The position numbers and the translations under genes are program-made. A DNA stretch of 64,000 nucleotides from Zygnema cylindricum (Eukaryota; Streptophyta; Zygnematophyceae; Zygnematales; Zygnemataceae): contig JBBHKE010003248.1 in the NCBI GenBank assembly GCA_037447655.1, positions 197,007 to 261,006 on the forward strand, read 5' to 3'. The stretch's first letter is position 1. Every line of letters starts with the position of its first letter. The notes under the pieces are model-generated. The model did no database searches, was not told the DNA's origin, and saw nothing but the letters and a program-made list of their open reading frames with translations. Positions 1-64,000 of the stretch are shown piece by piece.

Positions 1-1995
1 GCTAGGATATGATGATCACTCTAAAGGATATAGAGTCTTTGTTTTTGAGAGGCAGAAAATTATTGTAGCAAGGAACATCGTTGTCAAAAAAGAACTAGAC
101 TCGATAGACTTATTTAAAATGACAGAGCAGCAGAAGTAGCAAAAAATACATGAATATGTCATCTTAGATAGCATCCATAATATTGTCCCACATATGCAAA
201 ATTCACCAGTGGTAACACATGAGTCGGAAAATAATCGGGTTCCTTGACAAATTCATTTAGAAGCGGACCAACAACAGTCACTGCCTACGTATCGTAACCA
301 GCGCAACAAGCGCAATGCACGGGATCCGACAATTTCAGCCTCATAATTTCCGGGGGGAAGAAGATCTAGTAGCCGCTTGCAAGCAAGTTCTCACTTCGCC
401 TACTCGGCAGCCTGAAGGGAGCCTCTGACTATCCGGGAAGCCTTCTTATCACCGGAGCGGAATCACTGGATCGAGGCGACAAACGATGAAATGAAGTCGA
501 TCATGGAAGCTGAAACATGGGAGCTTGTGGACCTTCCTCCGGACCGAAAAGCGATCAGCAGCAAATGGGTATTCAAGGTGAAGTTAAATCCCAATAACAC
601 TGTTGAACGCTATAAAGCTAGACTTGTGGCGAACGGGTACAATCAAAAGGAAGGAATCGATTTTGAAGAAACATTTTCTCCGGTGGTAAGATTTCCAACA
701 GTTAGGATTTTGCTGTCCCTAGCTGCTATAGAAGATATGGAAATTCATCAGATGGATGTAAAAACGGCCTTTTTGAATGGAGAATTAGAAGATACCATTT
801 ATATGCAGCAGCCTGAAAAGTATGTGGAACCACGAAAAGAGCACTAAGTATGCAAGTTGCTAAAATCTTTGTACACCCTAAAACAGGCCCCCAGACAGTG
901 GAATATAAAGCTTGATGAATTCTTGACTAGTCTAGGATTTCAAAGGATAAGTTCTGATCACTCTGTCTACGTTCTAAAGGGTGAAAATGGGATAGTGTAT
1001 ATAGCGGTGTATGTAGATAATTTGCTATTAGTTAGCAAATCAATGGTTGAAATTAACAAAATTAAAACTACTTTAAACTCACGGTTTGAGATGAAAGACC
1101 TCGGTGAGGCAAAATATATTTTGGGTATCCAGGTAGAGAGGAACAGAAAAAGAAGATTAATAAAATTGACTCAAAAAGAGGCTATTGGAAAGATGTTAGA
1201 TGAATATGGAATATTCGGGGCAAAAGGATGTGTAACACTAATGGAGTTTCCACATAAGATAGAGGGGGAACAAACAAACCGGGTGTTATTGTCAGTGAAA
1301 TTTTTGAGTTAGGAGAGGATGATCTTATGACAGTGATACCTTCCAGACAGATAGTGGGAAGCTTAATATATTTTATGAACTGTAGCCGTCTTGACATTGC
1401 TGCAACAGTAGGGGTACTGAGCAGAAGTCTAGAGAATCCGAGGAAATCTGACCGTGATGCAACAAGAAGAGTTTTAAAATACGTGTCAGGAACTAAAGAC
1501 CTCAAGCTCACACTAGGCGGAGGAGAAGTGAAGCTGCAAACATGGAGTGATGCAAGCTATGGCGATATTACAAGCCGAAAATCCACCACGGGATTCGTTC
1601 TGCAAATTAGGAACGGGACTTGTTGTTGGAGCAGCAAACTTCAAAAGGTCACGGCACAATCGACGATGGAGTCAAAATATATTGCAGCGAGCTCGGCCCT
1701 CAAAGAACTCTTATGGGTAAAATCGATGTTGCAAGAATTGGGATACATGCAGGTTGGTCGATAGGTGATCTAGTGTGATAACCATGCTGCTATTGCTATT
1801 GCTTCTAACCCGTATCACCACTTCAAAAGCAAGCATATGGATGTAAGATTACACTTTGTAAGAGAAAAAGTGTCCTCTAGAGTGATTAAATTATGCTATT
1901 TGCCAGATGCAAAAATGATTGCTGATATGCTCACTAAAGCTCTTCCTGCTACTAAGCTGAAGTATTGTAGGGACGCAGTGGGATTATGTGAATAG
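1..1995 (+). pseudogene. Copia element C1: integrase end, RT and RNase H, broken
   Basis: This is the 3' part of a Ty1/copia polyprotein; its 5' end lies outside the window. It opens in the integrase C-terminus (GYRVF-type motif near 25-50), then an acidic linker. RT begins at 491-847 (KWVFKVK, ARLVANGYNQKEGIDFEETF, HQMDVKTAFLNGELE), is stopped by TAA at 845-847 and continues at 857-1312 (APRQWN). The RT box reads YVDN where YVDD is expected, so the second catalytic Asp is Asn. RNase H follows from 1327 (IVGSLIYFMNC, WSDASYG) past a stop at 1762-1764 (DNHAAIAIAS, HHFKSKHMDVR) to a terminal TAG at 1993-1995. A frameshift lies near 1300. It cannot encode an active polyprotein. It differs from the A family and resembles C2 at 16587. 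Confidence 0.9.
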
Positions 1996-2140
1996 TTGAA
2001 TTTCTCAACTGCTTTAGTGCCATGCTACGATAGTCCAACATTGAAATGTAGTGGGACTGGGTGACTTGCTAAAATTGCTACGTTGCTATGCTGTGATGCT
2101 GCGCTAGTTCATCATCGCAGCTGCGTTGGGATACTGAGTC

Positions 2141-2156
2141 TAAAGCTTTAGGGGAG
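2141..2156 (+). other. Polypurine tract of C1
   Basis: The purine-rich end of this stretch (AGGGGAG) directly abuts the TGTTG start of the 3' LTR, as expected for the plus-strand primer of a copia element on the + strand. Confidence 0.75.
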
Positions 2157-3105
2157 TGTTGATTTTGGAAATCTTTCAGTCTCAGTAAATTAGTAGGACG
2201 GTGGAAATATAGATCTATAAGGACACGCGTCGTCGTCTAAAACACAGTGCGGGTTCTCGAATGGTACCGACACCAACATGTACGTGTCACACATAGAGTG
2301 GAACAACGCAGCTGCGACGCAGACGGGACAAGCGCAGCTGCGGTTAACTTTAATACGATCTGTACGGACAACACTGATGCGACGCAACGAGACAAAACGC
2401 AGCTGCGGCTAATTTGGTATAGGACAACGCAGCTGTGACGAAGATACAGATAATTTGAATATGATTAAGAATTGAACTGCGCAGCTGCAGTTGATATGAA
2501 TGAAGTCAACGGACGAGATTCATAAGAGGATAAACAAAGGACTGGCTGACAGGTGCTCTACAACATCCGGATGGACGTATCCAAACATGTATCACTAAGC
2601 CGACGACAAGTATTTGAACTAATCACCTGTGTAGGATTCTCAGTAATATTGAGTGTATAGTGATAGATTAGTTTTAACGTGATTAGGAGGACTTGACCTT
2701 AGTGGAAGTTTAGTTCTTAGGACGTATATCTTAGGGACACTTGTATTGGCGGTACAACACTATGAAGTAGGACAACTGAGTGTAGAGTATAAGACTTAGG
2801 ATGTAGAACATTTTATGTATCTAGACTTCCAGACGTTGTAATTTGCAAAATGTTTTTGGGAAACTTTTGAGTTGCATATCTTGGTGTATGTTGGATCAAT
2901 TAGGCTGAAACTTTGGGAGTAGTCAATTTTTGTGATATTCTATATTGTGATATAATTTGAAGTAGTTTGGATCTTTGTGTCAGATTTGGTGATCTGTTGA
3001 AAACAACAGTTTGGTAGGATTCTTGATAGTTTTCTGTAAGTGAATTATGTCTAGTTCTACTACTACTCCTCTTGCTCCACCTGCTCCAATGGTTGTAGAA
3101 CAACA
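2157..3105 (+). repeat. LTR of copia C1
   Basis: This 949-bp LTR has TGTTG...CAACA termini. The left end follows the polypurine tract and the right end (GTAGAACAACA) stops exactly where unrelated minus-strand copia B begins. Within it, 2110-2500 has several palindromic GCAGCTGC motifs. The last 59 bp carry an open frame from ATG at 3047 (MSSSTTTPLAPP...), apparently the first ~20 codons of gag, encoded in the LTR as in families A, D and E. The 3'-LTR role is clear; the promoter position is not visible. Confidence 0.8.
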
Positions 3106-5842
3106 GTCAGTAGGGTACTTGGGACATAAAATTTTGCTCTTCTACACTGAGTTCGTTATCTATTATGACTCCAAACTCATGCTCCATTCCTTCAAGGTTT
3201 TGCTTATACTCCGCAAGAGTTGCACAACCTTTGGCATCAGCCAAGCCAAATTTTTCCAGCATGTTTCCTATCGTTTCTTTTTCAGTTAGCCTAATGATTT
3301 TATTTTCTCTATTTCTTTCAACTTGTATTCCAAGGATATATTTTGCCTCACCCAAATCCTTCATTTGAAATTGTGAATTAAGAGTGTGTTTTATTATAGC
3401 AATTCCTTCTTTGTTCCTACTAATTAGTAGCAAATCATCAACATTACAGCAATGAATATCCCCTTATCAAGATTATCACCACACATTACATATACCAAAT
3501 GATCTGAACTAATTCTAGTTAATCCTAATCCTGTCAAGAACTCACCTAACTTTCGGTTCCATAACCTAGGGGCGTGTTTTAGGCCATACAAAGATTTTGA
3601 AAGTCTGCACACAAGATTTTCTTTTCCTGCTTCCTCATGACCCTCAAGGTGCTTCATATAAATGACCTCATCTAAATCACCATGCAAAAAGGCAATTTTG
3701 ACATCTATTTGGTGGATGTCAAAATCCTTTATGGCAGCTAAAGTAAATAAGATGCGGACAGATAGAAACCTTACAACTGGTGATAATGTTTTTTCATAAT
3801 CTATCCCCTTCTTTTGATTATATCCTTTAGTAACGAAGCAAGCCTTATACCTGTCTATGGTATTATTTGGGTTCATTTTTAATTTAAATACCCATTTACC
3901 TCGATTAACCTTTCTTTTTGGAGGAAGTTCCACTAGATCCCATGTTTGGGCCTCCATGATGGACTTCTTTTCTTCATTGACTGCTTCCACCCAGTGTACC
4001 CTTTCATTACTCGAAAATTCTTCCGTTAACGTTAGAGGCTCTTCCGTGTGTGCTGAGTGAGCAAAGGCTGCAATTTCTCCCTTGAGTCGCGCAATTCGCC
4101 TAACTCCACCTGGAAATTTTGTTGCTGGTATAGATGGTTGGGTCCTCCTCCTCGTTACATGTGATTTTTCTTGTGATTCACTTTCGGCTTGAGGTTGAGG
4201 AAAGTCTGCAACTCTTTCGGGCATAACACTTCTTATTTCTGGTGAAGAAGATGATTGCAAGTCACTTTGAAATGATGACAATGCATTTTCTATATTTTTT
4301 TTGAAAAACATGGGATTTTCCTCTAAAAAGATATAATCAACACTTCCATCTTTCTTTTTATCGGTACGCTGACTAAATACATCTACTCATTTTCCCTCAT
4401 CTTTCACAATGATGTTTTTGGCTACCACAACTCTATTTCTCTTAGTGTCATATAATTTATAACCCTACGCATGATCATAATACCCTAGAAATATCCCTAG
4501 TATACCTTTTGGCTCTAATTTCTATTTTTGTGGATCATTATGTAGCAAAAATATCTTACTTCCAAAAACTTTAAAATGACTTACATCTGGTTTGTGTCCT
4601 GTCTAGATTTCGTAGGGAGTTTTATATTTTAGTGCCCTTGTTTCTAGTATGTTTCTCATCTAAGCTACACAATGCATAGCCTCTGCCCAAAATTTGAAAT
4701 CTATGTCCATATCAGCCATCATTGTCCTAGCACACTCTGATATGGTCTTATTCATCCTCTCTAAAACACCATTTTGTTCCGGAGAATAAGGAACGGTTAG
4801 CTGACGTGAGATTCCATGTAATTGTAGGAATTTTGCAAACTCATTAGAAATGTACTCCCCTCCATTATCAGATCTGAACCTCGCTATCTTTCTCTCATGC
4901 AGATTTTCAACCCAAGCTTTATGCTCCTTAAATTTTGAAAAGACTTCATCCTTACTTTTCAAAAAATAAACTGCAGTAAATCTACTATAGTCATCAATAA
5001 AGGTAAGCAAAACTTAACACCTCCCACAGATGGATACGTAGCACCCTACTACTTGTAAGATCAGTTTGAGAAGGGAAAGGCATCTTATGATTTTTTCTCA
5101 TTGCACAGCCATCATATACATTTGATTTGGTTTTTGACTAATTTTTACACCTTCCACCATTTTTTGATTTACCATCTTTTCTAATCTATCATAATTCACA
5201 TGTCCTAAACGTTTATGCCATAAATCAGAATCACTGATTACACTTGAGTACATAACATTATTGTCATTATCATTTGCAAAACTCAACCGATACAAATTGT
5301 TTCCTCTAGCAAATCCGTCTGCAGCTATTTTCCCATTCTTACTCATTGTTTTATTTCCATTCTCATATATATTTTTAAAACCTTACTTTTCTACCACTGA
5401 CGTAGAGAAAAATTTTCTTTTAAAAGCTGGGACATGCAACACATCTTCCAAGACCATTTTCACAGGTTTTCCCTCTACGTTCAACATAAGTGACACCTTC
5501 CCCTTTGCTTTTGACTCAACAAAGAATCATCACTAAAATAAAATTTGATGGGTGAAATAGATTGAATACTCTCAAACATATGGCAATTGCGGCACATGTG
5601 TGCAGATGCACCGGAGTCCATTATCCATTCGTCTTCCTCCACGCCTTCCGTTGCTTATGCCATCGCAAAGTATTTATTTATCTGTTGATGGGAAAGCTGC
5701 TCACGTCCTCCTCTTTAAGTTCGTTGAAGAGAGCAGTTGGTCGACCAGCTGATTGAAGGAACCAGACTTTCTTCCCATCCAGAGCGAAAACTTTTTGTGG
5801 CTTTTGCTCTCTTGTATGCATTACACATTTTGAACACATGCC
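3106..5842 (-). pseudogene. Copia element B: truncated gag-pol fragment
   Basis: Read on the minus strand from 5842 down, this is a decayed copia polyprotein. It has a Cys-containing gag end near 5830, an aspartic protease motif (WIMDSGASAHMC) near 5580-5620, an integrase zinc region at 5098-5346 (LWHKRLGHVNYDRLEKM), an integrase core at 4660-5010 (RSDNGGEY, PYSPEQNGVLERMN) and RT at 3107-4311 (KWVFKLKMNPNNT, HQIDVKIAFLHGDLDE, MKDLGEAKYILGIQVER). Frames change near 3430, 4320, 5010 and 5350. It stops at the VPY that should run into RQVVGSLIYF, exactly at the C1 LTR end, so C1 appears to have integrated into its pol. The RNase H part and the B LTRs are not in the window. Confidence 0.85.
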
Positions 5843-5999
5843 TAAAACTCTGTCTGCTCCATTGCCCACATAAATTCTAGATCCAAAAAAATCTTATCTA
5901 GATAGTGCCGACTCCAATTTGATATAAACCCAAATGACTGACCCCTTTACAATGAAAGACCTATTATAGTTTTACCCCTCTGAAATAAGACTTTCTGTG
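5843..5999 (-). repeat. Left LTR of D1, first part
   Basis: It aligns with the start of the D1 right LTR at 15416 (AAACTCTGTSTGCTCCATT...; GATAGTGCCGACTCCAA). The terminal TG is TA here. It is interrupted at 5999 by A1; the rest resumes after 12433. The two parts together give about 1,173 bp against 1,171 bp for the right LTR. Confidence 0.85.
5995..5999. other. Target-site duplication of A1 (left copy)
   Basis: CTGTG immediately left of A1 is repeated at 12434-12438 immediately right of it. The uninterrupted site (GACTTTCTGTGTGCTCA) is seen in the other D1 LTR near 15561. Confidence 0.92.
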
Positions 6000-7039
6000 T
6001 GAAACTCTGAGACCTCCATTGGTCCTCAGAATGGACAGCTTGGAAGATGCCTGTAGGATATCCCAGACCCCTTTGTGTTTCAGCAAGAATAACAGCCACC
6101 CTGGCAGACAAAATCTCTGACCTTCTCACCCCGATGAAGACAAGAATCCATTGAGTTGATAGCAAAATGAATCTCTCAATTTGCTCCCCTGAGCAGTAAG
6201 TTATGGAGGGTCAAAGTTGACCTTTTGTACAGAAGCTCTCTTGGAGAGAGGGTCCTATCTACCAATTTTTCTAAGTCATATCTCTCAAACTCTATCTACT
6301 GATCTACGAAACCAATCATATTACTCTTCTGTACACAAAAGTACAGTTGCCGATGTACTTTATGTACGAATATTGTACGACATGGCCTAAATGTCGACAC
6401 GTGGTATATCCGGATCTGCTCCCTTAATCCCCGGGGATGCCGCGATCCAATCTCATTCAGCCACGTGTCATCCGATTTGGCGATGACAAAAAACCGCCAA
6501 AATCCTCTTCGCGATCTCGACATTCATTGCGGCTGTCCGATTAAATGCAGATTTAATCGTAGCCGAAACAAATACATGCGCGGTATTCGTTTCGCTATTG
6601 AAACAAATGCGCGGTACTAGTTTTGTTGTCCGTACCCTAATTCGTACATTTACATAACCGAACCTATGTATCTTGTAAATAGTTCCGTTAAATGAATTTG
6701 TCAGTGTAGTAATATTTAAGTATTTATCAAACACAGTAGTTTCTAACATTAGTCATAGACCAAATGGATGAAGCAACCGACTACCAGCGGCTTTAACGGC
6801 CGGTAGGTTGAAGGATCAAATCTTGTATCCGACAGCCTCAATTTTAGTAAATCAATTAATCTACTACCCGTATATCTCCCGATAGCATAGGCAGCCATGG
6901 CTCTAGCTTTATCTCCGACTTTCAGTGATTGCAACAAGTGAGGGAGTTGAAGAGAGAAGTTAGAGGCAGACTGCATTGGCTTCTTTTTTGCATTTTATTT
7001 TAGACCTAGAAAATACTAAACGAACCATCAATTTCTTCA
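6000..7039 (-). repeat. A1 LTR (3' LTR on minus strand)
   Basis: It runs from TGAAACTCTGAGACC to ATTTCTTCA (the usual end is TTTCTACA). A tRNA-like module lies at 6756-6823: an A-box-like TAGACCAAATGGATGAAGC and a B-box-like GGATCAAATCT. The adjoining polypurine tract (minus strand, 7040-7056) is degenerate. Confidence 0.88.
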
Positions 7040-7052
7040 ACCTCTTTATTTT

Positions 7053-10000
7053 CTAGTCAATCTTCAATTTCAGACCACACTTCTCCCTGCAAAAAAATAG
7101 CTTAGGGGAAGGCTCAAGTTTGGTCATCATATCTGTTACCATCTCGCTATCTGGTCGGTACTCTAAACTGATTATTTTGTTTTCTACTTTCTCTCTTACA
7201 AAGCTGAGTCTAATGTCCATGTGTTTGGCTTTAAAATGATGTTTAGGATTGGCAGAAATAGCGATTGGTGCCTGATTATCACAAAAAATTTTCTGCACAC
7301 CACTCTTAAGGTGACCAAGCTCACCAAGCAAAGACTTGACCCACATCAATTCTTTTACAGCAGAGCAAGAGGCCATATATTCAGCCTCTATGGTGGACTA
7401 AACAATAACCTTTTGTTGTTTGCTACTCTTACAGCAAGCCCCATCACCCAGATATAATACATATCCAGAAGTACATCTTGTCATCGGAGCATCACCATAA
7501 CTGGCATCACTCCAAGTAGTGATGTCAGTATTCTCCCCACCCAAATGCAACCATAGATCCCTAATTCCTATCAAATATCTAAGTACTCTCTTAGCTGCCT
7601 CCGTATCCCTCTTAGTGGGAGCATTTAGACTTCTACTCAGCACTCCTACAGCTGCAGCTAAATCCGACCGGGTACAATTCATAAAATAGATTAGACTTCC
7701 CATTACTTGCAAGTAAGGAATAGTCTGCATGAACTTCTATTCTTCATGAGATAATTCCTCGTCTAAGACTAGGACTCCTTCTTCCTCACTCCCCTCACTT
7801 CCCTTTTTTAACTCCATTGGAGTTGTATAGTTATTAGCTTTATCCATCTGAAATTTTTCAAGCATGTTCCTTATTGCTTCTTTTTGAGTTAAATTTATAA
7901 TCTTTCTTTTTCGATCTCTTTTTACTTGAATTCCCAAAATATATTTTGATTCCCCCATATCCTTCATTTCAAATCTCCCCTTAAGATCGGTTTTCAGTTT
8001 AATTTTTTTTCCATTGATTTACTTAAAACAAGTAAATCATCAACATAAATTGCAATAAATATAACACCTTCCTCATCTTCAAAAACATAGATTGAGTGAT
8101 CTGAGTTGATCCGGATGTATCCCTGACTGGTAAGAAACTTATTAAGCTTCTTATTCCACTGTCGAGGCGCCTGTTTCAAACCATAAAGAGATTAAATCAG
8201 CCGGCATACCTTACTCTCCTCTCCTTCCTCCACAAATCGTTCGGGTTGTCGCATGAAGATCCCCTCTTCCAATTCTCCATGTAAAAAGGCTAGCTTGATG
8301 TCCATTTGGTGCACCTCCATGTCTTCCGTTGCTGCCAGACTGAGAAGTATGCGGACGGAGGGAAATCTGACGAACGGGGCAAAGGTTTCCTCGTAGTCAA
8401 TTCCCTCCTTTTGTGTAAATCCCTTTGCCACTAATCGGGCCTTGTAGCGCTCAATCGTGTTATCTGGGTTCAGTTTTAATTTGAAAACCCACTTACAACC
8501 GATTGGTTTTCGGTTAGGTGGACAATCCACCAGCTTCCAAATATCAGGTGCCATAATTGAGGCCATCTCCTCATTGATGGTTGTCTTCTACCGGTTCCTT
8601 TTTGGACAGGTCATCGCCTCTCTATAAGTCTGAGGTTCATCTTGATGAGATAGTTTTGTTACCTTGTTATTAACCTTTTTTTCTTGCAATCTTTTGCTAC
8701 TTCTCCTTCCCCCCTCAAAATTTGTGGTCGGAATAGATGGTTTTCGTGGGTTTTTTCGAACAATCTTGGCTTCTCCCCTGTCCCTTGATTCCGAATCAAT
8801 TTCCACCATGTCTTCCGCTGCGGGTAGAGTTATCACTAGAGTTTCCACAGCCGAGTCCTTTTCGGTCTGATTTGTACCTGCAAGAATGTCATCTTCTTTA
8901 AAACTTGGATAGTTAGAAAGCTCAAAGTCATCGGAATTTTCTGACCCAAATCTGATTTTTACTCACTTTGTATACTTGAAGGGATCCACAGACTTTCCCT
9001 CATCCATAACTACTACATACTTTACTAAGAATATATCTTCCCTTTTTAGATCATAAACTCTATATCCTTTAACATCCTCATCATATCCTAAAATGTATCC
9101 CGGTTTTCCTTTAGGATCTAACTTCCAATTAGATCGATCTGTATCTAGACTGAATACTTGACTACCGAAAACCTTTAAGTGAGATTTGTCTGGTTTTTGA
9201 CCTATCCATCTCTCATAAGGTGTTTGATCTTTTATAGCTGAAGTAAGAACTCTATTTTTGAGGTAATTAGCACAGTTCATTTCTTCTGCCCAAAACCTTT
9301 TTCTTATCTTCTTGTCCAACAACATACTTCTAGCACTATCACTTAGTGTCCTATTTAATCTTTCAGCTACCCCATTGTGTTCTGGGTTTTCTGGAACTGT
9401 CTTTTGGTGTTGGACTCCATCTTCCCTTAGAAAATCCTCAAACCGGTTAGAAGTATAGTCTCCACCATTGTCACTCCTTACTCTATTGATTGGAGTTTCA
9501 TGGAGTTGTTCGCTCCATGCTTTATATTGTCTAAAATAATCCTGAGCCTCTGATTTGTTTTTCAAAAAATACACCCTGGAATACCAAGACCAATCATCAG
9601 TGATAGTCATCATAAATCTCTTCCCCCCGGTGAAGGCACTTTGGCCGGTCCCCAAATATATCTGTGTACTAAATCTAGAATTTTTTCTCCTATAAGTGGT
9701 TATTTTGGGAAAGGATAATCTGTGTACTTTACCTTGAGCACATCCACTACAATCACTTATATTATCACTCTCACTGAAGTGAATCCCTTCCACCACTCCC
9801 ATCTTTTTCATCTCTCTTAACTTATCTAGATTCACATGCCCAAGCCTCTTATGCCACATCATAATAGCATGAACACCAGCATAATAAAGTTTCTTCGTTT
9901 CATTACTTAAGATCAACCTAAATATCCCTTGGCTACATTTCTCAGCAATGAAATAGACCTCTTCCTCAAAACTAGCAGTAAAGACTCCTTCCCTAGTGCT

Positions 10001-10790
10001 AGTAAAAAAACCCTTATCATCTAATACAGATGTAGAGATGAGGTTTTTGTTCAGCTCCGGAATAAACAATACATCAGAGAATGTTACTATAGATGTCTTT
10101 TGTTCTACTAGCAATTTTAGATCTACCGATCCTACAAGAGTAGTAGTGACTATCCTCCCATCCTCGTACTCTATCTCTACGGTGGGAATCTTTCTTATCT
10201 TGGTGAACAGGTGCTTATCCTTACACATGTGCATGGAGGCACCTGAATCTACAATCCAGCCTGCTTCACCTTTCAATCCATCGTAAGCAAATTTTTGCCT
10301 TCGTGGAATTTTGACATCGTTTTTCGCCTCCAACTCCTCATCCAATAGAAGCTCATCGTCCTCGTCCTCAGATTTTGCCTCATGCACCTGTGTCACAAGG
10401 GCCTTTTTCTTTCCTCTCAGAGTTCTACCGGTCTGCCCCTCCTTTAACCGAAGCTCGGTTAGCTTAGTGCACTCCGCCATATAGTGCCCCGGTTTCTTAC
10501 AAAAATGACATAAACCTTTGGGAGCCCTTGGTCCGAACTCGTCAGTTTGATTTTTCTGCTCCCTCCCCCCATAGTTTCTGATCGGTGTTCGGGAATCCTT
10601 GTTCCTCCAATCGGTCGCAGTTGCCAAGGCTTGCCCACTCTTTCCTCCCCTTTTGGATCTCAATCGTATTCCCCCGAACAAGAATCATCCCTACCACTAA
10701 GTTCCATATCCACCTTGAGTCCGGCAAGTTCGGCACACGGTTGACTATGTTATCGAACTCATCGGGTAACTTCATCAGTAAAGAGTTAAC
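7053..10790 (-). pseudogene. A1 gag C-terminus and pol, broken
   Basis: Read downward from 10790: gag zinc knuckle (CHFCKKPGHYMAEC) near 10470-10515; aspartic protease (WIVDSGASMHMC) near 10210-10260; integrase zinc region (MMWHKRLGHVNLDKL ... CSGCAQGK) near 9740-9860; integrase core (RSDNGGDYTSNRF, PENPEHNGVAERLNRTL) at 9350-9640. The 8963-10681 block is one open frame. The linker and RT (KWVFKLKLNPDNT, HQMDIKLAFLHGELEE, YVDD) fall in short pieces at 8588-8848, 8192-8566, 7994-8179 and 7737-7967. RNase H is at 7398-7730 and 7053-7376. At least five frame interruptions break it. It is the same family as A2, A3 and A4. Confidence 0.9.
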
Positions 10791-11407
10791 CTTTTATTTT
10801 TCACTAAATTCTTTTCTAGCACTCTCTAGCTCTATGAAAAGTGTAGCAAGCTCATTGCAAAAATCGAACATCTTCCCCCCTTTGTATACATACTCCTTAA
10901 CTTTGTGATCAGCCAACTGTTGTTGTGAATCGTACCACTTTGGTACATCTCTATGAGAGCCATCCAAAGATCGGATGCTCTTTCTACCTGAAAATGAGGA
11001 CATGCAAGCCCTTGAGTAAGATGGCGGAGGATGAAGTGCTTTGCGGCTATATTGTTGAAGTCCCTGGTATCAGTATCATTCTCCTCGTTCCTCGGAATCA
11101 GTGACATGAATGCTGAACCAGTTGCTATTGGTGTGGTCGTCTGCTTCTCCGTTCCTTTGTCAACCACCTCTCCTTTCTCTGTCTCTTCCGTTGAAGATGG
11201 ATCTGCTTTCCTTGTGAATATGCTTCCTCCAAACCTTGGAGGGATTCCAAGACTTGATGGACGCCCGACTTGTCCACTCACTATCCCCCAAAACCTTTTC
11301 TCGCATAGAGCTCTTGTCATCATACTTTCCCAGTGGATGAAACCAGTTCCATTAAAGATGGGTACCCTAGAGGGTGGGCACATAACCTGAAACTTTGAGA
11401 CCTCCAT
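10791..11407 (-). pseudogene. A1 gag N-terminal part
   Basis: The frame starts with ATG at 11407, inside the 5' LTR, and runs through the PBS (MEVSKFQVMCPPSRVPIFNG) into a gag capsid-like region (HFILRHLTQGLACPHFQVERASDLWMALIEMYQSGT) down to 10832. The next piece (KVKEYVYKGGKMFDFCNELATLF) is in another frame at 10794-11003, so one frameshift near 10920-11000 breaks gag. Confidence 0.85.
11376..11387 (-). other. A1 primer-binding site
   Basis: On the + strand GGGCACATAACC adjoins the LTR. It differs by one base from GGGCCCATAACC, the anticodon-arm segment of initiator tRNA-Met, so the PBS pairs with an internal tRNA fragment rather than the tRNA 3' end. Confidence 0.8.
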
Positions 11408-12433
11408 AGGTCCTCAGAATGGACAGCTTGCAAGAAGCCTCTAGGATATCCCGGACCCCTTTGTGTTTCAGCAAGAATAACTGCCACGGTGGCAGAGAAA
11501 AATTCTGACTACCTTCACCTTTGTGAAGAGAAGACTCCCCTGAGTCGATAGCAAAATGAACTTGTGAATTTGCTCCCGTGAGCAGTAAGTTATGGAGGGT
11601 CAAAGTTGACCTTTTGTATAGAAGCTCTCTGGGAGAGAGGGTCCTATCTACAAGTTTTTCTAAGCCCTATCTCTCTCACAAACTCTATCTACTAATGTAC
11701 GAAACCAATCATATTACTCTTCTGTATAGAAAAGTATAGCTGTTAGTGTACTTTATGTACGAATACTGTACGACATGGCCTAAATGTCGACACGTGGTAT
11801 ATCCGGATTTCTTCCCTTAATCCCCGGAGATGCCGCGATCCTATGTCATTCAACCACGTTTCATCCGATGTGGCGATGACAAAAAACCGCCGAAATCCTC
11901 TTCTGCGATCTCGGCATTCATTCCGGGCGTCTGATTAAATGCAGATTTAATCGTAGCCGTAATAAATACATGCGCGGTATTTGTTTGGCTATCGAAACAA
12001 ATGCGCGGTGCTATGTTTGTTTTCCGTACCCTAATCCGTACATTTACATAACCGAACCTATGTATCCTATAAATAGTTCCGTTAAATGAATTTGTCAGCG
12101 TAGTAATATTTAAGTATTTATCAAACACAGTAGTTTCTAACATTAGTCATAGACCAAATGGATGGAGCAACTGGCTACCAGCGGCTTTGACGACCGGTAG
12201 GTACAAGGATCAAATCTTGTATCCGACAGTTTTAATTTTAGTAAATCAACTAATCTACTACCCGTATATCTGAGGATAGCATAGGCAGCCATTCCTCTAG
12301 CTTCATCTGCGACTTTCAGTGACTGCAACAAGTGTGGGAGTTGAAGAGAGAAGTTAGAGGTAGACCGCCTTGGCTTCTTTTCTGCATTTTATTTTAGACC
12401 TAGAAAATACCAAACGAACCATCAATTTCTACA
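11388..12433 (-). repeat. A1 LTR (5' LTR on minus strand)
   Basis: It runs from TGAAACTTTGAGACC to ATTTCTACA, 1,046 bp, adjoining the PBS on one side and the CTGTG duplication on the other. The tRNA-like module recurs near 12150-12230 (TAGACCAAATGGATGGAGC; GGATCAAATCT). Confidence 0.9.
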
Positions 12434-13454
12434 CTGTGTGCTCAGTTTCACCACAAAATGCAAAGTTAGAATATGAGTTTTGGACACATTCACCCACTTT
12501 GACTTTCCCTTATAAATGCAGCCATCCTGGCAGGCAAAAACTCTGATCGACTACACCCTTGTGTAGCGTGGACTCCCTTGAATCCGTAGCAAAAATAATC
12601 ACTGAAAATGGTCAAGTAAATTGATAGATATGAATGGTCAAAGATGACCCTTTTGTACAGGAGCTCTGTCGGAGAGAGGGTGCTACCTACTAAATTTTTT
12701 GAGTCCTATCTCACTCTAAAACTCTATCTATTGACATACGGAACACATCAGATTATTGTGTTGTACAGAAAAGTACAGGTGCCGGTGTACTTTCTGTACG
12801 GCCATCGTACGACATGGCCAAAATGACGACACATGTCATCACTATATTCGTTCACGTAATCTCCGGAGATGTCGCGATCCAATGTAATTTTGCCACGTGT
12901 CATCCTATGTGGCGATGACCACAAACCGCCCAAATCTTCTTCCGCGATATCGGCATCCTTTCTGGCCGTCCGATCGAAATCAGGTTTTGATCATAGCCGT
13001 CATAAATACGTGCGCGGTATTTGTTTCGCGTTCGAAAGAAATGCGCGGTATCCGTTTCATAACCTTACCGTACTCCGTACTAAATTAAACTGTATCTATG
13101 CACTAAGTATTTATATCCGTTAAACGAATTAGTCTACGTGTTAATATTTATATTTTTATCAAACAAATGACATTGTAATATTATTTATAGACTTAACGGA
13201 TAAAGCCAACGGCTACGGGTATTTTGACGGACGGCAGGTACCACGATCAATTCCTGGGTCCATCAAGTAATTTTTGGTAAGTTTACCTAATTTACCCCAT
13301 GTCTTCTCTAGAGAGCTTAGGCAGCCATGGCTTCAGCTCCCTATCCAGCCTTCAGTGACTACAACAAGTGTGGGGGCTTGGAGAGGGGAGTTAGAGGCTG
13401 CCTATGTCTTTTTTCTATCCTATTATAGACATAGAAAATACACAAATATCAACA
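12434..13454 (-). repeat. Left LTR of D1, second part
   Basis: After the second CTGTG (12434-12438) the D-type LTR resumes (TGCTCAGTTTC...) and ends at CAACA. It is followed by the minus-strand polypurine tract (CTCCCCTTATTTTCTAG, 13455-13471). It contains a tRNA-like module at about 13187-13255 (TAGACTTAACGGATAAAGC; CGATCAATTCC). Confidence 0.88.
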
Positions 13455-13467
13455 CTCCCCTTATTTT

Positions 13468-14193
13468 CTAGTCTATGTTCCTTTCAACTGCCACACATAA
13501 AAACCAAAATACCCCCTTCCCTTTTTTCCTTTTTCTTTTCCTTTCCAATTTATAAACCTTTAAGTCAATACCCTCATATTTTAAAAGGTCCATTAGATGA
13601 GCTGAAATAAACATTCCATCTTGCTGATCACACATTGTATTAAGCATCCCAATTTTCATAACTCCGAGCAAAGATTTTATCCACCTCATCAGTTTTCCAT
13701 CCACACACAAACTGATTTCCCTCTTGCAATCCAAACAACCAACCCCATCTCCAATCTGCAACATAAGCCCAGATGCTAACCCTTTTACAAGCACACCTTC
13801 ATAGATGGCATCACTCCCATTAGTGATGTCAAAACCATTACTCCCCAAATTTATCCTTAAATCAAGAGTCCCCACTAAGCTGCTCATAAAAACTACATCT
13901 TTCGAACTTATATTTCTATCCATGATAATTACCCCATTTTCTGAACTTTCCTCACTCTCTCCCATGGATTTCTTTCCACTCTCACTTTCTACATTTATTC
14001 CCAATAAATATTTCTCCTCCCCTATACCTTTCATTAAATATCCCTCTTCTAGTTTCACTTCTCCCCTTCCCTCGGAATTCGTTGAAGTCTCCCTTTCCGA
14101 CCAGTTTTCTGTTTCCAAAATATCTATAAAATAATCCTCATTAATTTTATCTTTTCCGTTTTCACTTATGGATCCTAGATCTGACTTTCTCAT
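13468..14193 (-). CDS. D1 collapsed RT/RNase H remnant, one open frame of 241 aa
   Basis: The frame is uninterrupted, yet it is a shortened mosaic of family-A pol. Recognisable pieces in order are KGIGEEKYLLGINVE (RT thumb MKDMGEAKYILGIQVER), GVIIMDRNISSKDVVFM (linker), then RNase H blocks DLRINLGSNGFDITNGSDA, SGLMLQIGDGVGC, MRWIKSLLGVM and MCDQQDGMFIS. The catalytic RT core including YxDD is absent, and the RNase H EAEYMA box is gone, so neither enzyme can work. It lies in a 1,961-bp interior between D1's two LTRs. It may be a translated leftover or a structural addition to gag; no function is assigned. Confidence 0.6.
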   Translation of the reverse strand: MRKSDLGSISENGKDKINEDYFIDILETENWSERETSTNSEGRGEVKLEEGYLMKGIGEEKYLLGINVESESGKKSMGESEESSENGVIIMDRNISSKDVVFMSSLVGTLDLRINLGSNGFDITNGSDAIYEGVLVKGLASGLMLQIGDGVGCLDCKREISLCVDGKLMRWIKSLLGVMKIGMLNTMCDQQDGMFISAHLMDLLKYEGIDLKVYKLERKRKRKKGKGVFWFLCVAVERNID

Positions 14194-15435
14194 TTCTAAG
14201 TCTTACACTCTACACTTCTCAACATCCTCAAACACCTCCTCTCTCTTTACTTCCTTTATACCTCCAAAAGCACACTGTTGTTTCCGTGGAATTTCTGTGT
14301 GCTTTTCTTTTTTTCCCATATTACCGATGCAGAGAAGCTCCAACATATCTTCATCCTCTTTCTCCTCTTCCCCTTCTTCCTCCTCATCCACATTCCAACT
14401 TCTAAGTTATTCTAAACAAGGGCATTCCTCCATATAATGACCTGGTTCCCTACAAAAGAAGCAAACCCATTTTTTCAAAGCTCCCGTTTCTTTTCCTCTA
14501 CCTCTCTTTCTACCAAAGTTCCGATAAGGTTTACCTTTGTCTTTCTTCCTCTCATCACGCTTCCGCTCGTCACCATCGTTCCTCTCATCACGCTTCCGCC
14601 AATCACCACCAGCTGTAAATGCATTCACCCTGTTACATCCCCTACGAAACTCCAAAGTGCTTTCCCTCACAAGAATTATCCCCATGGTAAAGCTCCAAGT
14701 CCACGAGGAGCCCTCCATTGCCTGCATACGACAAGTGATGTTTTTGTACTCATCTAGGAGTTTCATGAGTAGTGTATTAATCTTCCTCTCCTCAGATTCT
14801 ACATATCCCGCACTAGCAAGCTCAACATATAATGCAGCAATATCATTGCAAAACTGTATCATGCTACCGCCTTTATAAACATAGGCCTCTATTTCCTGTT
14901 TTACTAATTGCTGCCTCTGTATGGTCTCACTCTTATAAATCTGAATTAGTGTTTCCCAGATTTCCGAAGACTTAGTTAGACTTAAAAGAGTGATAGCTAT
15001 GGACTTAGACACATATCTAAGTATGAGATGTTTTGCTATAGTGTTTTTATATTCCCATTTTTTTTTGTCATTTTCTTCAATTTTTGGTTCGGTTATAACC
15101 CCCACAAGTGGAACTGTAGCAAAGAGCCTAGCTCCCCATACCATATGTGTCCCTTTATCCTTCTCCCCTATTTCCTTTTCCACGACAATGATTTTCCCTT
15201 CACCTCCCGTTGCTTCTGAAATACGGTTGGTTTTCTGGGAAGGCCTTCATGAACCGCTGTAGTGAGTTCCACCAAATCGTGGTGGCGGACACCTCACTTT
15301 TCCCGAAACGATTTTCCATAAGTGTTTTTCTAAAAGCAATCCCTCCATCGTAAACTCCTAATAAGTGAAGTCTGTTCCATCAAATATAGGCACCCTAGAT
15401 GGTGGGCCCATAACGTGAAACTCTGTGTGCTCCAT
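14194..15435 (-). pseudogene. D1 gag with zinc knuckle
   Basis: The frame opens at ATG 15435 inside the 5' LTR and crosses the PBS (MEHTEFHVMGPPSRVPIFDG). It meets TAG where family A has the Trp of HWES and a further stop before 15183, then is open for 258 aa (15183-14407). That stretch has capsid-like sequence (KHLILRYVSKS, EAYVYKGGSMIQFCNDIAALYVEL) and a zinc knuckle CFFCREPGHYMEEC, and ends in TAA. Beyond the stop, an acidic tract and PRKQQCAFGG match the family-A linker just before protease, but the protease DSGAS motif and the integrase are missing. This is a gag-carrying non-autonomous element. Confidence 0.8.
15404..15415 (-). other. D1 primer-binding site
   Basis: GGGCCCATAACG on the + strand adjoins the LTR and matches 11 of 12 bases of the initiator tRNA-Met anticodon-arm segment used by A, A3 and E. 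Confidence 0.82.
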
Positions 15436-16586
15436 TCCCCACAGAATCGCAGATCTAAAAGAAGCTAATCTAGATAGTGCCGACTCCAAGTTGATATAAA
15501 CCCAAATGACTGACCTCTTGACAATCATAAACCCGTTATAGTTTTAACCCTGTGAAATAAGACTTTCTGTGTGCTCATTTCCACCACAGAATGCAAAGTT
15601 AAAATATGAGTTTAAGACACATTCACCCACTTTGACATTCCTTTATAAATATTGCCAGCCTCGCAAGCAAAAGCTCTGACCGACTACACCCTTGTATAGC
15701 CTGGACTCCCCTGAGTCGCAACAAAAAGAATCACTGAAAATGGTCAAGTAAATTGATAGATATGAATGGTCAAAGATGACCCTTTTGTACAGGAGCTCTC
15801 TCGGAGAGAGACTGCTACCTACTAAATTTTCTGAGTCCTATCTCACTCTAAAACTCTATCTATTGACGTACGGAACACATCAGATTATTGTGTTGTACAG
15901 AAAAGTACAGGTGCCTGTGTACTTTTTGTACGACCATCGTACGACATGGCCAAAATGACGACACATGTCATCTCCAGATTCGTTCACGTAATCTCCGGAG
16001 ATGGCGCGATCCAATGTAATTTTGCCACGTGTCATCCTATGTGGCGATGACCGCAAACCGCCAAAATCTTCTTCCGCGATCTCGACATCCTTTCTGGCCG
16101 TTAGATCGAAATCACGTTTTGATCGTAGCCGTCATAAATACGTGGGCGGTATTTGTTTCGTGTTCGAAAGAAATGTGCGGTATCCATTTCATAACCTTAC
16201 CGTACTCCGTACTAAATTAAACCGTATCTATACATTAAGTATTTATATGCGTTAAACAAATTAGTCTACGTGTTGATATTTATATTTTTATCAAACAAAT
16301 GACATTGTAATATTATTTATAGACTTAACGGATAAAGCCAACGGCCACGGGTATCTTGACGGACGGCTTGTACCAGGATCAATTCCTAGGTCCGTCAAGT
16401 AATTTTTGGTAAGTCTACCTAATTTACCCCATGTCTTCTCTAGAGAGCTTAGGTAGCAATGGCTCTAGCTCCCTTTCCAGCCTTCAGTGATTACAACAAG
16501 TGTGGGGGCTTGGAGAGGGGAGTTAGAGGCTGCCTATGTATTTTTTCTATCCTATTATAGACCTAAAAAATACACAAATATCAACA
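15416..16586 (-). repeat. D1 right LTR (5' LTR on minus strand)
   Basis: TGAAACTCTGTGTGCTCC ... ATATCAACA, 1,171 bp. It is the intact counterpart of the split left LTR and preserves the empty A1 insertion site near 15561. A tRNA-like module lies at 16316-16390. The D1 flanks (ATGCC left, GCTGG right) do not match, so a clean single insertion is not shown. Confidence 0.88.
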
Positions 16587-17324
16587 GCTGGAGGGGAGTG
16601 TATCAAAATTGGGCATAATGGTTAGTGAAAGCTTAGAGTCAGGGGAGGAAGAATTTGAGGCTAAAAAGCCACACAGACAGGTAGTGGGGAGACTTATTTA
16701 TTTTATGAACTGTAAGAGACTTGATATTGCAGCAGCTATGGGAGTCCTAAGTAGAAGTCTTCAGAATCCTAAAAGAGCAGATTGGGAAGCAGCAAAGAGG
16801 GTTTTGAGATACTTGGCAGGTACTTCAAACCTGAAGGTTATACTCGGGAAGGAGAGGTAAAATTACAGATTTAGAGCGATGCCAGCTATGGAGACATGCC
16901 AAGCCGGTAATTAACAACCGGTTTCGTTTTGAAAATTGGGAATGGAACTTGCTGCTAGAGCAGCAAATTACAATAGGTCACGGCTCAGTCCACGATGGAG
17001 TCGGAATATATGGCAGCCAGTTCTGCCCTCAAGGAACTCCTATGGGTTAAAGCCACTTTGCAGGAACTTGGGTATATGCAAACTGGTCCTCAGGTTATTT
17101 GGTGTGACAACCAGGCAGCAATTGCCATTGCCTCTAACCGTGGTCATCATTTTAAAAGCAAACATATGGATTTCAGACTACACTTTGTGAGAGAAAATGT
17201 GCTTGCAAGAGTGATAAAAATGAGTAATTTACTGGATGAAAAGATGGTGGCTGATATGCTGACTAAAGCTCTTCCAGCTCCTAAGTTGAAGTATTACAAA
17301 GAGTCTATTAGGTTGAGTGAGTAA
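16587..17324 (+). pseudogene. Copia element C2: RNase H fragment
   Basis: This plus-strand copia pol is truncated on the left by the D1 LTR. It begins in the acidic linker before RNase H, then RQVVGRLIYFMNCKRLDIAA and VLSRSLQNPKRADWEAAKRV. There is a frameshift near 16855-16995, then SEYMAASSALKELLWVK, IWCDNQAAIAIASNRGHHF, KHMDFRLHFVREN and MVADMLTKALPAPKLKY to the stop. It is sister to C1. Frame breaks make it non-functional. Confidence 0.88.
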
Positions 17325-17347
17325 GTGAGTCTAAAGATTTAGGGGAG

Positions 17348-18345
17348 TGTTGAAATAAGAAATCTTATTACTCAGTAAACAAAGCTGTGAGGAGAGATCA
17401 AGTACTTAGAATATTTTTGGTCTAGGTAAGTTGTAATCGTTACCTCATTTAGTGTGACAGTAGTAGTAGTACCTTTGAGTGTATTGTACTTTTGCAGGGA
17501 CACGCGTCAGAAAATGAACATCATACGGGTTTTACGGAAAGGCGCCGACACACTTTACCACGCGTCACAAATCGAACGATTACTGTTGAAGAATCTGACG
17601 GACGGAGACTCAACCGATTGTCCTCAAAGATGGTCGTACAACATTCAACGACGACCGTTGATGTGAATCGAGTGAACGGACGAGATTCACGTGGGACCAC
17701 AAAATGACTCATCACTTTGTACGACCTCAGGTGACTTCGAGCACTTGATCAACAGTCGGCTGGACGCTAGCATCCACTGCTGACTAAGCACCTTGAACAC
17801 TACTGTACGGGAATCTATTTGCATATCTGAAACACAGTAGTTTTTGCTTAGCGGATTAGAATGTAGTGTTCCACTAAGTATATTTTTGTCTAGTAGTCAA
17901 ATAGGGTTTGGACGTACTCACAATACAAATAGCGTAATGATTCGGAACCTTGTCGTAGTGTAGTACAGTACTGTTGTTCCAGGTGTAGACATCAGATTAG
18001 TTAGTTTTCACTAGATACTCTCTGTGAGTATAAAGTTAGGACTTAGCCAAAATTGTATCTATCCTGTATTGAGATCTAACTCTCTAAGGGACAGTTTTTG
18101 GGAGACTTCCAAGTGTTACATCTTATGGTTTACTGGTTCAATTAGGCTACAATTTTGGGAATTGACAGACTCTATGTGATACTATATTAGTGTGGATCTT
18201 TGTGTTATTTGAACACCTCTAGTGATTTATGTGTTATATCAAAGTTGGCTTTTTGATAGGATTTCTGGTAGCTTTTGCTAAAGACTATGTCTACATCTAC
18301 TACTACTCGTGATCATCCACCTGCAAATGTGGTTGAAGAACAACA
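17348..18345 (+). repeat. LTR of copia C2
   Basis: TGTTGAAATAAG ... GAAGAACAACA, 998 bp, following the tract TTTAGGGGAG. Like C1 it ends with a short open gag start (ATG at 18285, [12 protein letters not shown]...). The next bases (TCCAT, 18346-18350) are the sequence of copia A2 at the insertion point, so C2 integrated into A2's RT. The left copy of that duplication is lost. Confidence 0.82.
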
Positions 18346-21300
18346 TCCATGTCTTCTGCTGCTGCCAGACTGAAAAGTATACGGATGAAGGGAAATCTGA
18401 TGACCAGGGCAAAGGTTTCTTCGTAGTCGATTCCTTCTTTCTGTGTAAATCCTTTTGCCACTAATCGGGCTTTGTAACGCTCAATGGTGTTATCGAGGTT
18501 CAATTTTAATTTGAAAACTCACTTACAACCGATTCGTTTTCGGTTAGGTGGACAATCCACCAGCTCCCAAGTATCGGCTGCCATAATTGAGGCCATCTCC
18601 TCATTGATGGCTATCTTCCACCGGTTCCTTTCTTGACAATTGATCGCCCCTCCATAAGTCTGAGGTTCCTCTTGATGAGATAGTTTTGTTACCTTGTTAT
18701 TAACCTGTTTTTCCTGCAATCTTTTGCTACTTCTCCTTTCCCCCTCAAAATCTGTGGCCGGAATAGATGGTTCTCGTGGGTTCTTTCAAACACTCTCGGC
18801 TTCTCCCCTGTCCATTGATTCCGAATAAATTTCCACCATGTCTTCCGCTTCGGGTAGAGTTGTCACTGGAGTTTCCGCAGCCGAGTCTTTTCGGTCTGAT
18901 TTGTATCTGTAAGAATGTCATCTTCTCTAAAACTTGGATAGTTAGGAAGCTCAAAGTCATCGGAATTTTCTGACGCAAATCTGATTTTTATTGACTTTGT
19001 ATACTTGAAGGGATCCACAAACTTTCCTTCATCCATAACTACTAGATGCTTTACTAAGATTATATCTTCTCTTTTTAGATCATTAACTGTGTATCCTTTA
19101 ACATCCTCGTCATATCCAAATAAGTATCCCGGTTTTTCTTTAGGATCTAGCTTCCAATTAGACTGATCCGTATGTAGACTGAATACTTCCCTCCCGAAAA
19201 CCTTTAAGTGAGATATGTCTGGTTTCCGGCCGGTTTATCTCTCATGAGGTGTTTGACCTTTTATAGCTGAAGTAAGAACTCTATTTTTGAGGTAATTAGC
19301 ACATTTCATTGCTTCTGTCTATAACCTTTTTCCTATCTTCTTATTCGACAATATACTTCTAGCACTATCACTTAGTGTCTTATTTAATCTTTCAACTACC
19401 CCATTTTGTTTCGGGTTTTATGGAACTGTCTTTTGGTGTTGGACTCCATCTTCCCCTCAGAAAATCCTCAAACTGGTTAGAAGTATAATCTCCACCATTG
19501 TCACTCTTTTCTCTCTTGATTGAGGTTTCATGAATTTTTTCACTTCATGCTTTATATTGTTTAAAACATTCGTGAGCCTCTGACTTATTTTTCAAAAAAT
19601 ACACCCTGGAATACCGAGACCAATCATCGGTGACAGTCATCATAAATCTCTTCCCCCCGGGTGATGGCACTCTGGTCGATCCCCAAATATCTGTGGGTAC
19701 TAAATCTAGAATCTTTTCTCCCTTATAGGTGGCAGTTTTTGGGAAGGGTAACCTGTGTGCTTTACCTTGAGCACATCCACTACAATCACTTAGATTCTCA
19801 CTTTCACTGAACTTAATCCCTTCCACTACTCCCATCTTTTTCATCTCTCTTAACATATCTAGATTCACATGCCCAATGCTCTCATGCCACATCACTATAT
19901 CATGAACACCAGCATAATAAAGTTTTTTTTTTCATTGCTTAAAATCAGCCTTAACATCCATTGGCTACCTTTTTAAGCAGTGAAATAGACTTCCTCCTCA
20001 AAACTAGCAGTAAAGACTCCTTTCCTAGTGCTAGTATCAAAACCCTTATCATCTAATACAGACGTAGAGATGAGGTTTTTTTTCAGCTCCGGAATAAACA
20101 ATAAATGTCTTTCCTTCTACTAACACTTTCAGATCTACCAATTTTACAAGAGTAGCAGTGACTATCCTCCCATCCCCGTACACTATCTCTACGGTGGGAA
20201 TCTTTCTTATCTTAGTGAATAGGTGTTTATCCTTACACATGTGCATGGAAGCACCTGAATCTACAATCCAACCTGCTTCACCTTTCAAACCACCGAAAGC
20301 ACATTTCTGCTTTCGTGGAATTTTTACCTCGTTTGTCGCTTCGAACTCCTCATCCAATAAGAGCTCATCGTCCTCGTCTTCAGATTCCACCTCATGTACA
20401 TGTGTCATAAGGGCCTTTTTCTTTCCTCTCGGGGTTCCACCGGTCTGCCCCTCTTTTAACCGAAGCTCGATTAGCTTAGTGCACTCCGCCATATAGTGCC
20501 CTGGTTTCTTACAGAAATGACATAAACCCTTGGGAGCCTTTGGTCCGAACTCGTCGGTCTGATTTTTCTGCTCCCCCCCTCTGTAGTTTTCGACCAGTAT
20601 GCGGGAATCCTTGTTCCTCCAATCGATCCCAACTGCCAAGGCTTGCCCACTCTTTCCTCCCGTTCAGATCTCAATCGTATTCTCTCGAACGAGAATCATT
20701 CCTACCACTGAGTTCCATATTCACCTTGAGTCTGGCAAGTCTTGCACAAGGTTGACTATGTTGTGGAACTCATTGGGTAACTTCATTAGTAAATTGTTAA
20801 CCTTTTCCTTTTCACTAAATTATTTTAAAGCATTCTCTAGCTCCATGAAAAGTGTAGCAAGCTCATTGCAAAAATCGAACATCTTCCCCCCTTTGTATAC
20901 ATACTCCTTAACTTTCTGATCAGCCAACTGTTGTTGCTGAATCGTACCACTTGGGTACATCTCTATGAGAGCTATCCAAAGATTAGATGCCTTTTCTACC
21001 TGCAAATGAGGACATGCAAGCCCTTGAGTAAGATGGCGGATAATGAAGTGCTTTGCCGCCAAATTGTTGAAGTCGCAGGTATCAGTATCATTCTCCTTGT
21101 TCCTCGGAATAGGGGACATGAATGCCGAACCAGTTGCTATTCATGTGGTCGTCTCTTTCTCCGTTCCTTTGTCCACCACCTCCCTTTCATTTGTCTTCTC
21201 TGTTAAAGATGGATCTGCTTTCTTTGTGAATCTGCTTCCTCCAAACCCTGGAGGGATTCCAAGACTTGATGGACGCCCCACTTGTCCACTCAATATTCCC

Positions 21301-21399
21301 CAAAACCTTTTCTCGCATAGAGCTCCTGTCATCATACTTTCCCTATATATGAATCCAGTTCCAATAAATATGGGTACTTTAGTGGGTGGGCCCCTAACT
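18346..21399 (-). pseudogene. Copia element A2: gag-pol, truncated and broken
   Basis: This is family A on the minus strand. Read downward: gag at 20820-21419 (VRGPPTKVPIFIGTG, HFIIRHLTQGLACPHLQVEKASNLW), zinc knuckle (CHFCKKPGHYMAEC) near 20480-20530, protease (WIVDSGASMHMC) near 20230-20270, integrase zinc region at 19770-19895 (MMWHESIGHVNLD, CSGCAQGK), then integrase core with frameshifts (19380-19560), linker (18519-18980) and the RT N-terminus ([27 protein letters not shown]). It ends at AAAEDMDV, where C2 is inserted, so the rest of RT and RNase H is missing. Many stops are present. Confidence 0.88.
21388..21399 (-). other. A2 primer-binding site, degenerate
   Basis: GGGCCCCTAACT on the + strand occupies the PBS position next to the LTR, two mismatches from GGGCCCATAACC. 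Confidence 0.65.
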
Positions 21400-21957
21400 T
21401 GCGACTCTGAGACCTCCATACGTCCTTAGAATGGACAGCTTGCAAGAAGCCTCTAGGATATCCTTGACCCCTTTGTGTTTCAGCAAGAATAACTACCACC
21501 ATGGCTGACAAAAACTCTGACCACCTCGACCCCTGTGAAGGCAAGGCTCCCCTGAGTCGATAGAAAAAAAAATCTCTGAATTTGCTCCCCTGAGCAGTCA
21601 GTTATGGAGAGTCAAAGTTGACCTTTTTATACAGAAGCTCTCTGGGAGAGAGGGTCCTATCTAACAAAATTTTCGAAGTCCTATCTCTCTCTAAAACTCT
21701 ATCTACTGATGTACGACACCAATCATATTGCACTTACGTACACAAAAGTACAGCTGCCGGTGTACTTTATTTACGGATATTGTACGACATGGCCTAAATG
21801 TCCACACGTGTAATATCTGGATTCGCTTCCCTAATCTCCGGAGATGCCGCGATCCAATGTCATTCTGCCACGTGTCATCCGATGTGGCGATGACCAAAAA
21901 CCGCCGAAATCCTCTTCTACGATTTCGGCAATCATTCTGGCCGTCCGATTAAATGCA
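21400..21957 (-). repeat. A2 5' LTR, truncated
   Basis: It starts TGCGACTCTGAGACCTCC and matches A-type LTRs until GATTAAATGCA, where the expected GATTTAATCG is replaced by gag sequence of element E. TGCA at the joint could belong to both partners, suggesting a deletion joined at microhomology. Confidence 0.82.
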
Positions 21958-22367
21958 TTTTCTTTTTGTGCAAATAATACTTGTAATTCAATACAGTGTT
22001 TCTCCATACTACCTCCTACATACTTGTGTTCAACTATTTTGGTAACACTACTAAGCCAATAATATAAAGATGTCTTTGCATACATACATTCTAAGCTCTT
22101 CCATAATTCAGCTGCCCTTTTGAAACTTTGGTATGACATAACCAAATCCTTAGTCAAGGAGTTCTTGATAACCCATAGACGCTCATGATTTTTCCTTTTC
22201 CATCCGTTTGATGTTTCGGCCAAGGTACCGTCCAACACATCCATTAGCTCCATCATCTCGAAGTAGCTCTCGAGCGCACACTTCCTGTAGTGATATTTTG
22301 ATCCATCAAATATAGGTAGCCATGGGTGTGGGCCCATAACCTGTTGTCCATAGCCTATTTCAGCCAT
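21958..22367 (-). pseudogene. Copia element E: gag N-terminal part
   Basis: Open frame from ATG 22367, inside the LTR, through the PBS (MAEIGYGQQVMGPHPWLPIF). It continues into a gag domain typical of copia (HYRKCALESYFEMMELMDVL, LWKSLECMYAK, HCIELQVLFAQKENAF). It is cut at 21957 where A2 LTR sequence begins. The open frame runs on to 21831 in the A2 LTR, but those residues are not gag. No knuckle or pol survives. Confidence 0.8.
22330..22341 (-). other. E primer-binding site
   Basis: GGGCCCATAACC on the + strand abuts the LTR end and is an exact match to the initiator tRNA-Met anticodon-arm segment. Confidence 0.85.
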
Positions 22368-23122
22368 GGATTACTCACGGAAACACCCACAAACTACCTC
22401 AAAAACAGCTGTGTTTCAGACAACACAGATTACTCCACAATAATCAAAATAACCTCAAACTGCGCCAATGTGCATTATACTATATACACTGTAAACTCCG
22501 AAAGTTACAGCCAAATCCACCAAGGCATCTAGAAGATATAAGCTCCAGAGTTTCCCAAAATTAGCTGACAGCTTCACAAACTAACCACTTAGACTGTTCA
22601 CAGAATCTTACACAGATACCGGAACACAATGAAACTTTACACACATATAGATTCTATATCATATAATAACTCCACAAAGTTTCACATGAAAGAACCAAAC
22701 AGAGTGATCACACCAACAGGTCAAAGATGCAAAAAACAGTCTGCCATTACTTTGATTAACTTGACTGCGATTCATAAAATAATCTAAGTCCTTCAAGTTA
22801 TAGTCAGACTACTGAATGTACGGAGGCATACCAGCCGTACTGTATCTACTCTAATAAACCAATTAGTCAAAAGGACAAACCTCTGTTTTACACAATATTT
22901 ACACCGCACTCTTCGTATGTTAGAAAACAAGCTACCGCTAAGCAACTACTAAGCTACCACTACCGTACAATCATCATTACTCGAAATCTATCCTAGTCAT
23001 ATCATCTGCAGCTGCGCTAGCTGCGCTGGCTGCGCTTTTCCGTACGGATCATACAAATAGCCGCAACTGCGTTGAGTTAACTGCGTCGCAGCTCCGCCGT
23101 ACCGGCGGCGCCTATTTCAACA
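22342..23122 (-). repeat. LTR of copia E (5' LTR on minus strand)
   Basis: TGTTGTCCATAG ... TATTTCAACA, 781 bp, with inverted TGTTG/CAACA ends. Repeated GCAGCTGC/GCTGCGC motifs lie at 23008-23100, like those of the C1 LTR. The partner LTR is missing. Confidence 0.8.
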
Positions 23123-23319
23123 TTCCGTTTATTTTACATCAGATCGCTTCGCGATCCGCCGTCCATTTGTCACAGCTTGTTCACACCACTCAACGAGTCT
23201 TTTACGTCACTTTAATTATATCAATCCGTTCGCTCCCCCAATCCGTGAATCTATTCAAACCTCCATATTAAATCTAATTAGCAGTTACGCCCGAACTGTC
23301 TCGTACGCACGAAACTGAC

Positions 23320-23734
23320 TTTTCAAAACAACAAGAGAGAGTAGTGGAGCCATGGCTCCCTCAGCTCCATAGGCAGGACTAAAGAGTGACATAAGTCATT
23401 CTAAACAAAAGGTTGAGTCCGGCAGGACTCGAACCTCTGACCGGCAGAGCGAGGCGTAGCCGTCAGCTTTAACCGGTCTGTCGTAGGAGTTCGTTAAATT
23501 ACATAGGGTGTGATAATTACTTAAACTGTGTTACGATCTTTAATGATATTTTATGGAATTACGAATGAGGAGACATAGAACTAGTTAATATATAGTGCGA
23601 ACATGTTCTCACACGAAACAAATGAATCGGACATTTGTTTCGACGGCTAACATTAAATGTCTGTTTTTGATCGAAAGGCACAAATCGCCGCCGAGATCCT
23701 GGAATGGTCACTCAGCGGTTTTTCGAAACGTGGG
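23320..23734 (-). repeat. G-type LTR fragment, inverted relative to 24990-25410
   Basis: Its reverse complement matches the right half of the LTR at 24545-25421, including the AGCCATGGCT motif and the tRNA-like module. The minus strand carries a perfect B-box GGTTCGAGTCC (23425-23435) and an A-box-like GACCGGTTAAAGCTGACGG (about 23460-23478). The preceding 23123-23320 shows no feature I recognise. Confidence 0.65.
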
Positions 23735-24544
23735 TGCAACTCTACGACCTCCAAAGGTCCTCAGAGTAGGCAGCTCAAACGGAGCCACTAGGATAACCGT
23801 GACCCTCTTGTGTTTTAGTAAGAATAACTACCACCTTAGCAACAAAAAACACTCATCAACTTCACCCGTGTGAAGGTAAGACTTCACCGAGTTGATAGCA
23901 AAAAGAATCTCCAAATTTGCTCCCTTGAGCAGTATGTTATAGAAGGTCAAAGTTGACCTTTTGTATAGAAGCTCTTTGGGAGAGAGGGTCATATCTACCA
24001 AATTTTCTTAAGTCGTATCTCTCTTTAAAACTCTATCTACTGAAGTACGACACCAATCATAATACTGTGTCGTACAGAAAGGTACAGGTGCCGCTGTACT
24101 TTTTGTACGGCCATTGTACGACATGGCCAACAAGTCGACACAGGTCATATTTGGATTCGTTGCTATAATCCTCGGAGATGCCGTAATCCAATGTGATTGT
24201 GCCGCCTGTCAATCAATCTGGCATTGACCGCAAACCGCTGAAAATCCTATTCCGCGATCTCGGTATTCTTCGCGGTCCTCCAATCAAAACTGGTTTTCAA
24301 TCATAGCCATTATAAATATTTGCGCGATATTTGTTTTCGTGTTGAAACAAAATGCGCGGTATCCGTTTCGAAATGATCCGTATCCTGTACAATACAAACT
24401 TTATCTATGTCCTAAAATACCGTTAAATGATATAGTCTATGTGTAAACATTTATAAAGCTATCAAACCATATATCATGTAACCTTGGTCTTAGACTAATT
24501 GGATAAAGCTACCGGCTACCGGCGACTTTGTCGGACGGCAGGTA
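23735..24544 (-). repeat. A-like LTR, truncated
   Basis: It starts TGCAACTCTACGACCTCC and follows the A-type LTR plan (GTACGACATGGCC, GCGCGGTATCCG). The A-box-like CTAATTGGATAAAGC lies at 24497-24511. It breaks off after GGTAC at 24544, where a second LTR begins. No coding region is attached. Confidence 0.7.
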
Positions 24545-25421
24545 CTGCAATTCTGTGTCCTCCATTGCACTACAGAATTTAGGAAGCCTCTAGATAGTTT
24601 TAAACTAACCCACTTCAAGCCACAACCACTCCTGCCCAACAATAGAAACAGACATTCCGAGTGCACCTTTGTGCAGGGTGAACTCTCTTGAGTCCGTAGC
24701 AAAAAAAATCTCTGAAAACGACCAACCAGCCGATAAGTCATGAGCCGGCAAAAATGCCAATTTTATACAAAGCTCTCAAAGAGAGAGGTGGCTACCTACC
24801 AAATTTTCCTAAGTCCTAAACCCCCCTTACAACCTTTATCTACTGAAGTACGAACCAATCACACGAGTGTAAAGTACTGAAAGGTTCTACGGCCGACGTC
24901 ATTTCTGTACGGCCCGTGTACAAGAAGGCCACTGAATGGACGCGTGTCATCCTTCTTCTCGTCCGTATGTTCTCCGGAATTCTTGGGACCAAACGTTATC
25001 CCTCCACGTGGCGCCACATTATGCCACATTCCTAAACGCCAAATTGACCATTCCGCGATCTCGGTAGTGATATATGCTGTCGGATTAAATCGGACATAAA
25101 ATGTCGACCGTCGACAAAAATGTCCGATTCATTTGTTTAGTGTGAAATGACGCCCGCACTAAAAATTAAACTAGTTCTATGTTCCTTTGTTCACATTTTA
25201 GTGAATCGGTTTCAAGTTAATGTATATGTTTAAATATGAATCAAACCCCATGTACTTTAACGCACTTGTACAACAGACTAGTTAGAGCTAACGGCTGCGC
25301 TGTACTCTACCGGTCGGAGGTTCGAGTCCTGACAGACTCAACCTTTTGTTGAGAGTGACATAAGTCATTCTTTAGTCCTCCCTGTTGAACTAAGGCAGCC
25401 ATGGCTCAACCACCCTCTTTA
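24545..25421 (-). repeat. G-type LTR, truncated on the right
   Basis: It starts TGCAATTCTGTGTCCTCC (D-like start) and is cut at 25421 by the A3 LTR. It carries the clearest tRNA-like module: CTAGTTAGAGCTAACGG (25278-25294) and the B-box GGTTCGAGTCC (25319-25329). Confidence 0.7.
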
Positions 25422-26473
25422 TGAAACTCTGAGACCTCCATAAGTCCTCAGAGTGGACAGCTTCCAAGAAGCCTCGAGGATAACCCTGACCCCTTTGTGT
25501 TTCAGCAAAAAAAACTGCCACCCTGGCAGACAAAAACTCTGATCAACTTCACCCCTGTGAAGACAAGACTCTCCTGAGTCGATAGCAAAAAGAATCTCTG
25601 AATTTGCTCCCTTGAGTAGCAAGTTATGGAGGGTCAAAGTTGACCTTTTGTACAGAAGCTCTCTGGGAGAGAGGGTCCTATCTTCTTATTTTTCTAAGTC
25701 CTATCTCTCTCACAGACTGTATCTATCTATGTACGAAGCCAATCAAATTTCAGTTCCGACACCAAAGTACAGCTGCCGGTGTACTTTCTGTAAGGACACT
25801 GTACGACATGGCCTAAATGTCGACACATGGTATGTCGAGATTCGCTCCCTTAATCCTAGGAGATGCCGCGATCCAATGGCATTACGCAACGTGTCATCCG
25901 ATGTTGCGATGACCAGAAACCGCCAAAATCCTCTTCCGCGATCTCGTTGTTAATTACGGCTGTCCGATTAAATTAACATTTAATTGTAGCCGTAATAAAT
26001 ACATGCGCGGTATTTGTTTCATTAAAGAAATAAATGCGCGGTATTGGTTTTTTATTCGTACCGTAATCCGTACTTTTACATTACTGAATCTATGTATCCC
26101 GTAAACAGTTACAGTTAAATGAATTATCCTACCTGATAATATTTAATTAAATATCAAACCATATAGTATGTAACACTAGTTAAAGACTTAACGGCTAAGG
26201 CTACCGGCTACCGGCTGTCTGCTGTCCGGTAAGTACCAGGATCAAATCTTGTGGCCGGCACATACCTTTTAGTAAATAAACCCCTAACTAATATATATTT
26301 CTCATAAACCTCTGGATAGCCTAGGTAGCCATGGCTCTAGCTCCCTCTCCAATTCTCAGTGACTGCGACAAGTTTGAGAGTTGGAGAGAGAAGTTAGAGG
26401 TAGCTGCCTCGGCTTCTTTCTATATTTCTATTTAGACCTAGAAAATAATTAAAATGGACCATTAATTTCTACA
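25422..26473 (-). repeat. A3 LTR (3' LTR on minus strand)
   Basis: TGAAACTCTGAGACC ... TTTCTACA, 1,052 bp, followed by the polypurine tract CTCCCCTTATTTTCTA. The tRNA-like module lies near 26190-26260. Its left flank (CTTTA) has no match beside the other A3 LTR, whose outer flank at 38805 is TCCTC. Confidence 0.88.
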
Positions 26474-29400
26474 CTCCCCTTATTTTCTATTCAATCTTTA
26501 ATTTGAGACCACACTTCTCCCTGCAGAAAATTAGCTTAGGGGAAGGCACAGGTTTGGTCATCATATCTGCTACCATCTCACTATGTGGTCGGTATTCTAA
26601 ACTGATTATTTTGTTTTCTACTTTCTCTCTAACAACGCTGAGTATGATGTCCATGTCTTTGGCTTTCAAATGATGTTTAGGATTTGCAGAAATAGCGATT
26701 GCAGCCTGATTATCACAAAACATTTTCTGCACACTACTCTTAAGGTGACCAAGCTCACCAAGCAAAGACTTGACCCACATCAATTCTTTTACAACAGAGC
26801 AAGAGGCCATATACTCAGCCTCCATGGTGGACTGAGCAATAACATTTTGCTGTTTGCTACTCCAACAGCAAGCCCCATCACCCACATATAATACATATCC
26901 AGAAGTGCATCTCCTCATTGGAGCATCACCATAATTGGCATCACTCCAAGTAGTGATGTCAGTATTCTCCCCAACCAAATGCAACCATAGATCCCTAGTT
27001 CCTATCAAATATCTAAGGACTCTCTTAGCTGCCTCCCAATCCCTCTTAGTGGGAGCATTTAGACTTCTACTCAGCACTCCTACTGCAGTAGCTAAATATG
27101 GTTGGGTATAATTCATAAAATAGATTAGACTTCCCACTACTTGCCTGTAAGGAATAGTCTGCATGAACTTCTTTTCTTTAGGAGATAATTCCTCGTCTAA
27201 GACTATGACTCCTTCTTCCTCACCCCCCTCACTTCCCTTCTTCAACTCCATTAGAGTTGTACAACTATTAGCTTTATCCATTTGAAATTTTTCAAGCATG
27301 TTCCCTATTGCTTCTTTTTGAGTCAATCTTATCATTTTTCTTTTTCAGTCTCTCTCTACTTGAATTCCCAAAATATATTTTGCTTCCCCCATATCCTTTA
27401 TTTCAAATCTTCCCTTAAGATCGGTTTTCAGTTTATTAATTTTTTCCATTGATTTACTTAAAATAAGCAAATCATCAACATAAATTGCAATAAATATAAA
27501 ACCTTCCTCATCTTCGAAAACATAGATTGAGTGATCTGAGCTGATCCGGATATATCCCTGACCGGTAAGAAACTCATCAAGCTTCTTATTCCAGTGTCGA
27601 GGCGCCTGTTTCAAACCATAAAGAGATTTAATCAGCCGGCATACCTTACTCTCCTCTCGTTCCTCCACAAACCATTCGGGTTGTCGCATGAAGATCTCCT
27701 CTTCCAATTCTCCATGCAATAAGGCTGTCTTGATGTCCATCTGGTGCACTTCTATGTCTTCCGCTGCTGCGAGGCTGAGAAGTATGCGGACTGAGGGAAA
27801 TCTGACCACTAGGGCAAAGGTTTCCTTGTAGTCAATTCCCAATTTTTGTGAAAATCCCTTTGCCAATAATCGGGCCTTGTAGCGCTCAATTGTGTTATCT
27901 GGGTTCAGTTTTAATTTGAAAACCCACTTACAAACGATTGGTTTTCGGTTAGGTGGACAATCCACCAGCTCCCAAGTATCGGCTGCCATAATTGAGGCCA
28001 TCTCCTCATTGATGGCTGTCCTCCACCGATTTCTTTCTGGACAAGTCATCGCCTCTCTATAAGTTTGAGGTTCATCTTGATGAGATAGTTTAGTTTCCTT
28101 ATTATTAACCTCTTTTTCTTGTAGCCTTTTGCTACTTCTCCTTCCCCCCTCAAAATATGAGGCCGGAATAGATGGTTGTCGTGGATTCTTTCAAACAAAC
28201 TCGGCTTCTCCCCTATCCCTTGATTCCGAATCAATTTCCACCACGTCTTTCGCTTCGGGTAGAGTTGTCACAGGAGTTTCCACAGCCGAGTCCTTTTCGG
28301 TCTGATTTATATCTGCAAGAATGTCATCTTCTCTAAAACCTGGATAGTTAGGAAACTCAAAGTCATCGGAATTTTCTGACTCAAATCTGATTTTTACTGA
28401 CTTTGTATGTTTGAAGGGATCAACAGACTTTCCTTCATCCATAACTACTAGATGCTTTACTAAGATTATATCTTCCATTTTTAGAACATAAACTATATAT
28501 CCTTTAACATCCTCATCATATCCTAATAAGTATCCCGGTTTTCCTCTAGGATCTAGCTTCTAATTAGACCGATCTGTATCTAGACTGAATACTTGACTGC
28601 CGAAAACCTTTAAGTGAGATAAGTGTGGTTTACGGCCTGTCCATCTCTCATAAGGTGTTTGATCTTTTATAGCTTAAGTAATAACTCTATTTTTGAGGTA
28701 ATTAGCACAATTCATTGCTTTTGCCCAAAACCTTTTTCCTATCTTCTTATCTGACAACATACTTCTAGCACTGTCACTTAGTGTTCTATTTAACCTTTCA
28801 ACCACCCCATTCTATTCCGGGTTTTTTTGGAACTGTCTTTTGGTGTTGGACCCCATCTTCCCTCAGAAAATCCTCAAACTGGTTAGAAGTATACCCCCCA
28901 CCATTGTCACTCGTTATTCTCTTGATTGGAGTTTCATGGAGTTTTTCACTCCATGCTTTATATTGTCTAAAACAATCATGTGCTTCGGACTTGTTTTTCA
29001 AAAAATACACTCAGGAATACCGAGACCAATCATCAGTGATAGTCATCAGAAATCTCTTCCCCCCCAATGAGGGCACTTAAGCCGGTTCCCAAATATCTGT
29101 GTGTACTAGATCTAGAATTTTTTCTCCCTTATACATGGTTGTTTTAGGAAAGGGTAATCTGTGTGTTTTACCTTGAGCACATCCACTACAATCACTTATA
29201 TTATCACTCTCACTGAACTTAATCCCTTCCACCACTCCCATCTTTTTCATCTCTGTTAACTTGTCTAGATTCACATGCCCAAGCCTCTTATGCCACATCA
29301 TAATATCATGAACACCAGCATAATAAAGTTTCTTCTTTTCATTACTTAAAACCAGCCTAAACATCCCATGGCTACCTTTCTCAGCAATGACATAGACATC

Positions 29401-30832
29401 CTCCTCAAAACTAGCAGTAAAGACTCCTTCCCTAGTGCTAGTAAAAAAACCCTTATCATCTAATACGGATGTAGAGATGAGGTTTTTGTTCAGCTCTGGA
29501 ATAAACAATACATCGGAAAATGTTACTATGGATGTCTTTCCTTCTACTAACACTTTCAAATCTACCGATCCTACAAGAGTAGTGGTGACTATCCTCCCAT
29601 CCCCGTACTCTATCTCTACGGTGGGAATATTTCTTATCTTTGTGAACAGGTGCCTATCCTTACACATGTGCATGGAGGCACCTGAATCTACAATCCAACT
29701 TGCTTCACCTTTCAATCCACCGTAAGCACATTTATGCCCTCGTGGTATTTCGACCTCGTTTTTCGCCTCCAACTCCTCATCCAAAAAGAGCTCATCGTCC
29801 TCGTCCTCAGATTCCGCCTCATGTACTTCTGTCACAAGGGCCTTTTTCTTTCCTCACGGGGTACCACCGGTCTGCCCCTCTTTTAACCGAAGCTCGATTA
29901 GCTTAGTGCAGTCTGCCATAGAGTGCCTAGGTTTCTTACATAAATGACATAAACCTTTGGGAGCCCTTGGTCCGAACTCGTCGGTCTGATTTTTCAGCTC
30001 CCTCCCTCCATAGTTTCCGACCGGTTTCCGTGAATCCTTGTTCCTCCAATCGGTCGCAGTTGCCAAGGCTTTGCCACTCTTTCCTCCCCTTCAGATCTTA
30101 ATCGTATTCTCCCGAACGAGAATCATCCTTACCACTGAGTTCCTTGCAAGTCCTACACACGGTTGACTAGGTTCTCGAACTCATCAGGTAACTTCATCAA
30201 TAAACAGTTAGCTTTTTCTTTTTCACTTAAATCTTTTCTCGCACTCTCTAACTCCATGAAGAGTGTAGTAAGCTCATTGCAAAAATCCAACATCTTCCCC
30301 CCTTTGTATACATACTCCTTAACTTTATGATCAGCCAACTGTTGTAGTTGAATCGTACCACTTCGGTACATCTCTATGAGAGCCATCCAAAGATCGGATG
30401 CCCTTTCTACCTGCAAATGAGGACATGGAAGTCCTTGAGTGAGATGGCGTAGGATGAAGTGCTTTGCTGCCATATTGTTGAAGTCCCAGGTTTCAGTATC
30501 ATTCTCCTCGTTCCTCGGAATAGATGACATGAATGCAGAACCAGTTGTTATTGGTGTGGTCGCCTCCTTCTCCTTTCCTTTGTCCACCACCTCTCCTTCT
30601 TTTGTTTCCTCCGTTGAAGGTGGATCCTCTTTCCTGGTGAATTTGCTTCCTCCAAACCCTAGAGGAATTCCAAGACTCGATGGACGCCCCTACCGTCCAC
30701 TCACTATCCCCCAAAACCTTTTTTGGCATAGAGCTCCTATCATCATACTTTCCCAGTATATGAAGCCAGTTCCATTAAATATTGGTACCCTAGAGGGTGG
30801 GCCCATAACCTGAAACTCTGAGACCTCCATAA
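26474..30832 (-). pseudogene. Copia element A3: gag-pol, broken
   Basis: Family A. Read downward: gag from ATG 30832 in the LTR (MEVSEFQVMGPPSRVPIFNG), capsid at 30153-30590, zinc knuckle (CHLCKKPRHSMADC; the usual Gly is Arg) near 29905-29950, protease and integrase at 29077-29835 (WIVDSGASMHMC, MMWHKRLGHVNLDKL), integrase core at 28798-29010 (SDNGGGYTSNQF; frame ends before AERLN), linker at 28046-28478, RT at 27345-28049 (KWVFKLKLNPDNT, HQMDIKTALLHGELEEE, YVDDLLILS) and RNase H at 26487-27335 in one frame. At least six frame breaks occur. RT and RNase H catalytic motifs are otherwise well kept. Confidence 0.9.
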
Positions 30833-31565
30833 GTCCTCAGAGTGGACAGCTTCCAAGAAGCCTCTAGGATAACCGTGACCCTTTGTGTTGCAGCAAAAAT
30901 AACTGCCACCCTGGCAGGCAATAACTCTCACCAACTTCACCACTATGAAGGCAAGACTCCCCTGAGTGAATAGCAAAAAGAATCTTTGAATTTTCTCCCC
31001 TGAACAGTAAGTTATGGAGGGTCAAAGTTGACCTTTTGTACAAAAGCTCTTTGGTAGAGAGGGTCCTATCTCCTAATTTTTCTAAGTCCTATCTCTCTCA
31101 CAGACTTTACCTACTGATGTATGGAGCCAATTAGAATATAGTTCCGTACACAAAAGTATAGTTGCCGGTGTACTTTCTGTACAAACAATGTACGACATGG
31201 CCTAAATGTCGACACGTGGTATGTTCGGATTCGCTCCTTTAATCCTCAGAGATGCCGCGATCCAATGTCATTCCGCCACGTGTCATCCGATGTGGCGATG
31301 ACCACAAACCGTCGGAATCCTCTTCCGTGATCTCAGCGTTAATTCCGACCGTCCGATTTAATTCACATTTAATTGTAGCCGTAATAAATACATGCGCGTT
31401 ATTCGTTTCATTAGAGAAATAAATGAGCGGTATTCGTTTCTTATCTGTACCATAATCCGTACTTTTACATTACCGGATCTATGTATCCCGTAAATAGTTA
31501 TAGTTAAATGAATTATTCTATTTGGTAATGTTTAATTAATTATCAAACCATGTAGTACGTAACAC
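30746..31565. repeat. 820-bp perfect direct repeat, copy 1
   Basis: It covers the start of A3 gag, the PBS and the first 755 bp of the A3 5' LTR. It is identical base for base, as far as I compared, to 37686-38505 (offset 6,940). Identity starts at TACTTTCCCAG and ends at CGTAACAC. Here the copy is joined to gypsy-1 instead of the rest of the LTR. Confidence 0.93.
30799..30810 (-). other. A3 primer-binding site
   Basis: GGGCCCATAACC on the + strand, within GGTGGGCCCATAACC, matches plant initiator tRNA-Met around the anticodon over 15 bases. A duplicate stands at 37739-37750. Confidence 0.88.
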
Positions 31566-32320
31566 ATTTAGAGAAGCTTGGAAGGGTAGACTTGGTGATC
31601 GCTAGATGGCGTTGCCAGAGGTATTCGTTAGCGGGACAGGGCAAGGGACACCAAGATGCCCGTAGCAGAACAATTTTTCAAATGACTCAACTGATAATAA
31701 GGTTACATGAACGCGAAGACACACCAGTGGGGTACGTTTGGTAAAACCTTCACCCCATAGATGATAAAAGGAAACAGGTAGTCAACAATTACAACCAAGT
31801 GACCAAGGTTTTGGGGACTCCCATAGTTTTTGATGCAGCTCAGGTCGGATCAAGAGCCCACCGAGTTTGGGCTTATTGGACCAGCTTGGCTCCACTTCCC
31901 GTCCTCCAACAACTGTTGGAAACAAAGGTTCCGGATTCCCAATATCACAGTTCAACAAAATCTCGGACCAGGGTGAATGGCCACCCCTGTGACCACAACC
32001 GACCAAACACCCTTTTTCGGTTACAATAAACCCGAGAATCCACGAAGGGCCCTACCGACCCTTGTATCTTTCCCTAACAGCCATGCTTACCAAAAAAGCG
32101 CACCAGGAATGATTTTTGATAGTACGACCGCTACTTGGACGGCACCAAGTATTAAGGAACGGGAACAAGCAATGGGATTTTGACCGGCAACCACAGCAGC
32201 ACTAGGGGTCTCGGCCTCAAAAATGTGCAGTTTAATCGGGCAAAGTATGGATTTGAATGCAATTTCATGGGTGCTGCAACATTCTTTGTTATTCTCCAGC
32301 CTCATGTCTTTAAAGTCACG
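31566..32320 (+). pseudogene. DNA cytosine-5 methyltransferase domain inside gypsy-1
   Basis: One frame reads a C5-methyltransferase core. It has VDLVIARW-RCQ-RYSLAGQGKG then DARS (motif IV; catalytic Cys at 31613-31615, the usual preceding Pro is Arg). Next is PVGYVW-stop-NL (motif VI ENV; the Glu codon is TAA at 31742-31744), then TPIVFDAAQVGSRAHRVWAYW (motif VIII, 31820-31879). After frame changes in the target-recognition part come APSIKEREQAMGF (motif IX-like, with TGA after it) and LIGQSMDLNAISWVLQ (motif X-like), 32140-32290. Motif order is canonical, unlike permuted plant DRM enzymes. Motifs I-II are cut off by the 31565 junction. It sits directly before RT, so it is a retrotransposon-borne domain, now inactive. 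Confidence 0.82.
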
Positions 32321-35298
32321 GGAAACATACCTTCAAGCTCCACTGTTGTTAGTCGTGCAAGCAACTCTACAGCTTGAGGTGGGGAGAGAGACAAGAAGAA
32401 TAAAATTCAGCAAATCACATTCAGAGAAAACACTGAACCCAGGAGTTTCCTCGGTGGGGGGGAGCGGAGGCACAGAACAGGGCAGCGTAGGGGAAGTTGT
32501 CAGCAGTAGCGTTTTAGCAGCTGGGCAAGGGGCAGACCCACAGGTAGAACAGGAATTCGACTTTCCACCTTTGGGGTTGGCCACCGGAAGTTTGGAGGTA
32601 GTAGAACCTAGTAAGAAGGACTGGGGGAACAGCTAGAACCACAACAAAAGGCCAAGTTCTCAAAGCTATTAGAGGAGAACGGGCAGGTGTTCTCCTGGTC
32701 TGACACAGATGTAGGGATCTATAAGGGGACCCCTTTTCTCATTGACCTTACCGATGAGACGGTGACTGTTTGGCAGAAAAAGTACCCTCTCACCTTCAAG
32801 GAGAAGGAGTTCATCACGGCCAAGGTGCAGACTTTGGTGGACGCGGCACTGGTGCAGGAAAGTACAGGGCTATATGGGTTTGCCTCTCCAACAATGCTTC
32901 CGCCCAAGAAAGACCCGTCCGGGGAAACGATAGATTTTAGGATTTGTGGGGACTATCGGATGCTTAACACGGCTACCATCTCTGACCGTTATCCCATGCC
33001 CACCCTGGAAGAGATCTTCAACTCTGTCGCTGGGGCCAACATTTACTCTACTTTGATATGAAGAATGGGTTCCACCAGATTGCTATGGAGCCTAGGCACC
33101 GAGAGAGGACTGCTTTTTGGGCCGGGTCCAGGTTGTATGAATGGATGTACATGCCATTTGGCCTCAAAAATACACCCGCCAAATTCCAACGAGCCATGGA
33201 CGAGGCTCTCCGGGGAATCGATTGGGCACGGTGTTACATCGACGATGTGATAATTTTCTCCAAGACATTCGAGGAACACTTGGAGCATATACATATAGTT
33301 CCACGGGCTCTCGAAGCAGCGGGCTTGAAGTGTCACCCGGGGAAGGGCATTTTTGGAGTGCAGAAAATCATTTATCTGGGTCATGAGGTGACTCTTGGGA
33401 TAGTTGGTCTCCACATGGTTAAGGTTGCAGCCCTTGACGCCCTTCCACCCCCGCAGGAAATTTCTGCTCTTCGCACTTTCCTAAGACTAGCCAACTATTA
33501 CCGGAGGTTCATTCCCGAATTCAAAAGCCACGCCCAGCCATTGAATCAATTATTGCGAAAGGACCAGGAGTGGTAGTGGGCGGAAGAACAACAGACTGCT
33601 TTTCAATTCGTGAAGGATTCCCTCAAGCAACATCCTTGCTTCGGATGCCCAATCACCAACGGCCTTTCCTCCTTTATAGTGATTGGAGCAGGTTCGGATT
33701 GGGAGCAGTGTTGGCTCAATTGGACGATGCAGGGGCTGAGTACGTGGTGGCCTACGCAAGCCGGAGTAATAACAGAGCCGAGGGGGATTACAGCATTAAC
33801 CATGGGAAATTAGTGGCTGCGGTGTGGGCCATCCAGCATTTTAGGCCTTACCTCTATGGAGTAAACTTCACCCTTATTACGGATCATCAGCCATTCAAAT
33901 GGATAATGGAGAACAGTAAGTTGACCGGCAAGCTGGCCAGATTGTTTCTCATCTTACAGGAATATGACTTCAGCATTATCCACCGAGCCGAAGAGATCCA
34001 TGGAAATGCGGACGGACTCAGCTGGAATCCAGACCCTTCCACCAAAGACTCTACAGCTCAGCCTGAGACTTATCTGGGCTTCATCTGCCTTTATTTGGCT
34101 GCCTCGAGCTGAAGGGGAACTGTCAACCTTTGCTGCAGACGTGGAGGGGTAGGCTCCCATTAGAGCCGGCCGCAAGGATATTTGGAATTCCCTTAGGTCT
34201 ATCCAAAAAGGATCCCCTCTTCCCCACCTGGCCGGAATTCATTTGTCCCGGGTTCATACCCGGATGGCGGCGTATGAATGGGACCGAGGCATTCTTCTCA
34301 GAAAATGGGCCGATGGTACAAGGAAAGTGGTTCCTCCTCCGGCAGATCGGGAAACCCTCATTGTTCGTCTTCACCAGCAATGCGAGCACTTCGGACAGAA
34401 ACGGACCACCTCACTGGTCACAAGGTTGTATTGGTGGCATGGGTTGCGGGCCCAGGTCAATCATGTGGTGCAGACGTGTCTTTCCTAAGACCAGATGAAA
34501 GTTGCTTTTGACAAAAAGGGGGGAACGGAACTTCACTCCCTCTTTATCCGGGGATGTTTTACAAATGGTCATTGGATCTACTGGGACCACTACCCACCAG
34601 CCGGAGGGGAAACCGTTTTGTACTGGTAATGATTGAACACTTCTCCAAATGGATCGAACTGGTGGTTCTCCCCGGAAAGGTATCTAAAGCAATCGCGGAA
34701 GCATTCTTGCAGAGGGTGCTGTCCCAATTTTGAGCCCCGTCCAAAGTTCTGACTGATCAGGGATCTGAGTTTGCAAGAGAATTTTCTAACCTTTTGGAGA
34801 AGTGCTTCATAGACCACCGGTTGACGAGCCGAGACCACCCACAGGCCGACGGTTTGGCCAAAAGGTGCGTCCAGACAGTGAAGAGGTCAATACAAAAATA
34901 TGCAGTAGAAGAGGATTTAGGGGAATGGGACAGGCGGGTGCCTTCGATTGCTATGGGATATGGATTCACTATGCAAGCCTCCCTCCATTCCTATAGCCCT
35001 TACTTCATCCTCTTTGGCCGACATCCCATCTTTCCCGGAGCTGCATCGGCTCAGGTGGTTGTAGTTCCAGAGATGGACAACCGGGGAACTATGGAGAAAC
35101 TGATTACGGACAGGGCCAAAGTATTCCACTGGGAAATGCCTCTGGCTATAGGCAATTTACAGGCTGCTCAGCACAAGGATCAGCTTTGGTATTCCCAACG
35201 CGAAGTGGCAATTTTGTCCCTCGGCAACGACGATTTATGCCCGGGGATTTCGTGTATCGCATGCAACAGAAGAATGACACTTTGGACATTTCGGCTGG
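32321..35298 (+). pseudogene. Gypsy-1 RT, RNase H and integrase
   Basis: After a linker with stops, RT runs 32687-33576 with one stop near 33058: YPLTFKEKEFI, SPTMLPPKKD, FRICGDYRMLN, FHQIAMEPRHRERTAF, PAKFQRAMDEAL and the catalytic CYIDDVIIF, then YLGHEV and LRLANYYRRFI. RNase H is at 33570-34060 (YSDWSRFGLGAVL, SRSNNRAEGDYS, TDHQPFKW, GNADGLS). The active-site Glu of GELLA is Lys (HGKLVAAVW). Integrase follows from 34130: a zinc region ending in VVQTC, a first catalytic Asp in SLDLLGPL near 34570, a second in VLTDQGSEF (34750), and Lys instead of the catalytic Glu (HPQADGLAKRC). It is interrupted by the 10-N gap. Confidence 0.9.
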
Positions 35299-35308
35299 NN
35301 NNNNNNNN
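35299..35308. other. Assembly gap (10 N)
   Basis: Ten unresolved bases between the integrase end and a segment holding gag and protease. True spacing, order and orientation across it are uncertain. Confidence 0.99.
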
Positions 35309-37685
35309 GTGAGGTTAACAGCTCTAGACGAACAGGACAACCAGCCTTTCTTAAGGCTTGTCGCTGTATTATAAAGCACCGATACCGACCCCACAGTTAG
35401 CATCTGTCGAAGCAGAATACTGTCTCCGAGCTCTACGCCAACTTGTCGCAGTCGCCCCAAATTAAAAAGTTTGTAGCGTTAAGGCACTTAAGTAACTAAC
35501 GTCAAAACAAGGTAAGCCATATTTCCTCAGGGGTACGCAGGTTTTCTCACCACGTTCCTCAAGCCAACCGGTGGTAGGCCCACCGGCGGAAACGCCGGAT
35601 AGCCGCCGCAGTATTCCCTCTTACCGCCACTTTCACTATGGACATGAAACTGCTGGCCCAAGGAAGAGCCTATGTTAACCTTCTGCAGGGAGGATAGGCC
35701 GCAAAGGCGGCCACCCGGATGGTGGCCAACCGAACTCCTTGCACCACTCTTTTGGACGCATGGGGACTCCTTTATACCGAATGGAACAAAACTGCAATCA
35801 ATGAATTCACGGAATTGCGATGTTTGAAAAATTAAACCCCGCTGACGCTGTTCAACCGCATCTCGAGCCTCTGTCATAAGACGAAGCTGTCTACGATTGA
35901 CACCCCAGCCATAGCCACGAAATATTATGTCGCTGTTCGGAATTCTTTCCGACCAACAGGACAAGCAGATCTCGACAATTGGAGTGCCATTCAGGCAATC
36001 CACGACTCGGAAACAGCAGGAGCGCAGGCACGGAGGAGGGGGAAGGGACCGCACGCCGGTCACAAAAGAAAATTATAAACCTACTCTTCGCTCCAAAACC
36101 ACTAAAATGTCTCAATCTTAGTTAAGAAAAATCAGACTTCATAAATTTGATGATGCTTAGATCTCTAATGAGTTAAGAGAGAGGTACACCATTGAGGGGT
36201 CAAAATGTGAGGCTTGTGGGTTCATAGGCCATAAGAAAGGGCAATGCTTCCAAAAGAATAGGGTCCCCAAAAAAATGATGCAATATGCTTTGTTCACAAG
36301 CAAGGGGGAAACAACCGTTAATCCTTTGCCATTACAACTTTTGTATCCCTGTGGACTTCGATCTCCATATGAACCGGGACCAAGTAACATAAAGCCGGAA
36401 CACATCATTCAGTAGCAAAGCACTCAACTGGTCGCCATGGCAGCAAAATTGGCCGCTCTCCGCTTAGGATCAAAAGCCCGCACATCTCCAACTCTAACGC
36501 ACGCTCAAAAATTGCATAAACATAAACAAGAACTGCTACGAAAGCTAGCGGAGCTGGAACAGCACACCACGGTGGGTGGAGATGATAATGACCTCATGGG
36601 TTGGGATATGGAGCCTCCAAAGGCTCATCGTGCTCGAACATTTCTGTCCGGAGCTTGGAACGTAAGAGTCGAGGACAACCGCAGGCAACTCCCCTCTATC
36701 GCGTCTTCACAGAGAAAAGACAAACAGCCGATGGAACCAAAGGACCACAGTCGCAAGGCCACCGGTCCTTCATCCTTCACACCACGAGCTGTCTTGTTGA
36801 ATAGTGACGTTGGGCTGGGTTGAAAACGGACCCATCCGCCTCCTCCGGCTCCAAATAAACTTCCTCCTTGATTCGAGGGTTACAAGAAAACACAACCGGA
36901 AAAGGATGCTTCAACCACCGAAACAGACAAAGAATAGTTCGACCGATACTTGGTTGAAAGACCAACAGTAGATCCACCAATAACACCTCCAATAGGGAAC
37001 TCTAACGCAGAAGATGAAGAAGCAAAGGGGGGAGGGGGGACAGGAGAAATCGGAAGACGAGGACTCACCCATTTCATCACCTAAAGCTCACCTTCCTTCT
37101 TCCAAACCGGCACTTGTGTTAGTACGACACCTGATGCCCTACGCCTTGACCCACGTTAAAACCCTAGCTTCCTCCCACAATTTTCCCAAAAAAATCTTCA
37201 TTCAGACACTAGGGGAAGAGATTCACACCAGGAGGGAAAGGGTCACGTTGGTAGAACCACCCAAGACAGTCTTTATGTCGGCAGAACCGAAAACTTCTAT
37301 GGCAGATAGAGATTATAAGGCCCTGTCAGTGGCTCTTATTCTTAATACGACAAGAAATTTTAAACTTAATGGATACGGCGTGTATCAAGATGCAGTGGTG
37401 GATACGGGAGCCCTCCCTAATCTCATAACCACCTCAGAATTACAAAAAATGCCCAAATAAAAACGACCAAAAATCAGTCCCAGTAAAATATACCTAAGTA
37501 CGGTCAGCAGTGGGAGCCAACCAATATATAGCATCATTAAAGCAATGGAAATCAAATTGGCGGATGACGCAAGCCAACATGTACAAATTCAGCTCCCCTT
37601 TCTCGTGGTGGAAGTTAAACAATTTGAAATTCAGTTGGGTATGGCTACATGGAAAAGGTTGAACATGGAGTTGAGCATGTGGAAG
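35309..37685 (+). pseudogene. Gypsy-1 gag and protease, displaced 3' of integrase
   Basis: Gag-like sequence (LLYTEWNKTAINEFTELRC, ATKYYVAVRNSFRPTGQAD) lies at 35640-36060 with stops. A zinc knuckle CEACGFIGHKKGQC is at about 36211-36252 (CX2CX4HX4C), then a basic linker open at 36437-36823. A retropepsin active site DAVVDTGALPNLIT is near 37390-37432, with a C-terminal LPFLVVEVKQFEIQLGMATW near 37600-37655. In a normal gypsy gene order this part precedes RT, here it follows integrase, so the element is circularly permuted or mis-scaffolded. It ends at 37685 in the second copy of the 820-bp repeat. The first 300 bases after the gap are unassigned. Confidence 0.75.
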
Positions 37686-38505
37686 TACTTTCCCAGTATA
37701 TGAAGCCAGTTCCATTAAATATTGGTACCCTAGAGGGTGGGCCCATAACCTGAAACTCTGAGACCTCCATAAGTCCTCAGAGTGGACAGCTTCCAAGAAG
37801 CCTCTAGGATAACCGTGACCCTTTGTGTTGCAGCAAAAATAACTGCCACCCTGGCAGGCAATAACTCTCACCAACTTCACCACTATGAAGGCAAGACTCC
37901 CCTGAGTGAATAGCAAAAAGAATCTTTGAATTTTCTCCCCTGAACAGTAAGTTATGGAGGGTCAAAGTTGACCTTTTGTACAAAAGCTCTTTGGTAGAGA
38001 GGGTCCTATCTCCTAATTTTTCTAAGTCCTATCTCTCTCACAGACTTTACCTACTGATGTATGGAGCCAATTAGAATATAGTTCCGTACACAAAAGTATA
38101 GTTGCCGGTGTACTTTCTGTACAAACAATGTACGACATGGCCTAAATGTCGACACGTGGTATGTTCGGATTCGCTCCTTTAATCCTCAGAGATGCCGCGA
38201 TCCAATGTCATTCCGCCACGTGTCATCCGATGTGGCGATGACCACAAACCGTCGGAATCCTCTTCCGTGATCTCAGCGTTAATTCCGACCGTCCGATTTA
38301 ATTCACATTTAATTGTAGCCGTAATAAATACATGCGCGTTATTCGTTTCATTAGAGAAATAAATGAGCGGTATTCGTTTCTTATCTGTACCATAATCCGT
38401 ACTTTTACATTACCGGATCTATGTATCCCGTAAATAGTTATAGTTAAATGAATTATTCTATTTGGTAATGTTTAATTAATTATCAAACCATGTAGTACGT
38501 AACAC
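37686..38505. repeat. 820-bp perfect direct repeat, copy 2
   Basis: It is identical to 30746-31565. Here it continues without a break into the rest of the A3-type LTR, so this is the natural context and copy 1 is the one joined to foreign sequence. Confidence 0.93.
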
Positions 38506-38804
38506 TAGTTCTAGACTTAACGGCTAAGGCTACCGTCTACCGGCTGTCTGTCGGCCGGTAGGTAGCAGGATCAAATCCTGTGACCGGCATATACCATTTA
38601 GTAAATAAACTCCAAACTAATATATATTTCCCGTAAACCTCTAGATAGCCTAAGTAGCCATGGCTCTAGCTCCCTCTCCAATTTCTCAATGACTGCGACA
38701 AGTTGGATAGTTGGAGAGAGAAGTTAGAGGTAGACTACCTCGGCTTCTTTCTATATTTCTATTTAGACCTAGAAAATACTTAAAATGGACCATTAATTTC
38801 TACA
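37751..38804 (-). repeat. A3 LTR, complete copy (5' LTR on minus strand)
   Basis: TGAAACTCTGAGACC ... TTTCTACA, 1,054 bp, with the tRNA-like module at 38513-38582 (TAGACTTAACGGCTAAGGC; GGATCAAATCC). It borders gypsy-2 directly at 38805, so A3 or its progenitor integrated in, or recombined with, the methyltransferase region of gypsy-2. Confidence 0.9.
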
Positions 38805-39500
38805 TCCTCCAACAACTATTGAAAACACATGTTCCAGATCCCAACATTATAGTTCAACAGATCCTCGGACCAAGGCGAATGGCCACTCCTGTGACCCTGC
38901 CGAGTGAACCCTCTTTTTCGGTTGCAATAAACCCGGGAATCCACGAAGGGCCCTACCGACCCTGGTATCCTTCCCTAACAGCCATGCTTACTAGAAAGGC
39001 TCACCAGGAATGATCTTTGACAATGCAACCGCTACTTGGACGCCACGAAGTATTGAGGAACGGGAAGAAGCAATGGGATTTTGACCGGCAACCACAGCAG
39101 CACTAGGGGTCTCGGCCTCAAAAAGGTGCAGTTTAATCGGGCAAAGTATGGATTTGAATGCAATTTCATGGGTGCTACAACATTCTTTGGCATTCTCCAG
39201 CCTCCAGTCTTCAAAGTCACGGGCAACATACATTCAAGCTCCAAAGTTGTTGGCCATGGAAGTTACTCTACAGCTTGAGGGGGGGAGAGAGGCAAAAGGG
39301 AAAAATTCTGCAAATTACATTCAGAGAGAACACTAAACCCATGAGTTTCCTCAGTGGGGGGGAGAGGAGGCTCAAAACAGGGCTGCTTAGGGGAAGTTTT
39401 CATCGGTAGTGTTTTAGCATCTAAGCAAGGGATAGATCTACAAGTAGATCTAGAATTCGACATCTCCCTTTAGGGTCGGCCAGCGGAAGCCTTGGCGGCA
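38805..39500 (+). pseudogene. Gypsy-2 methyltransferase C-terminal part
   Basis: It starts inside the methyltransferase, at the base corresponding to about 31901 of gypsy-1 (CCTCCAACAAC). It keeps the target-recognition segment (VAINPGIHEGPYRPWYPSL in one frame) and the motif IX/X end (ATWTPRSIEEREEAMGF, TGA, then LIGQSMDLNAISWVLQ). The TGA after MGF is at the same codon as in gypsy-1. The catalytic half is missing, removed at the A3 LTR junction. Confidence 0.75.
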
Positions 39501-42240
39501 GTGGAACCCGGGAAGATGAACTAGACTTTAAAGGAACAGCTAGACCCACAGCAGAAGGCACGGCTCTCCAAACTGTTAGAGTACAGCAGGCAAGTGTTCT
39601 CGTGGTCTGACAGAGATGTAGGGATCTATAAGGGGACCCATTTTCGCATTGACCCGACCGACGAGACGGCGACTGTTTGGCAAAAATAGCACCATTTCAG
39701 CTTCAAGGAGAAGGGGTTCATCACCGAAAAGGTGCAAACTTTGGTGGACGCGGGGCTTGGGCAAGAAAGTACAGGGCTACATGGGTTTGCCTCTCCAACA
39801 GTGCTCGCGCCAAAGAAAGACTTGTCTGGGAAAATGGTAGATTTCGGGATGTGTGGGGACTATCAGATGCTCAACTCGGCAACTATCTTCGACCGTTATC
39901 CCATGCACACCCCCGAAGTGATCTTCAACTCTCTTGCTTGGGCCAACATTTACTCTACTTTGGATATGAGAAATGGGTTTCACCAGATTGCAATGGAGCC
40001 AAAGCACCAAGAGAGGACCCCTTTTTGGGGCGGGTCCAGGTTGGTTAAATGCCTGTATATGCCTTTTGGCCTCAAAAATGCACCTGCCAAATTCCAACGG
40101 GCCATGGCGAGGCCCTCCAGGGAATCGATTGCGCACGGTGTTACATCGACGATGTGTATATTTTCTCTAAGACATTCGAGGAACACTTGGAGCATATATA
40201 GATCGTTTTACGGGCTCTCCAAGAAGCGAGCTTGAAGTGTCACCCGGGGAAGGGCATTTTTTGGGTGCAAAAAATCATTTATCTAGGGTCATGAGGTGAC
40301 TCCTGGGATAGTGGGTCCCCAAATGGTTAAGGTGGTAGCCCTTCACGCCTTTTCAACCCCGTAAGACATTTTTTCTCTTCGCACTTTCCTGGGCCTGGCC
40401 AACTATTACCGTAGGTTTATTCCCGAATTCATTAGCCATGCCCAACCATTGAATCAATTATTGCGGAAAAACCAAGAGTGAAAGTGGGCGGAAGAACAAC
40501 AGACTGCTTTCCAATTTCTGAAAGATCCCCTCAAGCAACATATAGTGCTTTGGATGCGCGATCACCAGCGACCCTTCCTCCTTTATACTGATTGGAACAG
40601 ATTCCGATTGGGAGTAGTTTTGGCTCAGTTGGACAATAAAGGGGCTGAGTACGTAGTGGCTAACGCAAGCCGAGGGGAATTACAGCAGTTACCATAGCAA
40701 ATTACTTGCCGCGGTGTGGGCCATCGAGCGTTTCACGCCTTACCTTTATGGAGTACACATCACCCTTATTACCGATCACCAGCCCCTCAAATGGAAAACG
40801 GGGAATAGTAAGTTGACTGGCAAGCTGGCCAGATGGGTTCTCATCTTGTAGGAATACGATTTCAGCATTATCCACCGAGCCGGGAGATCCGTGGGAACGT
40901 AGACGGACTCAGCAAGAATCCAGACCCTTCACCACAAACTCTACAAGGGCGCTGCACGATGAAGACCCCGAGCTCAGCCTATGACTAATTAGGGCTTCTT
41001 TTCCCTTTATTTGGCTACCTCGAGCTGAAAGAGAACTGTCAACCTTTGCTGTAGACGTGGAGGGGCACGCTCCAATTGGAGTCGGCCGCTAGGATATTTG
41101 GAATGACCCCGATTCCCTTGGGTCAATCCAAAAAGGTTCTCCTCTTCCCCACCAGGTCGGAATTCACTTGTCTCGGGTTCATACCCGGATGGTGGCGTAT
41201 GAATGGGACCGAGGCATTCTTCTCAGAAAACAGGCCGATGTTAAGAGGAAAGTGGTTCCTCCTCCAGCAGATCGTGAAAACCCTCATTGTTCGCCTTCAC
41301 CAACAATGCGGGCACTTTCGACAGAAACAGACCACCTCACTGGTCACACGATCGTATTGGTGGCATGGGTTGCGGGCCCAGGTCAATCCTGTGGTGCAAA
41401 CGTGTCCTTCTTGTGACCGAGTAAAAGTTGCTTTTGAGAAAAAGGGTGGAACTGAACTTCACTCTCTCCCCATCAAGGGGATATATTACAAATGGTTATT
41501 GCATCTACTGGGACTACTTCCCACCAGCCGAAGGGGAAACCATTTTGTATTGGTAATGATTGAACACTTCTCAAAATGAATCAAACTGGTGGTTCTTCCT
41601 CATAAGGAATCCAAAGAAATCGAGAACGCATTCTTGTTGAGGGTGCTGTCCCAATATGGAGCCTCGGTTGAAGTTTTGACTAATCAAGGTCCGAGTTTGC
41701 CGGAGAATTTTCTAACCTTTTGGAGAAGTGCCTCATTGACCACGCGTTAAGCAGCCGAGACCACCCCCAAGCTGACGGTGTGGCCGAAAGGTGCATACAG
41801 ATATTGAAGCGGTCACTACGGAAACATGTAGTGGAAAAGGATTTAGGAGAGTGGAACAAACGGGTGCCTTGGATTGCCACAGGATACACATTCAGTAGGC
41901 AACCCTCCCTTCATTCCTACATACCTTACTTCATTCTCTTCGGCCGCCATCCCATCCTTCTTGGAGCTGCACCAGCTCATGCGGTTCGACTTCCAAAGAT
42001 GGACAATCGGGGGACTGTGGAGAAGCTGACTGCCGACAAGGCCAAGGTATTTCACCGAGAAATGCCTCTTGCTTTGGGCAAGTTACAAGCTGCTCAGCAC
42101 AAAGATCAGCTTTGGTATTTGCAACGCGGAGCAGCAATTATGTCCCTCGGCAACGGCGATTCATGCTCGAGGATTTCGTGTATCGCATGCAATAGAAGAA
42201 TGACACTTTGGACATTTCGGCCGAACAGGTGATTCTGAAA
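39501..42240 (+). pseudogene. Gypsy-2 RT, RNase H and integrase
   Basis: RT at 39700-40235 (SPTVLAPKKD, GDYQMLNSAT, NGFHQIAMEPKHQERTPF, PAKFQRAM), frameshifted before CYIDDV at 40140. RNase H (YTDWNRF, GAEYVVA, TDHQPLKW) spans 40570-40860 with the same Glu-to-Lys change as gypsy-1 (HSKLLAAVW). Integrase is at 41076-42232: zinc region HQQCGHFRQK ... CPSCDRVKVAF, GNHFVLVMIEHFSK, DHPQADGVAERC (catalytic Glu kept). The first catalytic Asp is His (WLLHLLG) and the second is Asn (VLTNQG). It is homologous throughout to 32640-35298. Confidence 0.9.
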
Positions 42241-42552
42241 GTAGTGGAGGTCTCTAACAAAGGGGCTTTGAACTTGGAAGGTAAGAATGGCCGCAAAATT
42301 AAGGAAAACTAGATCAATGTTGCTCCTTGCCATCTACAAGGGCTAGAGGACGAGCCCACTTTCCACATCACTTACTTTGTAGATCCACCCCCGTGCTCCT
42401 CTGCTTGCAATGTGACTTCTTTGTCTGGCTTCCTGTTGATGTGTGATCGCTGTCATCAATGGTGGCATGACTTCTGCTTGTCGCCGACTTGGGAGTACCG
42501 CTCTCAAACCACAAATGCGTGGTTCTGTGAGGAGTGTGAATTTGGCAGCTAA
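42241..42552 (+). pseudogene. Gypsy-2 integrase C-terminus with PHD finger
   Basis: Downstream of the integrase core the frame reads a GPY/F-like tail (GALNLEGKNGRKIKEN, one TAG, INVAPCHLQGLEDEP) and then a PHD finger from 42394 to the TAA at 42550-42552. The metal-ligand pattern is CSSAC, MCDRC, H four residues on, DFC and WFCEEC: Cys4-His-Cys3 with the aromatic Trp before the last pair. PHD fingers bind histone H3 tails, so by analogy with chromodomain integrases it may steer integration. In gypsy-1 this region falls in or beyond the gap. Confidence 0.82.
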
Positions 42553-42581
42553 TTTCTCTTAACCTCCTAGTCACGCGGGAC

Positions 42582-42597
42582 TAAGAGGGGGGGGGGG
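42582..42597 (+). other. Putative gypsy-2 polypurine tract
   Basis: AAGA followed by 11 G lies 30 bases after the PHD stop and is followed by TG at 42598, a plausible 3' LTR start. Confidence 0.5.
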
Positions 42598-42858
42598 TGA
42601 ATTTGGGGGGGTACCGGGTACCTTCATACTTTTCACTCGCTCCCTCATTATTACCCATGCATATCCTTTGGGAAAGAAGGGACAGAAAAGGGCATGGTCA
42701 CGCATCCGGAACAGCATTTGCATTTAGAGTGGATTGCATGTCTTCTATGCACGTCTTTTCGGACATCTCCCCTAAACCTCCCGGTTTTCAGGACTCTAAT
42801 GCACTCTATTGTTGGAGGTAGGCCCTTCTCCTATGTTTCCAAGGCACGCTCGACAGCT
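42598..42858 (+). repeat. Direct repeat after gypsy-2, copy 1 (putative LTR start)
   Basis: It begins AATTTGGGGGGGTACCGGGTACC and is repeated with moderate divergence at 44028-44288 (offset about 1,431). It follows the putative polypurine tract, so it is probably the beginning of the gypsy 3' LTR. Confidence 0.55.
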
Positions 42859-44027
42859 GTTAAGCTCGTGTGCGTTACCGGCACACCCTTATATCACCAA
42901 GGACTTCCGAACCCTTTTGAACTGATACGGCCGTCAACGTACGGAGGAGTGAGTGCACCGCGCCAAACAAGATCCTTTTATTTACCAAAATAAGAGGAAC
43001 GCACTTTATTTCTCGCCTAACGGAGGTTAGACGACGGGGTTATTTTGCTTCAAAGATTTCGATTTTGTTACATGCGACCAGTTTCCACCTGTCCTTGTGG
43101 GGAGTACATTGTGGAACACCACATAACTTTTGGGAAAGATCTGTAGATTTTGTTGTTGGCTGTCACTAGGATGTTAGTTCAAGTCCACCATACTAGCAAA
43201 GAATTTATTACTCTGGGTCAAAGTTAGACGTTTCACGTCAATTTAGGACTTTGTTGCTCAAAAGTGTATCATAGGAGAACATTTGGCTTCAAATCCAGCC
43301 AGAGCTTGTCCCTTAACTATTTGCCTGAAGTGAAGCACAACCTGCTTTGCCTTGTGTCCGTACGATAACATTTTTTGGCCGCTGATTGGCTTCTGGTATT
43401 GCTTTGACTTTGGCACTTGCTGTAGGACAAACTTTGATGGTATAAGGCACTTGGGGTCGAAGGAGACAAGTTGCTTTTTCAGTACTGTCTTCGAGAAAAC
43501 CCCCAGAGAATACAATCAATCTTTCTGTCAGAGAACTCTTCCATTATGTCGTAGACTCTATTACCATTTGTGTTTTTGTGGAAATCGTAGCTCGGTGGGT
43601 GGTTCACACTATCGTCTCTTTGGGTGGTTTGGACTTTTGCTATTTGAAACTTAGAAGAGTCTGGTCGGATCCGTATAGCGGAACGAAGGGTTGAGGAAAA
43701 TCATATCAGTCTTCGGGGCAATTTGGAGAGGTTTCTTCTTCTCAGTTTTTTCTTCGTTGCACTGTGGGTATGTGCGTATGCTTCACCATTTTCATTGATT
43801 TCTATCATTATTTCTATTTTCTGAGGAAAGGTGATATTGTTTAATTTGAAAGAGCCGATATTTGTTGTTTCTATATTTCTGCGTGGGAGTTATTTGCGCC
43901 CTGTTGTGGTCGTCTTTGCTTTTTGTCCGGAGCTCTTGTGGGCCAGACTTGACGACTAGCATTCCCTTTCAATCCTTTCGATAACATTTAGAGGGGTAGC
44001 ATTTAGTGAGCTTCCGGCGGATCAACA
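42859..44027. other. Unassigned sequence between the two repeats
   Basis: No convincing coding region. It may be the body of the gypsy LTR (43980-44025 ends GGATCAACACA) or unrelated DNA. Confidence 0.4.
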
Positions 44028-44288
44028 CAAAATTTGGGTGGGTACGTGGTACCTTCATACTTTTCACTCGCTCCCTCATTATTACACATGTATATCCCCG
44101 GGGGAAGAAAGGGACAGAAAACGACATGGTCACGCATCTAGAAGCGCATCAGCATTTAGGGTGGATTCCAAGTCTTTTATGCACACCTTCTTGTACATCT
44201 CCCCTAAACCTCCCGGTTTCCAAGACTCCAGTGTACTCTATTTCTGGCGGTGGGCCCTTCTCCTATGTTTCCTAGGCAAGCTCGACAA
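44028..44288 (+). repeat. Direct repeat after gypsy-2, copy 2
   Basis: It matches 42598-42858 (TACCTTCATACTTTTCACTCGCTCCCTCATTATTAC-type sequence, GGGACAGAAA, CTCCCCTAAACCTCCCGGTTT) and diverges after GCTCGACA. Confidence 0.7.
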
Positions 44289-44559
44289 AAGTACATTTTG
44301 TGTCATCTTGGAACTTGAAAGGTACGGCAATTTGGCGTTATTATCATCGCGAACCACTTCCAGCTCATCTTCACACTTGCACTGGAATCAAATCGCGACT
44401 TGATTTTTATCAAAATACTACCTTATTGATGAATAGAAAACCGGGATTGCACGCGTCAAATGTTTTAAAAAAATTTGAGCGACAAAGAGTACACTCTATT
44501 TTTTCCCTTGCTCGTCACGCGTATGTTTGTACGAAAATGACGAGCATGTACTGAAAAAA

Positions 44560-44960
44560 TCGTTGGGGTTTCGGACCTCTACTTTCATTCATGGGTCCTT
44601 TGCAAAATTTTACGTCGTCCTCGTCTCTCCCCCTTTTTCTCACTCGACCGCTCCTCTTTCTCTCTTATTTACACGAAATGCAGCAATAATAGTATCAAAT
44701 GAAAGATGTATTTTTTTCCATTTTTTTTAATATTTTTGTTATAAGTTTGATGGCATATCGAATGATAAAAGATAAGAAAACGAAATCGGGAAGCCATGGT
44801 CGAAAATCTACGTACTGATGACGTCACATGGTACCATGACTTCGTTATGTCACAAAACCCTTAACATCTACAACGTCACAAAAACCTAGTCTACAACCAT
44901 CGCCGTTTTTGTAGACGTCACCAATTTTTGGAAGTTTCGTAGTTTCGTGCAAGATTACAA
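44560..44960 (+). repeat. Dispersed repeat R, copy 1
   Basis: A pyrimidine-rich tract (CTCTCCCCCTTTTTCTCACTCG), then GACGTCACATGGTACCATGAC, CACAAAACCCTTAACATCTAC and GTAGACGTCACCAATTTT. Related copies lie at 57310-57720 (same strand) and about 53150-53480 (opposite strand). No coding capacity is seen. Confidence 0.55.
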
Positions 44961-45356
44961 ACCAAATAAAATACACACACAACAATGGTGTTCCTTCAAA
45001 AACATTCAATATATTAAGCATAATGTAAATCCAACTCCTTTTCTTCCTTCATTTTACTTCTGACCTTTCTACGCCTCTTTAACAAGCTACGCCTCCAAAA
45101 GATAGATTAACCACTAAGTCCCAACAAGTATATATATGTACACAACTAAAACGTGTAGGAGTCAACGCGTCGAAACATACGACCGAAAACTGCGAACCGG
45201 TTTGAATAACATTGTAAGACTAGAAAAGGTCAGCCGTGGAACGACTTGAACTACACGGTACGACGAGACTTTACGTGAACCAAAACAATCAAATAATTTC
45301 CACGTCACTTGTACGGTACGACCATAACTTTCGTGAAACGAAACGAACAAACATTT

Positions 45357-45450
45357 TCTACGTCACTTCAAATATCTATCGACAAAACTACTTCGTTGCT
45401 AACTTCTACGTCACTTCAAATATCTAGCGACAATACTACTTTCGTCGCTA
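45357..45450 (+). repeat. Two-copy 47-bp tandem repeat
   Basis: TTCTACGTCACTTCAAATAT starts at 45357 and again at 45404, followed both times by CTA(T/G)CGACAA-ACTAC. The surrounding 44960-46150 is AT-rich with no gene I can support. Confidence 0.7.
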
Positions 45451-46149
45451 GTCGTCGCTCTCTCGTTGCTGAGTAAGTGCTCAGTACAATATCCTAACAT
45501 TTCGTAGTCGTCTACATTTCGTTTCGTAGACTGTCGCACATTTTGTAGTTGTCTACAACTGTCTCATATTTGAAGTAATAAAGGCGCAAGTAATGATTGA
45601 CATAGGCACACTTTGAAAAGTACACCGTAAAATCTGCGCTAAAATCCAAAGTAACGTTTCAAAGTTTCGGTTACATGGGGACACGCCCTAACTACGCAGC
45701 ATTTTCTAACTAACGAAACACTACTTTTCACTACGTAACATTTTCGTACAAAAGTGCGCGCGAATCGAAACGCGGCTTCACAGGAACGTGCGTCACAAGT
45801 GTCACATGCGAAACTACCGACGAAATTACATAGAGTGACGATGACGTTTCGTACTGAAAATTGTACGAAACGAACCATAACGCGTACCAAACGACTAAAT
45901 GATTCATTAGTACTTTATAGAACGTACGCCCGAAATTTAGCTACTAATTTGACCCTTGACCCGCTACAAGGAACACCCATTTGTTATTTTGACCTCGCGC
46001 TGTCGCCGAAATACGCCAATTGCTATCACTTTTTAAATTCAACTCCAATTCGTGCAATTTTTCGCGGACGTCTACTAAGTTCATAACTCTACATTACAAA
46101 CTCTTAAATACCCATTTATGAACAAGCTCGATCCTTTATTAATGTTACA

Positions 46150-46290
46150 CCGTGTTCACATAATCCACGTTTGAACATGTGAGAGCAAGTTCGCGTGATT
46201 TTCCCTCGTCTTTATCATTGAGGATTAAATCTGAGTGCGCTTTTCAGTGTTGACGCACTCACTTTCGCGTGTCGACGCCTTTATCTGACA
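46150..46290 (+). repeat. Dispersed repeat S, copy 1
   Basis: It shares TTTGAACATG, GTTCRCGTGATTTTC and CGTCTTTAT ... AAATCTGAG with 54085-54235 on the same strand. Confidence 0.5.
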
Positions 46291-46551
46291 TTTTACTATT
46301 TAATATTAATTACTATTTAATATAGGTAATATTTCGTATACTATTTAAAAACTGTCCAAATTAAAGTTATTAACGCTAAATGAACAGTGCCTTTATTAAC
46401 GTTGAAAAACAATTGAAGTCATTAATTATATTTTATGTTCAATAGCTATTTGTAGTGTAGCGTCAAACACACGAATTTTGGTCAGTTTTTAAATAGTCTT
46501 GTGTACAAAACGTGTCAGTTCGTTCGAAAAGTGTTCGCAATTTTCTGCTAA

Positions 46552-47214
46552 GGGTGAAGTTCCATTAGGACATTCTGTAATTGTACGGCCAACATTACAG
46601 GATGCTACAATTTGAACGAAGTTCCATTGCGCAGTGTAATCCACATGTTCATAACTCAGTGGTACCACGTGAGTTAAAATCGGATATTGAAAATCGTCAA
46701 TGATTTTCACACCGACCAAAAATCTTCATTTGCTTACCAGGTACGTGTGTACAGGTCATCGTTCAACACAGCTTTTATACTCTTTGCTGACGCCTTGTCA
46801 GATACCACCTCATTTTTGTAGGGTTTCTGCTCTTTCGCGTGACGAATGACCGTTTCCAGATATAGTGTGACGAATGGGCGTTAACAGAAATATCTTGACG
46901 AAGTGCGGTACGACATTTCGTTTGTATTTTTTGTTGTATTTTTCAATGCGTATATCGTGTGCGAGATTTTTTGATTTCCGTTGGTTACCATTTTGACACG
47001 TATGCTCATTATCCAACGTGTCGCGGTTTCGAAGCGAATGCTTCGCGAAAAAGTATCCAACGGTCGTTGCTAACTCCCAGACTTTTGGAGAATATTGGCA
47101 AGATTCTCTGTAATGTTGTTTTCTTGATAAAAACAAAATAAGAAGTACGGCACAGTACGGAGAGGTCCGATTTTCTGTAAACTTCCTCACTTTTCGTATA
47201 ATGGAACTTCACCC
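46552..47214. mobile_element. PIF/Harbinger-like MITE, copy 1 (663 bp)
   Basis: Perfect terminal inverted repeats GGGTGAAGTTCCATT / AATGGAACTTCACCC, flanked on both sides by TAA (46549-46551 and 47215-47217). A TWA duplication plus a GGG start is the PIF/Harbinger signature. No transposase frame; homologous to 56091-56831. Confidence 0.8.
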
Positions 47215-47439
47215 TAAATTAGTAAATTACAATAGTGCACGCTGTCGACACTAGAAATTGAGGTAAAAAAGCACTCAGATTCCCGGTGTAAAAGACGGGG
47301 GTAGATCGCGCGACCTGTTCTCACGTGTTTAAACCGTTTATGTGAGTATTGGCTATAGTGGGCCAACTGGGCCACACTATGGGGATTATTCGAACTAGTG
47401 TGTGTGTGTTAATTAATGTTTTGTTTGCTAGAGGTCATG

Positions 47440-47516
47440 AAACCTAATATAGCGTTAGTAACACTGTTTTTTTATTTACACTAATGAATTTTTAACTTTA
47501 TAAACGATTCACGGTG
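47440..47516. repeat. CACCG-type TIR element, right end only
   Basis: ATAAACGATTCACGGTG followed by TA matches the right terminus of the elements at 49635, 52296, 52592, 54274 and 54951. No left terminus is visible. Confidence 0.45.
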
Positions 47517-47763
47517 TACTCTTTTGAGATAATCGGCCCGTTCGTGGTAACCCGACAGCGAACAAGCCCGTAGAGATGGCGATTGCAGGTACTTCTGGTT
47601 TCGGCAGAAACTGCCAATTGTCGCTCTGAATCACTAACAGACTTCTTGCTAAACAAGAAATTTCGCCACGAGTCCGATATTCGGCAGGAAACCGCGTAGC
47701 TGTACGGTACGCCTTTGACATCTTGTCACGTCAGAACTTTCTTGGCGAACAATTTCTGGATCA

Positions 47764-47770
47764 TATATAG
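47764..47770 (+). promoter_or_regulatory. TATA box candidate for the C2-domain gene
   Basis: TATATAG lies 154 bases before the ATG at 47924 and would place the start of transcription near 47795, giving a leader of about 130 bases. Confidence 0.45.
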
Positions 47771-47923
47771 AGACGTTAAGGGTCCCAAGGTTTCCTTATT
47801 TCAAGTTTAGTGGAGAAAGTTCGCAAATATCTCCTCTCACCTTTTTAGGTTTGCAATTTATTACCTGTCTCAAGAAGATTTTCTCCTGTTTGAGCTTGTA
47901 TTTTTCTAAATCTTACAGCAACC

Positions 47924-48769
47924 ATGCCTTCAAGAGAAGTTGAAGTGAACCTAAATTCTGCGAAAGATTTGAAGCGCGGAAAACTTTTTGGCAAGCAGTC
48001 ACCGGCAGCTCTTGTAAGTGTTTCTGGCAGCAGTCAGCGGCAAGCATCTCGAGCCTGCACAAAAGGGAACGCCGACCCTGTATGGAACGAGCAGTTCATT
48101 TTTACAGTTGACGAGAGTGTATTGCTTGGTCGCAGTCCCACCGTAACCATTCAAATATTTAGTTCTTCCAACTTTCACGAGTCTCCTTTAGGTACTGCCT
48201 ACGTGTCTCTTACGTCTGCTGTCAACAAAACTGGAGAACTTCAGTTTGGCGATCACAGAGTATATCGGCCCAGTGGACGAGTTCAAGGTCATGTTAATGC
48301 TTCTGTAAAGGTTACTGGTCCAAAGTTTTCAAGTGAACAGCTGGAAAGTTCAAAGAATGCGAACCAGGCACAGCATCAGCCGCCACCACAACCTTATGGG
48401 ATGTCAGGTTATGGAGCTCCATCGGCACAATATTCACCTTACGGTTCTGCTTATGGATATCCTCAAGGACCACCACCACCGCAATATTACCAACCTGGAT
48501 ATGGTCAGCAGCCACAAGTTGTATACGTACAGAGAAACGGAGGCGGCTATGGAGGCGGTTATGGTGGTTATGGTGGTGGAAGTAGGTTTGGAGGTGGACG
48601 AATGGGAGGTGGAGGAATGGGAGGTGCTGGCATGGGCATGGGTGCTGGTTTGCTAATGGGAGGTCTTGGAGGGTTAGCGTTGGGAGAAGCTCTGGACAAT
48701 GATTGTGGAGGTTGTGGCGGAGGTGGATGTGGTGGAGGTGGATGTGGTGGTGGGGGATGTGGCGGTTAG
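47924..48769 (+). CDS. SRC2-like C2-domain, glycine-rich protein (281 aa)
   Basis: Single open frame from MPSREVEVNLNSAKDL to a stop after a CGGGG tail. Residues about 4-132 form a C2 domain (LFGKQSPAALVSV, NADPVWNEQFIFTVD, LGTAYVSLTSAV), the membrane- or protein-binding fold of plant SRC2-like proteins. The loop acidic residues that bind calcium are mostly missing (GKQSPAA for the usual GKSDPY; SSNFHESPLG for the third loop), so binding is probably calcium-independent. Residues 145-205 are Pro/Gln/Tyr-rich, 206-222 Gly-Tyr, 223-255 Met/Gly with a hydrophobic GLLMGGLGGLALG, and 259-281 repeat CGGGG. No intron is needed. A convergent paralogue lies at 50740-51594. SRC2 homologues act in membrane trafficking and stress; that role here is inference. 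Confidence 0.88.
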   Translation: MPSREVEVNLNSAKDLKRGKLFGKQSPAALVSVSGSSQRQASRACTKGNADPVWNEQFIFTVDESVLLGRSPTVTIQIFSSSNFHESPLGTAYVSLTSAVNKTGELQFGDHRVYRPSGRVQGHVNASVKVTGPKFSSEQLESSKNANQAQHQPPPQPYGMSGYGAPSAQYSPYGSAYGYPQGPPPPQYYQPGYGQQPQVVYVQRNGGGYGGGYGGYGGGSRFGGGRMGGGGMGGAGMGMGAGLLMGGLGGLALGEALDNDCGGCGGGGCGGGGCGGGGCGG

Positions 48770-49145
48770 GCCTAGTGATGCTTTGTTAGTAGGTGAAAGG
48801 GAAAGGTTATGTTATATCCATTATTAGGAGTAAGGTACGCCGTCTTGTGAAGAGTTAGGGTATATAGTGTAAACAAGATACTGTCCAGTCTGTATATTAG
48901 TAGCAAAAGAGTGTACAGGATTTTTTGAAGAAAATACCGTTTATGCCTCTCATCTGAGAAATTGATTTTGAACGTATGTTATAATTTTGCTGATGTGAGG
49001 GTTTATAGGTTGTGGTAGGGCGGGAATGGTAGCCTTTTGAATATATGCATGTTCGTAGAAGCTGGCAACTTTGGCTGTTCCTTCCCAGTATTCGATCATT
49101 CTAAAGCTGAATATTGAATTTTATAATGAGGTGTTAGCAAAGGAT

Positions 49146-49151
49146 AATAAA
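49146..49151 (+). terminator. Poly(A) signal candidate
   Basis: AATAAA 377 bases after the stop codon of the C2-domain gene; another occurs near 49240. Otherwise 48770-49634 shows no feature. Confidence 0.4.
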
Positions 49152-49634
49152 TACATGCCCTGAATAATTTGTTTTATGTTTCCAGGATATCTGAGAGATG
49201 TAAGCAGAGTAGAAATTTTGCCTTGCTTGGAGGCAAGTAAATAAATGCCTTTCACCTTTATTTAATCTGAGTGGTTGGTCTTGTTTGAAGTATACACTCT
49301 AAAGCTTGTTTGTGCCAGGCGTGATTGGCTTGCAAAAATTCACTACAAGTGCTTAACATATGGTAAAAAGGGCATGTATGTATCAATCTGTGACAATATC
49401 TCGGTTTGTGCTCTTTGTATATAGTAGAGAACATGTAAGTTTTGGAACAATACCATGTATGGCAGAAAAGCTTCCAAATTTTGCGAGATATGGGAGGCTT
49501 GTTAAAAGAAATAAGGGATAGATATCCGGGGTTCTTACTACTAAAGGGAATAGCTTCACAAGGCCGAATTAAACAAACATAGAATTTTCACTCGTCGTTG
49601 TTTAAGTTATGGATGAAGTGTTTGTTGTCCACTA

Positions 49635-49833
49635 CACCGCCCATCGTTATTAGTGTTAAAGAAAAATTAGTGTAAATGCAAAATTAGAATTAATAATACT
49701 AATTTAGTGCAAGGTGATGTGGCGGATTTTGGTCCACTTCCTTAAATAATATTGTTAACTCTATTTTGTGATTTTTGGCCAAAAAAAGTTGCGACAGAAT
49801 TAGTGTTATTAACACTATCAACGATGGGCGGTG
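49635..49833. mobile_element. CACCG-type MITE (199 bp)
   Basis: Inverted termini CACCGCCCATCGTTATTAGTG / CACTATCAACGATGGGCGGTG with TA on both sides (49633-49634, 49834-49835). It is non-coding, in the 3' space between the two convergent C2 genes. TA duplication suggests Tc1/mariner-like transposition, but the superfamily is not proven. Confidence 0.7.
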
Positions 49834-49835
49834 TA

Positions 49836-50739
49836 GTCTCTCTTTGAGTAATTGACAGCTGTTCATATGGTTGTGTTTCACTGATTGCAGAAAATTAGTC
49901 TGGTAAGGAAGCAAGCATACACTAGTTTTCAGGCATGAATCGAATCTGTAGCGGGAATTATTGTATTTGTTTATGTAACAGTCAAACGGTTCCTTATATG
50001 CACAAGTCTATACACCGTTGTTATTTTAAAACCTTTTTTAAAATGAGCAGTCAGCAGAAGTCCGGAAATGGAGGGAGTTGACTAGTTCAAATATTTGGAG
50101 TCCAAGCTTCATAATATTCCTAAGAAACTAGTGAGATGCAGTATATTCGACATTATCTGAAGTGTTTGATCATATTGGCACTTAAAAATGATGCTACTGG
50201 GTATATAAAATTGTGGGGAGGGAAAATGTTTTTCTGTTCATTAAATTGAAAAATTAAAGAATAAGAACCTAAAAAAACAAGACATGACATAGTTCCACCA
50301 TCTCTTGAGAAATTCAAAACGTTTATAAACAAACTTTGAACCCCAGAGCAAATATATGAAGATTTATGGAGAGAAATGACTGCAACAAGGAGGCTCAATC
50401 AATGAAAGTTAACATATAATATTAACAAATTCAGTATTTTACATGGACAAAATTACTTAATGCTAGCATTTACTGTCTAAGGATTGAAAAGGCCAAGGAA
50501 ATACTAAATTCTTGTTCTTTACAGTCTTCCCTGAAAGAAGATGTATATTACTAACTACACTCACATATATAACAAATGATACAAAAAACCTAACAGAAAA
50601 TCCTATACAGCGTAACTCTTTTACAATAAGATATTAACTTAAAAAAAAAAAAAACGGCACAATCTCCACAATAAAATCGAAACGACCAGTTGCAATGTCA
50701 TAGAGAAAACAAAATCAACTTCTCCAGCGAGAAACAAAA
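49836..50739. other. Intergenic, no gene seen
   Basis: AT-rich spacer between the convergent C2 genes, with a 15-A tract at about 50641-50655. The minus-strand gene's 3' UTR should lie in its right part. Confidence 0.5.
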
Positions 50740-51594
50740 TTAACCACCACAACCTCCACCTCCACACCCTCCACCTCCACATCCTCCACCTCCACATCCT
50801 CCACCTCCACCACCTAAAGCTCCTCCCAAAGCAAGTCCTCCAAGACCTCCCATCATTAGACCAGGGCCCATTCCCATTCCTCCACGTCTACCGCCACCTA
50901 AACGGCCTCCATAACCACCATAACCACCATAGCCTGGACGTTGTGAAGCGTATACGACTTGAGGCCTCTGATTATAAGTGGGCTGATATTGTTGTGCTCG
51001 AGGAGCTTGAGAATATCGAGTAGGAGGAGGACCATTTTTGTACACTAGTGGATGACCACCAAAGACTGGTGAATTTCCTGAATTCATGTAATTTTGAGCT
51101 TGCTGAGGAACTAGAGGAACTTTTGGAGGTTTCATTCTTTCCAACTGCTCATTGGAAAATCTTGGTCCACTGACTTTGACTGAAACTTTAACCTTTCCAG
51201 TGATACGGTTTCTGGATTTGTACACATTATAGGAACCAGATTGAAGTTGATCAACATTAAGTACAGCTCCTGTAAGAGGTACAAGAGCTGCACCTATTTC
51301 CCTGTCTTTGAAGTTATCTGAGCCGTAGATTCTGACAACTAAGATAGGATTGTGACGTAACAACGCTTTTTCGTCGACTCTGAAAACGAACTGCTGATTC
51401 CAAACAGGATTGTTGTTGCCCTTCAAGCTTCCTACGCAATGATTTTCTTTTCCATTCAAGCAGGATTGTGAGTATTGCTTCACGTCAGTGCCAGGAAATT
51501 CGAGAAAAGCTGCCGGCCATTGCTTGTTGACTAGCTTTGACCAGCTCAGATTCGTAGCTGAGATCAAGTTCACTTCCACGAGTCTGGAAGACAT
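50740..51594 (-). CDS. SRC2-like C2-domain, glycine-rich protein, paralogue (284 aa)
   Basis: Starts MSSRLVEVNLISATNLSW and has the same architecture as the gene at 47924: a C2 domain (residues about 5-150) with NNPVWNQQFVFRVDEKALL, IGAALVPLTGAV and VKVSVKVSGPRFSNEQLE, then a Pro/Gln/Tyr-rich stretch, GGYGGYGG, MGMGPGLMMGGLGGLALGG and a CGGGG tail. An insertion of about 20 residues with two extra Cys (SCLNGKENHCVGS) sits in the C2 domain before NNPVWN. As in its partner, the loop Asp residues for calcium are poorly kept. The two genes are tail-to-tail, 1.97 kb apart, an inverted duplicate pair. A TTTAAA 127 bases upstream on its strand (51722-51727) might serve as TATA. Confidence 0.88.
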   Translation of the reverse strand: MSSRLVEVNLISATNLSWSKLVNKQWPAAFLEFPGTDVKQYSQSCLNGKENHCVGSLKGNNNPVWNQQFVFRVDEKALLRHNPILVVRIYGSDNFKDREIGAALVPLTGAVLNVDQLQSGSYNVYKSRNRITGKVKVSVKVSGPRFSNEQLERMKPPKVPLVPQQAQNYMNSGNSPVFGGHPLVYKNGPPPTRYSQAPRAQQYQPTYNQRPQVVYASQRPGYGGYGGYGGRLGGGRRGGMGMGPGLMMGGLGGLALGGALGGGGGGCGGGGCGGGGCGGGGCGG

Positions 51595-51599
51595 TTGCT

Positions 51600-52290
51600 A
51601 AGGAAAAGTGATTCAGAATAATTGTAAAAAGGTGTGTTTTTGTCTATTTCCTTTTGTAAGTTCCTTGTAAGTTGTTTGGTAGAAACTCAGGGAACTCGAG
51701 GAACAATTGTAAGGCGTAGAAATTTAAAGTATGCCAATTCAATTTCTTTTCCTTTTATGGCTTTTTCGTTAGTCCAGCTGCTGGTTATCCACTTAATAGA
51801 GGGGCACATGCCTTCTTTCTCACGAACGAGCCTTCGTGCAGTTTGGCCCTGCCACGAGCTCACGCGTCACACTCGTTTTCCGTACACGTCGTACGCGTGT
51901 GCACTTGTAGGGCTACCTTGTATGAGCCACGTCAGAAAACTAGCGACGACGCAACACTACGTGGCGTCACGATATAGACAACCTTTTCCAGTTGCATGTA
52001 ACCTAGTAAGGGCTTTCTCCGTGTTTCTTGCCATTCACTCCGACCCAAGCTCGGATTTGGATTCTTTGGCAGCGAACTTTGCATATCGTCACTTTTTATC
52101 GAAGCGAATCGCGTAAGAACGTGTCCCCATGTGCCAAAGTAGGTGCTCCCTTTTGTCGTTATCTTAAGAAATTTAACGCCGTACTGATTTAATTACAGCT
52201 GTATGAATAAGGGCGATTTCCCATGTAACTGAAGCTTAGTCTTGTTACTTTGCTTTTAGCGAAGATTTTGTTTTTAGCGAAGATTCTATG
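51600..52290. other. Upstream region of the minus-strand C2 gene
   Basis: Presumed promoter space. A 160-codon plus-strand open frame (51634-52116) shows no domain and is not called. Confidence 0.5.
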
Positions 52291-52295
52291 TACTA

Positions 52296-52494
52296 CACCG
52301 TGAATCGTTATTAGCTTAATGTACGCTATATCGGCACCCCAAAATTTTGACATTGATACCTTAAATGTAATAAATTACACTATTTAAGGACGTGGACAAT
52401 AATCTGCCACGTCTCCTGGCACTAAATTAGAATGAATGACGCTAATTTTTTCTTTAAACTAATAATTTCTATACGCTAATAACGATTCAAGGTG
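52296..52494. mobile_element. CACCG-type MITE (199 bp)
   Basis: Termini CACCGTGAATCGTTATTAGC and GCTAATAACGATTCAAGGTG, TA on both sides. Same length as the copy at 49635 though the interior differs. Confidence 0.72.
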
Positions 52495-52591
52495 TACTTT
52501 CAAAGCATTCCGATGTAAAGAAATGAAATCGATACCTAAGATTGTGACGGATGTATACGTGGGTGCAATTAGCGACGGTTGTAGACGTCTA

Positions 52592-53124
52592 CACCGCGAA
52601 TCGTAATTAGAGTAATGAAATAATTAGAGTAAAAAAACAAAAAAAACAAAAAAAAAAAATAGAGTAATTGACGCTAATTTATGTGATAGAGCTTTTTCAA
52701 CTATGAAGTTTACTCTAATTTATTTAGTTACTCTATATTGGGTTGTGTCGGCGAAAATTATGTGCGCGATAATTATGAACACTAAATTAAGTATACGTAC
52801 AAAATGTGTTAGTCCGGTATAGTATTGACGTCATTATGACGCTAATAATATTTGTCTCATTGAATGTCAGTTAATGTTCACACTGACGACGATGCTGTCG
52901 ACATTGTACCTTTTTACTTATAAAAGTACAATTTTGCACGGTTAGACATCGTCCGTACTCCACACTATTTAAAAATTACCTATATTAGAATTTTTTACAC
53001 TAATTAAACCTCGCCTTAGTTAGAATAATGAAAAAATTAGAATCGATTACTCTATTTGATGTGATAGAGTCGTAATTTCGAGCGACCGAATTAGAGTAAT
53101 TTACTCTAATTACGATTCGCGGTG
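52592..53124. mobile_element. CACCG-type TIR element (533 bp)
   Basis: Termini CACCGCGAATCGTAATTAGA and TCTAATTACGATTCGCGGTG are near-perfect inverted repeats, flanked by TA. The interior is built of repeated TTAGAGTAAT units and an A-rich tract; no coding frame. Confidence 0.75.
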
Positions 53125-53149
53125 TAGTTACTTTTGACATTATAGATGT

Positions 53150-53480
53150 TTAGGGTCTGTGACATTTGGACGTCACGCTCAACTATAATAGCGTCGACGT
53201 CACAAATTCTAAAACTTTACGCCATGGTTTACCGATTTTGTTTTTTAGTCCTTTCTCACTCTACTTTGGCACCAGCATACGCCCAAAGATAGTCAAAAGA
53301 AATTGATGTAGAGATCTTTCATTTGATACTATTATAAACGTTTTTCATTGCATTAATTGTGAGAAAGACGCGATAGTGGGAGAGGGAGAGAGAGAGAGAG
53401 GCAGAGGGAGAGAGAGAGAGGCGCTTTCACGGACTTCGCTTTTGCAAAATGGCGTCCGTTGGTCGAGAACCCTCCACGAC
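53150..53480 (-). repeat. Dispersed repeat R, copy 2 (inverted)
   Basis: Reverse complement related to 57310-57720: a GAGAGAGGG purine tract, GACGTCAC motifs and a conserved CATGG block. Confidence 0.5.
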
Positions 53481-53636
53481 CCCTATATGGAAAAAAGCGC
53501 ACAGAAAAAAGTCACGCACAAGTTGTAAATGTGCAGTGGGTTATTTTTTTTGGTACTCCGCGCATAAAAGTTTTTAGAAACCTCCGATGCGTGCGACAAC
53601 GTCTGCCTATTCATTCCCATAATGAAACTTTAGTCA

Positions 53637-53658
53637 AAATCACCTCACGAGGTGATTT
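53637..53658. repeat. Near-perfect 22-bp palindrome
   Basis: AAATCACCTC-AC-GAGGTGATTT, one central base pair away from the perfect palindrome at 57241-57262. Confidence 0.8.
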
Positions 53659-53659
53659 G

Positions 53660-54084
53660 AGTATAAGTTTGAAGATGAGCTGGAGAGACGCGAAAGTGGG
53701 CCGAAACGCGTTAGACGACAAATTGTAGTACATTTAAAGTTTCAAAGTGACGCAAGTTGTACCGTGGTAATTTCAGTTTTTTGGTACGGCTGCGGATTTT
53801 CTCCTTGAGGGCTAAGTTTTGGAGGAAAACGATAGGAAAAACCATAAATTTATCACATGGGAAAGTGCCCTAAATTGAAAAAAGGGAAAGTACAATTCGA
53901 GTCATCTTCAAACTTGTAATGTATTACATATTGTTGTCTTTTGGAAATAATTAGTGTAAAATAACAATTAGTGTTATTAACTCTATTTTGAGTTCAAGGT
54001 CCTAACGCCAACAAAACATTAACGCTAATTTATACGTCTAACACTAATTTGGAGACACATCCCTATGTTGTACCCGCTATTGTC
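53660..54084. other. Intergenic, no gene seen
   Basis: Low-complexity AT-rich DNA with scattered TTAGTGTTA motifs resembling MITE interiors; no complete termini found. Confidence 0.45.
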
Positions 54085-54235
54085 TAGGTTCACATAGTCG
54101 ACGTTTGAACATGCGGAACAGGTTCACGTGATTTTCTACCGTCTTTATTACTAAAGTTTAAATCTGAGGGCGTTTTCCCATGGCAGCGCCACTCACTTTC
54201 CTTTCTCGACGTCTTTGTACGTTTGTACGGAAAAA
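54085..54235 (+). repeat. Dispersed repeat S, copy 2
   Basis: It matches 46150-46290 on the same strand (GTTTGAACATG, GTTCACGTGATTTTC, AAATCTGAG). Confidence 0.5.
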
Positions 54236-54273
54236 AAATGATTTTAGTATGGACTATCACATTTCGTACACTA

Positions 54274-54807
54274 CACCGCCAATCGTTATTAGCGTGTATG
54301 TTTTTTTAGCGTATAAAAATAATTACAGTGGTGTACGCTATTTAAGAATTTGAAAATTTTGGAAAAAATCATACATTCTAATTGTTTGATTATAGTAATT
54401 TGGATCTTTGAAAAACAAAATGTCGGTCGCAAACATGCTTACACTAATATGGGTCTCCGTACAAAATCTGACAAATCGTACACAAATCGTACATTCACAC
54501 GGTCGAAACGCGTCTGTCGGACGAATATGTGCGAGCGGTATTTTTTACGACCTGTAATTTTTCCTTTTTAGAACGCACATTCTCATGCGTCCGCGGTTAC
54601 TAACACTAATTTATTGTACTTTTTAACTTAAAAAGGTACATTTATGTACGGTTTGACACTGACAGTACACCACTCTATTTAAGAGACAACGTACTGAAAA
54701 CAACCCTAAATAGAATAAAAAAAAAATAGAATGAACTACGCTAATGGAGAATAAAAAAAAAAACGTGACGGAATTAGTGTACACAACGCTAATAACGATT
54801 GGTGGTG
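54274..54807. mobile_element. CACCG-type TIR element (534 bp)
   Basis: Termini CACCGCCAATCGTTATTAGCG and CGCTAATAACGATTGGTGGTG, TA on both sides. Nearly the same length as 52592-53124. Confidence 0.75.
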
Positions 54808-54950
54808 TACTGTGCATTATTTACAAATCGCCCAAATTAGAGATGTTCATGCTAATCAAACCGTACCTATATTAGGTTAAAGGAAAAAATAGAATTATTA
54901 ATTATTTTTTAGGTTCGAGGATCAAAATTTGGGGGCGCCGAAGTATAGTA

Positions 54951-55168
54951 CAATGTGAATCGCTATTAGCGTTAATGTTATTTTTTTTCTCTTAAAACAT
55001 TTGTTCCCCGTACACACACGTCCAATTGTGGATCCGATAGGTGCGATTGAAAGGTAAGGTTTCGAGCTTCTGGTTGGCGGTCTCAAATTGAAAATCGGAC
55101 AAGTCTGTACGTAGAAAGGATGATTTAAGTGGCGAAAAAAATATTATTACTAACAACGATTCACGGTG
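54951..55168. mobile_element. CACCG-type MITE (218 bp)
   Basis: Left terminus CAATGTGAATCGCTATTAGCG (diverged), right terminus CTAACAACGATTCACGGTG, TA on both sides. Confidence 0.65.
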
Positions 55169-55171
55169 TAG

Positions 55172-55335
55172 TGTTGTGTATCGGGTAGAAGCTTATCGTG
55201 ATGAATACAACGTTGGATAAACTAAGTATCGAACAGTCAAAAGGGCTCGATATATCGCTCTAGGACCAACAAATTTCATCGCTATATATTTGGGTGGAGG
55301 TAGGTGTCAATATTGTACGGTAAATAGTATAGAAG

Positions 55336-55377
<42 letters not shown>

Positions 55378-55596
55378 AAGGCTGGGGGTGCCCCACGGGG
55401 GGGGGGGGGGGGCTCTTGAACTTCTTAAAACCCGAGGTCGCTTCGATGTATTGCGGTATAACGCCATATCGAGCCGATACATCATCAAAATATCACGATA
55501 TTTAACTTCTCGACATATCGAAGCAACATATCGATTATCGTGTACCCAAAATTAGGTACATATCAAATATCGAGAAGGGGCCTTCGATACACAACA
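55172..55596. mobile_element. TIR element around a poly-C/poly-G core (425 bp)
   Basis: A perfect 12-bp inverted repeat TGTTGTGTATCG / CGATACACAACA bounds the interval. It is rich in ATATCGAT-like words and contains 40 C at 55337-55376 and 16 G at 55397-55412, which could pair as a hairpin. No transposase and no clear target duplication. Confidence 0.5.
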
Positions 55597-55599
55597 TTA

Positions 55600-56087
55600 G
55601 TTAAAACACATTGGAGAAATGTGAAGGAATGTAGATTAAATTATCACCATACGACAAATAGGAAAACATATTCGCAAGTGTCAAAGATTTTCAAAGGTTC
55701 CAAACAATTTTAAACGATGAAGAAAAGTACACGACCTGTTTTTTTATTGTCCATTCCGTTCAGTGCAGATTTATTTTAGCAGGGGTCTTAAGAATACAAT
55801 GTCATTTCACTGTGAGAAAACAAGCCATGCAAAGGCAAAGGCATCTTCTTCAACCATGGATAACACTAAGGGTGGACGGATGTATGTCTACAATGTCACA
55901 AAAAGACATAAAACGCCACAACCATTTACGATATAATGCGGTGCAACACATATTGTACGTTGATAACCTTCACAAGAATTGTCAAGGTTTACAATCATCG
56001 CAGACTTAAAAATGATTTTGTTTCACCCATTGGGATACTTGAAAACCGTGTACGGAGAATTTTACCAACAATACAAAGTAAATTCAC
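55600..56087. other. Intergenic, no gene seen
   Basis: No supported coding region or repeat. Confidence 0.4.
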
Positions 56088-56090
56088 TAA

Positions 56091-56831
56091 GGGTCAAGTT
56101 CCATCAGTCGTTTTTGTAATCGTACGACCAACCCTACGGGTCGGGTTAATTAAGTCGATGTTCCATCACGAGGAGTCTGTAAACCACGTGTTATACATTG
56201 AGTGGCACCACGTGGATTTTGACCAGATGTTTAAAATCTTTTAAAAATCTTCACACCGACAAATTCACTTCAAATCTTCATTTGCGTACCATGTACCTGC
56301 GTTATTAAGTCATAATACGACAAAACTTTTATACTTTTTGCAAACGCCAGTCTTTTACGCCAGCTCATTTTTCAAGGTTCGTGTTTTCGAACATGACGAA
56401 ATTCATTTGCCGGAAATAGTGTGACGAAAGAGCGTTGCCAGAAATAGCGCGACGAAGGACCGTTTCGAGATTACTTTTTTAAATTTTCAGTTGCAATTTG
56501 AAAAGTACATACCATGTGCAAATTTTGTCAATTTTCGTTGGTTTTCCATCATGACACGTAGCTTATTCGTCCAGTGTGTCACGATTTTTTTTTTCTGTAT
56601 CTGCCAACCCACCTCCTACAGGTACGTTGGCAGCTACAGAGAAAAATGAAGCAAATGCCTCGCAGTTGAACATCCGACGGTCAATATTACCTCCCAGACC
56701 TTCGAAGAGTATTGGCAAGATTATTTGTAATGTTGTTTCGCATATAAAAACAAAACAAACGGTACGGTTTGGTAGGGATAGTCACTGATTTCTGTAAACT
56801 ACCCCACTTTTCGACCGATGGAACTTGACCC
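56091..56831. mobile_element. PIF/Harbinger-like MITE, copy 2 (741 bp)
   Basis: Perfect termini GGGTCAAGTTCCATC / GATGGAACTTGACCC with TAA duplications at 56088-56090 and 56832-56834. The interior aligns with the 46552 copy in the same orientation (CACACCGAC, CATTTGCGTACCA, GTTGCCAGAAATA) but carries extra sequence. No transposase. Confidence 0.82.
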
Positions 56832-56834
56832 TAA

Positions 56835-57240
56835 GTTATAATTATACGGGGACACGACCCAAGCTTTTACGTGACAAGATATCACGGGCGACGGGTACAT
56901 TTTCGTTTTTACTAAGAATACAAAAGAAATGTCGGTAAACACAAAAGAAAAGCAACGTGGCCATGATACCCTACTAAAAAACCTATCGTGTAACGCTATT
57001 GTTGTTGTTATATCTCGCTAGCTAAGTTGAGTGCCCACATGTTCAAGTATCGGGTTTATTTTGTCCGTTTGCTCCAAAACTCAGTATGCGAGGGGCAAAT
57101 CTTCTGCCATTTTTTACTGTGCAATGGACGTCATCGTAATAATTTGAATGTACAACACTTCATTTTTTTGTACTCAGTTTGTTGTCTTCCTCTTTTCCAC
57201 CCAGGGGCACGTGATTCCTACTCGTCTACAGAATTTAGCC
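56835..57240. other. Intergenic, no gene seen
   Basis: An 80-codon open frame exists but shows no domain. Confidence 0.4.
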
Positions 57241-57262
57241 AAATCACCTCGCGAGGTGATTT
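57241..57262. repeat. Perfect 22-bp palindrome
   Basis: AAATCACCTCGCGAGGTGAT plus TT: reads identically on both strands. It stands at the start of repeat R copy 3, as the 53637 palindrome does for the inverted copy. Confidence 0.85.
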
Positions 57263-57309
57263 TAGTTAAAGTATCGCGTGAATAACGAAAAACAAACCAT
57301 ACGCACATG

Positions 57310-57720
57310 TGCCACACAAATTAATGGGTCATTTGCAAAAGTCTGAACAACCGACTCTCTCCCCCCCCCTCTCCCTCTCACACTATTGCTCATATCTCAC
57401 ACTTTGGAATGAAACACGACGTTACCGGTAAGAACTTAAAAAGCTCTAAAAAAAAGATTTTTTTATACTTTTGAACTTAATTTGATGGCAAGTCGAGTGA
57501 GAAAAGACGATTAAAAATATATGGAAACCATGGCGGGAAGTGCTAGAATTAGTGACGTCGACACTGTCAAAAGTGAGCATGACGTCACAATGTCACAAAA
57601 CCCTACACATCTATGATGTCACAAAAAACTAGACGGATACAACCGTCGCTAATCTTGTAAACGTCACCAATTGTCGCAAGTTTTGTAGTCAGCTACAACC
57701 GTCACACATTTTACCCACCG
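57310..57720 (+). repeat. Dispersed repeat R, copy 3
   Basis: It matches 44560-44960 in order: CTCTCCCCC tract, GATGGCA, CCATGG, GACGTCACAATGTCACAAAACCC-type block, then GTAAACGTCACCAATT. Confidence 0.55.
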
Positions 57721-57790
57721 AACAACTGCATCTAGATGAATAGTGAAGATTTGACTTCGTGACCGTTTTTTATGATAAGAGATTCCTTAC

Positions 57791-57941
57791 CTTCGAGAGT
57801 TTTTCTTGTATTATTCCCATGTTGTTTGCATCCCATGTGCAAATGCCCAGGCTTGAAGGAAAACTGACGGTGTCGCCAATGTGAGTCCTTCCGCCATCAA
57901 CTCCGAGTGAACTCTTCAAAATTAAATACGAATCATCCCAT
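57791..57941 (-). CDS. Exon of an unrecognised gene (3' to EF-hand exon)
   Basis: On the minus strand the 151-base segment is bounded by an acceptor (T-rich, then GCAAG) and a donor (AAG|GTAAGG) and is open in one frame: WDDSYLILKSSLGVDGGRTH, IGDTVSFPSSLGICTWDANN, MGIIQEKLSK. The sequence looks protein-like and non-repetitive. I do not recognise the family. It lies downstream of the EF-hand-like exon and probably belongs to the same transcript. Further 3' exons were not identified. Confidence 0.4.
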
Positions 57942-58289
57942 CTTGCAAAAAAAAAACCAAAGAAAAAATCCAATCCATTGCATATATTTGATCCGCATAT
58001 CAAACAAGTTCGATATTATGATACTTAATAAGATTTTTGTATATCAACCTCACCCATATACACCTTTTATCAAGATGGTCTTTCTTTAAAAGCTTTTCCC
58101 AATAATATTTGAAGTGTTAATACTAAAATAAAAATGGAGTTGATCTGATTGCATGTACATACATTCCATCAAGCAACACCATTCAATTGCCCTTTGGGAG
58201 TTCCCAATCACAAATTATGAAATTGTGTCCAACTACGAAAAACATGAACTAATTTTTGTCCAGCTGCTAAACCAAATGTTGTCTTTACA

Positions 58290-58868
58290 AGAAACGAAAG
58301 TGGCAAATGTCGATGTGTCTTTTCATCGTGCCATCGTTCACCTTAACTTTATCTTCTTTGTTCAAAGTAGCTTCTACAGTTTGCGGTCCGCCATTAAATC
58401 TGAGCATTCTCATAAGCACCTCCATTTCAAACAGCCCATATCCATTCTTGTCAAAGGTGTCGAATGCATTTATCTGCCTGTCAAATGCGTTATCCTTGAT
58501 GCCGCAAATTCACTGTAAAAATTATTTCGTCACCGTTGATATCTGAATGGTGGTAATTGGAGGCGTTAAAAATAAGCCATGCTTCCAAGAACTTAACATG
58601 TTTTGGTGTACTATGAGGTTTCTTCATAGCTTCAACATTTTCCAACAGCAAACTATTGTAGCATGGCAACTTGTTAACAAACGATTTTTTTCCGATATAC
58701 TAAACATGTTTAAATAGTTCCAGCAAAAGTCGTCAAAACTGAACCTTGTCTCCCACCACCTTATCTTCTCCTTCCTCATGGCCCAGGAACTGTGCACAAT
58801 TTAACAACTGATGTGGCTTGTCCTCCGCTTGAAACTACTGACACTTATACATTTGGGTTAGCCTTTCA
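58290..58868 (-). CDS. Probable EF-hand protein exon(s), cut by A4
   Basis: The minus strand reads GIKDNAFDRQINAFDTFDKN then GYGLFEMEVLMRMLRFNGGP (about 58395-58510). The loop DKNGYGLFEMEV has the EF-hand spacing but Tyr at position 5 and Val in place of the last Glu. Upstream, in another frame, is KFLEAWLIFNASNYHHSDIN with GDEIIF (58520-58610), possibly a second EF-hand joined through a short intron or broken by a frameshift. The region ends at the A4 LTR (58869). It may be a live gene with unresolved introns or a pseudogene disrupted by A4. Confidence 0.38.
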
Positions 58869-59909
58869 TGTAACTCTGAGACCTCCATAAGTTCTCAGAG
58901 TGGACAGCTTCCAAGAAGCCTCTAGGATAATCCTGACCCCTTTGTGTTTAAGCAAAAATAACTGCCACCCTGGCAGACAAAAACCCTAACAACCTGCACC
59001 CCTGTGAAGGCAAGACTCCCCTGAGTCAGTAGCAAAAAGAATCTCTGAATTTGCTCCCCTGAGCAGTAAGTTATGGAGGGTCAAAGTTGACCTTTTGTAC
59101 AGAAGCTCTCTGGGAGAGAGGGTCCTATCTTCTAATTTTTCTAAGTCCTATCTCTCTCACAGACTCTATCTACTGATGTACGGAACCAATCAGAATTGAG
59201 TTCCGTACGCAAAAGTACAGCCGCCGGTGTACTTTCAGTACGGACATTGTACGACATGGCCTAAATGTCGACACATGTCAAATCCGGATTCGGTGCCATA
59301 ATCTCCGGAGATTCTACAATCCAACGGAATTTCGCCACGTGTCATCCGATGTGGCGATGGCCACAAACCGCCGAAATCTCCCTCCGCGATCTCGACGCTA
59401 ATTCCGGCCGTCCGATTAAATTCAGATTTAATCTTAGCCGTAATAAATACATGCGCGGTATTTATTTCACTTCCGAAACAAATGCGCGGTATTGATTCGT
59501 AATCCGTACCGTCATCCGTACCGGATCTATGTATCCCGTAATCCGTAACAGTTAAATGAATTTATCGTACGTATACATCTTTAAATTATTATCAAACTAT
59601 ATAGTACGTATCACTATAGCTAGACCTAACGGCTAAGGCTACCGGCTATTTCCTATCTGCCGGCCGGTAGGTACAGGGATCAAATCCTGTCGCCGGCGCT
59701 TAACTTTTAATTAAATAAATAAACCCTAATATTAAATTCCCGTAAACTTCAAGATAGCCAAGGTAGCCATGGCTCTAGCTTCCTCTCCAACTTCTCAGTG
59801 ACTGCAACAAGTTTGAGAGTTGGAGAGAGAAGTTAGAGATAGACTGCCTCGGCTTCTTTCTATTTCTATTTAGACCTAGAAAATACTAATAAATCCATTA
59901 GTTTCTACA
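58869..59909 (-). repeat. A4 LTR (3' LTR on minus strand)
   Basis: TGTAACTCTGAGACC ... TTTCTACA, 1,041 bp, then the intact polypurine tract CTCCCCTTATTTTCTAG. The tRNA-like module lies at 59621-59687 (TAGACCTAACGGCTAAGGC; GGATCAAATCC). Left flank is TTTCA. The partner LTR lies beyond the window. Confidence 0.9.
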
Positions 59910-59922
59910 CTCCCCTTATTTT

Positions 59923-60717
59923 CTAGTCAATCTTTAATTTCAGACCACACTTCTCCCTGCAAAAAATTAGCTTAGGGGAAGGCACAGGTTTGGTCATCAT
60001 ATCTGCTACCATCTCACTATCTGGTCTGTACTCTAAACTGATTATTTTGTTTTCTACTTTCTCTCTAACAAAGCTGAGTCTGATGTCCATGTGTTTGGCT
60101 TTAAAATGGTGTTTAGGATTGGCAGAAATAGCGATTGCTGCGTGATTATCACAAAATATTTTCTGCACACCACTCTTAAGGTGACCAAGCTCACCAAGCA
60201 AAGACTTGAACCACATCAATTCTTTTACAGCAGAGCAAGAGGCCATATACTCAGCCTCAATGGTGGACTGAGCAATAACCTTTTGCTGTTTGCTACTCCA
60301 ACAGCAAGCCCCATCACCCACATATAATACATATCCAGAAGTACATCTCCTCATCGGAGCATCACCATAACTGGCATCACTCCAAGTAGTGATGTCAGTA
60401 TTCTCCCCACCCAAATGCAACCATAGATCTCTAGTTCCTACCAAATATCTAACGACTCTCTTAGTTGCCTCCCAATCCTTCTTAGTGGGAGCATTTAGAC
60501 TTCTACTCAGCACTCCTACAGCTGCAGCTAAATCCGGCCGGGTACAATTCATAAAATAGATTAGACTTCCCACTACTTGCCTGTAAGGAATAGTCTCGAT
60601 GAACTTCTGTTCATCAGGAGATAATTCCTCGTCTAAGACTATGACTCCTTCTTCCTCACTCCCCTCACTTCCTTTCTTCAACTCCACTGGAGTTGTACAA
60701 CTATTAGCTTTATCCAT
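59923..60717 (-). pseudogene. A4 RNase H and end of polyprotein
   Basis: 264 codons open from the linker (GSEGSEEEGVIVLDEELS) through RNase H (RQVVGSLIYFMNCTRPDLAA, WSDASYGDAPM, IEAEYMASCSAVKEL, FCDNHAAIAISANPKHHF) to the terminal stop at 59923. It is separated from RT only by a one-base insertion near 60730 (ATGTTTTAAAAAATTTC where A3 has one base fewer). RNase H catalytic motifs are all present. Confidence 0.88.
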
Positions 60718-60727
60718 TTGAAATTTT

Positions 60728-61177
60728 TTAAAACATGTTCCCTATTGCTTCCTTTTGAGTCAGTTTTATAATTTTCCTTTTCCGGTCTCTCTCTACTTGA
60801 ATTCCCAAAATATATCTTGCTTCTCCCATATCCTTCATTTCAAATCTCCCCTTAAGATCGGTTTTCAGTTTGTTAATTTTTTCCATTGATTTACTTAATA
60901 CAAGCAAATCATCAACATAAATTGCAATAAATATCAAACCTTCCTCATCTTCAAAAACATAGATTGAGTGATCTGAGCTGATCCGAATATATCCCAGACC
61001 GGTAAGAAACTCATCAAGCTTCTTATTCCATTGTCGAGGTGCCTGTTTCAAACCATAAAGAGATTTAATCAGCCGGCATACCTTACTCTCCTCTCCTTCC
61101 TCCACAAAACCTTTGGGTTGTCGCATGAAGATCTCCTCTTCCAATTCTCCATGCAGAAAGGCTGTCTTGATGTCCAT
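60728..61177 (-). pseudogene. A4 reverse transcriptase C-terminal part
   Basis: In frame with the large upstream ORF but separated by one TAG at the Gln of EVHQMDIK. It contains MDIKTAFLHGELEEEIFMRQ, SLYGLKQAPRQWNKKLDEF, the catalytic IAIYVDDLLVLSK and FEMKDMGEARYILGIQVERD. The active-site YVDD is intact. Confidence 0.9.
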
Positions 61178-64000
61178 CTAATGCACTTCCATGTCTTCCG
61201 CCGCTGCTAAACTGAGAAGTATGCGGACGGAGGGAAATCTGACCACCGGGGCAAAGGTTTCCTCGTAGTCAATTCCTTCCTTTTGTGTAAATCCCTTTGC
61301 CACTAATCTGGCCTTGTAGCGTTCGATTGTGTTATCTGGGTTCAGTTTTAATTTGAAGACCCACTTACAACCAATTGGTTTTCGGTTAGGTGGACAGTCC
61401 ACCAGCTCCCAAGTATCGGCTGCCATGATTGAAGCCATCTCCTCATTGATGATTGTCTTCCACCGGTTTCTTTCTGGACAAGTCATCGCCTCTCTATAAG
61501 ATTGAGGTTCATCTTGATGAGATAGTTTAGTTACCTTGTTATTAACCTGTTTTTCTTGTAGTCTTTTGCTACTTCTCCTCCCCCCCTCAAAATCTGATGC
61601 CGGAATAGATGGTTCTCGTGGATTCTTTCGAACAAACTCGGTTTCTCCCCTATCCTTTGATCCCGAATCAATTTCCACCACGTCTTCCGCTTCGAGTAGA
61701 GTTGTCACTGGAGTTTCCACAGCCGAGTCCTTTTCGGTCTGATTTGTTCCTGCAAGAATGTCATCTTCTCTAAAACCTGGATAGTTAGGAAGCTCAAAGT
61801 CATCGGAATTTTCTGACTCAAATCTGATTTTTACTGACTTTGTATATTTGAAGGGATCCACAGACTTTCCTTCATCCATAACTACTAGATGCTTTACTAA
61901 GATTATATCTTCCCTTTTTAAATCATAAACTCTATATCCTTTAACATCTTCATCATATCCTAATAAGTATCCCGGTTTTCCTTTAGGATCTAGCTTCCAA
62001 TTGGACCGATCAGTATCTAGACTGAATACTTGACTACCGAAAACCTTTAAGTGAGATATGTCTGGTTTCCGGCCTGTCCATCTCTCATAAGGTGTTTGAT
62101 CTTTTATAGCTGAAGTAAGAACTCTATTCTTGAGGTAATTAGCACAGTTCATTGCTTCTGCCCAAAACCTTTTTCCTATCTTTTTATCTGACAACATACT
62201 TCTAGCACTATCACTTAGTGTTCTATTTAACCTTTCAGCTACCCCATTCTGTTCCGGATTTTCTGGAACTGTCTTTTGGTGTTGAACCCCATCTTCCCTC
62301 AGAAAATCCTCAAACTGGTTAGAAGTATACTCTCCACCATTGTCACTCCTTACTCTCTTGATTGGAGTTTCATGGAGTTTTTCGCTCCATGCTTTATATT
62401 GTCTAAAACAATCCTCAGCTTCGGACTTGTTTTTCAAAAAATATACCCGGGAATACCGAGACCAATCATCAGTTATAGTCATCATAAATCTCTTCCCCCC
62501 CGGTGAGGGCACTCTAGCCGGTCCCCAAATATCTGTGTGTACTAGATCTAGAAGTTTTTCTCCCTTATAGGTGGTTGTTTTAGGAAAGGGTAATCTGTGT
62601 GCTTTACCTTGAGCACATCCACTACAATCACTTATATCATCACTCTCACTGAACTGAATCCCTTCCACCACTCCCATCTTTTTCATCTCTCTTAACTTAT
62701 CTAGATTCACATGCCCAAGCCTCTTATGCCACATCATAATATCATGAACACCAGCATAGTAAAGTTTCTTCTTTTCATTACTTAAGATCAGCCTAAACAT
62801 CCCATGGCTACCTTTCTCAGCAATGAAATAGACATCATCCTCAAAACTAGCAGTAAAGACTCCTTCCCTAGTGCTAGTAAAAAAACCCTTATCATCTAAT
62901 ACTGATGTAGAGATAAGATTTTTGTTCAGCTCCGGAATAAACAATACATCGGAGAATGTTAATATGGATGTCTTTCCTTCTACTAACACTTTTAGATCTA
63001 CCGATCCTACAAGAGTAGTGGTGACTATCCTCCCATCCCCGTACTCTATCTCTACGGTGGGAATCTTTCTTATCTTAGTGAACAGGTGTCTATCCTTACA
63101 CATGTGCATGGAGGCACCTGAATCTACAATCCAGCCTGCTTCACCTTTCAATCCACCGTAAGCACATTTCTGCCTCCGTGGAATTTCGACCTCTTTTTTC
63201 GCCTCCAACTCCTCATCCAAAAGGAGCTCATCGTCCTCGTCCTCGGATTCAGCCTCAAGTACCTCTGTGACAAGGGCCTTTTTCTTTCCTCTCGGGGTAC
63301 CACCGGTCTGCCCCTCTTTTAACCGAAGCTCGGTTAGCTTAGTGCACTCTGCCATATAGTGCCCCGGTTTCTTACAAAAATGACATAGACCTTTGGGAGC
63401 CCTTGGTTCGAACTCATCTGCCTGTTTTTTCTGCTCCCTACCCCCACAGTTTCCAACCGGTTTTCGGGAATCCTTATTCCTCCAATCAGTCGCTGTTGCC
63501 AAGGCTTGGCCACTCTTTCCTCCCCTTCGAATCTCAATTGTATTCTCTTGAACGAGAATCATCCCTACCACTGAGTTCCATATCCACCTTGAGTCAGGCA
63601 AGTCCTGCACACGGTAAACTATGTTCACGAACTCATCAGATAACTTCATCAGTAAACAGTTAACCTTTTCTTTTTCACTAAAATCTTTTCCCGCACTGTG
63701 TAGCTCCATGAAGAGTGTAGCAAGCTCATTGCAAAAATCCAACATATTTCCCCCTTTGTATACATACTCCTTAACTTTCTGATCAGCCAACTGTTGTTGC
63801 TGAATCGTACCACTTCGGTACATCTCTATGAGAGCCATCCAAAGATCGGATGCTCTTTCTACCTGCAAATGAGGACATGCAAGTCCTTGAGTGAGATGGC
63901 GTAGGATGAAGTGCTTTGTCGCCATATTGTTGAAGTCCCAGGTTTCAGTATCATTCTCCTCGTTCCTCGGAATAGGTGACATGAATGCTAAACCAGTTGC
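61178..64000 (-). CDS. A4 gag-protease-integrase-RT start (copia polyprotein)
   Basis: Minus-strand open frame of at least 934 codons, running off the window at its 5' end. From its first visible Met: capsid-like gag (HFILRHLTQGLACPHLQVER, EYVYKGGNMLDFCNELATLF); zinc knuckle CHFCKKPGHYMAEC near residue 204; acidic linker; retropepsin WIVDSGASMHMC near residue 295; integrase zinc domain (MMWHKRLGHVNLD ... CSGCAQGK); integrase core with VHTDIWGPA, RSDNGGEYTSNQF and PENPEQNGVAERLNRTL (D, D and E all present); RT N-terminus ([39 protein letters not shown]). It ends at a TAG replacing Gln. With one nonsense and one frameshift downstream this is the least damaged copy, a recent insertion. Confidence 0.92.
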   Translation of the reverse strand, partial: ATGLAFMSPIPRNEENDTETWDFNNMATKHFILRHLTQGLACPHLQVERASDLWMALIEMYRSGTIQQQQLADQKVKEYVYKGGNMLDFCNELATLFMELHSAGKDFSEKEKVNCLLMKLSDEFVNIVYRVQDLPDSRWIWNSVVGMILVQENTIEIRRGGKSGQALATATDWRNKDSRKPVGNCGGREQKKQADEFEPRAPKGLCHFCKKPGHYMAECTKLTELRLKEGQTGGTPRGKKKALVTEVLEAESEDEDDELLLDEELEAKKEVEIPRRQKCAYGGLKGEAGWIVDSGASMHMCKDRHLFTKIRKIPTVEIEYGDGRIVTTTLVGSVDLKVLVEGKTSILTFSDVLFIPELNKNLISTSVLDDKGFFTSTREGVFTASFEDDVYFIAEKGSHGMFRLILSNEKKKLYYAGVHDIMMWHKRLGHVNLDKLREMKKMGVVEGIQFSESDDISDCSGCAQGKAHRLPFPKTTTYKGEKLLDLVHTDIWGPARVPSPGGKRFMMTITDDWSRYSRVYFLKNKSEAEDCFRQYKAWSEKLHETPIKRVRSDNGGEYTSNQFEDFLREDGVQHQKTVPENPEQNGVAERLNRTLSDSARSMLSDKKIGKRFWAEAMNCANYLKNRVLTSAIKDQTPYERWTGRKPDISHLKVFGSQVFSLDTDRSNWKLDPKGKPGYLLGYDEDVKGYRVYDLKREDIILVKHLVVMDEGKSVDPFKYTKSVKIRFESENSDDFELPNYPGFREDDILAGTNQTEKDSAVETPVTTLLEAEDVVEIDSGSKDRGETEFVRKNPREPSIPASDFEGGRRSSKRLQEKQVNNKVTKLSHQDEPQSYREAMTCPERNRWKTIINEEMASIMAADTWELVDCPPNRKPIGCKWVFKLKLNPDNTIERYKARLVAKGFTQKEGIDYEETFAPVVRFPSVRILLSLAAAEDMEVH

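Follow-up and report, generated by a model that had tools for sequence, protein, structure and literature searches.

Did a Ty3/gypsy retrotransposon at this locus carry its own DNA cytosine-5 (C5) methyltransferase and, if so, of what type was the enzyme and did it belong to the element? A sequence-only reading had placed such a domain between the protease and the reverse transcriptase (RT) of a gypsy element. The window, which is the whole stretch of 64,000 nucleotides that was analysed, is a eukaryotic sequence rich in transposable elements, with Copia sequences that read mostly on the minus strand and two copies of a Ty3/gypsy element on the plus strand. Two C2-domain genes are also present. 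They form a pair in opposite orientation (47924-48766, plus strand, and 50740-51597, minus strand; PF00168) with Gly/Cys-rich tails, and presumably resemble SRC2; this likeness and the style of the Copia sequences would point to a plant. A search with the C2 protein gave 121 candidates, none of which reached an E of 1e-3 or below, and scanning the window for Rfam families and for tRNAs returned no matches. Gypsy copy 1 starts at 31566 and is cut off by a gap of 10 N at 35299, and copy 2 can be recognised between 38805 and approximately 42550. The features of both copies and of their borders are the following:

30746-31565, minus strand: Copia fragment, made up of 65 bases from inside the LTR and 755 bases of an LTR of about 1,050
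31566-31900, plus strand: N-terminal half of the methyltransferase, copy 1; motifs IV, VI and VIII in frame 2, motifs I-III missing
31902-32300, plus strand: C-terminal half of the methyltransferase, copy 1; in frame 0, with IX/X-like motifs and a stretch resembling a target-recognition region, homologous to copy 2
32301-32640, plus strand: linker between methyltransferase and RT, copy 1; open, in frame with the C-terminal half (open reading frame 32184-32636)
32986-33576, plus strand: RT, copy 1 (PF00078, E 8e-22)
33438-34112, plus strand: RNase H, copy 1 (PF17917, E 1e-30)
34560-34841, plus strand: integrase core, copy 1 (PF00665, E 4e-12); the integrase goes on to 35298
35299-35308, no strand: assembly gap of 10 N; the sequence lacks the last part of copy 1 and with it the place expected for a PHD finger
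36200-36247, plus strand: gag-type CCHC zinc knuckle CEACGFIGHKKGQC, seen by eye and put to copy 2 by position
37398-37430, plus strand: protease-like DTGA motif VDTGALPNLIT, seen by eye and put to copy 2 by position
37686-38804, minus strand: Copia leader and LTR within the copy 2 methyltransferase region, where they take up the place of the N-terminal half
38805-39180, plus strand: C-terminal half of the methyltransferase, copy 2; DNMT3 profile match at 39049-39180 (E 0.15)
39690-40235, plus strand: RT, copy 2 (PF00078, E 1e-7)
41055-41579, plus strand: integrase H2C2 zinc-binding domain, copy 2 (PF17921, E 1e-12)
42217-42549, plus strand: end of the integrase followed by a PHD finger, copy 2 (matched by Pfam at 42403-42537)

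The Pfam matches of copy 1 place RT, RNase H and integrase in the domain order of Ty3/gypsy LTR retrotransposons, and by eye an RT-like reading begins, in another frame, from about 32650. The two copies are 83.6% identical over 3,442 aligned columns, and the second of them repeats the C-terminal half of the methyltransferase from 38805, as had been read from the letters. The placing between protease and RT held only in its latter part: the methyltransferase does lie ahead of RT, but a protease motif was seen upstream of copy 2 alone, in an open reading frame for which Pfam gave no match, and a protease looked for upstream of copy 1 was not seen. No gypsy LTR pair was found in the window, the ends being missing where the gap and the Copia fragments lie. 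Directly after the gypsy coding end there is a direct repeat of 257 bases (42600-42855 and 44031-44287, 85% alike), which may be an LTR or 3' region of gypsy, accompanied by a further remnant.

The motifs of the enzyme are given here under their C5 methyltransferase names (IV, VI, VIII, IX, and X), and frames are expressed as the coordinate modulo 3. In the translation of 31400-32800 they follow one another in the canonical order, in agreement with the sequence-only reading: a motif IV-like stretch at 31589-31636 reading RCQRYSLAG, a stop codon at the Glu position of motif VI just after 31741, a motif VIII-like FDAAQVGSRAHRVWAYW at 31829-31879, EREQAMGF within 32154-32180, and LIGQSMDLNAISWVL at 32232-32276. 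That reading had put them in a single frame, however, whereas motifs IV to VIII are in frame 2 and the IX/X-like motifs in frame 0. No motif I, the S-adenosylmethionine site, stood out in the window in searches with DNMT3A and the DNMT3 profile, and the preserved part starts after it. An Arg replaces the family Pro before the catalytic Cys of motif IV, a stop directly after EREQAMGF is common to both copies, and the methyltransferase is interrupted by stops in both and by a frame change in copy 1 as well. Both copies are dead and no working enzyme is left, which bears out what had been said of copy 1 on the strength of its Arg and its motif VI stop.

Nearly all of the methyltransferase signal is carried by the N-terminal half, which is present in copy 1 only. 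With a DNMT3A catalytic domain identical to PDB 5yx2 as the query, tblastn (BLOSUM45, with the low-complexity filter and composition correction off) finds its best match in the window at 31565-31936 (E 2e-5, the second-best being 0.55), and phmmer agrees on that place (E 2.1e-5, next 6). A DNMT3 profile built from 57 sequences likewise has its top match in the six-frame window at 31562-31900 (E 8.1e-6), and when the residues of the N-terminal half were shuffled 20,000 times no shuffle reached 22.6 bits with this profile (15,122 of them scored, the highest at 8.4). The next-best place for the profile is the C-terminal half of copy 2, a weak match that falls on the right part of the profile (232-275), while the same half of copy 1 (E 1.9) lies below one unrelated place in the window (1.4) and is not significant alone. 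The general family was less telling: the search against PF00145 that had been proposed as a check matched motif IV only (E 0.061) at 13.2 bits, short of the curated cut-off of 22, a miss that can result from the decay of the copy. Pfam gave no family for the C-terminal half of either copy at E up to 10. Searched against the PDB, the N-terminal half brought up HhaI alone, over motif IV (E 0.15), and the C-terminal half of copy 1 brought up no methyltransferase. Among proteins of about 69-219 residues, a range that takes in no polyproteins, none of 10 candidate relatives of the N-terminal half had an E up to 1. In viral contigs, 18 and 5 stretches fitted a pattern and none was confirmed as a relative of either half.

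These results bear on two alternative views of what the remnant is. The shortfall against PF00145 and the PDB results would be compatible with a chance resemblance in decayed non-coding DNA, however, we find this hardly credible for a place that is the best of the window with both DNMT3A and the DNMT3 profile, is colinear with them, and was equalled by none of the shuffles. It is also conceivable that a C5 enzyme of bacterial or viral type was captured independently and that its likeness to DNMT3 reflects convergence or long-branch attraction. The catalytic motif has the form CQ..S as in HhaI (CNDLS in DNMT3A), and a profile of 79 HhaI-like bacterial sequences matches motif IV (E 2.8e-4), scoring 15.5 bits over this motif only in the six-frame set and 17.2 bits in the comparison with 20,000 shuffles, of which the highest reached 7.6. 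As this profile also beats all shuffles, the choice of DNMT3 rests on a higher score and a longer reach: phmmer at the same place gives DNMT3A 19.7 bits over motifs IV-VIII and HhaI 13.1 over motif IV only. Among the queries tried, those of DNMT3 alone align on through motif VIII, whereas the bacterial ones end after motif IV, which disfavours a purely bacterial type and makes independent capture unlikely. DNMT2 scores 2.5 bits there (E about 6) and the best five DNMT1 matches listed are all elsewhere in the window, both queries being fragments that span motifs I-VIII. The tree that the earlier reading had called for gave a partial answer, in that the window row joins 23 DNMT3 rows (94/93) in a tree of 49 rows, on a long branch (3.05), and these rows comprise neither plant DNMT3, nor DRM, nor CMT sequences; the score comparisons likewise lack plant DNMT3 and CMT. 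On these scores and this placement the methyltransferase appears closer to DNMT3 than to HhaI-like enzymes, DNMT2 or DNMT1. The claim that the gypsy element carried a C5 cytosine methyltransferase is thus upheld by the DNMT3A search, the DNMT3 profile and the shuffles, and can be sharpened to an enzyme of DNMT3 type. DRM, the rearranged DNMT3 of plants, has motifs VI-X ahead of I-V; the order found here is unrearranged, and the window enzyme is therefore not a DRM. Unrearranged Dnmt3 is set apart from DRM in the literature as well (PMC5890265).

Differences between the two copies were used to look for traces of selection, with substitutions per codon position counted in seven segments and tested in three (p values uncorrected). 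They are unevenly distributed over third, first and second positions in RT (35/20/14, p 0.006) and in the integrase end (43/31/23, p 0.04), and evenly in the C-terminal half of the methyltransferase (15/13/13, p 0.91), where the test is weak and a near-identical tract lies inside. In the linker, the RT start, the RNase H and the first part of the integrase, where frames change, no strong lean was seen by eye except in the RT start, with 31 of 69 in one phase. Given the even codon positions, the copies offer no sign of selection on the enzyme and no evidence of its activity. The near-identical tract (32167-32275) has one mismatch to copy 2 in 109 columns, exceeds all 500 permutations (longest 85), and may be the product of gene conversion; it holds the shared stop after EREQAMGF and lowers the power of the codon-position test.

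Does the methyltransferase belong to the element? In both copies the C-terminal half is collinear with RT and lies at an equal distance from it, and in copy 1 this half runs open into the linker before RT. That copy 2 carries this half in the same position as copy 1 indicates that the domain belongs to the element. A fragment of a host DNMT3 pseudogene could instead have come to adjoin gypsy by chance and been copied along with it later; host DNMT3 genes exist in non-flowering streptophytes (PMC6453930), and the N-terminal half is seen once, beside a truncated Copia LTR. We consider this very unlikely, however, in view of the shared spacing, the open frame, and the same arrangement in gypsy-Dnmt3 elements already described (PMC5890265). 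The left junction of copy 1 calls for more caution. The Copia fragment at 30746-31565, of which the 65 bases from inside the LTR are inferred to be leader, is 100% identical to 37686-38505 over 820 bases, forming a direct duplicate that encloses 6.1 kb, whereas elsewhere in the window these Copia stretches have matches that are 72-89% alike. A recent duplication, a conversion or an assembly artefact could account for the exact duplicate. It stops exactly at 31565, where the methyltransferase starts at 31566, and the junction may therefore itself be artefactual; because copy 1 begins at the end of the Copia duplicate, motifs I-III and any protease of this copy are lost. An assembly chimera, in which the sequence left of 31566 was joined through the identical Copia stretch, is a real if lesser possibility, to which the 10-N gap at 35299 also lends some weight. 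Such a chimera would affect only what lies left of 31566, while the continuity of 31566-35298 is backed by copy 2 from 31902 on, and it is compatible with a methyltransferase belonging to the gypsy element. We also asked whether copy 2 had been cut by the Copia element whose LTR lies from 25422 on; this was not supported, since the five bases before 25422 differ from those after 38804.

At the other end of the polyprotein, copy 2 bears a PHD finger (PF00628, E 9.3e-9, 35.6 bits against a cut-off of 24), which shares by eye the frame of the integrase end, with one stop in between. Within a single pol region, copy 2 thus combines what remains of a DNMT3 with a PHD finger; the finger is seen in this copy only and the equivalent place in copy 1 falls in the gap. 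PHD structures in the PDB match it (best E 1.2e-6), and these matches mix many PHD proteins, pointing to no one histone ligand. No chromodomain was matched by Pfam in the pieces scanned.

Retrotransposons with a Dnmt3 are not new. KnitGypsy-Dnmt3 of the charophyte Klebsormidium nitens is a Gypsy LTR element whose Pol contains an intronless, unrearranged domain of Dnmt3 type (de Mendoza et al., 2018; PMC5890265), and the earlier suggestion that the window element is of this reported kind agrees with that description. The likeness, drawn by description, is that of a Dnmt3 within the Pol reading frame; the Klebsormidium domains keep key residues with Ka/Ks below 0.2, whereas the window version is decayed, lies in two frames and is dead in both copies. 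The term "PHD" is absent from the main text of that report, whereas copy 2 has the finger. Its enzyme test was inconclusive for Klebsormidium, and SymbioDIRS-Dnmt3 enzymes were found to methylate CG de novo in yeast (PMC5890265). SymbioDIRS-Dnmt3 and SymbioLINE-Dnmt of Symbiodinium are likewise DNA methyltransferases encoded by retrotransposons, however, these are DIRS and LINE elements rather than gypsy, and the SymbioLINE enzymes form a lineage specific to Symbiodinium that is not Dnmt3 (PMC5890265). A study from 2025 restates the occurrence of retrotransposon DNMT3 in streptophytes and dinoflagellates (PMC12344493). The naming of the LTR elements with DNMT3 conflicts between the two reports, being Copia in PMC12344493 and Gypsy, for Klebsormidium, in PMC5890265.

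A gypsy element with a DNMT3 being already known, what is added here is the PHD finger that follows the copy 2 integrase, which the sequence-only reading had not mentioned. Chromoviruses, which are Ty3/gypsy elements, have a chromodomain after the integrase (PMC3605345), where the window element has a PHD finger. The nearest PHD precedent that we found in the literature is Ginger1-9_HM, a Hydra family of Ginger1 DNA transposons, which have a gypsy-type integrase, with a C-terminal Ulp1 and PHD (PMC2836005); it is a DNA transposon, however, and neither RT nor a methyltransferase is named for Ginger1 in the available text. The available parts of PMC3286476, PMC7602945, PMC2836005, and PMC5408684 contain no description of a PHD finger in a gypsy polyprotein. 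The main text of a survey of plant LTR elements (PMC6317226) uses neither "methyltransferase" nor "PHD", "methyltransferase" does not occur in PMC10508981, and "DNMT" does not occur in PMC9033089. A limited literature search, which covered few subscription journals and no bioRxiv preprints, found no report of DNMT3 and PHD in one LTR element.

Overall, we regard it as highly probable that the window holds two dead copies of one Ty3/gypsy family in whose polyprotein RT was preceded by a DNMT3-type methyltransferase and, in copy 2 at least, the integrase was followed by a PHD finger. The element would have had the order gag, protease, DNMT3, RT, RNase H, integrase, and PHD, with gag and protease placed by motif only. 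PHD fingers read histone H3 tails. In living relatives, the methyltransferase, released from the polyprotein or held in it, would have methylated the DNA copy of the element or the DNA at the landing site, and the PHD finger would have guided integration through such reading. By analogy with known elements, methylation of the cDNA or of the landing site in the living ancestor may or may not have occurred, with the balance close to even, and PHD-guided integration is a suggestion to which we would give about equal weight for and against. For DIRS elements, cDNA methylation on reverse transcription has been suggested, perhaps to pass as self or to resist editing (PMC5890265). More tentatively, and on balance doubtfully, the copies may represent a gypsy lineage of land plants, the host being a guess, that combined a DNMT as writer with an integrase PHD finger as histone reader, choosing the chromatin in which it landed and marking its own DNA.

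That retrotransposons should bear a silencing enzyme of their host is a puzzle: does methylation hide the elements, protect them or restrain them? A further gypsy example that also carries a chromatin reader would extend this alliance beyond the alga and dinoflagellates reported in 2018. If the host were a land plant, a published absence would be overturned. The pairing of a DNMT3 with a PHD module would also allow a joint role of the two, in the choice of the target and in its marking, to be tested.
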